A stretch of 43,037 nt of DNA, from positions 1 through 43,037 of the forward strand of contig CALLBC010000158.1 of NCBI GenBank assembly GCA_938001965.1, given 5' to 3'. The stretch comes from an uncultured Bdellovibrionales bacterium (GTDB taxonomy: Bacteria; Bdellovibrionota; Bdellovibrionia; Bdellovibrionales; UBA1609). Below, in pieces: positions 1-43,037 of the stretch; position 1 is the stretch's first letter, and the number at the start of each line of letters is the position of its first letter. A program made the translations under genes and the position numbers. The notes under the pieces were generated by a model that was not told the DNA's origin, did no database searches, and saw only the letters and a list, made by a program, of their open reading frames with translations.

Positions 1-1
1 G

Positions 2-226
2 GCAGCTAATGGTTTGCGTTCTAGTAAAATAAATGTTCAACAAAAGTTAAAAATCACTGCTGATAATATCAAGATGCATATTGTAAAAAAAGGGGAGAGC
101 TTAATTGCCATCGCCAATAAATATAAAGTTTCAATGAATAATATTTTACAAGCTAACGATTTAAAAAATAAATCTAAAATTAGAATTGGTAGCACAATCA
201 GAATTCCAGTAGCTAGTCGTAATTAG
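2..226 (+). CDS. LysM-domain protein, C-terminal fragment
   Basis: This is the 3' end of a gene that enters from the left edge; the frame is open from base 2 to the TAG at 224-226. The fragment first shows the tail of one LysM repeat (AANGLRSSKINVQQKLKI). A complete LysM follows (HIVKKGESLIAIANKYKVS, then NNILQANDLKNKSKIRIGSTIRIP), and the protein ends about five residues later. LysM repeats bind peptidoglycan glycan strands. Tandem C-terminal LysM repeats are typical of MltD-type lytic transglycosylases and some amidases and endopeptidases. The catalytic part lies outside the window, so the enzyme class cannot be assigned. An in-frame TTG at 14 is an internal codon, not a convincing start. 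Confidence 0.8.
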   Translation, partial: AANGLRSSKINVQQKLKITADNIKMHIVKKGESLIAIANKYKVSMNNILQANDLKNKSKIRIGSTIRIPVASRN

Positions 227-236
227 TTGGTGAGTT

Positions 237-719
237 GTGTTTTTAGTAAAAATTAGTCAAGCTACAATTTTGTTATCAGTAATTACACACTTTCATTTTT
301 CTTATGCCCGTTGTGGGCCATTTGATTTAGAGAAAGAGAAGTCTAAAATTCCTATCATTGTTAGTGGCGTTGTTTTGTCGTCAGCAGAAGTTATTTTACC
401 TATGAAGGTAGTTGGTAAAAAAAATCAAGATATTTTTGCAGAGGGTGGAAAAAAATATATTCCTGTTCCTGCACCCAACGCTAAAAAAGAGCATAATTTT
501 TCTTTTAAAGTAACTGCAGTAAAAAAAGGTTACTTAAGAGAGGGAGAGGTAATCAACTTTAAATATCTAAAATCAAACTATGCCTGCCCAAGTACACAAA
601 CACCCAAGGCGAATGAGCATTGGCAGTTAAACATATCAGAGATAGATGAGAGTAATTTAGCTAAACCCTATGGAACTCATTGCTCATATCTTGGTTTTCA
701 GACTAATTTGAATGAGTAA
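237..719 (+). CDS. Exported protein of unknown function, possible netrin/TIMP-like fold
   Basis: The protein has 160 aa and starts at GTG 237; an in-frame TGA at 231 excludes an earlier start. GGTGAG lies only two bases upstream, so the ribosome binding site is poorly spaced. Residues 1-24 form a signal peptide ending near SYARC. The mature part has Cys at about 26 and two more near the C-terminus (YACPS, THCSY). A central FKVTAVKKGYLREGEVINF resembles the strand pattern of secreted netrin/TIMP-like OB-fold proteins, where an early Cys and a 'V..V.KG....G..I' stretch recur. That comparison is a weak inference. The gene follows the LysM gene by 10 nt in the same direction and may be cotranscribed with it. 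Confidence 0.6.
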   Translation: MFLVKISQATILLSVITHFHFSYARCGPFDLEKEKSKIPIIVSGVVLSSAEVILPMKVVGKKNQDIFAEGGKKYIPVPAPNAKKEHNFSFKVTAVKKGYLREGEVINFKYLKSNYACPSTQTPKANEHWQLNISEIDESNLAKPYGTHCSYLGFQTNLNE

Positions 720-754
720 ACTTTGAAATTAGGGAGTGTTGATGTTTTACCGTG

Positions 755-1525
755 TCATTTAAAGCAACTTTTGTTTTCTTTTTTCTTTTTGTCTAGGTAC
801 TTAAATAGTGGTTCTGCCATTAATGAATTAAAAGAACCAAAGTGAGGTAGGGCTTCGCTTAAGATCTCTGCTAGCATACCATTGCAGCTATTTTTAAAGC
901 CTTGGTACTGTTGAGAGCTTTTATAAAACTGTCCATAAGGGCTATAGCCATCAGAAAAATCGGCGGCAGAGGTCCCAATTTTTATGACTTGTCCCTTGGC
1001 ATCTTTTTTTAAATATCCCATTACAATATTACTTAGTTTTACTAATTGAGACTGAGTCAGTAAAATGTCCACGGCTTTAAAGTAAGTACTAATTTCATCG
1101 TAATAATATTTTTGGTGAGAATTACAGCCAGGGTGTTTACAACTTTTGATGGCCTCATGAATATTGTCATTACTTCCAATTATGGGCACGGCATAGACCA
1201 CGGCAGGCGTTTTTAAAAACATGGCACCTGGTGCTGCTAGTGCCTGGGCAAGGATTGATGATCCGGCTTTATAGAAGCCTTCATCACCCCAGTTAAAGGC
1301 AACGTAGGAGTAGTGTTTAAAGTCATTGTTGAAGTTTAAATATTTTATTGGCAGTACAATGCCAGCATGAAGGCTGGTGAATTTAACAACTTTAATGATA
1401 TATTGTTTTTCAAGATTATCAGCACAGTAAAGTTCAGGTTTTGTAGAGTTCAGAGTTGGATTTATATTTTCACTGTGACAGGCACAAAAAATAAATAAAA
1501 AAAGAACTTGTAGCAGAGATCTCAC
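755..1525 (-). CDS. Lipoprotein of the DUF2459 (TIGR02117) family
   Basis: The protein has 256 aa. A short hydrophobic signal ends at FCAC, a plausible lipobox with the lipidated Cys at about residue 16. The mature protein contains HAGIVLPI (about 54-61), WGDEGFY (about 79-85) and a late NSCNGMLAEIL block. These match my memory of the DUF2459 family, which has an H-T/A-G-x-V-L-P box, a WGD..FY box and an N-T-C-N box; biochemical function is not established. The start is GTG at 1523-1525. There is no Shine-Dalgarno sequence, but TATACT lies exactly six bases upstream, so the message may be leaderless. It lies downstream of the riboswitch RNA on the same strand, beyond that RNA's terminator, and is probably transcribed independently. 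Confidence 0.7.
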   Translation of the reverse strand: MRSLLQVLFLFIFCACHSENINPTLNSTKPELYCADNLEKQYIIKVVKFTSLHAGIVLPIKYLNFNNDFKHYSYVAFNWGDEGFYKAGSSILAQALAAPGAMFLKTPAVVYAVPIIGSNDNIHEAIKSCKHPGCNSHQKYYYDEISTYFKAVDILLTQSQLVKLSNIVMGYLKKDAKGQVIKIGTSAADFSDGYSPYGQFYKSSQQYQGFKNSCNGMLAEILSEALPHFGSFNSLMAEPLFKYLDKKKKENKSCFK

Positions 1526-1531
1526 TGAATA

Positions 1532-1537
1532 AGTATA
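1532..1537 (-). promoter_or_regulatory. Candidate -10 box (TATACT) for the DUF2459 gene
   Basis: TATACT on the minus strand is followed by six bases and then the GTG start. This would place the transcript start at or next to the start codon. No good -35 is seen 17 nt upstream. The support is the repeated 5-6 nt spacing found at other SD-less genes in the window. Confidence 0.35.
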
Positions 1538-1599
1538 TTTTAAAAAAAATGAATAGAAAAGAGCAACATCGGCTCATAAATAATAAAAAGTTTTTATAG

Positions 1600-1633
1600 A
1601 AAAAAGGGGACCCACCAAGCAAGGGATGCTTGG
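1600..1633 (-). terminator. Intrinsic terminator with an alternative upstream pairing partner
   Basis: In the minus-strand RNA, CCAAGCA (1633-1627) pairs with TGCTTGG (1621-1615) over a five-base loop. GGGTCCCC and six U residues (1605-1600) follow. An identical TGCTTGG lies upstream at 1690-1684, just after the aptamer. CCAAGCA could pair with either copy, giving mutually exclusive helices of the kind expected in an expression platform. Confidence 0.6.
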
Positions 1634-1889
1634 CAGGCTTATGCGGGGATATGTTTTCCCGAGCTGAAACTCTCCTTTAGAGTCCAAGCACCAAAAGCCT
1701 GATTTTATCAACTTTGGCAGCTGGCTGGCATCGATCAAAAGATCATTAGCCCCTAAAGCTTTGCGCCCTACCGTTTCCGGCAGTTTGCCTTGAGACAAAG
1801 GATGGAATCACTCTGGGAGTGTTATTCCATAATTTTCTTACCTCCTAAGATAAGTTGTAGACATCCTGTCTGTTGTTAAACTTCCTTGT
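1600..1889 (-). ncRNA. Cyclic-di-GMP-I (GEMM-I) riboswitch RNA, merRNA-like
   Basis: On the minus strand the aptamer spans about 1800 to 1712. A closing CTTTG/CAAAG helix encloses AAGGCAAACTGCC, a perfect CTGCCG-GAAA-CGGTAG hairpin (1783-1768), then GGGCGCAAAGC, a TGATC-TTTT-GATC arm and GATGCCAGCCAGCTGCC. This is the GEMM-I consensus, including the GAAA tetraloop used for tertiary docking. Upstream is a strong hairpin (1830-1802, ATGGAAT/ATTCCAT). Downstream are further small hairpins and an intrinsic terminator. No ORF is controlled: the next gene starts at 1525 with its own candidate -10. Bdellovibrio bacteriovorus makes a very abundant stand-alone c-di-GMP riboswitch RNA (merRNA), and this looks like a counterpart. 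Ligand choice between c-di-GMP and cGAMP cannot be settled by eye. An AGGAGG (1846-1841) precedes a two-codon ATG-GAA-TAA ORF inside the 5' hairpin. Confidence 0.9.
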
Positions 1890-1895
1890 GATTTA

Positions 1896-1924
1896 ATAAT
1901 AACGCGTTGCAATAAAAAGGTAAA
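1896..1924 (-). promoter_or_regulatory. Candidate sigma-70 promoter of the riboswitch RNA
   Basis: On the minus strand TTTACC (1924-1919) is followed by a 17-nt spacer and TATTAT (1901-1896). Transcription would begin near 1889, about 60 nt before the 5' hairpin. Spacing is optimal, and no competing promoter is obvious between this and the aptamer. Confidence 0.5.
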
Positions 1925-2065
1925 GAATAAAAGTTAATGTGGATCAAAATAGGTTGTTAGCTTTTGAGAATAGCCCAAAACAAGCTCCTAGCTTGCGTTT
2001 GAGCGGTATATGAATGTATCGAAATGAATCTTGTAAATTTACTTATTAATTTTTTATGTATCAGT

Positions 2066-2854
2066 TTAGTTACTATAATTTGAAATAGATTGCCCAAGAG
2101 CCCTGAAAGCCTCTGCAGCTGTACTTTCTGGCTTGCCTTGTACAAAGGGGATTCCAGTTTCAGAACAAACAGCTACATGGGGGTCAAATGGAATCTCTGT
2201 TATTTTATCAATTCCATTGGCATCTAAATATGTATCTAACTGACCTTTAGGAAATAAGTCATAACTAATATCACTACCTGGAGGAGTAAAAGAGGACATA
2301 TTTTCAACCACGCCTAGTATAGGAATGTTTATTTTTTTAAACATATCAATAGCTTTTTGTGCGTCTACTAGAGCAATATTTTGTGGTGTGCAAACAACTA
2401 AGGCGCCATTCACTGGAACTTTTTGAGCGATGGTTAAGCAAATATCGCCAGTTCCAGGAGGTAAATCTATAAGTAAGTAATCTAACTCTCCCCAAAGAAC
2501 ATCTTTAAAAAATTGATCGATCGCTTTAAATAACATTGGGCCACGCCAAATCACAGCTTGGTTTTCTTCAACTAAAAAACCCATACTCATTAATTTAATG
2601 CCATACTTAGTGATTGGAATAATTTTTCCGTCTTTATCAATTTCAGGTTTTTGGTGTAGAGCACCCATCATGCGTGGAACGCTTGGTCCATAAACATCAG
2701 CATCAAGTAGGCCAACCTTGTAGCCTTTTTCTTTTAATGAGGTGGCTACATTAATAGAAACAGAGCTTTTACCAACGCCACCTTTGCCAGATCCAATAAC
2801 AATAATTTTTTTGATTCCAGGGACTGGGGCCTGCTGACTAAATGGATTGCTCAT
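2066..2854 (-). CDS. mrp: Mrp/NBP35-family P-loop ATPase (ApbC-like)
   Basis: The protein has 262 aa from the ATG at 2854-2852, chosen because AGAGG sits just upstream; an in-frame start at 2890 would add 12 unconserved residues. Residues about 20-28 are the deviant Walker A GKGGVGKSS. DADVYGPSVPRMMG, the Walker B LLIDLPPGTGD and GVVENMSSF follow in the order usual for Mrp proteins, which deliver Fe-S clusters to apoproteins as dimers. The stretch after ENMS normally reads xxCPxC, with two Cys that bind the bridging cluster. Here it is SFTPPGSDISYDLFPKG, with no Cys, and the usual FGxGG is also lost. The ATPase appears intact but cluster binding in the known way does not. It is transcribed away from glyS. 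Confidence 0.85.
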   Translation of the reverse strand: MSNPFSQQAPVPGIKKIIVIGSGKGGVGKSSVSINVATSLKEKGYKVGLLDADVYGPSVPRMMGALHQKPEIDKDGKIIPITKYGIKLMSMGFLVEENQAVIWRGPMLFKAIDQFFKDVLWGELDYLLIDLPPGTGDICLTIAQKVPVNGALVVCTPQNIALVDAQKAIDMFKKINIPILGVVENMSSFTPPGSDISYDLFPKGQLDTYLDANGIDKITEIPFDPHVAVCSETGIPFVQGKPESTAAEAFRALGQSISNYSN

Positions 2855-2932
2855 AAATACCTCTTTTGTAAGACAGGCTAGGGTTATCACAGGATAATGC
2901 TACTGACAACGGCAGTATATGCTTATCCAGCC

Positions 2933-3047
2933 ATCTTAAATTCTGAGGGGTTTCAATTGACCAAAAGCCTCAGACATACGGTGCTCGGGCTTCGCTCTCT
3001 GCTCCGAACTCGTTTTAGGTCAATTGAAAACCCTCAGAATTCAAGAT
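2933..3047. repeat. Long inverted repeat element 1
   Basis: The arms 2933-2962 and 3018-3047 are complementary at 28 of 30 positions and flank a core of 55 bases. The core recurs in reverse orientation at 3238-3292 with about 85% identity by eye. The element lies in the 566-nt gap between the divergent mrp and glyS genes, so it is not at a gene 3' end like most of its relatives. Confidence 0.85.
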
Positions 3048-3237
3048 TAGTTGTTTATTAATATAGCACTTTTATAATGACTAAGGCTTGTTTTCGGAGA
3101 GTTATTGATGCTTATAAATTAACTCTTTTGTAATTTTCTGTTGGTAAAAGGCACTAAGATTATAGAGCATGTAGTCTGTCGTCATAGATTGAAATGCTCA
3201 ATCATTTCATAGTTCAGTGCTTGCCTTATATACATTT

Positions 3238-3292
3238 AAAACGAGTTCGGAGCGGAAGGCCGTAGGCCTGAGCACCGTATGTTTGAGGCTTT
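3238..3292. repeat. Second, inverted copy of the element 1 core
   Basis: The reverse complement matches 2964-3016 closely, including CATACGGTGCTC and GCTCCGAACTCG, with a two-base length difference in the loop. The loop carries its own small hairpin, GGCCGTAGGCC. Clear long arms are absent; the flanks TTATATACATTTAAA and TTTATACCTTCTTAAA (as complement) are only loosely alike and may be decayed arms. The rest of the gap (3048-3237 and 3293-3400) holds no gene I can support. Confidence 0.75.
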
Positions 3293-3420
3293 AAGAAGGT
3301 ATAAAATCCAAATTGAGTGAAGGAAATTATTTCTGGGGGGCATGTGTTTTATTGCTTTACCACCCAGACTTAAGTTGGTACTTTTTTAGGTGAATTTACA
3401 CCTAAAAGGATGTCCGATTT

Positions 3421-4767
3421 ATGGCAGCGAAAATAGTTCCCTTAGAAGATTTAGCAACACTAGTTTCATTATGTAAAAGACGTGGTTTTGTGTTTCAAAG
3501 TAGTGAAATTTACGGCGGCTTAGGCTCCTGTTGGGATTATGGCCCTTTGGGTTCTCAGTATAAATTAAATGTGAAAATGGCTTGGTGGAATGCCATGACT
3601 CGCAGAGATGATATTGTTGGTTTAGATGCTGCGATTTTAATGCATCCAACAGTTTGGAAGGCCTCTGGTCATATAGATACATTTACCGATCCGTTGGTTG
3701 ATTGCAAAGATTGTAAAAATCGTTTCAGAGAAGATCATGGAACTAAAGATGATGGCACTGTGGCCTGCCCAAAGTGTGGAGGCACAAATGTAACAGAAGC
3801 TAGAAACTTTAACTTAATGTTTAAAACCTTTATGGGAGCAGTTGAAGGTGATAGCTCTGAAATATTTCTACGCCCAGAAACGGCACAAGGTATTTTTGTA
3901 AACTTTGAAAATGCTCAAACCTCTGCTCGTAAAAAAATCCCATTTGGTATTGCTCAAATTGGTAAATCATTTCGTAATGAAATCACTCCGGGTAATTTTA
4001 TTTTTAGAACTCGTGAGTTTGAACAAATGGAAATGCAATACTTTGTTGAGCCCTCAACTGCCGATAAGTTTTTTGAGCAGTGGAAAGAGGCTCGTATGAA
4101 CTTTTTATTAAACTTAGGTTTAGAAAAAGATCGCTTAAAGTTTAGTGAGCATGGCCCAGACGCCTTAGCCCATTATGCTAAAGCGGCCTTTGATGTGGAA
4201 TACAAGTTCCCGTTTGGCTGGGAAGAGCTAGAAGGTATTCACAATCGTGGCGATTATGATTTATCACAACACCAAGAGTTCAGTGGTAAAAAGCTAGAGT
4301 ACTTTGATGAAGCCAATAAAAAGAAGTATGTTCCTTATGTGGTAGAAACAGCCATTGGTTGTGATCGTTTATCCTTAGCCTTGCTTTGTAATGCTTACCG
4401 AGAAGAGCATACTACCTTAGATAATGGTAAAGAAGATAAACGCGTGGTCCTTGGCTTAAAGCCTGAGTTAGCACCCTATAAAGCTGGTATCTTACCTTTA
4501 TCTAAAAAAGAGCCATTACAAAATATGTCTAGAAAGATCCAAGATGATTTAAACCAACATTGGTTAGTTAATTATGATGAGTCGGGAAGTATTGGTAAGC
4601 GCTATCGACGTCAAGATGAAGTGGGTACACCATTTTGTATTACTGTAGACTTTGAAAGTGTTGATGACCAAAAGGTTACGATTAGACATAGGGACACAAT
4701 GGCCCAAGATCGAATCCCTGCTGAACAAATTAAAAGTTATATGTCAGATAAATTTATGAATTGGTAG
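3421..4767 (+). CDS. glyS: Glycyl-tRNA synthetase, homodimeric class II type
   Basis: The protein has 448 aa, starts at ATG 3421 and is preceded by AAAAGGA. It charges tRNA-Gly with glycine using ATP in the cytoplasm. Visible signatures are the N-terminal [20 protein letters not shown], a zinc-type pair CKDCKNRF...CPKCGG (about 98-119), the class II motif 2 ([21 protein letters not shown], split [12 protein letters not shown]) and motif 3 [10 protein letters not shown] (about 317-326). A C-terminal anticodon-binding domain ends in [11 protein letters not shown]. This is the alpha-2 form (eukaryotic, archaeal, Thermus and Gram-positive type), not the alpha2-beta2 GlyQ/GlyS enzyme of Escherichia coli. 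Length fits the family. Confidence 0.97.
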
Positions 4768-4836
4768 GGGCTATCGTAAATTAAATTATGTGTTTTCAGG
4801 AAGGGCTGGCCATCAGTCAAATCAAGGAGGAGTAAG

Positions 4837-4908
4837 TTGAGTTTGAACAAAAAAGACAAGTTAAAAGACACAATTTATTTTGAGATAGCTGGGGGGCTAA
4901 GTCTATGA
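4837..4908 (+). CDS. Small 23-aa ORF translationally coupled to ppdK
   Basis: A textbook AAGGAGGAG (about 4824-4832) precedes TTG 4837. The frame encodes MSLNKKDKLKDTIYFEIAGG plus three residues and stops with the TGA of ATGA, overlapping the ATG of ppdK at 4905. The peptide is Lys/Asp-rich and has no recognised domain. The strong ribosome binding site and four-base overlap suggest it is translated and helps load ribosomes onto ppdK. It could instead be a relic of a longer gene. No attenuator hairpin is visible. Confidence 0.5.
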   Translation: MSLNKKDKLKDTIYFEIAGGLSL

Positions 4909-7565
4909 GTACATCCAATCAAAGCGTTTACTTTTTTGGTGACGGAAAGGCTGATGGCGATTCAAAAATGAAGAACGCCCTCGGCGGTAAAGGTGCCAAT
5001 TTAGCTGAAATGACTTCATTGGGTTTGCCAGTTCCTCCAGGCTTTACAATCTCTACGGACATGTGTTTACAGTTTTTTAAAGATGGTCAAAAAATTAGTG
5101 AGAGTTTAAAAAAAGAGGTTCTTAGTTCTTTAGTTAACGTAGAAAAGATCATGGGCAAAAAATTTGGTGGTGATAAAAACCCATTGCTTGTCAGTGTAAG
5201 AAGTGGTGCCCGAGTTAGTATGCCAGGAATGATGGATACAATTTTAAACTTAGGTTTAAATGATCAAACCGTTGAAGTGTTGTCGTCATTAACTGGTAAC
5301 CCACGTTTTGCTTGGGACTCCTATCGTCGCTTTTTACAAATGTACTCTAATGTAGTTATGGGTATGAATATTTCCTTACTTGATATTAAAATGGAAGACC
5401 TTAAAGATTCTAAAGGCTATGAATTTGATACTGAGTTACAAGTTGAGGACTTAAAATTTTTAGTTTCAGAATTTAAAAAGCAAATTGCAGACTCTTGTGG
5501 AAGAGAATTTCCAACAGACCCTTATGACCAACTATGGGGTGCCATTGATGCTGTATTTAAAAGTTGGAATGTTTCAAGAGCTGTGGCCTACAGAGAGATG
5601 AACCAAATTTCACACGACTGGGGAACTGCTGTAAATGTTCAGTCCATGGTTTTTGGGAATATGGGGGAGTCATCAGCCACGGGCGTTGCCTTTACAAGGA
5701 ATCCTTCAACGGGTGAGAATAAATATTACGGCGAGTATTTAATAAATGCTCAAGGTGAAGATGTGGTGGCTGGGATTAGAACTCCACAAAGTATTATTAA
5801 AGAGGATGCCAGTACTGATGGCGGCTCTATGGAAGAAAAGTTTCCAGAGGTGTACTCACAGTTACAAGACATTTTTGTTAAATTAGAAACTCATTATAGA
5901 GATATGCAGGATATTGAGTTTACAGTTGAGCAAGGTAAACTTTGGATGTTGCAAACTCGAACGGGTAAAAGAACAGCTCAGGCTGCGCTTACCATTGCCA
6001 TGGACATGCTCGATTCAGGACTAATCTCTGAAGATGAAGCTTTACTGCGTATTGATCCAAAAAGTTTAGATCAGCTATTGCATCCAACTTTAGATCCTAA
6101 TGCTGAAAAAACCACAATTGCTAAAGGTCTTCCAGCAAGCCCTGGTGGTGCCTGCGGAAAAGTTACTTTCACTAGTGAAGAGGCTGTAGCTGCAGCAGAA
6201 AAAGGACAAAAGGTCATTCTTGTTCGTATTGAAACCTCTCCTGAAGACATTGAGGGCATGAATGCCGCTGAAGGTATATTAACTTCAAGAGGTGGTATGA
6301 CTTCTCACGCAGCTGTTGTTGCCCGAGGAATGGGGAAGTGTTGTGTTGCCGGTTGTGGTGCCATGGAAGTGGATTATGCCAAGAAACAATTTATTGTGAG
6401 CGGATATGTGGTTAAAGAAGGTGATATTATTACCTTGGACGGATCCAGTGGTGAAGTTTATTTGGGTGAAGTTAAAACAATAAAACCTAAACTTGATAAC
6501 AATTTTAAGCGAGTCATGGACTTGGCTGATAAAAAGCGTCGTTTAAAAGTAAGAACTAATGCCGACACAGCAAAAGACGCAATGATTGCTCGCGAGTTTG
6601 GTGCAGAAGGGATTGGCCTATGTCGAACTGAGCATATGTTTTTTGAAAGTAGTCGTATTGATGTAATGCGCGAGATGATTTTATCTGAAAATAGTGCTGA
6701 ACGAAAAGAAGCATTAAATAAATTACTTCCTATGCAGCGCCAAGATTTTTACGATTTATTTAAAGCCATGATCGGCTTACCGGTAACAATTAGGTTACTA
6801 GATCCGCCACTCCATGAGTTCTTACCTCATACAGAAAAAGAGATTAACGAGTTGTCAGGTCGAATTGATGTTCCAGTCTCTCGATTAAAAAGTAAGATTA
6901 AGCCCCTTGAGGAGTTTAACCCAATGCTTGGCCACAGGGGCTGTCGCTTGGCTATTACTTACCCAGAGATCTATGTGATGCAGGCAAGAGCTATTAGTGA
7001 GGCGGCCTCAGATCTAATTAAAGAAGGGCAGACACTTGTTCCTGAAATAATGATTCCACTAGTTGGTATGGCTAAAGAGTTAGAAATACTAAGAAAATTA
7101 GTAATCTCTGAAGTTGAAGCTGTGCAGAAAGAAAAAGCGGTTGAATTTGATTACTTAGTTGGTACCATGATCGAGCTACCACGCGCAGCACTAACTGCTG
7201 ACGAGGTGGCAGAGCATGCTGATTTCTTCAGTTTTGGAACGAATGATCTAACACAAACTTGTTTAGGGATTTCGCGAGATGATGCCGGAAGGTTTTTATC
7301 ATCTTATATTACTGAAGGAGTTATGGCCGCTGACCCATTTGCAAGTATTGATGTAAAAGGTGTGGGCGGGCTCGTAGATACGGCCGTTAAATTAGGTCGT
7401 ACTAATAAAAAGAATTTAAAAATTGGTATATGCGGAGAGCACGGAGGCGACCCGGAAAGTATAAACTTTTTCAATAAGACGGGTTTAGATTACGTAAGTT
7501 GTTCTCCATTTAGGGTTCCCATAGCCAGACTTGCCGCAGCTCAATCCCAACTTAAAAAGCAATAA
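4905..7565 (+). CDS. ppdK: Pyruvate, phosphate dikinase
   Basis: The protein has 886 aa, the normal length. It interconverts pyruvate, ATP and phosphate with phosphoenolpyruvate, AMP and pyrophosphate in the cytoplasm. The N-terminal nucleotide-binding domain begins GGKGANLAEMTSLGLPVPPG and continues through RSGARVSMPGMMDT. The swivelling phosphohistidine domain has GGMTSHAAVVARGMGK (about 463-478). The C-terminal PEP/pyruvate barrel carries RTEHMF, LGHRGCRL, FGTNDLTQT, GICGEHGGDP and the active-site Cys in YVSCSPFRVPIARLAAAQ. The start is ATG 4905, preceded by GGGGGG. The gene overlaps the small ORF before it and is followed after 11 nt by smc, so the two are probably cotranscribed. Confidence 0.97.
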   Translation: MSTSNQSVYFFGDGKADGDSKMKNALGGKGANLAEMTSLGLPVPPGFTISTDMCLQFFKDGQKISESLKKEVLSSLVNVEKIMGKKFGGDKNPLLVSVRSGARVSMPGMMDTILNLGLNDQTVEVLSSLTGNPRFAWDSYRRFLQMYSNVVMGMNISLLDIKMEDLKDSKGYEFDTELQVEDLKFLVSEFKKQIADSCGREFPTDPYDQLWGAIDAVFKSWNVSRAVAYREMNQISHDWGTAVNVQSMVFGNMGESSATGVAFTRNPSTGENKYYGEYLINAQGEDVVAGIRTPQSIIKEDASTDGGSMEEKFPEVYSQLQDIFVKLETHYRDMQDIEFTVEQGKLWMLQTRTGKRTAQAALTIAMDMLDSGLISEDEALLRIDPKSLDQLLHPTLDPNAEKTTIAKGLPASPGGACGKVTFTSEEAVAAAEKGQKVILVRIETSPEDIEGMNAAEGILTSRGGMTSHAAVVARGMGKCCVAGCGAMEVDYAKKQFIVSGYVVKEGDIITLDGSSGEVYLGEVKTIKPKLDNNFKRVMDLADKKRRLKVRTNADTAKDAMIAREFGAEGIGLCRTEHMFFESSRIDVMREMILSENSAERKEALNKLLPMQRQDFYDLFKAMIGLPVTIRLLDPPLHEFLPHTEKEINELSGRIDVPVSRLKSKIKPLEEFNPMLGHRGCRLAITYPEIYVMQARAISEAASDLIKEGQTLVPEIMIPLVGMAKELEILRKLVISEVEAVQKEKAVEFDYLVGTMIELPRAALTADEVAEHADFFSFGTNDLTQTCLGISRDDAGRFLSSYITEGVMAADPFASIDVKGVGGLVDTAVKLGRTNKKNLKIGICGEHGGDPESINFFNKTGLDYVSCSPFRVPIARLAAAQSQLKKQ

Positions 7566-7576
7566 AGGACTACACA

Positions 7577-10500
7577 TTGAGAATTAAAAAGTTAGAACTT
7601 CTAGGTTTCAAATCATTTAAAGATAAAACTACAATTCACTTTGATGAAGGTATCACTGGAATTGTTGGCCCTAACGGTTGTGGTAAATCTAATATTGTGG
7701 ATGCCCTTGTTTGGGTGATGGGTGAAATGTCGGCTAAGCATTTACGTGGATCTTCAATGACCGATGTTATTTTTGCCGGAGCAGAAGGCTTTGCACCATT
7801 AGGTATGGCTGAAGTTTCATTAACTCTAGAAAATGACGGTGGGCCGTTTCCAGCTAAATACTTAAAGCATTCAGAGGTTATGATCACTCGTCGTTTACAT
7901 CGTTCTGGTGAAACTGAGTATTTGATTAATAAAGAGCAAGCTAGGCTTCGTGATATTCAAGAAATTTTTATGGATACTGGTGCTGGTGCAAAAGGTTTTT
8001 CAATTATTGAGCAAGGGCGAATTGGTCAAATTATTACAGCCAAGCCTGAACAAAGACGAACACTTATTGAAGAAGTGGCAGGGATTACAAAGTTTAAAGC
8101 GCGTAAGCGTGAGTCGCAAAGAAAGCTTGTATCTACCGATCAAAACTTAGTGCGTTTGCAAGATATTATTGGTGAGCAAAAAAGACAGCTTTCTAGTTTA
8201 GAAAGGCAGGCTCAAAGAGCAGAACGTTACCGTAAAATTAAAAATGAGCTACAAGATAAAGAAATGTGGCTAAACTCTAAAAAATACTCTGAGTATAAAA
8301 CTGAAAGAATTGAGTTAAGTGGTTTATATGACGAGGCCAAGGGTATTGAAGCAAGCTCTGGATCAGATGTGAGCCAACTTGAAACTGATTTAGAAAAACT
8401 AAGACTAAGCATCACAGAAAAAGAAGCAGAGCTTAATCAAGCTCAACTAGCTTTTAGTGAGCATAAAAACTCTATTCAATCTCAAGAAAACCATATTAGA
8501 GAGCTTGGTTTTGAAATTGAGCAAGCCAGACGTAACAAAGAAATGGCCGGTTCAGTGGCAGCACAGTATCAAGTGCGCCATGACTCACTAACTACAGATA
8601 AGCAAACTTTCACTGACCAAGTTACAGACTTAACTTTAGAGTCTGAAACACTAGAAGCTAATTATCTTGAGAAGCAAAAGGCTTTTAATGAAATTCAGTC
8701 TGTAATTAGAACTTCAGATGATGAACTAACTGGTAAGCGTCGTGAAATGTTAGCTGTGTCCCAGTCGATTTCACATCTTGAAGCTAAAGAATCCGCTTAT
8801 CAGGCTCAGGGTAAAGAATTTGCGGAGCGTTTAGAGCAACAAAAAGAAACTTTAACGGAATTAAAAGCAAAGCAAGAAGAATTCGCTATTCACAAAAAGA
8901 AAGTTTATGAAACTTTAGAAGGTGAGAGACAATTACAGTTATCAATTATGAAAGATGTTGATACTTTTGCTGAAAATTTAAATATGGTTAAAAATAAATT
9001 TTTAACTAATAAAGATGAACTTGAAGTATTTAAGGACCGCCATAATGAAGTGTCCTCAAGGCTTTATGGTTTAGAAAACTTGCACACTAACTTTGAAGGC
9101 TTTCAAGAGGGTGTTAAGAGTGTGATGATGTGGCAAAAAGAAAAGGTTCAACACGCCGATGGTAGTGTTACTTTTCAGCCAGTTTCTGAAGTTGTAGAAG
9201 TTCCAGCAAAGTATGAACTATCAATGGAAGCCGCTCTTGGTGAGAGGTTACAAGTATTATTAAGTACTGACCGTGAGATGAGTTTAAATGCTGTTGATTA
9301 TTTAAAAGAACAAAAAAATGGTCGTTCAAGCTTTTTAACTTCTAATAGTGAAGAGCACAGTCCTGAATTAGATTACTCACAAGTTTTAAATGAAGAAAAT
9401 GTAGATTCATTATTAAAAGATGTGGTGAAAGTTCCTGAGCAGTACAGTGATCAAATTAGTTATGTTTTAAAAGATATCGTTATAGTTAATAACTTACGCA
9501 CAGCTTTGCGTTTAAAAGGTCGATATCCAAAATTTAGTTTTGTAACTTTAGATGGTGATACTTTAAGTGCCGATGGAATTTTAACTGGTGGTGCTAGAGA
9601 AAGTGCAGACTCAGGTGTTTTAAAAAGAAAGCGTGAAATTAAAGAGCTTTCTGAGCAGCGTGAAGAAGCAGCCGGTAAGCTTGCCTTAATGACTGTTACT
9701 ATTAAAAAGTTACAATCTCAAGTGACAACAATGGAAGAAGAGCTTGTTGAAGCCAAGAAAAAGGGTAACGAAAAAGAAATTAAGTTAGTGAGTTTGGAGA
9801 AGGATTTAGAGCGCGCTGAAAACGAATTAAATCAAGCCGATAAAGCTGTTCAAAAGCAAGAAAATGAAGTTGCAGAACTTCAAGCTAAACAAGAAAAGCT
9901 AAATGAAGATTTAGCAACAGTACTTGAATCTAAAGAAGAGAACTTAGCTAAAAAATTAGAGTTAGATAACAGAATAATTGAAGTGACTACTAATTTTGAC
10001 CAAGCTAGGAATGGCTTTGATGAAAAACAAGAAGAAGTGACTAGTTTGCAAGTGAAATCAGCTTCTAAAAAGCAAGAGCTACAAGGATTGCAGCATCAGC
10101 TTGAGATGGTAACAGTTTCGCTGAATGAAGTTATTCAACAGTTAGGGCAAATGTCGGATGAGAGCAGTAAAAGTTTAGAGTCCATGACTGAAAACCAAAG
10201 GATGCTTGAAGAAAATAAAATAAAGTTAGAAAAAATGATTCAAGAAAGTAAAGTTAAAGAAGAGGAACTTCAAGGTTTGCGAAATGAATTTGAAGTTTCA
10301 TCTAATAACGCTAAAGAGAAAGAATCTAAAATCTCTGAGCTGTTAAGAGCCCGTAATGAAGAACAGTCAAAGCTCAATGACTATCAGTTAAAGATTGAGC
10401 AACTTAAAATGAAAGAAACATTATTAACTGAGCAAATGCATGAGCGCTATATGGTTGATTTATCAGAAATGTATATGCAGTTTGCTAATGAGCCTGGTGA

Positions 10501-11170
10501 TGTTGAAGCCATTGAGTCAGAAGTTACTGATCTTCGCAAAAAAGTGAATAAAATCGGCGAAGTGAATTTATCTGCTATTGAAGAGTACGATGAGTTATCT
10601 GAAAGATATAAGTTTTTATCACAGCAGCATGAAGACTTATTAAATGCTAAGGATCAGCTTCGCAAAGTGATTGATCGTATTAATAGAATTTGCTCTCGTC
10701 GTTTCCGTGAAACTTTTGAACAGGTGAATGAAAGATTTGTAAAAGTGTTCCCAGTTCTATTTGGTGGTGGTGAAGCTAAGCTAACGCTTATCGAGTACGC
10801 AGAAAAAGAAGAGTTTGGTGTTGATATTGAAGCTAAGCCTCCAGGTAAAAAGCTTCAAAACGTGAGCTTACTTTCTGGTGGAGAAAAGGCTTTAACCGCT
10901 GTGAGTTTGATTTTCTCAATCTTCTTAGTAAAACCATCTCCATTTTGTTTGCTGGATGAGGTTGATGCTCCACTTGATGATGCCAATGTATTTAGGTTTA
11001 ACGACTTAGTAAAAGAAATGGCCAAGCGAAGTCAGATTATTGTGGTGACACATAATAAACATACGATGAAGGTTAATAATAAAATCTTTGGTGTAACCAT
11101 GGAAAGTAAAGGGGTTTCTAAGCTTGTGTCTGTAAACTTAGACAAGGCTGAAAAGCTAGCATTTGCCTAA
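7577..11170 (+). CDS. smc: Chromosome segregation ATPase SMC
   Basis: The protein has 1197 aa, a typical SMC length. It starts at TTG 7577, eight bases after AAAGGA. It forms the core of condensin-like complexes with ScpA and ScpB. The N-terminal Walker A is GPNGCGKSNIVDAL (about 31-44). Two long coiled coils (about 170-480 and 680-1000) flank a hinge that includes ALGERLQVLL and GDTLSADGILTGGARESADSG. The C-terminal head has the ABC signature LSGGEKALTAVSL, Walker B FCLLDEVDAPLDDANV and QIIVVTHNKHTM. The ATPase motifs are complete. A clear intrinsic terminator follows at 11205. Confidence 0.97.
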   Translation: MRIKKLELLGFKSFKDKTTIHFDEGITGIVGPNGCGKSNIVDALVWVMGEMSAKHLRGSSMTDVIFAGAEGFAPLGMAEVSLTLENDGGPFPAKYLKHSEVMITRRLHRSGETEYLINKEQARLRDIQEIFMDTGAGAKGFSIIEQGRIGQIITAKPEQRRTLIEEVAGITKFKARKRESQRKLVSTDQNLVRLQDIIGEQKRQLSSLERQAQRAERYRKIKNELQDKEMWLNSKKYSEYKTERIELSGLYDEAKGIEASSGSDVSQLETDLEKLRLSITEKEAELNQAQLAFSEHKNSIQSQENHIRELGFEIEQARRNKEMAGSVAAQYQVRHDSLTTDKQTFTDQVTDLTLESETLEANYLEKQKAFNEIQSVIRTSDDELTGKRREMLAVSQSISHLEAKESAYQAQGKEFAERLEQQKETLTELKAKQEEFAIHKKKVYETLEGERQLQLSIMKDVDTFAENLNMVKNKFLTNKDELEVFKDRHNEVSSRLYGLENLHTNFEGFQEGVKSVMMWQKEKVQHADGSVTFQPVSEVVEVPAKYELSMEAALGERLQVLLSTDREMSLNAVDYLKEQKNGRSSFLTSNSEEHSPELDYSQVLNEENVDSLLKDVVKVPEQYSDQISYVLKDIVIVNNLRTALRLKGRYPKFSFVTLDGDTLSADGILTGGARESADSGVLKRKREIKELSEQREEAAGKLALMTVTIKKLQSQVTTMEEELVEAKKKGNEKEIKLVSLEKDLERAENELNQADKAVQKQENEVAELQAKQEKLNEDLATVLESKEENLAKKLELDNRIIEVTTNFDQARNGFDEKQEEVTSLQVKSASKKQELQGLQHQLEMVTVSLNEVIQQLGQMSDESSKSLESMTENQRMLEENKIKLEKMIQESKVKEEELQGLRNEFEVSSNNAKEKESKISELLRARNEEQSKLNDYQLKIEQLKMKETLLTEQMHERYMVDLSEMYMQFANEPGDVEAIESEVTDLRKKVNKIGEVNLSAIEEYDELSERYKFLSQQHEDLLNAKDQLRKVIDRINRICSRRFRETFEQVNERFVKVFPVLFGGGEAKLTLIEYAEKEEFGVDIEAKPPGKKLQNVSLLSGGEKALTAVSLIFSIFLVKPSPFCLLDEVDAPLDDANVFRFNDLVKEMAKRSQIIVVTHNKHTMKVNNKIFGVTMESKGVSKLVSVNLDKAEKLAFA

Positions 11171-11204
11171 TAAGGTCAGCACTCCCTAAAAAATAAAAGT
11201 TAAC

Positions 11205-11235
11205 AAGAGCTAATAGAAATATTAGCTCTTTTTTT
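11205..11235 (+). terminator. Intrinsic terminator after smc
   Basis: AAGAGCTAAT (11205-11214) pairs with ATTAGCTCTT (11221-11230) and runs into an uninterrupted T tract to 11235. It lies 35 nt after the smc stop codon. Confidence 0.85.
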
Positions 11236-11280
11236 ACTCTAAAGAAGTTACTGGAAGGGGGAAACTATTCATATCACGCT

Positions 11281-11413
11281 AACTTCATTAAATAATTCTT
11301 TGAATTTTAAATACTCATATTTCACAAAGTGCTCAAACAGCTCGCCTACGGCGAGAACTGCGCGCTTTATAAAATATGAGTATTTAAAATTCAAAGAATT
11401 ATTTAATGAAGTT
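11281..11413. repeat. Long inverted repeat element 2 (42-bp perfect arms)
   Basis: The arms 11281-11322 and 11372-11413 are perfectly complementary over 42 bases. The 49-base core (11323-11371) contains CTCGCC-TAC-GGCGAG and is the reverse complement of the core at 19367-19415 with a single difference. The arms resemble those of the 19.3-kb element but differ at several paired positions. The element lies after the smc terminator and before a lipoprotein gene. Confidence 0.95.
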
Positions 11414-11459
11414 GAGGTCATTGCTTGGATAAGAGTTGAAGTTAAAAAAATACTTTGCT

Positions 11460-11843
11460 ATGAATAATTTTATGAGGATCTTATCGGTATTATTATTTTT
11501 AGTGCTTATGTCTTCATGCAGTGCCAATCCTAAAAAAAATATAAAATCTGCAAATGAGTTGAGTGACAGAGAAAATATTGTTGCTACACAACCAAATGGT
11601 AATAATATTAATGTTGCCTTTATAAAATCTCAGCTAAGTAGTCTAAATTCACAAATTTGGGATATGGAAGCCGCATTAATGGGGGCTCAAGCTCGCTTAG
11701 ATAGATATAAATCTATGGGTATACCCGGTAAAGACGAGATGGTCACAAGTGCTAAAGCTGAGATTACTAATTTTGAAGCTCAAAGAGAAAACTTAAAAGC
11801 TCAGAAAGTTGGCCTTGAAATGCAGTTAATGCTTAATCAGTAG
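11460..11843 (+). CDS. Small lipoprotein with a coiled-coil region
   Basis: From ATG 11460 the protein has 127 aa. A signal peptide (MNNFMRILSVLLFLVLMSSC) ends in a good lipobox with Cys 20. The mature part is low-complexity to about residue 50. A heptad-like helix follows (FIKSQLSSLNSQIWDMEAAL ... EAQRENLKAQKVGLEMQLML), suggesting a coiled coil. I recognise no family. The start is uncertain: TTG 11436 in the same frame has a weak GGATAAG before it and would give 135 aa. The 3' end overlaps the convergent GDPD gene by 11 nt. Confidence 0.7.
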   Translation: MNNFMRILSVLLFLVLMSSCSANPKKNIKSANELSDRENIVATQPNGNNINVAFIKSQLSSLNSQIWDMEAALMGAQARLDRYKSMGIPGKDEMVTSAKAEITNFEAQRENLKAQKVGLEMQLMLNQ

Positions 11844-12567
11844 TAATGTTTTCAAAAATATAATTAGAAGCTAAAAGCTTGATATCATTTTTTTGTTCTT
11901 CGGTTGTAATTGTCCATGCAATAATAGGAACTTTAAATAGTTTATTCAAAATAATATTAGAGATGGAAAATATTTCGCTCCACTCATAGGCTATGAAGTC
12001 GGGCCGAACTAAATAGCTATCAAAGACATTTTTTAAGTAGAACTTTTGCACTAAATTCATCTTTGTATCCGAAAACGATCCAGAGACGAGGCCAACTGGA
12101 ACTTTAGGCAAGTGCTGTAAAAAATAACGAACAGTCATGGGGTTAAAAGATTGTACTGCGAACTCACCATCATAATTTTTTAAAATTTCTAAGGCTTCAC
12201 TGTGTAAAATTTGGTTAGAGGTTTTTTTATTTTTAATTTCAACTAACACCGGTACTTGGCCGTTAATAAGGGCTAAGGTCTCTTCTAAGGTTGGAATTTT
12301 TTCTTTTCCATTAACTTTAAATTCTTTCAGTTGCTTGAGTGTAATAGAGTTTATCGGAATATCTGAGCCGCAAAGTCTACGTAAATCGTCATCATGAAAA
12401 ACAACTACGGATCCATCTTTTAAAAGTTGTATATCAAGCTCAATAGGGTGATTGTTGGCAATGGCTAGCTTGAAAGCAGGTAAGGTGTTTTCTGCAGCCT
12501 TTTTAGAATGGAGGCCTCTATGAGCAATTGGAGAGTTTAGGAGCCAATGTTTTTTGTGTAATTTCAT
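11833..12567 (-). CDS. Glycerophosphodiester phosphodiesterase family protein
   Basis: The protein has 244 aa. It has the GDPD barrel hallmarks: IAHRGLHSKKAAENTLPAF (about 14-32) with the catalytic HRG, ELDIQLLKDGSVVVFHDDDL with the metal-binding E-x-D and the FHD histidine, and LVEIKNK. These enzymes hydrolyse deacylated phospholipid diesters to glycerol-3-phosphate and an alcohol. There is no signal peptide, so the protein is likely cytoplasmic. An AGGAG lies about 13 nt upstream of the ATG, rather distant. It is convergent with the lipoprotein gene. Confidence 0.9.
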   Translation of the reverse strand: MKLHKKHWLLNSPIAHRGLHSKKAAENTLPAFKLAIANNHPIELDIQLLKDGSVVVFHDDDLRRLCGSDIPINSITLKQLKEFKVNGKEKIPTLEETLALINGQVPVLVEIKNKKTSNQILHSEALEILKNYDGEFAVQSFNPMTVRYFLQHLPKVPVGLVSGSFSDTKMNLVQKFYLKNVFDSYLVRPDFIAYEWSEIFSISNIILNKLFKVPIIAWTITTEEQKNDIKLLASNYIFENITTD

Positions 12568-12633
12568 GTATTTAGATTAACTCCTAGTGAGGTAAATAAT
12601 TAAGTAATTATAGCTTAGCTGTTATTTTATTGC

Positions 12634-12661
12634 TAATCAATACGCTTATTTATGCCGATAA
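12634..12661 (+). promoter_or_regulatory. Candidate sigma-28 (FliA-type) promoter
   Basis: GCCGATAA (12654-12661) is an exact match to the enterobacterial FliA -10 consensus. TAATCAAT (12634-12641) is a partial -35 match 12 nt upstream. The ATG lies exactly 12 nt after GCCGATAA with no Shine-Dalgarno sequence between them, the same geometry as at 36880. Confidence 0.5.
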
Positions 12662-12673
12662 GATATTGATATT

Positions 12674-13780
12674 ATGTTGAAATTATATAAAGACTTTATT
12701 CATTTTATTGTTGTGGCTGCAGTTATGGCTGCCTTTTTCGTGTTCACAAATTGTGGGGAAGAGGGATTTGTTTCTGAAACTGCTTTTGAATCTGAGAATT
12801 TTGTTTTTCTTAATTACAGAGACGGTGATGGAATAAGGCAAACAAAAAAAGCATACTTTCAAGAGGCCGATGGTGACCTATACATTGATGGTGATGTTCT
12901 CATTGGGTCAGCTCAGGATATTGGAATTGGTCAAGAAGTGGATTTAAATTCAGCAGTTCCAGATATTATGATTGAAAAAAGTGAAGGTATAAAAAACTTC
13001 CAAGCTCTTAAAAGTAATAAAGCGAAAATTTGGGTTGATGGTAAGGTGCCATTCAATATTGGTTCCAATGTTAGCCCTGAAAATGAAAGATTATTTTTGG
13101 ATATAATTTTTGATTTAAATGATTTATTTAAAGAAAATGATGTAAATTTGCAGTTTGTAAGACATAGCAATGAAAAAGACTTTCTGAAAATTATTGAAAT
13201 GGATTTAAAATTTCCAATGGGTGGTCAGTCCTATGTTGGTCGACAGGGTGGTTTACAAGAGTTAAAAATTAGGTCAGATAACTTTAACCAAACTATTATT
13301 CATCATGAAGTATTGCATGCTTTAGGTTTTAAACATGAACATCAACGTTCTGACCGTGAACTTCAAATTTACTTGGAGAATGTGAGCCCCAACTTAAGGT
13401 ATAACTTTTCAATTTATAAAACCGGGACAAGTATTGGCGAATACGATTATGACTCAATTATGCATTATCATTCCTATGCTTTTTCAAGCAATGGTGAAGT
13501 AACCATGGCCACTATTGACGGCAATATTATTCGCCGTAATCGGAAGCTATCTGCCGGTGATATTCAAGCTGTTGGTGATATATACGGCTTTATTACCCCT
13601 ATTAGTGATGGAAGTTATAGTTATAGTGGTAGATACTTCAAGATCGAAGATTCCTATTATTGTGAGTACAGAACTAAACAGCCCCATTTAAACTTTCATT
13701 TATTGGATTTATCTTCAATAGCTACAATGAGGGCTCAAGGGCTTCGAGCCGACCTTTCAGAGTCGCCTTACTGTGATTAA
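12674..13780 (+). CDS. Astacin-like (M12A) zinc metalloprotease, 'NCG' exported protein
   Basis: The protein has 368 aa. The N-terminal hydrophobic segment ends in FFVFTNCGEEGF, one of three 'NCG' ends in this window; whether the Cys is lipidated is unknown. The catalytic domain carries HEVLHALGFKHEHQRSDR (about 214-231), matching the astacin signature HExxHxxGFxHExxRxDR, and the Met-turn YDSIMHY (about 256-262) with the conserved Tyr. It should be an active, secreted or surface-anchored endopeptidase. In a predatory bacterium a role in prey degradation is possible, but that is inference. There is no Shine-Dalgarno; a sigma-28-like -10 lies 12 nt upstream, suggesting motility- or attack-phase-linked expression. 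Confidence 0.88.
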   Translation: MLKLYKDFIHFIVVAAVMAAFFVFTNCGEEGFVSETAFESENFVFLNYRDGDGIRQTKKAYFQEADGDLYIDGDVLIGSAQDIGIGQEVDLNSAVPDIMIEKSEGIKNFQALKSNKAKIWVDGKVPFNIGSNVSPENERLFLDIIFDLNDLFKENDVNLQFVRHSNEKDFLKIIEMDLKFPMGGQSYVGRQGGLQELKIRSDNFNQTIIHHEVLHALGFKHEHQRSDRELQIYLENVSPNLRYNFSIYKTGTSIGEYDYDSIMHYHSYAFSSNGEVTMATIDGNIIRRNRKLSAGDIQAVGDIYGFITPISDGSYSYSGRYFKIEDSYYCEYRTKQPHLNFHLLDLSSIATMRAQGLRADLSESPYCD

Positions 13781-13883
13781 AGTTAAATAAAATCAAATAC
13801 TTGTGATGCATTGGTAGAAGGCTTGCTTTAAAGTCCAATCCCTTTTAAATACAGTACTTTAAGTCTTTAAAAAGGTGTTAATC

Positions 13884-15044
13884 ATGGGTGATATTAGTCA
13901 ATATATGTTAATTGCTGGAACTATAATCGTGGGCCTGTTTTCTACAGTTGTCTACTATGTTGCGAGGTATTCGTTTAAATCCCATGACAAAGACCCTGAA
14001 GTATTGCCTTCCTTGAAAGAGGAGAAACTAGTAGAGGCAAAAGTTAAAGTTGAGGAGATTACAAAAACTGAAGAGCCTAAAAAGTCAGAAGTAGTACAGG
14101 AAAAAGTAACTGTAAAAAAAGATTTAAAAGATGCTTTAGCAAATACTAAAGCCAATATTTTTGGGCGTTTAAAAGACTCTTTAGTTGGCAAAAGTACTTT
14201 GTCTGATGACGACATGGAGTATTTAGAAGAGGTTTTATATACAAGTGATATGGGGCCCAAAACTGTGCAGAGATTAATGGGAGCTGTTGGAACCAAACTT
14301 GGATCCTCTGAAAAAAAGCAGTTAACCAGTGTGCAAACTGCCATAAAAGATGAAATGAGCACTATTTTTTCTGATGTTCAAAATGAAGGTGATATTAATT
14401 TAGAAAGTAGTTTAGATCTTATTAAGGCCGGGGAGTCCACAAAAATTTGGATGATTGTTGGTGTAAATGGTGCTGGTAAAACTACGAGTATTGGAAAGTT
14501 AGCTAACCTTGCTGCTCTTAAGGGTTTAAAAGTTTTGGTTGCCGCTGGAGATACCTTTAGGGCGGCAGCTGGTGAGCAGTTAAAGGCTTGGACAGATAGA
14601 GCTCAAGTAGAAATATTTTTTCCTGAAAAAGTAACAGACCCAAGTGCTGTTGCTTATGATGCCTGTCAAAAAGGAGTATCTGGTCAATTTGATTTAGTAA
14701 TTATTGATACTGCTGGGCGCTTGCATACTCAGGATAACCTAATGGAAGAGCTTAAGAAAATGCAAAGAGTAATTAAGAAGGTGATTCCAGAAGCACCTGA
14801 TCAAACCTTAATAGTTTTAGATGCAAACTCTGGGCAAAACGCTTTAATGCAAGCACGCAACTTCCATGAGGCTTTAAACTTAAGTGGTGCAATACTAACT
14901 AAACTTGATGGTACCGCAAAAGGTGGAGTTGCCGTGGGCTTAGCCTGTGAACTCTCTTTACCAATCAGAGCTATTGGAGTGGGTGAAGGCATTGAGGACC
15001 TGAGGCCTTTTGAATCTAGTGAGTTTGTAAATTCAATAATCTAG
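13884..15044 (+). CDS. ftsY: Signal recognition particle receptor FtsY
   Basis: From ATG 13884 the protein has 386 aa. This start was chosen because AAAGGTG lies six bases upstream; the GTG at 13875 overlaps that site. It is the membrane receptor GTPase for SRP-ribosome complexes. An N-terminal membrane segment (YMLIAGTIIVGLFSTVVYYV) is followed by a Lys/Glu-rich linker to about residue 75, then the N domain. The G domain has GVNGAGKTTSIGKL (G1), DTFRAAAGEQL (G2), DTAGRLHTQDNLMEEL (G3), TKLDGTAKGG (G4) and GVGEGIEDLRPF near the end. All the GTPase motifs are intact. Confidence 0.96.
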   Translation: MGDISQYMLIAGTIIVGLFSTVVYYVARYSFKSHDKDPEVLPSLKEEKLVEAKVKVEEITKTEEPKKSEVVQEKVTVKKDLKDALANTKANIFGRLKDSLVGKSTLSDDDMEYLEEVLYTSDMGPKTVQRLMGAVGTKLGSSEKKQLTSVQTAIKDEMSTIFSDVQNEGDINLESSLDLIKAGESTKIWMIVGVNGAGKTTSIGKLANLAALKGLKVLVAAGDTFRAAAGEQLKAWTDRAQVEIFFPEKVTDPSAVAYDACQKGVSGQFDLVIIDTAGRLHTQDNLMEELKKMQRVIKKVIPEAPDQTLIVLDANSGQNALMQARNFHEALNLSGAILTKLDGTAKGGVAVGLACELSLPIRAIGVGEGIEDLRPFESSEFVNSII

Positions 15045-15163
15045 ATTTACCTACACCTTGGTCCAGACTAGTTAAGGCCTTTATATCAAGATAACCTCTT
15101 AAGAGTTAAGATATCTCCTTGAGCAATATATTCAGCTCAATTTAAGTTTGATTAGGAGAATTT

Positions 15164-16813
15164 TTGTTAGCTCATAGTTCCTTTGTTTATACCATTGCAG
15201 GCATTGCCTTTTTTATTTTTGGTATGGACTTAGCCAGTAAAAACCTACAAGTACTTGCTGCCAACCGTATAAAAGGTTTGATTAGTAAGTTATCAGATAA
15301 GCCATATCTGGGTGTAGTTGTTGGTATCTTGATGACTGTAATCATACAGAGTTCAGGCGCAGTAACATCCATGTTGGTGGGGTTAGGTTCGGCAGGTGTG
15401 GTTGCTCTACCTCAAGTTATGAGCGTGATTTTAGGTTCGGCGATTGGATCCACTTTAACGGTGCAATTGCTAAGTTTAAATGTTGCACAATTTGGTTTAC
15501 CTTTATTTACCTTTAGCTTTTTAATTTATTTTTTATCGAAAAAAAGAGTGGTGAAAAGTGTAGCCAGTGTCATTATGGGTTTTGGTTTAATTTTTTGGGG
15601 ACTAGAGGTTATTACCTATGGAACCAGTGCTTTGCGTGAATCAAATCTATTTATTGATTTTTTAGATTACCTTAAAGCATACCCACTTATCGCAATTTTA
15701 GCCACAGCCTTTTTTACTGCTATAGTTCATAGTAGTGCAGTTACTATTGGTTTTGCCATGGGTTTAGCAGCCGGTGGAATGATTAGTTTGTACGATGCAA
15801 TTTTTTGGGTTTATGGTGCAAATATTGGGACTACAGCAACAGCATTAATAGCAAGCGCCGGTGGTAACTATATGGGTAGACAAGTGGCCTGGGCTCATTG
15901 CTTGTTTAAGGTGATTAGTGTTGGAATATTTTTCTTTTTTACAACATACTTTGCAAGTTTTCTGACTTCTGATTTACCACAAAGAGATATTGCCAATGCA
16001 CATACTTGTTTCAATGTATTTGCAGCTTTAATGTTTTATCCATTTATTAAGTATGGTGTTGTTGTTGTGCAGAAACTATTTCCTGCATCTAAAAGTGAAA
16101 AAGAATTTTCGGTAAAATATTTAGGTCGTGGTGACTTTCAGTCAGTGTCAGTTGCTGTGGCTCATGCTGAGCGCGAAGTACTGAGGATGGCAGATATTGT
16201 TTTTAGTATGATCAGAGACTCTCTTGCTTTGTTTAAAGGGGAAGATCTAGATTTAAAAGAAGCTATATTAGAAAAAGATAACAGGGTGGATCTTTTAAAT
16301 AAAGAAATAAATCTGTTTGTGGCAAGCTATATGGAGCAAGCAGATCCTGGCTCTGAGGTGGATTTTTTACGGCTAATGACATTTTCAACTGACCTAGAAA
16401 GTGTAGGCGATGTGATTGATAATAGCTTATTAAAAATGGCTGAAAAAAAGCAAGCTTTGAAAGTTGATTTTAGTCCGGAAGGTTGGAAAGAAATTAAAAA
16501 AATGTATGAAGAAACAAAAAAGTTATCATCACTGTCGATCACTTGTTTTCAAAGGCAAGACGTGGAGCTGGCTGGAAAAATTGTTTATAATAAGCGTTTA
16601 ATCCGTAGAATGGAAAAAGACTTCAGAATTCGCCACTTAGAGCGACTCATTGCTGGCAAGCAAGAAACAATGAATACAAGTTCAATACATATGGACATTC
16701 TCAGTGAATACCGCAGAATTGTTGGCTTAATGTCAAACCATGTATACTCATTACTGAAAGATACAGATAAGTATTTAATTTTGCCAAGAGGAAGTGGAGA
16801 AGATGAAGAATAA
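15164..16813 (+). CDS. Na/Pi-cotransporter family protein (NptA/YjbB-like)
   Basis: The protein has 549 aa, starts at TTG 15164 and is preceded by AGGAG. The membrane part (about 1-310) contains two related repeats with the family's QSS-type signatures: IIQSSGAVTSMLVGL (about 60-74) and AIVHSSAVTIGFAMGLA (about 187-203), plus GANIGTTATALIAS. A C-terminal cytoplasmic PhoU-like helical domain begins near VSVAVAHAEREVLRMADIVF (about 328). This arrangement fits bacterial sodium-dependent phosphate transporters, with YjbB as the characterised relative proposed to export phosphate. Substrate and direction are inferred. The 3' end overlaps the next gene by 11 nt. Confidence 0.88.
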   Translation: MLAHSSFVYTIAGIAFFIFGMDLASKNLQVLAANRIKGLISKLSDKPYLGVVVGILMTVIIQSSGAVTSMLVGLGSAGVVALPQVMSVILGSAIGSTLTVQLLSLNVAQFGLPLFTFSFLIYFLSKKRVVKSVASVIMGFGLIFWGLEVITYGTSALRESNLFIDFLDYLKAYPLIAILATAFFTAIVHSSAVTIGFAMGLAAGGMISLYDAIFWVYGANIGTTATALIASAGGNYMGRQVAWAHCLFKVISVGIFFFFTTYFASFLTSDLPQRDIANAHTCFNVFAALMFYPFIKYGVVVVQKLFPASKSEKEFSVKYLGRGDFQSVSVAVAHAEREVLRMADIVFSMIRDSLALFKGEDLDLKEAILEKDNRVDLLNKEINLFVASYMEQADPGSEVDFLRLMTFSTDLESVGDVIDNSLLKMAEKKQALKVDFSPEGWKEIKKMYEETKKLSSLSITCFQRQDVELAGKIVYNKRLIRRMEKDFRIRHLERLIAGKQETMNTSSIHMDILSEYRRIVGLMSNHVYSLLKDTDKYLILPRGSGEDEE

Positions 16814-17273
16814 ATTAAGCTTAATTGTTGCCCTGGGGTTATTTATATTTAGTGCTTCATTGTCTGCAGAGACCTATTCAGTTCGTCTTTCCCTTGGAAC
16901 CAATCAATGTGTTTATGTTGACGGTGAGAATGAGTGCACTAATAGAGCCACTCCCAGTGAGGAAGTTATATTTAAATTAATAAAAAACTCAAATGGGGAC
17001 TACTTTGCTCATAAAGAGTTAAGTACATATTTGGGAACTGATAAATTTACAGTGACAATAGCAGTGATAAAAGAATCGCTTGATTCTGATGAAATGGAAG
17101 TCAAAGTCAACTTAATTGCCGTAACCGCTAATGGGGACAAAAAAATTAAGGTTGAGGAATTACTTGTGTCTGATTTCTCAGATCTGGAAAATATTCGTTT
17201 AGAAGGTGAGCCCATTGTAAGAATGGTTTTGAATTATTTGACGTCTACAAATCATTATATAGACTTTTACTAG
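16803..17273 (+). CDS. Exported protein of unknown function
   Basis: From ATG 16803 the protein has 156 aa; GGAGA lies just upstream. A GTG at 16794 in the same frame is less likely. A signal peptide (MKNKLSLIVALGLFIFSASL) ends at SA-ETYS. The mature part has two close Cys (NQCVYVDGENECTN) that could form a disulfide. The remainder looks beta-rich (TVTIAVIKES, MEVKVNLIAVTANG, EPIVRMVLNYL). I recognise no family. The start overlaps the transporter gene, implying translational coupling, and the stop overlaps the convergent regulator by 4 nt. Confidence 0.7.
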   Translation: MKNKLSLIVALGLFIFSASLSAETYSVRLSLGTNQCVYVDGENECTNRATPSEEVIFKLIKNSNGDYFAHKELSTYLGTDKFTVTIAVIKESLDSDEMEVKVNLIAVTANGDKKIKVEELLVSDFSDLENIRLEGEPIVRMVLNYLTSTNHYIDFY

Positions 17274-18697
17274 GCCACTTTATATTTTGTATTCCTGCCC
17301 TTACCAATTTTTAAAACATTATTACTATTAGTGAGATCAAGTATCCAGCGATTGGCAGTTCGTTGTGTAATATTAAACTTTAAGCTTAACTCTTTAGCTG
17401 TAAAATTTGAGTTACTAAAAATAAACTGTAGCTGTGAGGGGAGAATTGCCTTTGGGTTAGTTAGTAAATGGGTTTGCTTCTTATTAATAGAATAATTAAA
17501 ATCTTTAATATTGTTTAGATCTATTAGATACAAGTTATTCTTTTTTTCAATTTTATAACCAAACTCTTTAAGTAATTTTTTATTAAGCCTAGATATTATC
17601 TGGTATATACGATCGGGAGATGAGTCGGGATTATAAAACTCATCGCCAAAGAGTTTGGCATGAATAGAGCCAAGAGTCATTGGCTTGTAGCCATCTGAAA
17701 TTAAGTGACAAAAGAGTTGTGAAGTGAGTTCATTGCTAATGGGGAGTTGTTTGCCAAACAGTTCAAATATAGACTGCGTAGTTTCTCTTTTCCAGCTCCA
17801 AGAGTCACTAATGCTGTTATCTTTAATTCTATTTTTAAAAGAAGTGTAAGGGGTTCTATAGTAAACTTTATTTAGTAAAGTGCTATCATTGCTAATAGTT
17901 CCTTGCCAGTAATCAAGGTCACGAAGTGTTTCAAAATCATTAAATAATAAATTTTTACTTCTTACTTTTGCAAGAAGCTTACTGCTTCCATCTGTTTTCA
18001 GCTTTAGCAATGCTAGCCATTTTTGTGGGTAGAGTAGGGCTTTTTGGTTTGAACTTTTAAGTATGTTAAAACTATCAGTTAGTATTTGCTTAGCTTTATT
18101 ATAATTTCCTTGTTGAAAATAAATTTGACCAATTTGTTCTAGAACATATCCGCGCAAAAGTTGATGCTTGGAGTCCATGTTTTTATCAAGATCCAGGAGT
18201 ATATTTAGTGCCAGGTCATATTTTTTTAAGAAAATATAAATTGATGATAAATTAATTTTTCCAACTAAGCTCATATAGCTATCAGATATAAGGTTGGTGT
18301 ACTTAAGCATCAAGGGAAGGGCTTTGTCGTAATCCCAGCTCTTGAAGTGACAAAATGATTTGGTTAATAAGATTGATGGATCATCACCGCTATTTAATTC
18401 ATTTATAAGGTCTAATCCCTCACTCTGAGCGCCAATTTCAATGAGTGCTTTTGCGTAAACTTTCTTTTCCTCATCAGTTCCTAAGTCATAATATGAACCA
18501 CGAATATAGCTGTGTAATAACTTAAGGCAGTGGTGAGAACCACCACTTCTATTTAAAAGTGTTCCAACCTGATACAAGTATTTTCTTGGAATGGTTTTAA
18601 TGGGAATGGATTGAATTAACTCAAGTACTTGCTTTCCTTGACCAATTTTAATGAGCTCATCACATTCAGTTATAAAACTTTGATTTACTTTATTCAC
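17270..18697 (-). CDS. TPR protein with winged-helix domains, probable transcriptional regulator
   Basis: The protein has 475 aa from GTG 18697. There is no Shine-Dalgarno and no alternative ATG nearby. Residues about 1-240 form TPR-like helical repeats (for example EQIGQIYFQQGNYNKAKQIL). A region at about 305-390 (IFELFGKQLPISNELTSQLF ... RIYQIISRLNKKLLKEFG) resembles the winged helix used by SARP/OmpR-like regulators. The C-terminus (ELSLKFNITQRTANRWILDL ... VLKIGKGRNTKYKV) is a second HTH with a DeoR/ArsR-like wing. No signal peptide or receiver domain is present. The fold assignments are inferred from motif shape. It is divergent, with 49 nt separating it, from the 'NCG' protein gene at 18747, which it might control. 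Confidence 0.65.
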   Translation of the reverse strand: MNKVNQSFITECDELIKIGQGKQVLELIQSIPIKTIPRKYLYQVGTLLNRSGGSHHCLKLLHSYIRGSYYDLGTDEEKKVYAKALIEIGAQSEGLDLINELNSGDDPSILLTKSFCHFKSWDYDKALPLMLKYTNLISDSYMSLVGKINLSSIYIFLKKYDLALNILLDLDKNMDSKHQLLRGYVLEQIGQIYFQQGNYNKAKQILTDSFNILKSSNQKALLYPQKWLALLKLKTDGSSKLLAKVRSKNLLFNDFETLRDLDYWQGTISNDSTLLNKVYYRTPYTSFKNRIKDNSISDSWSWKRETTQSIFELFGKQLPISNELTSQLFCHLISDGYKPMTLGSIHAKLFGDEFYNPDSSPDRIYQIISRLNKKLLKEFGYKIEKKNNLYLIDLNNIKDFNYSINKKQTHLLTNPKAILPSQLQFIFSNSNFTAKELSLKFNITQRTANRWILDLTNSNNVLKIGKGRNTKYKVA

Positions 18698-18734
18698 GAC
18701 AGATATATCGGTAGGAGTCTAAGTAAACCTAAGT

Positions 18735-18740
18735 TATTAT
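18735..18740 (+). promoter_or_regulatory. Candidate -10 box for the 18747 gene
   Basis: TATTAT is followed by six bases and then the ATG, with no Shine-Dalgarno. No -35 stands out at the usual distance. The placement predicts a leaderless transcript, as at 755-1525 and 30639. Confidence 0.35.
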
Positions 18741-18746
18741 TGTTAT

Positions 18747-19262
18747 ATGGATGCGAGGAAAATAATTAGTCTTATATTGTTATGTTTTATTATGGTAGCC
18801 TACCAAAATTGTGGTTCAGGGCTTTTACCAGACCAATCTATTGATGGTTTTCAATCCAACGGTGGTGGTTACTCAGGAATTCATCATAGTCAGCCGACGT
18901 CAGACATTTCATTGCCAGAAGATGAACCAATGATTGATATTAATAAGGGTGAGTGCACCGGAAAAATCATGTCTTATCACTTAGTGAGTGACTCTTGTCC
19001 AGCAACAGATTATAGCGCTCAAGATTGGAGTAGCTTATTGTCGAGCGAAACATTTACTTTAAATGGTGAAGAAGTGAGTTTGCCAGTGGGAGGCGAAGCC
19101 TTATGTAAAGAGTTTATCAGTAAGTATATACTTGTTGTTGATTCTTGTGCTGACACAATTAAGCAGGTAGAGCGCTCTGCGGTTGAGTATATTGGAAATG
19201 GTTCAACGGTAACCATTGATGGGTTAATATATAAGTCCTTTGGAATTCAAGTAATTTACTAA
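18747..19262 (+). CDS. Exported 'QNCG' protein of unknown function
   Basis: The protein has 171 aa. The N-terminus MDARKIISLILLCFIMVAYQ is a signal-like segment followed by NCGSGLLPD. Residues about 30-65 are low-complexity, rich in Gly, Ser and Pro (SNGGGYSGIHHSQPTSDISL). The C-terminal part has four or more Cys (GECTGKIM, DSCPATDY, ALCKEF, DSCADTIKQ) spaced like disulfide pairs. I do not recognise the domain. The 'xNCG' end is shared with the astacin-like and DUF1592 proteins of this window and is common in Bdellovibrio exported proteins as I recall them. The start lacks a Shine-Dalgarno. Confidence 0.7.
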   Translation: MDARKIISLILLCFIMVAYQNCGSGLLPDQSIDGFQSNGGGYSGIHHSQPTSDISLPEDEPMIDINKGECTGKIMSYHLVSDSCPATDYSAQDWSSLLSSETFTLNGEEVSLPVGGEALCKEFISKYILVVDSCADTIKQVERSAVEYIGNGSTVTIDGLIYKSFGIQVIY

Positions 19263-19321
19263 TTTAAGATCAGATAGGCTACTTGTTTAAGCAAATCTAA
19301 GCTTGCTGAAGCGAGCTTTAT

Positions 19322-19460
19322 ATCAATTATATTAAATAATTTATTAAATTTTAAATACTTCAATTTTATAAAGCGCGCAGTTCTCGCCGAAGGCGAGCTG
19401 TTTGAGCACTTTGTGAAATTGAAGTATTTAAAATTTAATGAATTATTGAATATAGTTGAT
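19322..19460. repeat. Long inverted repeat element 3 (45-bp arms)
   Basis: The arms 19322-19366 and 19416-19460 pair at 42 of 45 positions. The 49-base core (19367-19415) is the reverse complement of the core at 11323-11371 with one difference in the hairpin loop (TTC for TAC). The arms are recognisably related to those at 11.3 kb but differ at several sites where both arms have changed together. The element lies between the 18747 gene and the phosphatase gene; no separate terminator is seen. Confidence 0.95.
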
Positions 19461-19509
19461 GTAGGTGGCTCGACCTTAGTCATTTATGATCGAAAATTAA
19501 AGTACTGAA

Positions 19510-19538
19510 TTGTTAGGCAAATTAAATTAAGTTAGCAT
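19510..19538 (+). promoter_or_regulatory. Candidate promoter of the PhoD-like gene
   Basis: TTGTTA (19510-19515), a 17-nt spacer and TAGCAT (19533-19538) are followed by five bases and the ATG. There is no Shine-Dalgarno, so the message would be leaderless. Confidence 0.4.
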
Positions 19539-19543
19539 TAACT

Positions 19544-20614
19544 ATGCTTATTCAAAAATTATATATTGTCTCATCTTTAATTCTATTTACCTTAATCTTT
19601 TCAAGTTGCTCTAGCTTGAACTCAACAATAAATAGTCGGAGTGTAAGTAATACACAAGGGCCTGCTGAAAAACCAATGCAGCGCTTTAGTATAGGCAGTT
19701 GCAGTAAGTCCAACTTGCCTCAACCATTATGGCCAATAATTACAAAGCAAAATCCAGAGCTTTTTATATGGATGGGAGATAATGTCTATCTTGATACTGA
19801 AAACTTAAATGAAATGAACAGAATTTATGCTGAGCAAGAGTCGATTCCATCTTATAAAGAATTTAAAAAAGAAGTTCCTATAATTGGCACTTGGGATGAT
19901 CATGATTTTGGTAACAATGATGTGGGAAAAGAATACCCCCTTAAAGAACAAAGCCAAAAACTCTTTTTAGATTTTATTGGTGAACCTGCTAATAGCTTAA
20001 GGCGATCCCAGAAAGGAATTTATGCCACATATACTTATGGCCCTGCCGATCAAGAAGTGCGTATTATTTTGTTAGATGTTAGGTACCACAGAGAAAAACC
20101 AGGAAAGCCAAAATCTGATGTTCTAGGTGAAGAGCAGTGGAAGTGGTTTGAAGATGTATTAAAAACCAATACAGCAAAAGTGACTTTTTTAGTTTCAAGT
20201 ATTTCTTTATTATCAGAGTCTTTTCCGCGCTCAGAAGAATGGGCTGATTTTAAGTGGGAAAAGAAAAAGTTATTTCACTTAGTTAATAAATATAAAACCT
20301 CTGGCTTTATGATTCTTACTGGTGATAGGCATTTCTCGGCCTATTTGCCAATGCGAGTTCATGGAAGGAAGTACCATGAGTTAATGAGTAGCGGCATGAC
20401 CCATAACAAGAAGTCGGAATTGGGTGAAAAAGTGATGAGGTTTTATTACGGCAAAGAAAATACTTACTTTGAAAGAAGCTTTGCCAATATAGATTTGGAT
20501 TGGAATGCTGAGCCTATGCAAATGAAGTTCTCAGCCATTGGAGTAGATAGCCAAGTTCACCTTGAAAAGAGTTTCTATTTAAATAAAAAAAATAATTGGG
20601 TTTTGGTTGAGTAG
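19544..20614 (+). CDS. PhoD-like (alkaline phosphatase D family) lipoprotein
   Basis: The protein has 356 aa. The signal ends in LIFSSC, a good lipobox with Cys at about 23. The PhoD-type metallophosphatase core is present: RFSIGSCSKSNLPQPLW, WMGDNVYLD (about 75-83), IIGTWDDHDFGNNDVGKEYP (about 111-130), IILLDVRYHRE and MILTGDRHFSAYLPM (about 252-266). These Asp, Asn and His residues hold the two-metal site. Relatives hydrolyse phosphodiesters or phosphomonoesters outside the cytoplasm. It lacks the long Tat leader of classical PhoD and looks Sec/Lol-processed. Substrate is unknown. Confidence 0.88.
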   Translation: MLIQKLYIVSSLILFTLIFSSCSSLNSTINSRSVSNTQGPAEKPMQRFSIGSCSKSNLPQPLWPIITKQNPELFIWMGDNVYLDTENLNEMNRIYAEQESIPSYKEFKKEVPIIGTWDDHDFGNNDVGKEYPLKEQSQKLFLDFIGEPANSLRRSQKGIYATYTYGPADQEVRIILLDVRYHREKPGKPKSDVLGEEQWKWFEDVLKTNTAKVTFLVSSISLLSESFPRSEEWADFKWEKKKLFHLVNKYKTSGFMILTGDRHFSAYLPMRVHGRKYHELMSSGMTHNKKSELGEKVMRFYYGKENTYFERSFANIDLDWNAEPMQMKFSAIGVDSQVHLEKSFYLNKKNNWVLVE

Positions 20615-20656
20615 ATTTTAGCTTACAAACAATTGTGCGCGCTGCATTATTTGATT

Positions 20657-20732
20657 GATGTATGAAAACCTAGGCTGATAAGGGCTCACGTCCAGTTGGC
20701 CACAGTTAATGCCCTGTTCTGGTTTATATATC
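20657..20732 (+). other. Long interrupted hairpin upstream of zapA, possible structured RNA
   Basis: GATGTATG-AAAACC (20657-20670) can pair with GGTTTATATATC (20721-20732), allowing two bulges and a G-U pair. An inner AGGGC (20681-20685) pairs with GCCCT (20711-20715). The result is a rod with an internal bubble in the 200-nt gap before zapA. In many proteobacteria 6S RNA lies beside zapA and the 5-FCL gene, which raises the idea that this is part of a divergent 6S RNA. I could not match the 6S consensus, so the strand and class are guesses. Confidence 0.25.
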
Positions 20733-20814
20733 TAGTTGATATTATTTGGTAAAATGTTAATCTAATAAAGTATTAGCCGTAGAGGCGCCCTAGTATATAG
20801 AGAGAATAATCTTT

Positions 20815-21120
20815 ATGGATAAGAAACTATACAACGTAAATATTGCCGGCTTACCATTAAAGCTTAGGTCTTCCCATGATTCGGAGACAGTGGCCGCATT
20901 AACTAAACTTGTAGATGATAAGATTGAAGAGGCACAAAGCCTTGGTAATCGTGTTTCTTTCCAAAATGCATTACTTTTAGCTTCATTGCATATAGCAGAA
21001 GAGTTATTAACGCTTAAGAATTCAGTGAATGAAGATTTAAATTTCCTAAAATCAAAGTCAAAAGCTATTCTCTCAGAACTAGAGTCCTCTCCGCTTACTA
21101 AAATTGGTTTAGAAGAATAA
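20815..21120 (+). CDS. zapA: Cell division protein ZapA
   Basis: The protein has 101 aa. It opens with YNVNIAGLPLKLRSSHDSET, typical of the ZapA N-terminal strand region. A helix (ALTKLVDDKIEEAQSLGN, then NALLLASLHIAEELLTLK) and a C-terminal coiled coil follow. ZapA bundles FtsZ protofilaments at the division site. The next gene, 45 nt downstream, is the 5-formyltetrahydrofolate cyclo-ligase, the classical zapA neighbour, which supports the call. Confidence 0.88.
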   Translation: MDKKLYNVNIAGLPLKLRSSHDSETVAALTKLVDDKIEEAQSLGNRVSFQNALLLASLHIAEELLTLKNSVNEDLNFLKSKSKAILSELESSPLTKIGLEE

Positions 21121-21165
21121 ACCAATAAATAAGTTAAAGCATGTAAATGCTTTTTGGAGATTATT

Positions 21166-21741
21166 TTGAATACCCAAGTATTAATTAGTAAGCCTGAGAG
21201 TCGGGCTTATTTAAAAAATTTATTAAGTTCTTTTATTGAATCTAACCATAAAGAGAATTTAGATCAGCTTATTAGTGCTAATATAATATCTTTAGTAGAG
21301 CAGCTATGCCCACATGGCCCAGCACTAATTGGCTCTTACCAAGCCACTGCTATTGAGCCTAACTTGAGCTTACCCACAACTTGGAACACTTCATACCCAG
21401 TGGTTGAGTCGGATACGCAAATCAATTTTTATACAAACCCTAGTAAGGAGTTTGTAACTTCCAGTTTTGGCATAAAAGAGCCAACACAAGAAGTTGAAAA
21501 CCTCAAAGAGGCTTTAGTGCATGACGCCCTTATTATACCTGCGGTTGGCTTTAATCAAAGCGGATATAGGCTGGGTCACGGTGGTGGCTATTATGATCGT
21601 TATTTAAGTAATATTAATAAAATTAAAATTGGAGTGGGATATTCTGTTCAATTTACGGACGGCCTATGGTCGCCAGAAGAGCACGATATTCAATTGGACT
21701 ATATTGTAACTGAGAAATATGTGATCAAAATTAATAATTGA
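21166..21741 (+). CDS. 5-formyltetrahydrofolate cyclo-ligase
   Basis: From TTG 21166 the protein has 191 aa. GGAG lies six bases upstream; an in-frame TTG at 21154 overlaps that site. It converts 5-formyl-THF plus ATP to 5,10-methenyl-THF in the cytoplasm. The family signature is complete near the C-terminus: DALIIPAVGFNQSGYRLGHG and GGYYDRYL, where GHGGGYYDR binds the nucleotide phosphates. The N-terminal substrate region (IGSYQATAIEPNLS) is present. The stop overlaps the first bases of a possible extended rny start; the used rny ATG is 17 nt downstream. Confidence 0.92.
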   Translation: MNTQVLISKPESRAYLKNLLSSFIESNHKENLDQLISANIISLVEQLCPHGPALIGSYQATAIEPNLSLPTTWNTSYPVVESDTQINFYTNPSKEFVTSSFGIKEPTQEVENLKEALVHDALIIPAVGFNQSGYRLGHGGGYYDRYLSNINKIKIGVGYSVQFTDGLWSPEEHDIQLDYIVTEKYVIKINN

Positions 21742-21758
21742 TCAAAAAGGAAATTGTA

Positions 21759-23345
21759 ATGGACTCGATGTCGTTAGTAGTTGTTGTTGGAAGTTTGCTG
21801 GTAGGTTTGGCTTTAGGCTTAGTCTCTTTTTATTTGTATCGTCAAATGCTAGACGGCAAAAAGAAAAACTCTGCCCAAAAAGAAGCAGACAGAATTGTAA
21901 ATAAGGCTAAGTCGCAAGCTAGTAAAATAGATCGTGATTCCAAGTCAAAAGCCAAAGACTTTGAGTCTAGAGCTAGAAGAAATGCTGAGAATGAGATTAG
22001 AAAACAAAAGCAAAGCTTACAATCCCAAGAAAATAAATTTAAAGATAAAGAGTCTAAGCTTGATCGTGACTATAAAAGAAAGCTTGAAGAGTTAAAGCAG
22101 AAAGAGCAAGACTTAGAGGCGCAAACAGAAGAAACGCAGGCTAGTAAGCAGCAGGTGCGAGAGCTAGAAAAAAAATGTCGTCGTCAAATTGAAGATATTC
22201 AAGTGCAATTGGAAAAGGTGGCTGGCATGTCCACTGAAGATGCAAAGCAGGAGTTAAAGTCATCCTTAGAAGAAGAGGCAAGAGAAGAGATTAGTGAAAG
22301 GTTAAGTGAAATCGAGGCTGATGTTAAAAAAGAAGCGGACCAAAAAGCTAAAGAGATCTTAGCCACTGCTATAGCTAGATATGCCAGTGAAGTTTCCACA
22401 GAGAGAACAGTGAATGTGGTTGCATTAACTAGTGACGAAATGAAAGGTAAGATCATTGGACGTGAAGGGCGTAACATTAGAGCCTTAGAAGCAGCCTGTG
22501 GTGTTGATTTAATTATTGATGAGACCCCTGAAGCTGTAGTTATTTCCAGTTTTGACCCTGTAAGACGAGAGATTGCTAAACGAGCCTTAGAAAAATTAAT
22601 GGCAGACGGTAGAGTACACCCGGCTAGAATTGAAGAGGCGGTTGGTCAGGTTAAAAAAGAGCTTTTTAAAGCAATCAAAGAAGATGGTGAGAAGGCTTGT
22701 TTTGATTTAGGAATTCACGGTTTGCATGCAAAAATTATTGAGCAAGTGGGTGGTATGAAGTACCGCCATACTGGAATGCATAATTTATTTAAAAACTGTG
22801 TTGAGGTGGCTGAAATCTCTGGAATGATAGCTGCGGAGATTGGAAGTGATGTTAAACTGGCAAAGCGCGCCGGTCTTTTACATGCCATCGGTAGAACAAT
22901 TGAACATACTGTGGAAGGTGATTATGCCACTGTGGGAGCGGACTTTATTAAGCGTCATGGTGAAAAACCAATTGTTGTTCAGGCAGTAAGAAACCATAAG
23001 GCTAAAAACGAAAAAGCTAAAAGTTTATTAGATCATATTGTTCAAGCGGCAGTTCAGCTGGGTAATGCAAGGCCTGGAGCACGCCGAACTATGATGGAAA
23101 CTTATATTAAGCGTTTGGCCGATTTAGAGTCTATTGGTAATAGCTTTGACGGTGTTGTTAAGACTTATGCAGTTCAAGCCGGTAAAGAGATTCGCGTGGT
23201 TGTAGACAGTGGTAGAATCACTGATGGGCAAGCAAAAATGTTAACCCGTGATATCGCTAGAAAAATTGAACGTGAGTTAAATTACCCAGGTCAAATTAAA
23301 GTGAATGTAATTAGAGAAACACGTATCGTTGAGCATGCAAGGTAG
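21759..23345 (+). CDS. rny: RNase Y homologue with eroded HD active site
   Basis: From ATG 21759 (AAAAGGA upstream) the protein has 528 aa, the usual RNase Y length and architecture. It has an N-terminal membrane helix (SLVVVVGSLLVGLALGLVSF), a long charged coiled coil to about residue 200, a KH domain (GKIIGREGRNIRALEAACGV), then an HD domain and the conserved C-terminal YPGQIKVNVIRETR. RNase Y is the membrane endoribonuclease that starts mRNA decay. Compared with my memory of the Bacillus subtilis enzyme, the HD metal ligands are lost. KHS reads KNC (N346), the HD dyad reads H375-A376, HH reads N412-H413, and the late Asp of AADALS reads V432. The frame is intact and surrounding sequence well conserved, so this looks like a maintained non-catalytic or altered form. 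Confidence 0.93.
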   Translation: MDSMSLVVVVGSLLVGLALGLVSFYLYRQMLDGKKKNSAQKEADRIVNKAKSQASKIDRDSKSKAKDFESRARRNAENEIRKQKQSLQSQENKFKDKESKLDRDYKRKLEELKQKEQDLEAQTEETQASKQQVRELEKKCRRQIEDIQVQLEKVAGMSTEDAKQELKSSLEEEAREEISERLSEIEADVKKEADQKAKEILATAIARYASEVSTERTVNVVALTSDEMKGKIIGREGRNIRALEAACGVDLIIDETPEAVVISSFDPVRREIAKRALEKLMADGRVHPARIEEAVGQVKKELFKAIKEDGEKACFDLGIHGLHAKIIEQVGGMKYRHTGMHNLFKNCVEVAEISGMIAAEIGSDVKLAKRAGLLHAIGRTIEHTVEGDYATVGADFIKRHGEKPIVVQAVRNHKAKNEKAKSLLDHIVQAAVQLGNARPGARRTMMETYIKRLADLESIGNSFDGVVKTYAVQAGKEIRVVVDSGRITDGQAKMLTRDIARKIERELNYPGQIKVNVIRETRIVEHAR

Positions 23346-23352
23346 TTGAGCT

Positions 23353-24576
23353 TTGAGTTTTTTAGATCCAAATGAACAGTTAAAAGAGCTTAAGCGAGGA
23401 ATTGTTGATTTCATTTCCGAGAAAGACCTATTAACAAAACTTGAAAAAAGTAAAAAAGAAAACAAGCCTCTTGTTATTAAGGCTGGCTTTGATCCAACAC
23501 GCCCTGATCTACATTTAGGGCATACAGTTTTAATCAATAAAATGCGCCAGTTTCAAAAGTTAGGTCACAAAGTTGTTTTCTTAATCGGTGATTTTACAGC
23601 CATGATTGGTGATCCTACGGGTAAAAATGAAACAAGACCTGCACTTTCTAAAGGGGATGTAAAAGAAAACGCTAAAACATATGCTGAGCAGGTATTTAAA
23701 ATTTTAGACCCAGAACTTACGGATGTGGTTTATAATACGGAGTGGTTTGATAAGTTTAAACCAGAAGACTTTATTAAATTAACCAGTAAGTACACTGTGG
23801 CTAGAATGCTTGAGCGTGATGACTTTGAAAAAAGGTATAAAGAGCAAGCAGCCATTGGAATACATGAGTTTTTATACCCTCTTATTCAGGGTTATGACTC
23901 CGTTGCATTAAAGGCTGATGTAGAGCTTGGTGGAACGGACCAACTATTTAATATACTTATGGGCCGATCACTACAGAAGTCTCATGGTATGGGCCAGCAG
24001 GTGGTTATGACTGTGCCTTTGCTTGAAGGCTTAGATGGTGTTCAAAAAATGTCAAAGAGTTACGATAACTACATTGGTGTTACAGAAAACCCTAAAGATA
24101 TGTTTGGTAAGTCCATGCGTGTTTCTGATGAGCTCATGTACCGTTATTATGATTTGTTAACTGATATTAGTACGGATGATATTGAGCAAATGAAAGCCGA
24201 TGTATCCTCTGGCAAAAAGCATCCTCGTGATGCGAAAGTAGAGTTAGGCAAGTACTTAGTGACACGCTTTCATAGCAAAGAGGCTGCTGATAATGCCTAT
24301 GAAGAGTTTAAAAGAATTTTTGTTAAAAAAGGAATTCCAGATGACATGCCAGTGCATGAGTTAGATCCTGCAACAGACCTAGGTGTTTGTGCATTTCTCA
24401 CAAGTCTTGCAATGACTAAGTCAAATGGTGAGGCTCGTCGTTTAATTCAAGGTGGTGGCGTACAAATAAAAGGGGAGAAGTTATCTGACCCTCAGTTAAA
24501 GATAAGTTTGAATTCTGGAGATGAGTTTATTGTAAAGGTTGGGAAAAAGAAATTTTCCAAGATAAAGGTCAATTGA
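23353..24576 (+). CDS. tyrS: Tyrosyl-tRNA synthetase
   Basis: The protein has 407 aa and starts at TTG 23353, seven nt after rny. It activates tyrosine and charges tRNA-Tyr. The class I signatures are HLGH in [20 protein letters not shown] (about 37-56) and KMSKS in [14 protein letters not shown] (about 226-239). [19 protein letters not shown] holds tyrosine- and tRNA-recognition residues. A C-terminal S4 RNA-binding domain ([17 protein letters not shown]) completes the enzyme. The HLGH form and spacing fit the TyrRZ-like subgroup. It ends one base before the ferredoxin gene. Confidence 0.96.
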
Positions 24577-24577
24577 T

Positions 24578-25231
24578 ATGAAAATTAAATTTATACCTCA
24601 AAATGTTGAAGTTGATCTAGATCCTAACAAATCTATTATGAGGATTGCCCAGGAGAATAACTTATTTATTAAGTCTGTTTGTAATGGTTTGCCCTCTTGT
24701 GCGGAGTGCAGAGTGCAAATTGAAGAGGGTGAGCATAATGTTTTGCCACCCACTTCGGAAGAGTTGTCTTTAATCGGTACAGGTCACTTTGTGGATCGCA
24801 GGCGACTGTCTTGCCAGTTAAAGTGTTTTGGGCCAATGGTGATTGATCTTGCTGAGCAGGTAGAAAAAGAAAAGCTTGGTGGTAATAAAAGGCCGCAGGG
24901 TCACTTGCGTAAAGACTCCACTGAGCAGTCATTGGCTGTTACTGGAAACCTGATTGATGCTGATGTGGAATTATTATCAGCTGAAGACTTAAATATAAAC
25001 GAAGACTCCATTGAAGATGATAAACCGCAGTCGGCTCTGTCAGGAGTAAAAAAATCTAAATCAAGAAATAGAAACCGAAATAATAAAAAGCGTCCACCTA
25101 AAAAGGTTCATGCCTCTGCAAATAAAGAGTCTTCTGATGGAAAGCCAGCTAACAAATCTCGGCCTAAAAATAAAAACCGTAATCGCAACAGAAACCGCAA
25201 TAGAAAAAACAACAAACCTAAGCCAGAATAA
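24578..25231 (+). CDS. [2Fe-2S] ferredoxin-domain protein with a basic Arg/Asn/Lys tail
   Basis: The protein has 217 aa. Residues 1-100 form a plant/adrenodoxin-type [2Fe-2S] domain with ligands in SVCNGLPSCAECRVQIEEGE (Cys-x5-Cys-x2-Cys) and RRLSCQLKCFGP. An acidic linker (about 120-150) leads to a tail of about 65 residues made almost wholly of Lys, Arg, Asn and Pro, including KSKSRNRNRNNKKRPPKK and NRNRNRNRNRKNN. Tails of this composition usually bind RNA, DNA or ribosomes; a link to a redox domain is unusual. It is the last gene of a tight zapA-5FCL-rny-tyrS run. The function of the fusion is unknown. The tail is in frame, with codons not resembling a slippage tract. Confidence 0.85.
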   Translation: MKIKFIPQNVEVDLDPNKSIMRIAQENNLFIKSVCNGLPSCAECRVQIEEGEHNVLPPTSEELSLIGTGHFVDRRRLSCQLKCFGPMVIDLAEQVEKEKLGGNKRPQGHLRKDSTEQSLAVTGNLIDADVELLSAEDLNINEDSIEDDKPQSALSGVKKSKSRNRNRNNKKRPPKKVHASANKESSDGKPANKSRPKNKNRNRNRNRNRKNNKPKPE

Positions 25232-25295
25232 TTTTAATATAACTTTAGTCACCTGAGTATTGTCTACAACATCACCCTTAAACGCCCGTGTAGGA

Positions 25296-25388
25296 CATTC
25301 TGAACGTCGTTTACGTCATCCTGAACGTAGTGAAGGATCTCGCGCTAGTGCCTTCATTAAGTTAAAAATGGTGCACTAATGAAGGAAC
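25296..25388. repeat. REP-like repeat pair and hairpin
   Basis: Two imperfect direct units, CATTCTGAACGTCGT (25296-25310) and CATCCTGAACGTAGT (25317-25331), resemble the widespread 'CATCCTGAACGnAGTGAAGGATCT' type extragenic repeats. They are followed by a hairpin whose arms 25348-25359 and 25377-25388 match at 11 of 12 positions around CCTTCATTA/TAATGAAGG. Together they fill the 297-nt gap between the ferredoxin and LysR genes. No gene is seen here. Confidence 0.6.
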
Positions 25389-25528
25389 CTTTTTGAATTC
25401 TTAATTTTAAAATAAAAAGATATGAAAAATTTTCTAAGACATTACAAATGAGAAATATTAGAAAGTATATTACTATGGAAGAGTGTATTGAATTGACCCT
25501 AACTGACCATTTAGTTAAGTAAGTAGCT

Positions 25529-26404
25529 ATGCAAAATTTAGAATTAAACCACTTAAAATACTTTTATTATACAGTAACAGAAGGCGGGGTGGGTGCCGCG
25601 GCTGATAAGCTGTGTATTCAGCAGCCAGTGGTCAGTAAAATGCTTAAAAGCCTTGAAGATCAGCTTGGGGAAAGCCTGTTTATTAAAAAAGGGCGAAAAA
25701 AAGTACTAACGGATTTTGGGCAATTAGTATTCCGCCATAGCCAAGTAATTTTTAGTGAAGCAAATAAAATTAATAATTTAAGTTCTAATGTAGAGGATAT
25801 TACAGGCCCATTAAATATTGGTGCAGCAGAACCCATAGCAGCTTTTATTATGCCAAAAGTATTAAAGACTATAATGAAAAAATATAAAAATATTCATCCC
25901 AATATATATTCAGCAACAGCAAATGTAACCTTAGATATGATCAAAGAAGGAAAACTAGAGGCTGGATTTTTATTTCATGTTCCAAAGCTGAGTGATGAAC
26001 TTGAGGTTATTGCTAGTATTCCAGTTAAGCACTCATTAGTAATATTAAGTAAAGAAAAATCTAATAAAGAAGTGATTCAATCATTTATTGGGTCACGAGA
26101 AATAGATGATAATAGTAATCATAAGTTTCCAACAGTTGATAAGCTGCGAAAAAAATATAAAGACACTTCTATTAAATACTCCAGTAACCATATTGGTTTG
26201 CACAAAGAGTTGGTACTCCAGGGAAGAGGCGTTTCCATTTTGCCCAGTTTTTTAGTCACCAAAGAGCTAAAAAGTGGAAAACTCACCACATTGCTGAAAA
26301 GTGAAAAATTTATTTTTGATATGAAAGTTGTAATGAAGAGATCAAGCCTTCAAAGCCCAATTCTAGTAGATATGATAAACAAAATTAAAGATTTACCAAT
26401 TTAG
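25529..26404 (+). CDS. LysR-family transcriptional regulator
   Basis: The protein has 291 aa. The N-terminal HTH is clear: HLKYFYYTVTEGGVGAAADK, then QQPVVSKMLKSLEDQLGESL and FIKKGRKKVLTDFG (to about residue 70). The C-terminal two-lobe effector domain begins near GPLNIGAAEPIAAF and has the usual GLHKELVLQGRGVSILPSFL. Ligand and target are unknown. Neighbours are Fe-S genes in the opposite direction, separated by element 7, so no divergent target is evident. TTGACC at 25493-25498 is a good -35 match, but the -10 17 nt downstream (TAAGTA) is weak. Confidence 0.93.
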   Translation: MQNLELNHLKYFYYTVTEGGVGAAADKLCIQQPVVSKMLKSLEDQLGESLFIKKGRKKVLTDFGQLVFRHSQVIFSEANKINNLSSNVEDITGPLNIGAAEPIAAFIMPKVLKTIMKKYKNIHPNIYSATANVTLDMIKEGKLEAGFLFHVPKLSDELEVIASIPVKHSLVILSKEKSNKEVIQSFIGSREIDDNSNHKFPTVDKLRKKYKDTSIKYSSNHIGLHKELVLQGRGVSILPSFLVTKELKSGKLTTLLKSEKFIFDMKVVMKRSSLQSPILVDMINKIKDLPI

Positions 26405-26440
26405 AATAGTAATCTAAATATGACCACATGTGAGCGTCTT

Positions 26441-26574
26441 TAACTTTCTATTGAAATCCGGTCTGTTTACCTCGCGCACAGTTCTGAAACTAAAAAACCA
26501 CTTCTAAAGAAGTGGTTTTTTAGTTTCGGCTGTCTGAGCACGAGGCAAGCAGGCCGGATTTCAATAGAAAGTTA
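26441..26574. repeat. Long inverted repeat element 7, reaching the stop codon of the Fe-S carrier gene
   Basis: The arms 26441-26474 and 26541-26574 pair at 31 of 34 positions, the mismatches being transitions. The right arm contains the TAA of the A-type carrier gene (complement of 26572-26574). After skipping eight bases on the gene side, six more bases match (26435-26440 with 26583-26588). Inside is the perfect 20-bp terminator stem. The core differs from those of the other elements. Confidence 0.9.
26486..26527. terminator. Bidirectional intrinsic terminator (20-bp perfect stem)
   Basis: The stem 26486-26505 pairs perfectly with 26508-26527 around a two-base loop. It holds ACCACTTCT/AGAAGTGGT at the tip and A6/T6 tracts. 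It lies between the convergent LysR and A-type carrier genes and can serve both strands. Confidence 0.85.
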
Positions 26575-26898
26575 AACAGCGAAAGACGATCCGCAGCCAC
26601 AGGTTTTAGAGGCATTAGGGTTAGAAAAAACAAAACCAGCTCCATTTAAGCCACCTTCATAATTTAAAGTCATTCCCAGAATGTATAAAATACTTTTGTT
26701 ATCAATAACAACTTTAACGCCATCATTATCAAACTCTTTGTCGCCTTCAGCTAATGAAGTGTCGAAATCTAATTTATAAGAAAATCCAGAGCAGCCACCG
26801 CGCTTTACTTTTACGCGTAAAAAAGCATTTTCAGGCTGCTTTTCTTCTTTCATTAGGTCTGAAATTTTACTAACTGCTGTTTCTGATACTGTAATCAT
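26572..26898 (-). CDS. A-type iron-sulfur carrier (IscA/ErpA/HesB family)
   Basis: The protein has 108 aa with a good AGGAGATATT before ATG 26898. The three conserved Cys are present: GGCSGFSYKLDFD (about Cys 35) and the C-terminal KTCGCGSSFAV (Cys-x-Cys). The family receives Fe-S clusters from the scaffold and passes them to target proteins. It lies next to the cysteine desulfurase gene on the same strand, 97 nt downstream. This is an Isc-like context, though no IscU scaffold is in view. IscA, ErpA and SufA cannot be told apart by eye. Confidence 0.92.
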   Translation of the reverse strand: MITVSETAVSKISDLMKEEKQPENAFLRVKVKRGGCSGFSYKLDFDTSLAEGDKEFDNDGVKVVIDNKSILYILGMTLNYEGGLNGAGFVFSNPNASKTCGCGSSFAV

Positions 26899-26995
26899 AA
26901 TATCTCCTGTACTACTAATATAGCACGTCTTTTAAGGTAATTCTATGGGTAAAAAAATAGAGTCATTTTAAATATTTGCAGATTTTAAGAGCTAG

Positions 26996-28141
26996 TTATT
27001 TAAAAAGTCCTTTTATTTTACTACAGCAGAGGTCGATATCTTCTTTTTTAGTGAAACGCCCTAAACCAATCCTAAGTGAGGCTTTAGCCAGCTTATCTTC
27101 CACGCCAATAGCCCTTAAGACATAACTAGAGCTTGAGCTTTTAGAGCTACAGGCAGATCCAGAACTCACTGCCAAACCACTTAAGCCTAAGGCAAAAAGG
27201 TCAGCGGATAAATCTTTAAAGGAAAAATTAATATTATTAGATAGCCTTTCGGTAGGGTGGCCATTGAGTTTTGCTTGCGGTATATTGCTTAAAACTTCAT
27301 TGATTAAATGATCTCTTAAAGAACAGTTTTTTTTGTTTTCTTCATCAAACTGAAGTAATGCAATTTTAGAAGCTTCTCCTAAACCTACTATACCAGGAAC
27401 ATTTAGTGTGCCAGGGCGCAAGCCACCTTCTTGTCCGCCGCCAAACATAAGTGGAGACAGTTTAACTTTTGGATTGTCTAGGTTTACGTAAAGTGCACCA
27501 ACCCCTTTGGGGCCATACATTTTATGGCCAGACAATGAAAGTAAATCAATATTCATTGTTTCAACGTTGATGGGAATTTTACCCATGGCTTGAGCGGCAT
27601 CGGTATGAAATACTATATCGTGCTTTTTGCACCAAGCACCAATGGCTTCGAGCTTATTACAGGTGCCGATTTCATTATTGGCAGCCATAACGCTAATGAA
27701 AGCTGTGTTTTCCTTTCTTAAGTCTTCAAGGGTGGACAGCTCAACTTGTCCGAACTCATTAACAGGAGCAATGGAGACTTCAGCGCCAAAATTTTCACAG
27801 TGTTTAAATACATCTAGTACAGCTTTATGCTCAACTGAGGATGTAATAATATGTGGCTTTACTTTTTGAGAATAAATTAAATGTTTGATTAAACCTAAAA
27901 TTGCAATGTTATTACTTTCAGTGGCTCCACTTGTCCAAAAAATATGTTTTGGGCTGGCGTTTAGTAATTTAGCCACTTCAACACGAGCATTTTTAACGGC
28001 AAGTTCAGCCTCCCAGCCATAGCAATGGGATTGGCTAGCAGGGTTGCCAAACTCTTCTTCGAAGTAAGGTTTCATTTTTTCAAAAACGCGAGGGTCAAGC
28101 TTAGTTGTAGCGTTATTGTCTAAATAAATTGGTTTTTCCAT
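26996..28141 (-). CDS. Cysteine desulfurase (IscS/NifS family)
   Basis: From ATG 28141 (AAGGA ten bases upstream) the protein has 381 aa. An in-frame start at 28171 would overlap the upstream gene and adds unconserved residues. It removes sulfur from cysteine with pyridoxal phosphate and hands the persulfide to Fe-S or thio-tRNA pathways. Signatures are PIYLDNNATTKLDPRVFEKM, the PLP-linked Lys in LSLSGHKMYGPKGVGALYV, and the catalytic Cys in VSSGSACSSKSSSSSYVLRA, typical of group I enzymes. It lies 13 nt after the acyl-CoA dehydrogenase gene and upstream of the A-type carrier. Confidence 0.95.
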   Translation of the reverse strand: MEKPIYLDNNATTKLDPRVFEKMKPYFEEEFGNPASQSHCYGWEAELAVKNARVEVAKLLNASPKHIFWTSGATESNNIAILGLIKHLIYSQKVKPHIITSSVEHKAVLDVFKHCENFGAEVSIAPVNEFGQVELSTLEDLRKENTAFISVMAANNEIGTCNKLEAIGAWCKKHDIVFHTDAAQAMGKIPINVETMNIDLLSLSGHKMYGPKGVGALYVNLDNPKVKLSPLMFGGGQEGGLRPGTLNVPGIVGLGEASKIALLQFDEENKKNCSLRDHLINEVLSNIPQAKLNGHPTERLSNNINFSFKDLSADLFALGLSGLAVSSGSACSSKSSSSSYVLRAIGVEDKLAKASLRIGLGRFTKKEDIDLCCSKIKGLFK

Positions 28142-28154
28142 ACTTAAAGTGTCC

Positions 28155-29354
28155 TTAATTAATATGTTCAATATGTTTGTATAAATCTTTAGTAATATTT
28201 TTTTGATGGGCTTCTATAGTTCCGCCACCAATTTCTATGAGTTTGGCATCTCGCCATAAACGCTCAACAATATACTCACTAACGTAGCCATAACCACCAA
28301 GAACTTGCATGGCTCGATCGGCAACATTTTTTGCCATTGTGGCTGCCACAAGTTTTACTCCATCTGAGTCAAGACGGTGGTTAAACTGATCCATCCTTCT
28401 TGCTGTTTCATAAACATAAGTTCTGCTGGCTTGGAACTCAGCATAACTTTCTGAAATATATTTTTGAATTTGTCCAAAGTGACTCAAAGGTTTGCCAAAA
28501 GCTTCGCGCTCTTTGGCATAACGAACCATAATTTGTAGTGAACGCTTTGCCATTCCCAAGCTCATCGCCGCAAGAGTTAGCCTTTCAATTTCTAAATTTT
28601 TCATCATATGAAGCATTGAATCGCCTTCTTTGCCCACAAGATTAGCAACTGGAACCTTGCAATTTTCAAAAACAAGCTCGGCTGTATTAGAAGCACGCAT
28701 TCCGGTTTTTCCCTTTATTTTCTGGCCTACTGAGTAACCTGGGGTACCTTTTTCCACAATAAATGTGGATATCTCAGGTCTATTATTTGCCTCACCTGTG
28801 ATTGCATAAACCAAAACACAATCAGCTGGTGTTTTGTTTTCATCAATGGTTCCATTTGTGATCCACATCTTTCGGCCATTTAATATATAGTGATCGCCAG
28901 AAAGTTTAGCAGTAGTTTTCATGCCCATCACATCAGTTCCAACATGTGGCTCTGACATGGCCATGCATCCCACCCATTCACCACTACACAATTTTGGTAG
29001 AATATTTTTTTTCTGTTCAGGAGATGCATTCTCTGCAAGGTTATTCACACACAGCATGGCGTGAGCTAAGTAAGCTAAGGCAAATCCTGGGTCACTCATT
29101 GATAATTCTTCATGAGCAATCACTGCAGCAATGGCATCCATATTAGAGCCGCCGCAATCATCAGGTGATGTTATTCCCAATAATCCAAGAGGGCCAAGTT
29201 TTTTAAATAACTCTAAGTTAAATTCTTCAGCTTGATCATAATGTTCTGCTTGTGGTTCAACTTCAGTTTTGCAAAAGTCTCGCACCATTTCGCGAAGCAT
29301 TTTATGTTCTTCTGTGGGGTTGAACAAGTCATAGTTTTTAAAGCTATCGGCCAT
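28155..29354 (-). CDS. Acyl-CoA dehydrogenase (isovaleryl-CoA dehydrogenase-like)
   Basis: The protein has 399 aa. It oxidises an acyl-CoA to the enoyl-CoA with FAD. Domain order is the N-terminal helical domain, the FAD-contacting stretch GCMAMSEPHVGTDVMGMKTT and MWITNGTID, then the C-terminal helices with AKEREAFGKPLSHFGQIQKY and LGGYGYVSEYIVERLWRDAK. A Glu in NLEIERLTLA sits where isovaleryl-CoA dehydrogenases carry their catalytic base. The terminal motif reads EIGGGTIEAHQKNI rather than the commoner IGxGTSEIxR, so substrate is uncertain. The gene leads the short run with the cysteine desulfurase gene. Confidence 0.92.
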   Translation of the reverse strand: MADSFKNYDLFNPTEEHKMLREMVRDFCKTEVEPQAEHYDQAEEFNLELFKKLGPLGLLGITSPDDCGGSNMDAIAAVIAHEELSMSDPGFALAYLAHAMLCVNNLAENASPEQKKNILPKLCSGEWVGCMAMSEPHVGTDVMGMKTTAKLSGDHYILNGRKMWITNGTIDENKTPADCVLVYAITGEANNRPEISTFIVEKGTPGYSVGQKIKGKTGMRASNTAELVFENCKVPVANLVGKEGDSMLHMMKNLEIERLTLAAMSLGMAKRSLQIMVRYAKEREAFGKPLSHFGQIQKYISESYAEFQASRTYVYETARRMDQFNHRLDSDGVKLVAATMAKNVADRAMQVLGGYGYVSEYIVERLWRDAKLIEIGGGTIEAHQKNITKDLYKHIEHIN

Positions 29355-29552
29355 AAAATTTCCTTAAACTGGGTGTAAAAATTAACGGTTTAACAAAACA
29401 TAGCTACAGTCTAGATTCAAGATGATAATGCTCATTTGGTGCTTAAATATTACTCATTAAACCTGCCTGTTAATTTTTAATTGGGTTTAAATATGCCAAA
29501 GAGAAGACATGCTGTGCTCGCTCTTTCAGCTGCTCTCTAACTCCTCTTTTGG

Positions 29553-29567
29553 AGGGGCGAAGCCCCT
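29553..29567. repeat. Small GC-rich hairpin in the 29355-29610 gap
   Basis: AGGGGC (29553-29558), GAA and GCCCCT (29562-29567) form a tight hairpin followed by TTT. The surrounding CTCCTCTTTTGGAG can pair as well. It looks like an extragenic repeat fragment or weak terminator. I see no gene in 29355-29610. Confidence 0.45.
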
Positions 29568-29610
29568 TTAAAAAGTGAAATAAAGCTTAGTTATATGCGT
29601 GTAGTCACTC

Positions 29611-29794
29611 AAACCTCTGGATAAATATTTTGAAACTTGCAGCTTTAGCTTTTGACTGGAGTATCGCGTCGCGCTTCGCGTATCCGCGCTGTGTTCACCT
29701 GTAAAGGTGACAGAGTGCGAAGACGCGATGCTGCCGTAAGCACACTCTAGCAAAAGCTAAAGCTGCAAGTTTCAAAATATTTATCCAGAGGTTT
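29611..29794. repeat. Long inverted repeat element 4 (44-bp perfect arms)
   Basis: The arms 29611-29654 and 29751-29794 are perfectly complementary over 44 bases. The GC-rich core includes ATCGCGTCGCGCTTCGCG, a TTCACC-TGTAAA-GGTGAC-like tip and GCCGTAAGC. It is nearly identical to the core at 32828-32915, while the arms are only loosely alike. The element ends two bases before the stop codon of the glycosyltransferase gene and could act as its terminator. Confidence 0.95.
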
Positions 29795-29796
29795 TT

Positions 29797-30639
29797 TTAT
29801 AAAGTTTTGGCTTCAATTAAGCTTTTGATGCGAAGGATTTCTTGGGCTTTTTTGGGGTGGTTGTATTTATTGAAACCATTTATCAATATTGGAGCTTTTT
29901 TGTTTATGAAAGTTTTGATGGCTTGAGTTTGGTTTTCAGATAACCCTTTGTTTAGCATAGAGGCTGAAGCTTTTACTCTCCAGTAATCCATCGCTTTGTA
30001 TTTGGTGGATAATTGGTCGTCGTGACCTCCATTTTTTACAATATGCTCTTCACTGAGAAAACCAATAGGGTATTTATTAGAAATCCTGAGCCAAAGTTCG
30101 TAGTCTTCACAAACGGGATAGTCTTCATTGAAGAAGCCAATAGTGTTAAAAATCTCTCGCATAATCATTACAGAGGATACGCCTATAAAACATCTGTTCA
30201 CGCAGTTTTCAAAAATATTTGTATCAAATTTTTGATGTTGCTTTTTTCTTAGGAAGGGTTGATCGTTTTTTAGCCAGAGTTCTTCAGTGTAAACCCATTT
30301 TAAATGGGGATTATTGTTTAAAAAGTTAACTTGGGCCTCAAGCTTGTGTGGGAACCACCAATCATCACAATCTAAAAAACTAATTAAAGGGCTTGAGCTT
30401 AACTTAATACCAATATTGCGTGCATGACTAACACCAAGGTTAGGTGTCTTCACAGTGGTGTAGCTAATTCCATCACAGGACTTTAGATAATCACAAGCTC
30501 GCTCATAGGTGTTGTCACTTGAGCCATCATCAACAAGAATTAAATGCCAGTTACTATAGGTTTGCATAGCAACACTTTGAATGGCTCTAATGGTCCATTC
30601 CGGTCTATTGTAGCTGGGTATGATGACATTAACTTTCAT
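29797..30639 (-). CDS. Family 2 glycosyltransferase
   Basis: The protein has 280 aa. A GT-A fold is indicated by VNVIIPSYNRPEWTIRAIQS, VAMQTYSNWHLILVDDGSSD, GVSHARNIGIKLSSSPLISF and the metal-binding DCDDWW (about 95-100, a DXD variant). EDYELWLRIS (about 176-185) holds the probable catalytic acidic residue. There is no membrane segment. It is probably a sugar transferase for surface polysaccharide or glycoprotein; donor and acceptor are unknown and no polysaccharide cluster is nearby. The ATG has no Shine-Dalgarno, but a promoter -10 lies six bases upstream. Confidence 0.9.
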   Translation of the reverse strand: MKVNVIIPSYNRPEWTIRAIQSVAMQTYSNWHLILVDDGSSDNTYERACDYLKSCDGISYTTVKTPNLGVSHARNIGIKLSSSPLISFLDCDDWWFPHKLEAQVNFLNNNPHLKWVYTEELWLKNDQPFLRKKQHQKFDTNIFENCVNRCFIGVSSVMIMREIFNTIGFFNEDYPVCEDYELWLRISNKYPIGFLSEEHIVKNGGHDDQLSTKYKAMDYWRVKASASMLNKGLSENQTQAIKTFINKKAPILINGFNKYNHPKKAQEILRIKSLIEAKTL

Positions 30640-30645
30640 AGGCAG

Positions 30646-30674
30646 TTAATATAACTACTATAGTGAGATGTAAA
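30646..30674 (-). promoter_or_regulatory. Promoter of the glycosyltransferase gene, leaderless geometry
   Basis: On the minus strand TTTACA (30674-30669), a 17-nt spacer and TATTAA (30651-30646) precede the ATG by six bases. Both boxes match the sigma-70 consensus well, which makes this the best example of the leaderless pattern in the window. Confidence 0.55.
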
Positions 30675-30690
30675 GTAGCTCATAAATATC

Positions 30691-30719
30691 TTGTTAAATA
30701 CTTAATAAGCTGAAATAAC
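30691..30719 (+). promoter_or_regulatory. Candidate promoter of the AGCS symporter gene
   Basis: TTGTTA (30691-30696), a 17-nt spacer and AATAAC (30714-30719, 4 of 6 to TATAAT) are followed by six bases and the ATG. No Shine-Dalgarno is present. It is divergent from the glycosyltransferase promoter. Confidence 0.4.
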
Positions 30720-30725
30720 TTACGT

Positions 30726-32084
30726 ATGACTTTTTCTGATTTTTTATCTTTAGTGGTGGATTATACTTGGGGGCTTCCCTTAGTTTTATTATTGATGGGT
30801 GGTGGCCTCTATTTATTATTTGTTTCAAGGTTTTTGCCTTTACTTGGGTTTAAGCATGCTCTTGATTTAGTCTTTGGTAAATACAAACACAAAAATGAAG
30901 ATAAAGCCGATGGGCAAATATCTCATTTTCAAGGTTTAACAAATGCATTAGCGGCAACCATTGGCCTTGGTAATATTGCCGGAGTGGCCGTGGCCATTTC
31001 TCAAGGTGGGCCGGGTGCCATTTTTTGGATGTGGATTGCAGCCTTAATTGGTATGAATACTAAATTTTTTGAATGTAGCTTAGCTGTTATGTTTAGAGGG
31101 CAAAACTACTTGGGTGAAGTGCATGGTGGTCCCATGTTTGTAATTGAAAAGGCTTTACCAAAAAAGTTTAGACCATTTGCCATTATGTTTGCTGTTTGTG
31201 GTTTAGTTGGTACCATGGCTTTGTTCCAAACTAACCAGCTGTCAGCTTATATGCTTGATCAATACGAAACGCCAAAGCTGGCAACAGGAATTGTCAGTTC
31301 AATTTTTGTGGCCATTGTTTTGCTTGGTGGAATTAAGCGCATATCATCTGTGACCTCTAAATTAGTTCCAGTAATGTGTGTAATTTATGTTTTAGCGTGT
31401 CTAACAATTATTTTTATAAACTTTGAAAGTGTTCCCGCTGTATTTTCTTCTATATTTACAGAAGCATTTACAGGAAGATCCGCTTTTGGAGCCGCTGCCG
31501 GGATTGGTGTTATACAGGTTTTAAAAATTGGTGTTAAGCGTGCTGGTTTTTCCAATGAGGCTGGTATTGGTACTGCGCCCATGGCCCACAGTAATGTAAA
31601 AACTAATGAGCCAATTAGTGAAGGCTTTGTTGCCATGCTTGGTCCATTTATGGACACCATCGTTGTTTGTACAATGACAGCTTTAGCTATATTAACTAGT
31701 GTTGATTATCAAAACTTAGGAGATGTCACAGGGATTGTTATGACCACTAAGGCCTTTGAAGCCACATTGCCTGGTGTTGGAACTCATATTTTAGGTGTTG
31801 CAATATTGTTATTTTCATTTTCAACAATGGTGGGTATGGCAAACTATAATGAAAAGTGTTGGAACTATATTTTTAAAGGGCGATTTATATTTAATCGTTA
31901 TGTATTTATATTTTGGTTTTGTTTAACATTAGTTTATGGCGCTATTTCCACTCCAACAGATGTGATTAATATATTAGACATTGGTTATGGTTTTATGGCC
32001 ATACCAAATATGTTTGCCACTATCTATTTAGCCACAAAAGTAAAAAGTAAACTTCAAGACTATATGAAGGCTTACTTATCCTAA
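30726..32084 (+). CDS. Sodium:alanine symporter (AGCS) family protein
   Basis: The protein has 452 aa with about ten or eleven membrane helices. It resembles Na+-coupled alanine/glycine importers: GLTNALAATIGLGNIAGVAV and GGPGAIFWMWIAALIGMNTK (about 100), GEVHGGPMFVI (about 137), and the family signature SNEAGIGTAPMAHSNVKTNE (about 276-295). The length is normal. It should take up small amino acids across the inner membrane. Its 3' end is seven bases from the convergent HNH gene. Confidence 0.93.
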   Translation: MTFSDFLSLVVDYTWGLPLVLLLMGGGLYLLFVSRFLPLLGFKHALDLVFGKYKHKNEDKADGQISHFQGLTNALAATIGLGNIAGVAVAISQGGPGAIFWMWIAALIGMNTKFFECSLAVMFRGQNYLGEVHGGPMFVIEKALPKKFRPFAIMFAVCGLVGTMALFQTNQLSAYMLDQYETPKLATGIVSSIFVAIVLLGGIKRISSVTSKLVPVMCVIYVLACLTIIFINFESVPAVFSSIFTEAFTGRSAFGAAAGIGVIQVLKIGVKRAGFSNEAGIGTAPMAHSNVKTNEPISEGFVAMLGPFMDTIVVCTMTALAILTSVDYQNLGDVTGIVMTTKAFEATLPGVGTHILGVAILLFSFSTMVGMANYNEKCWNYIFKGRFIFNRYVFIFWFCLTLVYGAISTPTDVINILDIGYGFMAIPNMFATIYLATKVKSKLQDYMKAYLS

Positions 32085-32090
32085 GTACTT

Positions 32091-32537
32091 TTATATAAAA
32101 ATATAAGGTTGCCAAATATCAGGAACTAAATGTTTATTTTTTTTGGTGATAGGTTTGGCGGCTTGTTGTTTTAAAATTTTGGGTTTCTTTATTAAAGGCA
32201 TGCCAGCTTCTTCAGGAGTTTTATTTGCTTTTTTATGATTGCAAGGTCGGCATGCAGTTACAATATTAGTCCAGTCTTTTTTGCCACCACGTGAGTAAGG
32301 TAAGACATGGTCTAAGGTTAGTTTTGAATGTGGGAAAGTTTTTCTACAGTACTGACAGATATAATCATCTCTAAAAAAAACATTATCTCTTGAGAATCGA
32401 GCTGAGCCTTTGGCCCAGGGTTTAATATAAGTTTTTAATCTCAGTACAGCTGGTAGTGGAAAGCTATCTAATGCGCTTTTAATCTGGTAGGAGTGTGACT
32501 CCAAAACATCGGCTTTATCTTGGACCCATAGAAGCAT
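32091..32537 (-). CDS. HNH endonuclease-family protein with a disturbed 5' end
   Basis: From ATG 32537 the protein has 148 aa. The zinc-HNH module is complete: CQYCRKTFPHSKLTLDHVLP, YSRGGKKDWTNIV and ACRPCNHKKANKTPEEAG. The two CxxC pairs hold zinc and the DH/N/H residues form the nuclease site. Relatives, as I recall them, begin with RVLVLNASYEPLRIVSWQ. Here exactly that sequence (VRVLVLNASYEPLRIVSWQS) is encoded in frame upstream at 32600-32541, but the frame has no ATG, GTG or TTG before the stop at 32642-32640. An ATG at 32602-32600 is one base out of frame and runs straight into TAA. A one-base loss near codon 2 or an unusual start is likely. Confidence 0.8.
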   Translation of the reverse strand: MLLWVQDKADVLESHSYQIKSALDSFPLPAVLRLKTYIKPWAKGSARFSRDNVFFRDDYICQYCRKTFPHSKLTLDHVLPYSRGGKKDWTNIVTACRPCNHKKANKTPEEAGMPLIKKPKILKQQAAKPITKKNKHLVPDIWQPYIFI

Positions 32538-32786
32538 GGCTGACTGCCAGCTTACAATTCGTAACGGCTCGTATGAGGCATTTAAAACTAAAACTCTTAC
32601 ATTGGCTAAGTGGAAGGCACGACCTCCTAAGGCTAGCTGTTAATTCATTTTATCACAAAAACTAGGCACTTTATAAAGGAACTAGACTATAGCCTTAAAA
32701 AGAAGTTGCTCCTAAAAGCCCTGCTTTTATTAAGTATTAGTATTAATGATTACTTACTTTTTAATTAGATATTAGTGCTTAAGTTT

Positions 32787-32954
32787 CTTAAACCTTTTTA
32801 AAACTTCTCCAAAAGCTTTGGCTCTCGAGTATCGCGTCGCGCTTCGCGTATCCGCGCTGTGTTCACCTGTAAAGGTGACAGAGCGCGAAGACGCGCTGCT
32901 GCCGTAAGCGCACTCAGGGCCAAAGCTTGAGGAGAAGTTTTAAAAAGGTTTAAG
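32787..32954. repeat. Long inverted repeat element 5
   Basis: The arms 32787-32822 and 32919-32954 pair at 34 of 36 positions. The core from 32828 matches the core of the 29.6-kb element with about three substitutions over nearly 90 bases. The arms share only scattered blocks (AAACCT, AAACTT, AGCTTT) with that element, at shifted positions, and yet remain self-complementary. It lies in the 540-nt gap between the divergent HNH and AdoMet decarboxylase genes. The rest of that gap shows no gene. Confidence 0.95.
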
Positions 32955-33082
32955 AGGCTCGGCTAGTAAGTATTTAATATTATTGTCATATTTAATTGTG
33001 TAAAATCGCTAAATAGCTTTAAATACTTGATTTTAAAGGGGTTCGAGTATATCAAAATGACTTAATTAAGGATAAAGTACCT

Positions 33083-34015
33083 ATGTTTTTTGAAGGCTCA
33101 GAAAAAAAGTTTGAACTTAGTGTAGTGGCGGGGAGTCCATCGCTGAGAGCTATACCTAGAAATATTTATGATGAATGTGTTGAAAAATCAGAAGCAAAAA
33201 TACTTTCTGTTGTTAGTTCTGATTTATGTGATGCATATTTATTATCAGAGTCCAGCTTATTTATTTGGGACGATCGCATTACAATGATCACTTGTGGTAA
33301 CACAAGGTTATGCCATGCCGCTCTTTTTATAATTGATTATTTAGGAGAGCAAAACGTTGAATCATTTTTTTATGAGCGAAAAAATGAATACTTTCCAAGA
33401 AAGCAATCCTCTGACTTTTTTGATGATGTAAAATGTTTAAATAAAAAAATTCCTGGTTCGGCATATCGCTTAGGGGTGCCCAATCAACATCATCTTTATT
33501 TGTTCCATGGTGATAAAAAATATGAACCACCTAAGTCAGATAGAACTATTGAATTACTAATGTATGGACTATCTGGTGCGGCCTATGATGTTTTTTCAAA
33601 AGAAAACAACAGTTCAAAAAATATAAAAGAATTTTTAGGTCTTGATAAAGTGTTTCCTGACTTTAAGTACGATGACTTTGTTTTTTCACCAGTAGGTTAC
33701 TCTTGTAATGCAGTGAAAGGGAGTGATTATTATACTATTCATGTCACTCCTCAAGAAGAAGGCCCATACGTGAGTTTTGAAACTAACATGAAGGGTGTAA
33801 GTGCTCAGTTAGTTGTTGAATCCGTCACAAATATTTTTAAGCCTTCTTGTTTTGATGTGATTCAATTTGATTCTTCTGGGCTTGAAGATATTCAGTTTGA
33901 TGGACCAAGAAAGTTAAACAGTGTTGAAGATAAAATTGGTGGCTATAATGTTTTGTTCAAAAGTTATTACAACCATGAAGATAAATGTAAAAAAGCTGAT
34001 AAGTTAAAAATATAA
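33083..34015 (+). CDS. S-adenosylmethionine decarboxylase, eukaryote-type
   Basis: The protein has 310 aa, the size of the eukaryotic enzyme and far longer than bacterial SpeD. It makes decarboxylated AdoMet, the aminopropyl donor for spermidine. It retains FFEGSEKKFEL near the N-terminus (the human E8/E11 region), the self-cleavage site LLSESSLF (Glu56-Ser57, where Ser becomes the pyruvoyl group), the catalytic Cys in ITCGNTRL, and SPVGYSCNAVKG plus TIHVTPQEEGPYVSFET near the C-terminus, which carry the Ser and His needed for processing. It is followed after 12 nt by spermidine synthase, which confirms the pathway. Eukaryote-type AdoMetDC in a bacterium suggests ancient transfer. Confidence 0.9.
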   Translation: MFFEGSEKKFELSVVAGSPSLRAIPRNIYDECVEKSEAKILSVVSSDLCDAYLLSESSLFIWDDRITMITCGNTRLCHAALFIIDYLGEQNVESFFYERKNEYFPRKQSSDFFDDVKCLNKKIPGSAYRLGVPNQHHLYLFHGDKKYEPPKSDRTIELLMYGLSGAAYDVFSKENNSSKNIKEFLGLDKVFPDFKYDDFVFSPVGYSCNAVKGSDYYTIHVTPQEEGPYVSFETNMKGVSAQLVVESVTNIFKPSCFDVIQFDSSGLEDIQFDGPRKLNSVEDKIGGYNVLFKSYYNHEDKCKKADKLKI

Positions 34016-34027
34016 GGTATAAAAAGT

Positions 34028-34909
34028 ATGCAAAATGAAAAACAAGTTCCTGTGATGCAAATGTGGGTGGATGAAACTCACCATGGTGTAGCTAGGCATG
34101 GAATCAAGGTGACTAAAAGTTTATTTTCAGGCAAAAGTGAGTTTCAAACGGTGGATGTCTTAGACACTCCAGGCTTCGGGAAAGTATTACTTAATGATGG
34201 TTTGTTTATGGTTTCTGATCGCGATGAGTTCATTTACCACGATATGATTGCCCATGTGGCTATGTACACTCACCCTAATCCTAAAAATGTTTTAGTGATT
34301 GGTGGGGGAGATGGCGGTACTGCCCGTGAAGTACTAAGGCATCCTGGCGTTGAAGAATGTGTGATGGTTGAGATTGATGAAATGGTTGTGAACGCTTGTA
34401 AGGAGCATATACCTGTTACCTCTGTGGTGTTTGATCACCCTAAGCTAGATTTAAAAATTGAGGATGCCGTTAAATATGTAGCTGAAACCAACAAAAAGTT
34501 TGATGTTATTTTAGTAGATTCAACAGACCCCATTGGACCTGCCACGCCGCTATTTGGGCCAGAGTTTTATCAAAACTTATATAATTGTTTAAATGAGGAC
34601 GGCATTGTTGTTTCTCAAGGAGAAAGTCCTTTCTTTGAGCAAGAGACTCAAATCTCATTGTTGAAAATTATTAGTGAAATCTTTCCTAAATTGGGTGTGT
34701 TAAACTTTTCTAACTTAACTTACCCTGGTGGCTTATGGTCATTTACATTTGCCTCTAAAAAATACAGTCCACTTAAAGATTTCCAAGAAGACAGATATAA
34801 AAAAGATAATCTAAAGTTTAAGTACTATAACAAAGAAATACATAAAGCCTGCTTTGCACTGCCTCAATTTATGAGAGACGCATTAGGTGAGTATTTAAAA
34901 GGAATATAA
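34028..34909 (+). CDS. speE: Spermidine synthase
   Basis: The protein has 293 aa. It transfers the aminopropyl group from decarboxylated AdoMet to putrescine. The N-terminal beta domain has GVARHGIKVTKSLFSGKSEF and KVLLNDGLFMVSDRDEFIYH. The Rossmann domain has VLVIGGGDGGTAREVLRHPG (about 93-112), VMVEIDEMVV and the substrate-gating VDSTDPIGPATPLFG (about 163-177) with the catalytic Asp. SD AAGGTATAA precedes ATG 34028. It forms a two-gene operon with the decarboxylase; no ornithine or arginine decarboxylase is in view, so putrescine may be made elsewhere or taken up. Confidence 0.95.
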   Translation: MQNEKQVPVMQMWVDETHHGVARHGIKVTKSLFSGKSEFQTVDVLDTPGFGKVLLNDGLFMVSDRDEFIYHDMIAHVAMYTHPNPKNVLVIGGGDGGTAREVLRHPGVEECVMVEIDEMVVNACKEHIPVTSVVFDHPKLDLKIEDAVKYVAETNKKFDVILVDSTDPIGPATPLFGPEFYQNLYNCLNEDGIVVSQGESPFFEQETQISLLKIISEIFPKLGVLNFSNLTYPGGLWSFTFASKKYSPLKDFQEDRYKKDNLKFKYYNKEIHKACFALPQFMRDALGEYLKGI

Positions 34910-34911
34910 AT

Positions 34912-35655
34912 TTGGAGAAGCTAGAAGCTGTAGCCCCAGTTTATTCAGAATTACCAATGCCACTAGATAGCCTGTCTTGTGATGAAGGCATAATTTCGGC
35001 TGCTCGTGTGATCGACTTGTTGTCTGATGTGATAACTAAAGAGCGTATTGAGAAAATTGACAAGGTGGTATCATCAAGAACTAACAACTTCATACCTGTT
35101 TTAGAAAATATTTATGACAGGGGTAATATTAACGCAGTAATGAGAAGTGCAGAAGCTTTTGGCTTTTATAACTTTTATATCGTCGAAGATGAAGATGCGC
35201 CCCATAAAGAGTCCAACAGGATTACCAAGGGAACTCATAAATGGCTAGATATTCATAAGCACAATACTGCAAAATCTGCGGTTTCAGAGCTTAAAGGAAG
35301 TGGCGTACAAGTGTTTTGTACACACTTAGAGGCCTCTCGAAACATAGCAGATATTGACTTTACTAAACCCACAGCTCTGGTTTTTGGTAATGAGGCCAAA
35401 GGGGTTAGTGATGAAATGTTGGAATTATGCGATGGCAATTGCATTATTCCAATGGAAGGCTTTGCTCAAAGCTTTAATATATCAGTGGCTGCGGCCATTA
35501 GTTTTTATCATGTGTATTTAAAAAGAGTTGAAAGTTTAGGGGCCAATGGGGATTTAACTGACAGTGAACAAGAATGGCTAAAGGCAAATTATTTTATTAA
35601 GTCCTTTGGTGGATTAGAAAAATTTAAAAAATTAGTAACCAATAAAGAGGCATAA
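34912..35655 (+). CDS. TrmH/SpoU-family RNA 2'-O-methyltransferase
   Basis: The protein has 247 aa from TTG 34912, with AAAGGA eight bases upstream. SPOUT motifs are in order: [20 protein letters not shown] with [10 protein letters not shown] (motif 1), [16 protein letters not shown] (motif 2, about 162-177) and [20 protein letters not shown] (motif 3). The closest functional relative is TrmH, which methylates G18 in tRNA, but rRNA-specific members share these motifs. It is two bases after speE and leads into queF one base later. The next features, queF and tRNA-Arg, make this a tRNA-themed run. Confidence 0.88.
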
Positions 35656-35656
35656 A

Positions 35657-36031
35657 ATGAGTGAAAAGTTATACGGTGAATTAGCAATTGAAAATAACCA
35701 ACTAGAAAAGTTTGAAAACAGAACTAAAGTTCGAAAGTACACCATTGAATTCACTTGTCCTGAGTTTACATGTGTATGTCCACGCAGTGGCTTTCCTGAC
35801 TTTGCTACGATCAGGATTAAATATATTCCTGATGAGTTTTGTGTAGAGCTTAAGTCTTTAAAGTTGTACATCAATGGATTTAGAAATAGAAAAGTATTTC
35901 ACGAGGATGTGACTAATGAAATACTCGATGATTTAATAAAGTTATTGGATCCGCATGAAATAGAAGTGGTCGGGGACTTTACTGTGCGTGGAAATATTCA
36001 CACATTAATTACCTCTACACATAAAAAATAA
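35657..36031 (+). CDS. queF: NADPH-dependent 7-cyano-7-deazaguanine reductase
   Basis: The protein has 124 aa, the short YkvM type of QueF, which reduces preQ0 to preQ1 in queuosine synthesis. The catalytic Cys lies in [14 protein letters not shown] (usual form CPxTGQPDFA, so GQ is replaced by GF). [20 protein letters not shown] matches the Glu-Ser-Lys substrate box of QueF, with Leu-Lys instead of Ser-Lys. [11 protein letters not shown] closes the fold. An AGAGG lies before ATG 35657. The substitutions are mild and activity is likely. Other queuosine genes are not in the window. Confidence 0.9.
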
Positions 36032-36043
36032 TAATTAAAATGC

Positions 36044-36120
36044 GCATCCGTAGCTCAATTGGATAGAGTATCTGACTTCGGATCAGAGGGTTGGGAGTTC
36101 GAGTCTTCCCGGGTGCGCCA
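36044..36120 (+). tRNA. tRNA-Arg (anticodon TCG)
   Basis: The 77-nt cloverleaf has the acceptor GCATCCG pairing with CGGGTGC (one G-T), discriminator G and an encoded CCA at 36118-36120. The anticodon stem TCTGA/TCAGA (36071-36075, 36083-36087) encloses CTTCGGA with anticodon TCG at 36078-36080. The T arm has GGTTGGGAGTTCGAGTC-type bases. It reads CGA and related Arg codons. It is close to the Escherichia coli tRNA-Arg(ACG) body. Confidence 0.95.
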
Positions 36121-36153
36121 AATACTAAGTTTAATTTACTCACTGGAGTTGAA

Positions 36154-36735
36154 ATGAAAAAAAATTCTAAGTTAGAGTTAAAAAATAAGTTTCAGTCTAT
36201 TAGTGATCTTCCAGATTCTGAGTGGGATGTATTTGAAGACTATTGTTCTATTGTTCGCTACAAAAAGGGTGAAGTTATTCTTCAAGCTGGTAATTTTGAG
36301 TCTCGTATGGGGCTAATTACTGAAGGTTTAGTTAAAAGAACAATATTAAGTGACAAAGGTAAAGAGTTTATCCAGCATTTTGGTGAGGTGGGAACATTTA
36401 GTGGTCCATATTCGGCTATTCTTTTAAGAAAACCCTCTGCAGTCAGTATCACTGCTATTGAAGAAACTGAAATGATTTTATTTAATATGTATGAGTTTCA
36501 AAAGTTTTATGATCGACACAAGGCTTGGGAAAGGATTGCACGAGTCTCTTTGGAGAAGTACTTTATTGATCGTGAGGAAAGAGAACGCCAATTATTAGTG
36601 CTTGATGCGAATCAAAGGTATGAAGCCTTTTTAAAACAATTTTCTAATTGTCATGAGCGTTTTACCAACAAAGATATTGCTTCTTATTTGCGAATTACCC
36701 CTGAGGCTTTCAGCCGTCTACTAAAGAAAAAGTAA
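36154..36735 (+). CDS. Crp/Fnr-family regulator
   Basis: From ATG 36154 the protein has 193 aa; a longer frame starting at 36091 would run through the tRNA and is rejected. The N-terminal cyclic-nucleotide-binding-like barrel shows YKKGEVILQAGNFESRMGLI (about 37-56) and HFGEVGTFSGPYSAILLRKP (about 79-98). The connecting helix and a short C-terminal HTH (NKDIASYLRITPEAFSRLLK) complete the fold. There are no Fnr-type Fe-S Cys near the N-terminus, and the cAMP-binding Arg/Ser pattern is not convincing, so the signal is unknown. Confidence 0.88.
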   Translation: MKKNSKLELKNKFQSISDLPDSEWDVFEDYCSIVRYKKGEVILQAGNFESRMGLITEGLVKRTILSDKGKEFIQHFGEVGTFSGPYSAILLRKPSAVSITAIEETEMILFNMYEFQKFYDRHKAWERIARVSLEKYFIDREERERQLLVLDANQRYEAFLKQFSNCHERFTNKDIASYLRITPEAFSRLLKKK

Positions 36736-36858
36736 ATAACTTTTCTTATTTCACAAGTTATATTCTTAAGTTAACTGTATAAATTTTAATCAACTATAGG
36801 CAATAGTAAAAAACCTTTACAGCCAGTTTGTATTAAATAGAGACAGTTTCTAATAAAT

Positions 36859-36887
36859 CAAAGTTTTCAAAAGATTAATGCCGATAA
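36859..36887 (+). promoter_or_regulatory. Candidate sigma-28 (FliA-type) promoter of the DUF1592/DUF1552 operon
   Basis: GCCGATAA (36880-36887) is an exact FliA -10. CAAAGTTT (36859-36866) resembles the -35 TAAAGTTT but stands 13 rather than 11 nt away. The ATG is exactly 12 nt after GCCGATAA, with no Shine-Dalgarno, as at 12654-12674. Confidence 0.5.
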
Positions 36888-36899
36888 CTTGATATAGTT

Positions 36900-38588
36900 A
36901 TGGAACTTATGAAATGGAAAAAAATTAAAATTCACTTATCAATATTGTCATGCTTGCTAATTATTATTGGTTACAATAACTGTGGTGCCGGTTTTGAAAG
37001 TGCAGGTGACTTTGATCCGTATGAAAATGAGTTAGGCTCTACTTTTGGCGGGGGAAATGGTCATGGAGAAAGTGCACCACCATTATCTGGAGAATCAAGT
37101 TTTTCAACAGCTACTAAGTTAGGAGCCAATAAAAGTTCTCCATTTAGAATGCTCACTGCTTTTGAGGTAACTAACTCACTAGAAGATATTTTTTCTATTT
37201 CGTTGCCAGAAATTGAGGAGCAAAAATTACTTCCTGAGTTCTCGGAGGAGCAATTTTCGAACTTCCAAGAAGTGATTAATGTATCTGGAGTCCACGTCAG
37301 TGGAATAAAACTTATAGCTAAGTTAGTTAATGATAAACTAAGTGACCAAGCCATAAAAAAAATGTTTCCATGTTTAAATAGTGCAATAAACAATACTTGT
37401 AAAAACGCAATAGTTAATGAGCTCTCTCTAAGTGTGTTAAGAAAGAAGGTAGATAGTACATTAAAAGGAAAGTATTTAGCTTTTTTAAATAGTTACAATG
37501 CTGATGCAATTAAAGGGACACGTTTATTTATACAAGCTTTAGTTCAGAGTCCGTCATTTTTGAGTCGCCAAGAAGTTGGAGTTAAAAAAGGAAACTCCTA
37601 TATCTTAAATAGTTTTGAGATTGCAAGTCGTATGTCTTACTTTATTACTGGCTCAACTCCTGACAAAACACTATTAGCCTTAGCAGCTAGTGGCTCTTTA
37701 ACAAATATAGACATTAGAAATGAGCAAGCAAAGCGTCTATTTAAATCAGAAAAATCAAGAAAAGGTATGTTTAGGATAAATAAGGAAATTTTTAGAATAG
37801 TTAACCTGGGAGTAAATAAAAGTTTAGCTACACAATTCACAAAAGAAACTGAATTGTTGTTTAATAGTATCATCTATGAAAAAGATGCTCCCTGGTCAGA
37901 AATATTTTCAGCGAAGGGTTCTTATATGAATAGAAGTTTAGCTAGCCATTACGGGCTAACATCAGATAGTCAAAACTATGTATGGACCTCCTATACAGGT
38001 GATAGACAAGGTATTCTTAGTCACGGGTCTTTTCTCTCTTATCAGTATACAGGTGACCCTGAGGTGACAAGCCCAATAAAGCGCGGTTTACAAATTGTTG
38101 AAGACTTACTATGTAAGCATTTACCACCACCTTCTGATGTTGACATTGATAATGACCCAGCAGCTAGATTAAAAAATGATTGTAAAATCGAGGCCAGAAA
38201 AAAAACAACTTTGCATCCAAAGTCCTCTTGCTTTGGTTGCCATACATTTATGGAACCACTGGGGCTTAGCCTTGAAAGGTTCAATATGCTTGGACAGTAT
38301 AGATCACAAGAGAAAGATCGTACAGAGTGTACAACCATTGAACCTGGACAAATTGACGGCCAACAATTTAATACAATGCAAGAACTAGGAAGTATTATGG
38401 CGAACCACCAAGACATTAATTTATGTTTAACAAAGAGGGTTTTGGGCTATGCCTTTGGTAATTTTGTCGGCAATGATAATGTAATGTCTTACAATAAAGA
38501 TTTAGTAAATTTTAATAACAAAAAAACATTTAAAAACTTAGTAATTGATATTGTTTCAAGCCCACAGTTTGTAAGAAGGGACCTATAA
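36900..38588 (+). CDS. DUF1592/DUF1588/DUF1585 exported protein ('NCG' type)
   Basis: The protein has 562 aa. The N-terminal hydrophobic segment ends in IIGYNNCGAGFES. The body follows the planctomycete-type cytochrome-related domain order: a FRMLTAFEVTNSLEDIF region (DUF1587-like), DUF1592 (about 215-345), DUF1588 with RQGILSHGSFLSYQYTGDPE, SPIKRGLQIVEDLLCKHLPP and the CFGCH motif in SSCFGCHTFMEPLGLSLERF (about 440-459), then DUF1585 to the end. CxxCH could bind c-type haem but the family's role is unproven. The stop overlaps the start of the DUF1552 gene, its usual partner. Confidence 0.88.
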   Translation: MELMKWKKIKIHLSILSCLLIIIGYNNCGAGFESAGDFDPYENELGSTFGGGNGHGESAPPLSGESSFSTATKLGANKSSPFRMLTAFEVTNSLEDIFSISLPEIEEQKLLPEFSEEQFSNFQEVINVSGVHVSGIKLIAKLVNDKLSDQAIKKMFPCLNSAINNTCKNAIVNELSLSVLRKKVDSTLKGKYLAFLNSYNADAIKGTRLFIQALVQSPSFLSRQEVGVKKGNSYILNSFEIASRMSYFITGSTPDKTLLALAASGSLTNIDIRNEQAKRLFKSEKSRKGMFRINKEIFRIVNLGVNKSLATQFTKETELLFNSIIYEKDAPWSEIFSAKGSYMNRSLASHYGLTSDSQNYVWTSYTGDRQGILSHGSFLSYQYTGDPEVTSPIKRGLQIVEDLLCKHLPPPSDVDIDNDPAARLKNDCKIEARKKTTLHPKSSCFGCHTFMEPLGLSLERFNMLGQYRSQEKDRTECTTIEPGQIDGQQFNTMQELGSIMANHQDINLCLTKRVLGYAFGNFVGNDNVMSYNKDLVNFNNKKTFKNLVIDIVSSPQFVRRDL

Positions 38589-40189
38589 TGAGTAAACTTA
38601 AAGATTTTAGTCGTAGAAGATTTTTACGTGGAGCCGGTAAGTTAATTTTACCACTACCATTTTTAGAGTGCTTTTTAAATACTAATGGCACTGCATGGGC
38701 TAATGGAGCGTCGTTCAATCCAGTTTATTTATATGCTCTCAATGGCCTTTCGTCTGGTGCTGCTTGGAAGAAGACGGCAGTTATGAAAGCTGATAAGAGT
38801 GGTTATGTACAAAATGAATATAATTTTTATTTTCCAGATAAGTTTGGAAGTAATTATACAATACCAAATATTAATGAAAGTAATTATCAACAAGCAAACC
38901 ACAGTGTTTTACCACTATACCCATTAAGGGATATTAGAAATGATGTTAATATCCTTACAAACCTATGGGTTGGTAGGGATAATAATAATGAGGGTAAATC
39001 TGAGGGGCAATTTGCTGATATTTTAAGGAACTTTGCCTCACATCATACAATTGCTTTATATGGTATTTTATCTGGAAATGGTAATTATAATGGAAGATTG
39101 GAAGATTATGTTGATAAAAGTGACGGTAAGACAAAGCAGCGCTTCACAGGATATCGAAGAGCTAAAAACACGACAACATCTGATCATATAGTGCATGAAA
39201 AACTGGGAAGTCAGGGGAAATTACTGTCATTTCATGTTGAAAAAGTTAAACATGGGTCAGGCGCGGGTAAGTCAATTTCATGGAAAAACTCTAGGGATGA
39301 ATTGCCAGAAAGAGATTTGACAAGAGCATATGATAATATGTTCTCTGGATTTAACCCAAATATTACAGACGCTGCTAAGCAAAAGGCAATTCTAGAACAA
39401 ACATCAGTTATTGATTTAATGCTTGAAGATTATAATAGTATAAAGAGAACTATATCTGCAGCAGATAGAGTTACAGTAGAGACGCATTTTGAAAAAATAC
39501 TCCAGATTAAAAGAGAGATTGCCACAGAAGTAAAAGTGGACCAAGCTATTTGTACAATTCCAAACAAGCCTTCAATTAACTATACAGACAATAAAAAAAA
39601 TTACGGAAATGAAGAAGCTAGAGCTAAAATTTTTAATAAGTTAATTACAATGGCAGCTGCTTGCGGGGTTTCTCATGTTTTTACTTATGGGATTACTCAC
39701 TCTCGATCAGGTTTATTTATTGAGCATTTTGATAAAGTTACTAATAAAAACTATGATTTTACGCAAGAGCGCAGAGATGCTCATGGTAATACTCACTCAG
39801 GGAAAGAAGGTATGAATGGTAATATTCGTGCATTTAAACAATTTCATAGCTGGCAAACTTCAGTTTATGCTGATTTGATTAAAAACTTTAAAGCCATTAA
39901 AATTGGCGATGATAGTATGCTTGATTATAGCAACTTATTATATTTTATTGAGGCTGGTCATGGTGAAGATTTTGAAAATGATAAAGGAGGAGGGATTGGT
40001 CCTCACTCAACCCATAACATGGTAGCTTTCAATGCTGGCGGTAAGAAATTAGGAATTAAGCTAGGGCAGCACATAAATGGAAAGAAACGTCATCCATTAG
40101 CGATAATGAACACAGCTATGAAATCAATGAAAATAAAAGATCCTAAGATTGGCGAAGTGACATCAATTATACCAGAGATCCTTTCTTAG
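38588..40189 (+). CDS. DUF1552 protein with Tat signal
   Basis: The protein has 533 aa and its ATG shares a base with the previous stop (TAATG). The N-terminus FSRRRFLRGAGKLILPLPFL is a twin-arginine signal, implying export of a folded protein. The rest matches DUF1552 as I recall it: GLSSGAAWK, DVNILTNLWVGRD, an HHTIALYG region, CGVSHVFTYGITHSRSG and GPHSTHNMVAFNAGGKKLGI. The DUF1552/DUF1592 pair is common in planctomycetes, myxobacteria and Bdellovibrio; no reaction has been assigned to my knowledge. There is no terminator after it; a decayed copy of its own operon promoter lies 90 nt downstream. Confidence 0.85.
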   Translation: MSKLKDFSRRRFLRGAGKLILPLPFLECFLNTNGTAWANGASFNPVYLYALNGLSSGAAWKKTAVMKADKSGYVQNEYNFYFPDKFGSNYTIPNINESNYQQANHSVLPLYPLRDIRNDVNILTNLWVGRDNNNEGKSEGQFADILRNFASHHTIALYGILSGNGNYNGRLEDYVDKSDGKTKQRFTGYRRAKNTTTSDHIVHEKLGSQGKLLSFHVEKVKHGSGAGKSISWKNSRDELPERDLTRAYDNMFSGFNPNITDAAKQKAILEQTSVIDLMLEDYNSIKRTISAADRVTVETHFEKILQIKREIATEVKVDQAICTIPNKPSINYTDNKKNYGNEEARAKIFNKLITMAAACGVSHVFTYGITHSRSGLFIEHFDKVTNKNYDFTQERRDAHGNTHSGKEGMNGNIRAFKQFHSWQTSVYADLIKNFKAIKIGDDSMLDYSNLLYFIEAGHGEDFENDKGGGIGPHSTHNMVAFNAGGKKLGIKLGQHINGKKRHPLAIMNTAMKSMKIKDPKIGEVTSIIPEILS

Positions 40190-40278
40190 GTATTTAGTGA
40201 AACTTACTTTAGTCGATGGTTAAACAACTAAACTGTAAAACTAATTATTAATATTTTGTAGGAGCAAGGTTCTTATAC

Positions 40279-40360
40279 AACCCTAGGGTATTAAATTGAG
40301 ACAGAATTGAAAGGATCCAGAGTATTCAACAAGTTATAGTCGATAAAGTGATATATTAAA
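40279..40360 (+). other. Decayed duplicate of the 36.9-kb promoter region
   Basis: The block resembles 36823-36902: CAACC...GTATTAAATTGAGACAG against CAGCC...GTATTAAATAGAGACAG, then TATTCAACAAGTTAT against TTTTCAAAAGATTAAT, then GTCGATAAAGTGATATATTA against GCCGATAACTTGATATAGTT. Where the functional copy has ATG, 12 nt after GCCGATAA, this copy has AAA, and the frame stops nine codons on. It looks like the remnant of a duplicated leader whose gene is gone. The rest of 40190-40596 holds no gene I can support. Confidence 0.55.
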
Positions 40361-40596
40361 AGTTTATATTTGGAATTCTAATAACTAATGAAATTCTTTG
40401 CTCCATTGAGCGTCTGAAAAAATTACCTACTCAAATAGAAATATATTTGAATTAGTAGTCTCAATTCTCAATGAAAATGACAAGTGCATAAACGAGTGAA
40501 ACACAAACTAGTTAAAGTAATATCTATTTATGAAGAGCACTTGCTTTGCTTGGCCAGTTAATAAATAATCATTTGATACAAATATATGAGGTGGTT

Positions 40597-40962
40597 ATGA
40601 GGCTTTTATTTTTATTACTTTCAACTCTATTTGCTCTGTCTTGTACAAAAGCAGAGAACCAAAGTACCAAGACTGTAAATAAGCTTGAGATGAAGACAGT
40701 AGCTATTGATGTGAGGTCACAGGCTGAGCTAGAGACAAGCCCTGCTCCTGGAGCGATACATATACCCTTGTCAAAAATTGAAGGCGGCCATGGCCTTCCT
40801 GAGGATAAAAAAACACCAATTCTTGTGTTTTGTGAAGCGGGGGGAAGAGCTTCAAGTGCTAAATCAATCCTTGAAACTAAGGGGTATACCAATGTTAAAA
40901 ACATTAAAGATTGGCGCGCTTGGAATAAGTTACAAGCTAGTAATTCCCAAGTTTCTGAATAA
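40597..40962 (+). CDS. Rhodanese-domain lipoprotein
   Basis: From ATG 40597 (AGGTGG just upstream) the protein has 121 aa; an in-frame ATG at 40546 would put extra residues before the signal peptide. The signal MRLLFLLLSTLFALSC ends in a lipobox. The single rhodanese domain has AIDVRSQAELETSPAPGAIH (about 38-57) and the active-site loop VFCEAGGRASSAKSIL with the sulfur-accepting Cys. It is close to periplasmic PspE-like thiosulfate sulfurtransferases. The last codons and stop lie inside the left arm of element 6. Confidence 0.9.
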   Translation: MRLLFLLLSTLFALSCTKAENQSTKTVNKLEMKTVAIDVRSQAELETSPAPGAIHIPLSKIEGGHGLPEDKKTPILVFCEAGGRASSAKSILETKGYTNVKNIKDWRAWNKLQASNSQVSE

Positions 40963-41111
40963 ATATTTTTACAATTTAGTATTCTGTTTAAGTGCGCTTA
41001 AGGCAGCATCGCGTCTTCACTTCGCGTCGCTTTGTGCCACATAGATGGATACGCGAAGCGCGACGCGATACTTTTACAGAAGACTAAATTGTAAAAATAT
41101 TTATTCAGAAA
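40952..41111. repeat. Long inverted repeat element 6, overlapping the end of the rhodanese gene
   Basis: The arms 40952-40987 and 41076-41111 pair at 35 of 36 positions. The core, read on the minus strand, has GTATCGCGTCGCGCTTCGCG and AGACGCGATGCTGCC like the cores at 29.6 and 32.8 kb, but with a different tip. The left arm covers the last 11 bases of the rhodanese coding region, including its TAA. The remainder of the gap to 41302 shows no gene. Confidence 0.95.
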
Positions 41112-41302
41112 TTTGGATAAGTAATAAGGGCTTGAGTGGTAGGGTTTAAAAACTTAATATTTTTAGTATGATATGGAGTATCTGGTGTTCAGAAACATTA
41201 CAGTGTTCCCCTATAATTAGTTCAAAAACACAGTGATTAATAGTAATTCCGGTTTATATAGCTTAGTTTGTATTGAATTTATTTATTTTCTTTGAGGGAG
41301 TT

Positions 41303-41830
41303 ATGTTAAAAAGTATTTTATTATATGTGGTTTTACAGTTAACAGTAGTTGTTGTTAATGCTAGTCAGCCAATGGACTTAAAAAAGTATTTAGAAATTGA
41401 ATGTAATATAATTGACCCATCAGCTACTGGTTTTGTTAGTGAAGATTTAGTGAGTGCTAACTCTTGCCCTGAAAAATCAAGTTTGTTTTGTGAAAACGGT
41501 TTAGAGCAAGCTGGTGATATTTTACAAACTGAAATAAAAAAATCAAATATTTACTCGGATTATATTGATTATACTTCTGAAAGAAGACAGGTGGTAGAAA
41601 TTTTAGGAGCTCGCTACTTTGTTGTGGGTGGCACTGATTTAATTCCTATACTTGATATTTTTTGGTTAGAAAAGGAAGCAGAAATTCGTGTTGAGCTTTC
41701 TGAATCTCATGTTTCATACAGTCTGCAAGGAAGTGATGAACAGTTAAGTTTAACTGTTGAAAGAAATGCTGAAGACGAAACTTGTGATTTTACAAAGCCT
41801 CAAATTGAAAAAATAGAGACAAAGTTATAA
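41303..41830 (+). CDS. Exported protein of unknown function
   Basis: From ATG 41303 the protein has 175 aa; GAGGGAG lies three bases upstream, which favours it over an in-frame ATG at 41273. A signal peptide (MLKSILLYVVLQLTVVVVNA) is followed by S-QPMDLKKYLEIEC. Four Cys occur in the mature part (IECNI, NSCPEKS, LFCENG, DETCDF), probably as disulfides. The sequence is acidic and looks beta-rich at the C-terminus (EIRVELSESHVSYSLQGSDE). I recognise no family. It ends directly against the convergent fibre gene, with no bases between the stops. Confidence 0.7.
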   Translation: MLKSILLYVVLQLTVVVVNASQPMDLKKYLEIECNIIDPSATGFVSEDLVSANSCPEKSSLFCENGLEQAGDILQTEIKKSNIYSDYIDYTSERRQVVEILGARYFVVGGTDLIPILDIFWLEKEAEIRVELSESHVSYSLQGSDEQLSLTVERNAEDETCDFTKPQIEKIETKL

Positions 41831-43037
41831 TTAGTAACCTGGGATCCAAGCAACATAAACTTCTGTTCCTGCCACAATAAATGTATAAATAGTGTCCTTA
41901 CCTGCAGTGGTTGCATCATGACCTTCTGGTAAGTGAACATTTAAAGCTCCAGTACCGGACCCACTATAAGCAGTGAATGAACAAGTTGCAGATGTGTTGC
42001 CCTGAACTGCGTATGTATACGATGAGCCTGATTTCATATTCCATAATGTCTTAGGTCCGCAACTACCAGTTGTGTACTGAATATTTCCGTTAGCAAAATT
42101 CACTGTACCTGCAGAGTTTGTGGGGGCAACACCTTTGATGGCCTCAGTGGCTTGGTGATCACCAAGGTCATCAGCGCCAACTCCAGCTGCTAAATCAACA
42201 GTTTGGATAGTTCCGTTTTTAATTTGAAGGCCTGTCACTGTGTCTGTAACTAGTTTGTTACCATTGACAGAGTTATTTAAAATATCATCGCCTGTAATGG
42301 TACCATTAGAAATATGCGTTGACGTTATACTGCCACTACCAATTCTTGCAGCAGGTAAAGTACCACTTGTAAGCTTAGCTGCCGACATATTTGGAATTCT
42401 TGCAACATTGAAAGTACCTGAAGTCACTTTAGATGCTGGCAAATTAGCAACTCGAGCTGCCGCCACAGTACCGGTACTGATATTAGAACCATTTAAATTA
42501 GTTAATTGTGATCCATTGGCATATATTACTCCAGAACCGTTAATATGAGCTACTGGCCCACTTGTATTCCTGAAGACCCAGCCTTGTGTGGCTGTGTGCA
42601 TCTTAAAATATGTGTTATGCGTAGATGCTGGGTCTAACTCTCCACCAAAGGTAGCATCGTTTGCGTCACTCATGTAAATTTTGTAATAATTACCTGTGTT
42701 CCATAAGTTCAAACCTCTGCCACTAGCTGCTGCAAATGTAAGGTCTCCAGATAAGTTTCCAATATCTTCTGAGTCAATTGTCCCATCTAAAATTTCATCA
42801 CTACGAACGGCATTAGTATTGATATCTAAGTGAGAAATAGTGTCATCTAAAATTTCATCACCACGAACCGCTCCGGTAGCGATATCTCCGTGCAGTATTG
42901 TATCAGCAGCAATCTCTTGAGAGCGAACAGCATTATTAGCAATATGTGTGTGTAATAAAGCGTCTGTACCAACGCTAATAGTACCACTGCCAGTGATCGG
43001 TCCGCCTGTTAAGCCACTTCCCGTAGCAACACTAGTC
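41831..43037 (-). CDS. Fibre-like repetitive surface protein, C-terminal part
   Basis: The frame is open from the right edge of the window to the stop at 41831-41833, giving the last 401 or so residues; the start is outside, and the in-frame TTG at 42712 is only an internal codon. The edge-proximal part is rich in Gly, Thr and Ser, then come three 20-aa repeats (such as HGDIATGAVRGDEILDDTIS). A region of short GTI/TGTxxAARI turns follows (LTSGTLPAARIGSGSITSTH), like tail-fibre or beta-helix stalks. The C-terminus has two Cys (GSCGPKTLW, SATCSFTAY) and ends VAGTEVYVAWIPGY. Similar large 'cell wall surface anchor'-named proteins are typical of Bdellovibrio genomes as I recall. A role in adhesion is inference. 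Confidence 0.8.
   Translation of the reverse strand, partial: TSVATGSGLTGGPITGSGTISVGTDALLHTHIANNAVRSQEIAADTILHGDIATGAVRGDEILDDTISHLDINTNAVRSDEILDGTIDSEDIGNLSGDLTFAAASGRGLNLWNTGNYYKIYMSDANDATFGGELDPASTHNTYFKMHTATQGWVFRNTSGPVAHINGSGVIYANGSQLTNLNGSNISTGTVAAARVANLPASKVTSGTFNVARIPNMSAAKLTSGTLPAARIGSGSITSTHISNGTITGDDILNNSVNGNKLVTDTVTGLQIKNGTIQTVDLAAGVGADDLGDHQATEAIKGVAPTNSAGTVNFANGNIQYTTGSCGPKTLWNMKSGSSYTYAVQGNTSATCSFTAYSGSGTGALNVHLPEGHDATTAGKDTIYTFIVAGTEVYVAWIPGY
42773..42952 (-). repeat. Three tandem 60-bp repeats in the fibre gene
   Basis: Units 42893-42952, 42833-42892 and 42773-42832 encode HTHIANNAVRSQEIAADTIL, HGDIATGAVRGDEILDDTIS and HLDINTNAVRSDEILDGTID. Each has the pattern H..I..NAVRSxEI..xTI. 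They are diverged at DNA level, so the array is not a recent slippage product. Confidence 0.85.

Follow-up and report, generated by a model that had tools for sequence, protein, structure and literature searches.

The predicted aptamer RNA and its transcription signals

The window, which is the whole 43,037-nucleotide stretch of DNA analysed here, carries a complete c-di-GMP-I (GEMM-I) aptamer on its minus strand at positions 1799-1713. The full aptamer proposed in the original prediction is borne out by a scan with the Rfam covariance model RF01051, in which it scores 77 bits (E 1.5e-13) against a curated gathering cut-off of 35 bits and covers model positions 1-87 of 87. It is the sole RF01051 match in the 3.55-Mb assembly, and the sequence of the RNA as a whole is likewise present in a single copy in its genome. 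The gene mrp, which encodes a NUBPL-type ATPase, lies codirectionally 269 nt upstream of the aptamer, and the gene that follows the aptamer, also codirectional and separated from it by 187 nt, belongs to the DUF2459 family (PF09601). A dispersed palindromic repeat (window 2933-3047 and 3237-3292) with inverted arms of 34, 27 and 20 nt lies in the interval from mrp to the glycyl-tRNA synthetase gene. This repeat has 18 genomic matches, and three of them adjoin a GGDEF gene on contig C117.

The RNA itself would run for approximately 289 nt (1601-1889, on the minus strand, as are all of its features), its ends being placed from the promoter and the terminator T-run. The predicted fold of 1602-1897 beats all 200 dinucleotide shuffles (z -3.8). 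A 5' hairpin, AGAC-AGGAT-GTCT (1859-1871), has compensatory changes to TAGAC/GTCTA in congener G002 and AAAGAC/GTCTTT in congener G003, as read from an alignment of three sequences only. It is followed by a GGAGG element (1841-1845), which is placed by the predicted fold inside a hairpin at 1854-1837 and is found between the 5' part and the aptamer in most relatives; in the alignment with these relatives, no start codon is conserved after it. A further hairpin, supported by alignment and predicted fold, lies immediately 5' of the aptamer (1802-1830). A possible outer helix, GGAGG/CCCC, is invariant in the window's lineage.

The proposed promoter, TTTACC-17-TATTAT, is recovered by a promoter scan at 1924-1896, with the -35 element TTTACC at 1924-1919, a spacer of 17 and the -10 element TATTAT at 1901-1896, inside the longer motif GCGTTATTAT (1905-1896). 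Such a generic scan is uninformative in an AT-rich stretch, yielding 14 promoter-like sites in window positions 1-5000 where 14.5 are expected from shuffles, and promoter and terminator were therefore examined by comparison across relatives. The -10 motif GCGTTATTAT occurs at an identical distance (-106 from the aptamer) in G002 and G003. The motif G[CA]G[TC]TANNNT is present upstream of the RNA in 10 of 16 loci of family f17 and 10 of 13 loci of family f21, which belong to another class of the phylum (0.5 expected in each from shuffles). In Bdellovibrio bacteriovorus HD100, the -10 motif is located at -260 from the aptamer, from which transcription would be expected to begin near -244; the 5' end reported for the RNA corresponds to -234. 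It is this conservation in the congeners, in f17 and f21 and in HD100, not the scan statistics, that supports a promoter belonging to the RNA.

The intrinsic terminator (1600-1638) consists of a 12-bp stem at 1638-1610 (-19.1 kcal/mol), followed by CCCC and a run of six T at 1605-1600, and its hairpin is conserved in the congeners G001, G002 and G003. It lies approximately 110 nt 3' of the aptamer and looks constitutive, and in the predicted fold the hairpin forms independently of the aptamer. When the 230 nt that follow the aptamer were examined in relatives, 105 of 127 loci had a terminator at least as stable as -9 kcal/mol, compared with 8 of 127 shuffled controls; the T-run lies at a median of 115 nt 3' of the aptamer. 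That the RNA has its own terminator, as had been proposed, is thus supported both by the stem and T-run in the window and by the comparable terminators of its relatives. Read from the sequence, these conserved motifs predict that the RNA is transcribed as a unit of its own, from its promoter to its terminator, as the merRNA of HD100 is.

Distribution, probable orthology with merRNA and predicted ligand

Of the 144 class genomes searched with RF01051, 91 have a match, exactly one in each. The same holds for 116 of 291 genomes drawn from the phylum, again with one in each, under strict filters by which weak second copies could be missed. The design is thus conserved well beyond the genus. The loci compared comprised the 91 from the class and 40 from other classes. 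Among relatives that lack the aptamer, an Rfam scan of 18 mrp loci detected no divergent aptamer at E values up to 5.

The position of the aptamer relative to mrp is also shared. In 61 of the 91 class loci, HD100 included, mrp is codirectional with the aptamer and upstream of it, at a distance of 466 nt in HD100; at 21 loci of family f8, mrp was searched for within 5 kb and was not found. One genome in the set, a single contig of 3,782,950 bases (G072), is presumably that of HD100, given its genome size and the overlapping position of merRNA, and its aptamer lies at 1,073,868-1,073,951 on the minus strand. This is inside the interval to which merRNA was mapped in HD100 (1,073,741-1,074,185, minus strand; Karunker et al. 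2013, PMC3627812). In that report, merRNA is described as the dominant attack-phase RNA of HD100 and as a transcript in its own right, with a start distinct from that of mrp (PMC3627812); in attack-phase Bdellovibrio, merRNA reads are reported to be about equal to those of all mRNAs together. The same 2013 paper reported no conservation of merRNA outside the Bdellovibrio lineage (PMC3627812). The window RNA resembles merRNA in its place downstream of mrp, in its promoter type and in its single copy, and the match to merRNA that had been suggested for it holds. On comparative grounds, it is highly probable that the window RNA is a stand-alone RNA gene and the orthologue of HD100 merRNA.

The aptamer would be expected to bind c-di-GMP. 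Variants that sense cGAMP carry an A at the position equivalent to G20 of the Vc2 aptamer. The window aptamer and all 91 class aptamers have a G there, and since this position determines ligand selectivity (PMC9262584), c-di-GMP rather than cGAMP is expected as the ligand; specificity for cGAMP is not favoured, and c-di-GMP is very probably what the window aptamer recognizes. GGDEF domains are present in 142 of the 144 class genomes. The aptamer is absent from all 15 genomes that lack flagellin and present in 91 of the 129 that have it (Fisher p 7e-8, kinship ignored). All 15 flagellin-less genomes are small and belong to one family, and phylogeny may be a partial explanation of this association.

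Several loci in other lineages have features of their own. In families f17 and f21 (L221-L258), a stand-alone aptamer RNA without a micro-ORF lies before a putative queE gene, its aptamer enclosed by a GAAGAGG...CCTCTTC helix; by eye, this pairing is retained with a matching change in G198. The putative queE, named from sequence motifs and not from a family search, is mostly the next gene there, on the same strand and beyond a terminator, and a cis role for the RNA in these families is possible. At two loci of family f25 (L230 and L240, in G201 and G225), the sequence after the aptamer is a long stretch that looks structured but does not resemble the usual terminator, and no Rfam family reaches threshold in it. 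At L241 (G228), the best match of the aptamer within its Rfam clan is c-di-GMP-I-GGC (RF03167).

A conserved micro-ORF ahead of the aptamer in most relatives

In about 62 of the 91 class loci, an ORF of 9-19 codons with a clear Shine-Dalgarno sequence is present upstream of the aptamer (counted by C-terminal motif, 52 by pattern and the rest by eye). The encoded peptides end in -LDPPPK or -DPPPE in families f1 and f10, and in -DHHDEPPK/-EAPK or -HNDKSPK in family f8, in each case directly before the stop codon. Synonymous changes make up 45%, 54% and 58% of codon differences in the micro-ORF frame in three groups, compared with 4-11% when the remaining forward frames are read, and third positions are two to three times as variable as second positions. 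There are no in-frame stops, and the DPPP group ends in all three stop codons. One reverse frame is also rich in synonymous differences, as variable third positions would lead one to expect, but stops occur in it. A regular RNA hairpin was considered in place of a coding ORF and was rejected: a stop-codon hairpin stands approximately 2.6 sd over shuffles in 25 DPPP loci and is weaker elsewhere, while the coding signature is strong. At L119 (G055, family f2), two micro-ORFs, MAKVKIFRLDPPPE and MKLHSKQWNLFPPPI, each followed by a stop codon, occur in tandem ahead of the aptamer.

In HD100, the micro-ORF MRTHEHHDDELK, followed by a stop codon, is located at -170 to -131 from the aptamer, inside the mapped merRNA. 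The accessible text of the original merRNA report describes a search for conserved ORFs only downstream of the riboswitch and does not mention one upstream (PMC3627812), and as far as the open-access literature goes, the micro-ORF in HD100 merRNA and in most relatives appears to have gone unnoticed. Such an arrangement would suit an aptamer that acts as a 3' UTR regulator of a micropeptide mRNA, c-di-GMP controlling the stability or translation of the upstream ORF, with the ORF lost in the window's genus. That reading would also fit the six relatives without an aptamer (G008, G010, G011, G015, G028 and G051) that have the micro-ORF with a strong terminator closely downstream, the ORF being the constant part there. 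Five of these six have it at the mrp locus, where the Rfam scan detected no aptamer at E values up to 5; the micro-ORF of G051 sits on another contig and was outside the aptamer scan. These micro-ORF RNA genes (L266, L268, L261, L269, L267 and L270, respectively) end in -DPPPE or -DPPPK.

The reverse case is found in the window's genus and in f17 and f21, which have the aptamer RNA with no recognisable micro-ORF, and the aptamer therefore needs a role of its own there. In the window, the only candidate is a possible remnant with a TTG start, MGYSQKLTTYFDPH, followed by a stop codon, at 1934-1978 on the minus strand; it is upstream of the promoter, hence probably outside the RNA, and is absent from G002 and G003. 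Further D-P-P-P-K-stop matches, in G001 and at other places in the window's genome, were considered as a moved micro-ORF and were rejected, as the usual start and Shine-Dalgarno context is missing. No covarying pairing between the aptamer region and the ORF start was found, and translation of the ORF is predicted. In Bdellovibrio, the association between GGACAC in the ORF and GTGTC in the aptamer follows clades. Control of an upstream micropeptide by the aptamer is a rather unlikely account of the RNA.

It may be, more tentatively, that merRNA is a two-part gene, in which a translated micropeptide ORF is followed by a c-di-GMP aptamer and terminator, and not purely a non-coding sponge. The gene served would then lie upstream, and the parts would be separable, as suggested by the aptamer alone in the window's genus and the micropeptide alone in the six relatives. 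The ancestral RNA gene probably combined a micropeptide message with a c-di-GMP aptamer. If so, the transcription unit in most relatives would open with the translated micro-ORF, the window's genus having kept only the aptamer part and some other genera only the micropeptide part.

Possible modes of action and comparison with known systems

A stand-alone, terminated and structured RNA could act in trans, as an sRNA whose base pairing is switched by c-di-GMP, and the conserved GGAGG element could pair with C-rich sequences. Such a mechanism is improbable in view of the abundance of the HD100 RNA, which is near that of structural RNA and was seen by its discoverers as an argument against a purely regulatory role, as reported (PMC3627812).

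Regulation in cis is less likely still. As c-di-GMP-I riboswitches mostly work in cis, and DUF2459 follows on the same strand, c-di-GMP might alter terminator read-through and hence DUF2459 expression. It had been suggested that this next gene has its own -10. A TATACT does occur at 1537-1532, but in the stretch from the terminator to DUF2459 the promoter scan found no site scoring 9/12 or more; this part of the original prediction is not well supported, and the lack of a strong promoter-like site there speaks for read-through. However, DUF2459 is present in only 3 of 59 relatives, the two other carriers lack the aptamer, and it is absent from all three congeners (G001, G002 and G003), which keep the RNA; in G001 and G002, its place is taken by convergent genes. 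On this distribution, DUF2459 was rejected as the cis target, and it marks the gene as a newcomer beside a pre-existing RNA gene. With ORF-based gene calls around the loci, no conserved gene was found downstream of the aptamer at the 91 class loci, and of the 55 loci of family f8 that could be scored, 44 have a convergent next gene. By comparison alone, then, control of a downstream gene is not seen, and the intervening terminator folds, by prediction, without involving the aptamer. A cis-acting riboswitch in the window is very unlikely, and these comparisons make it very likely that the RNA exerts no cis-control over DUF2459. The idea that the RNA has no controlled gene thus stands as regards what lies downstream of the aptamer; it may fail for the family as a whole, in most of which a micro-ORF lies upstream.

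The least likely reading, that the aptamer belongs to the 3' UTR of mrp and regulates the end of that mRNA, fits the codirectional mrp upstream but not the conserved promoter that separates the two, the separate start reported for the HD100 RNA (PMC3627812) or the f8 loci where mrp was not found.

The best overall explanation is an independent RNA gene, an orthologue of merRNA, whose product is a free-acting binder of c-di-GMP; from the sequence evidence, its probability is put at roughly 0.8. The window RNA would be transcribed as a separate RNA gene, would bind c-di-GMP and would act away from its own locus, not by switching the next gene. A free-acting binder is ranked first for the window because the aptamer there is without an ORF. 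Its likeliest action would be that of an abundant RNA that ties up or reports c-di-GMP in the flagellated, free-swimming phase. A reservoir function for c-di-GMP is plausible; that a reservoir or sponge is the main function is a tentative proposal, and the high abundance that a sponge would predict is known for HD100 alone.

The role of merRNA has been a matter of speculation since 2013. Given orthologues across the order and the phylum, together with a defined promoter, a conserved micro-ORF and a likely ligand, it can be tested by mutating the parts separately, and nature has already separated the two functions in the aptamer-only genus of the window and in the ORF-only relatives. Should the micropeptide prove to be made, an RNA that ranks among the most abundant in the hunting phase of a predator would serve as a message, and its riboswitch, lying behind the gene instead of ahead of it, would be unusually placed.

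Among known systems, the GEMM-Ib/cGAMP riboswitches of Geobacter are alike in overall aptamer fold but differ at the Vc2 G20 equivalent (PMC9262584), which is G in all 91 relatives here. The c-di-GMP-I riboswitches of RF01051 share the full-length aptamer and the selectivity G of the c-di-GMP type; they are usually 5' UTR elements that control the next gene, whereas the window RNA has no conserved downstream gene. The closest counterpart is merRNA of HD100. It is 445 nt long, whereas the window RNA is shorter because its promoter lies directly ahead of the aptamer part, and it contains an upstream micro-ORF that the window RNA lacks. Like merRNA, the window RNA is predicted to be a separate RNA with a single-copy c-di-GMP-I aptamer, a promoter and a terminator, located downstream of mrp and controlling no gene downstream.
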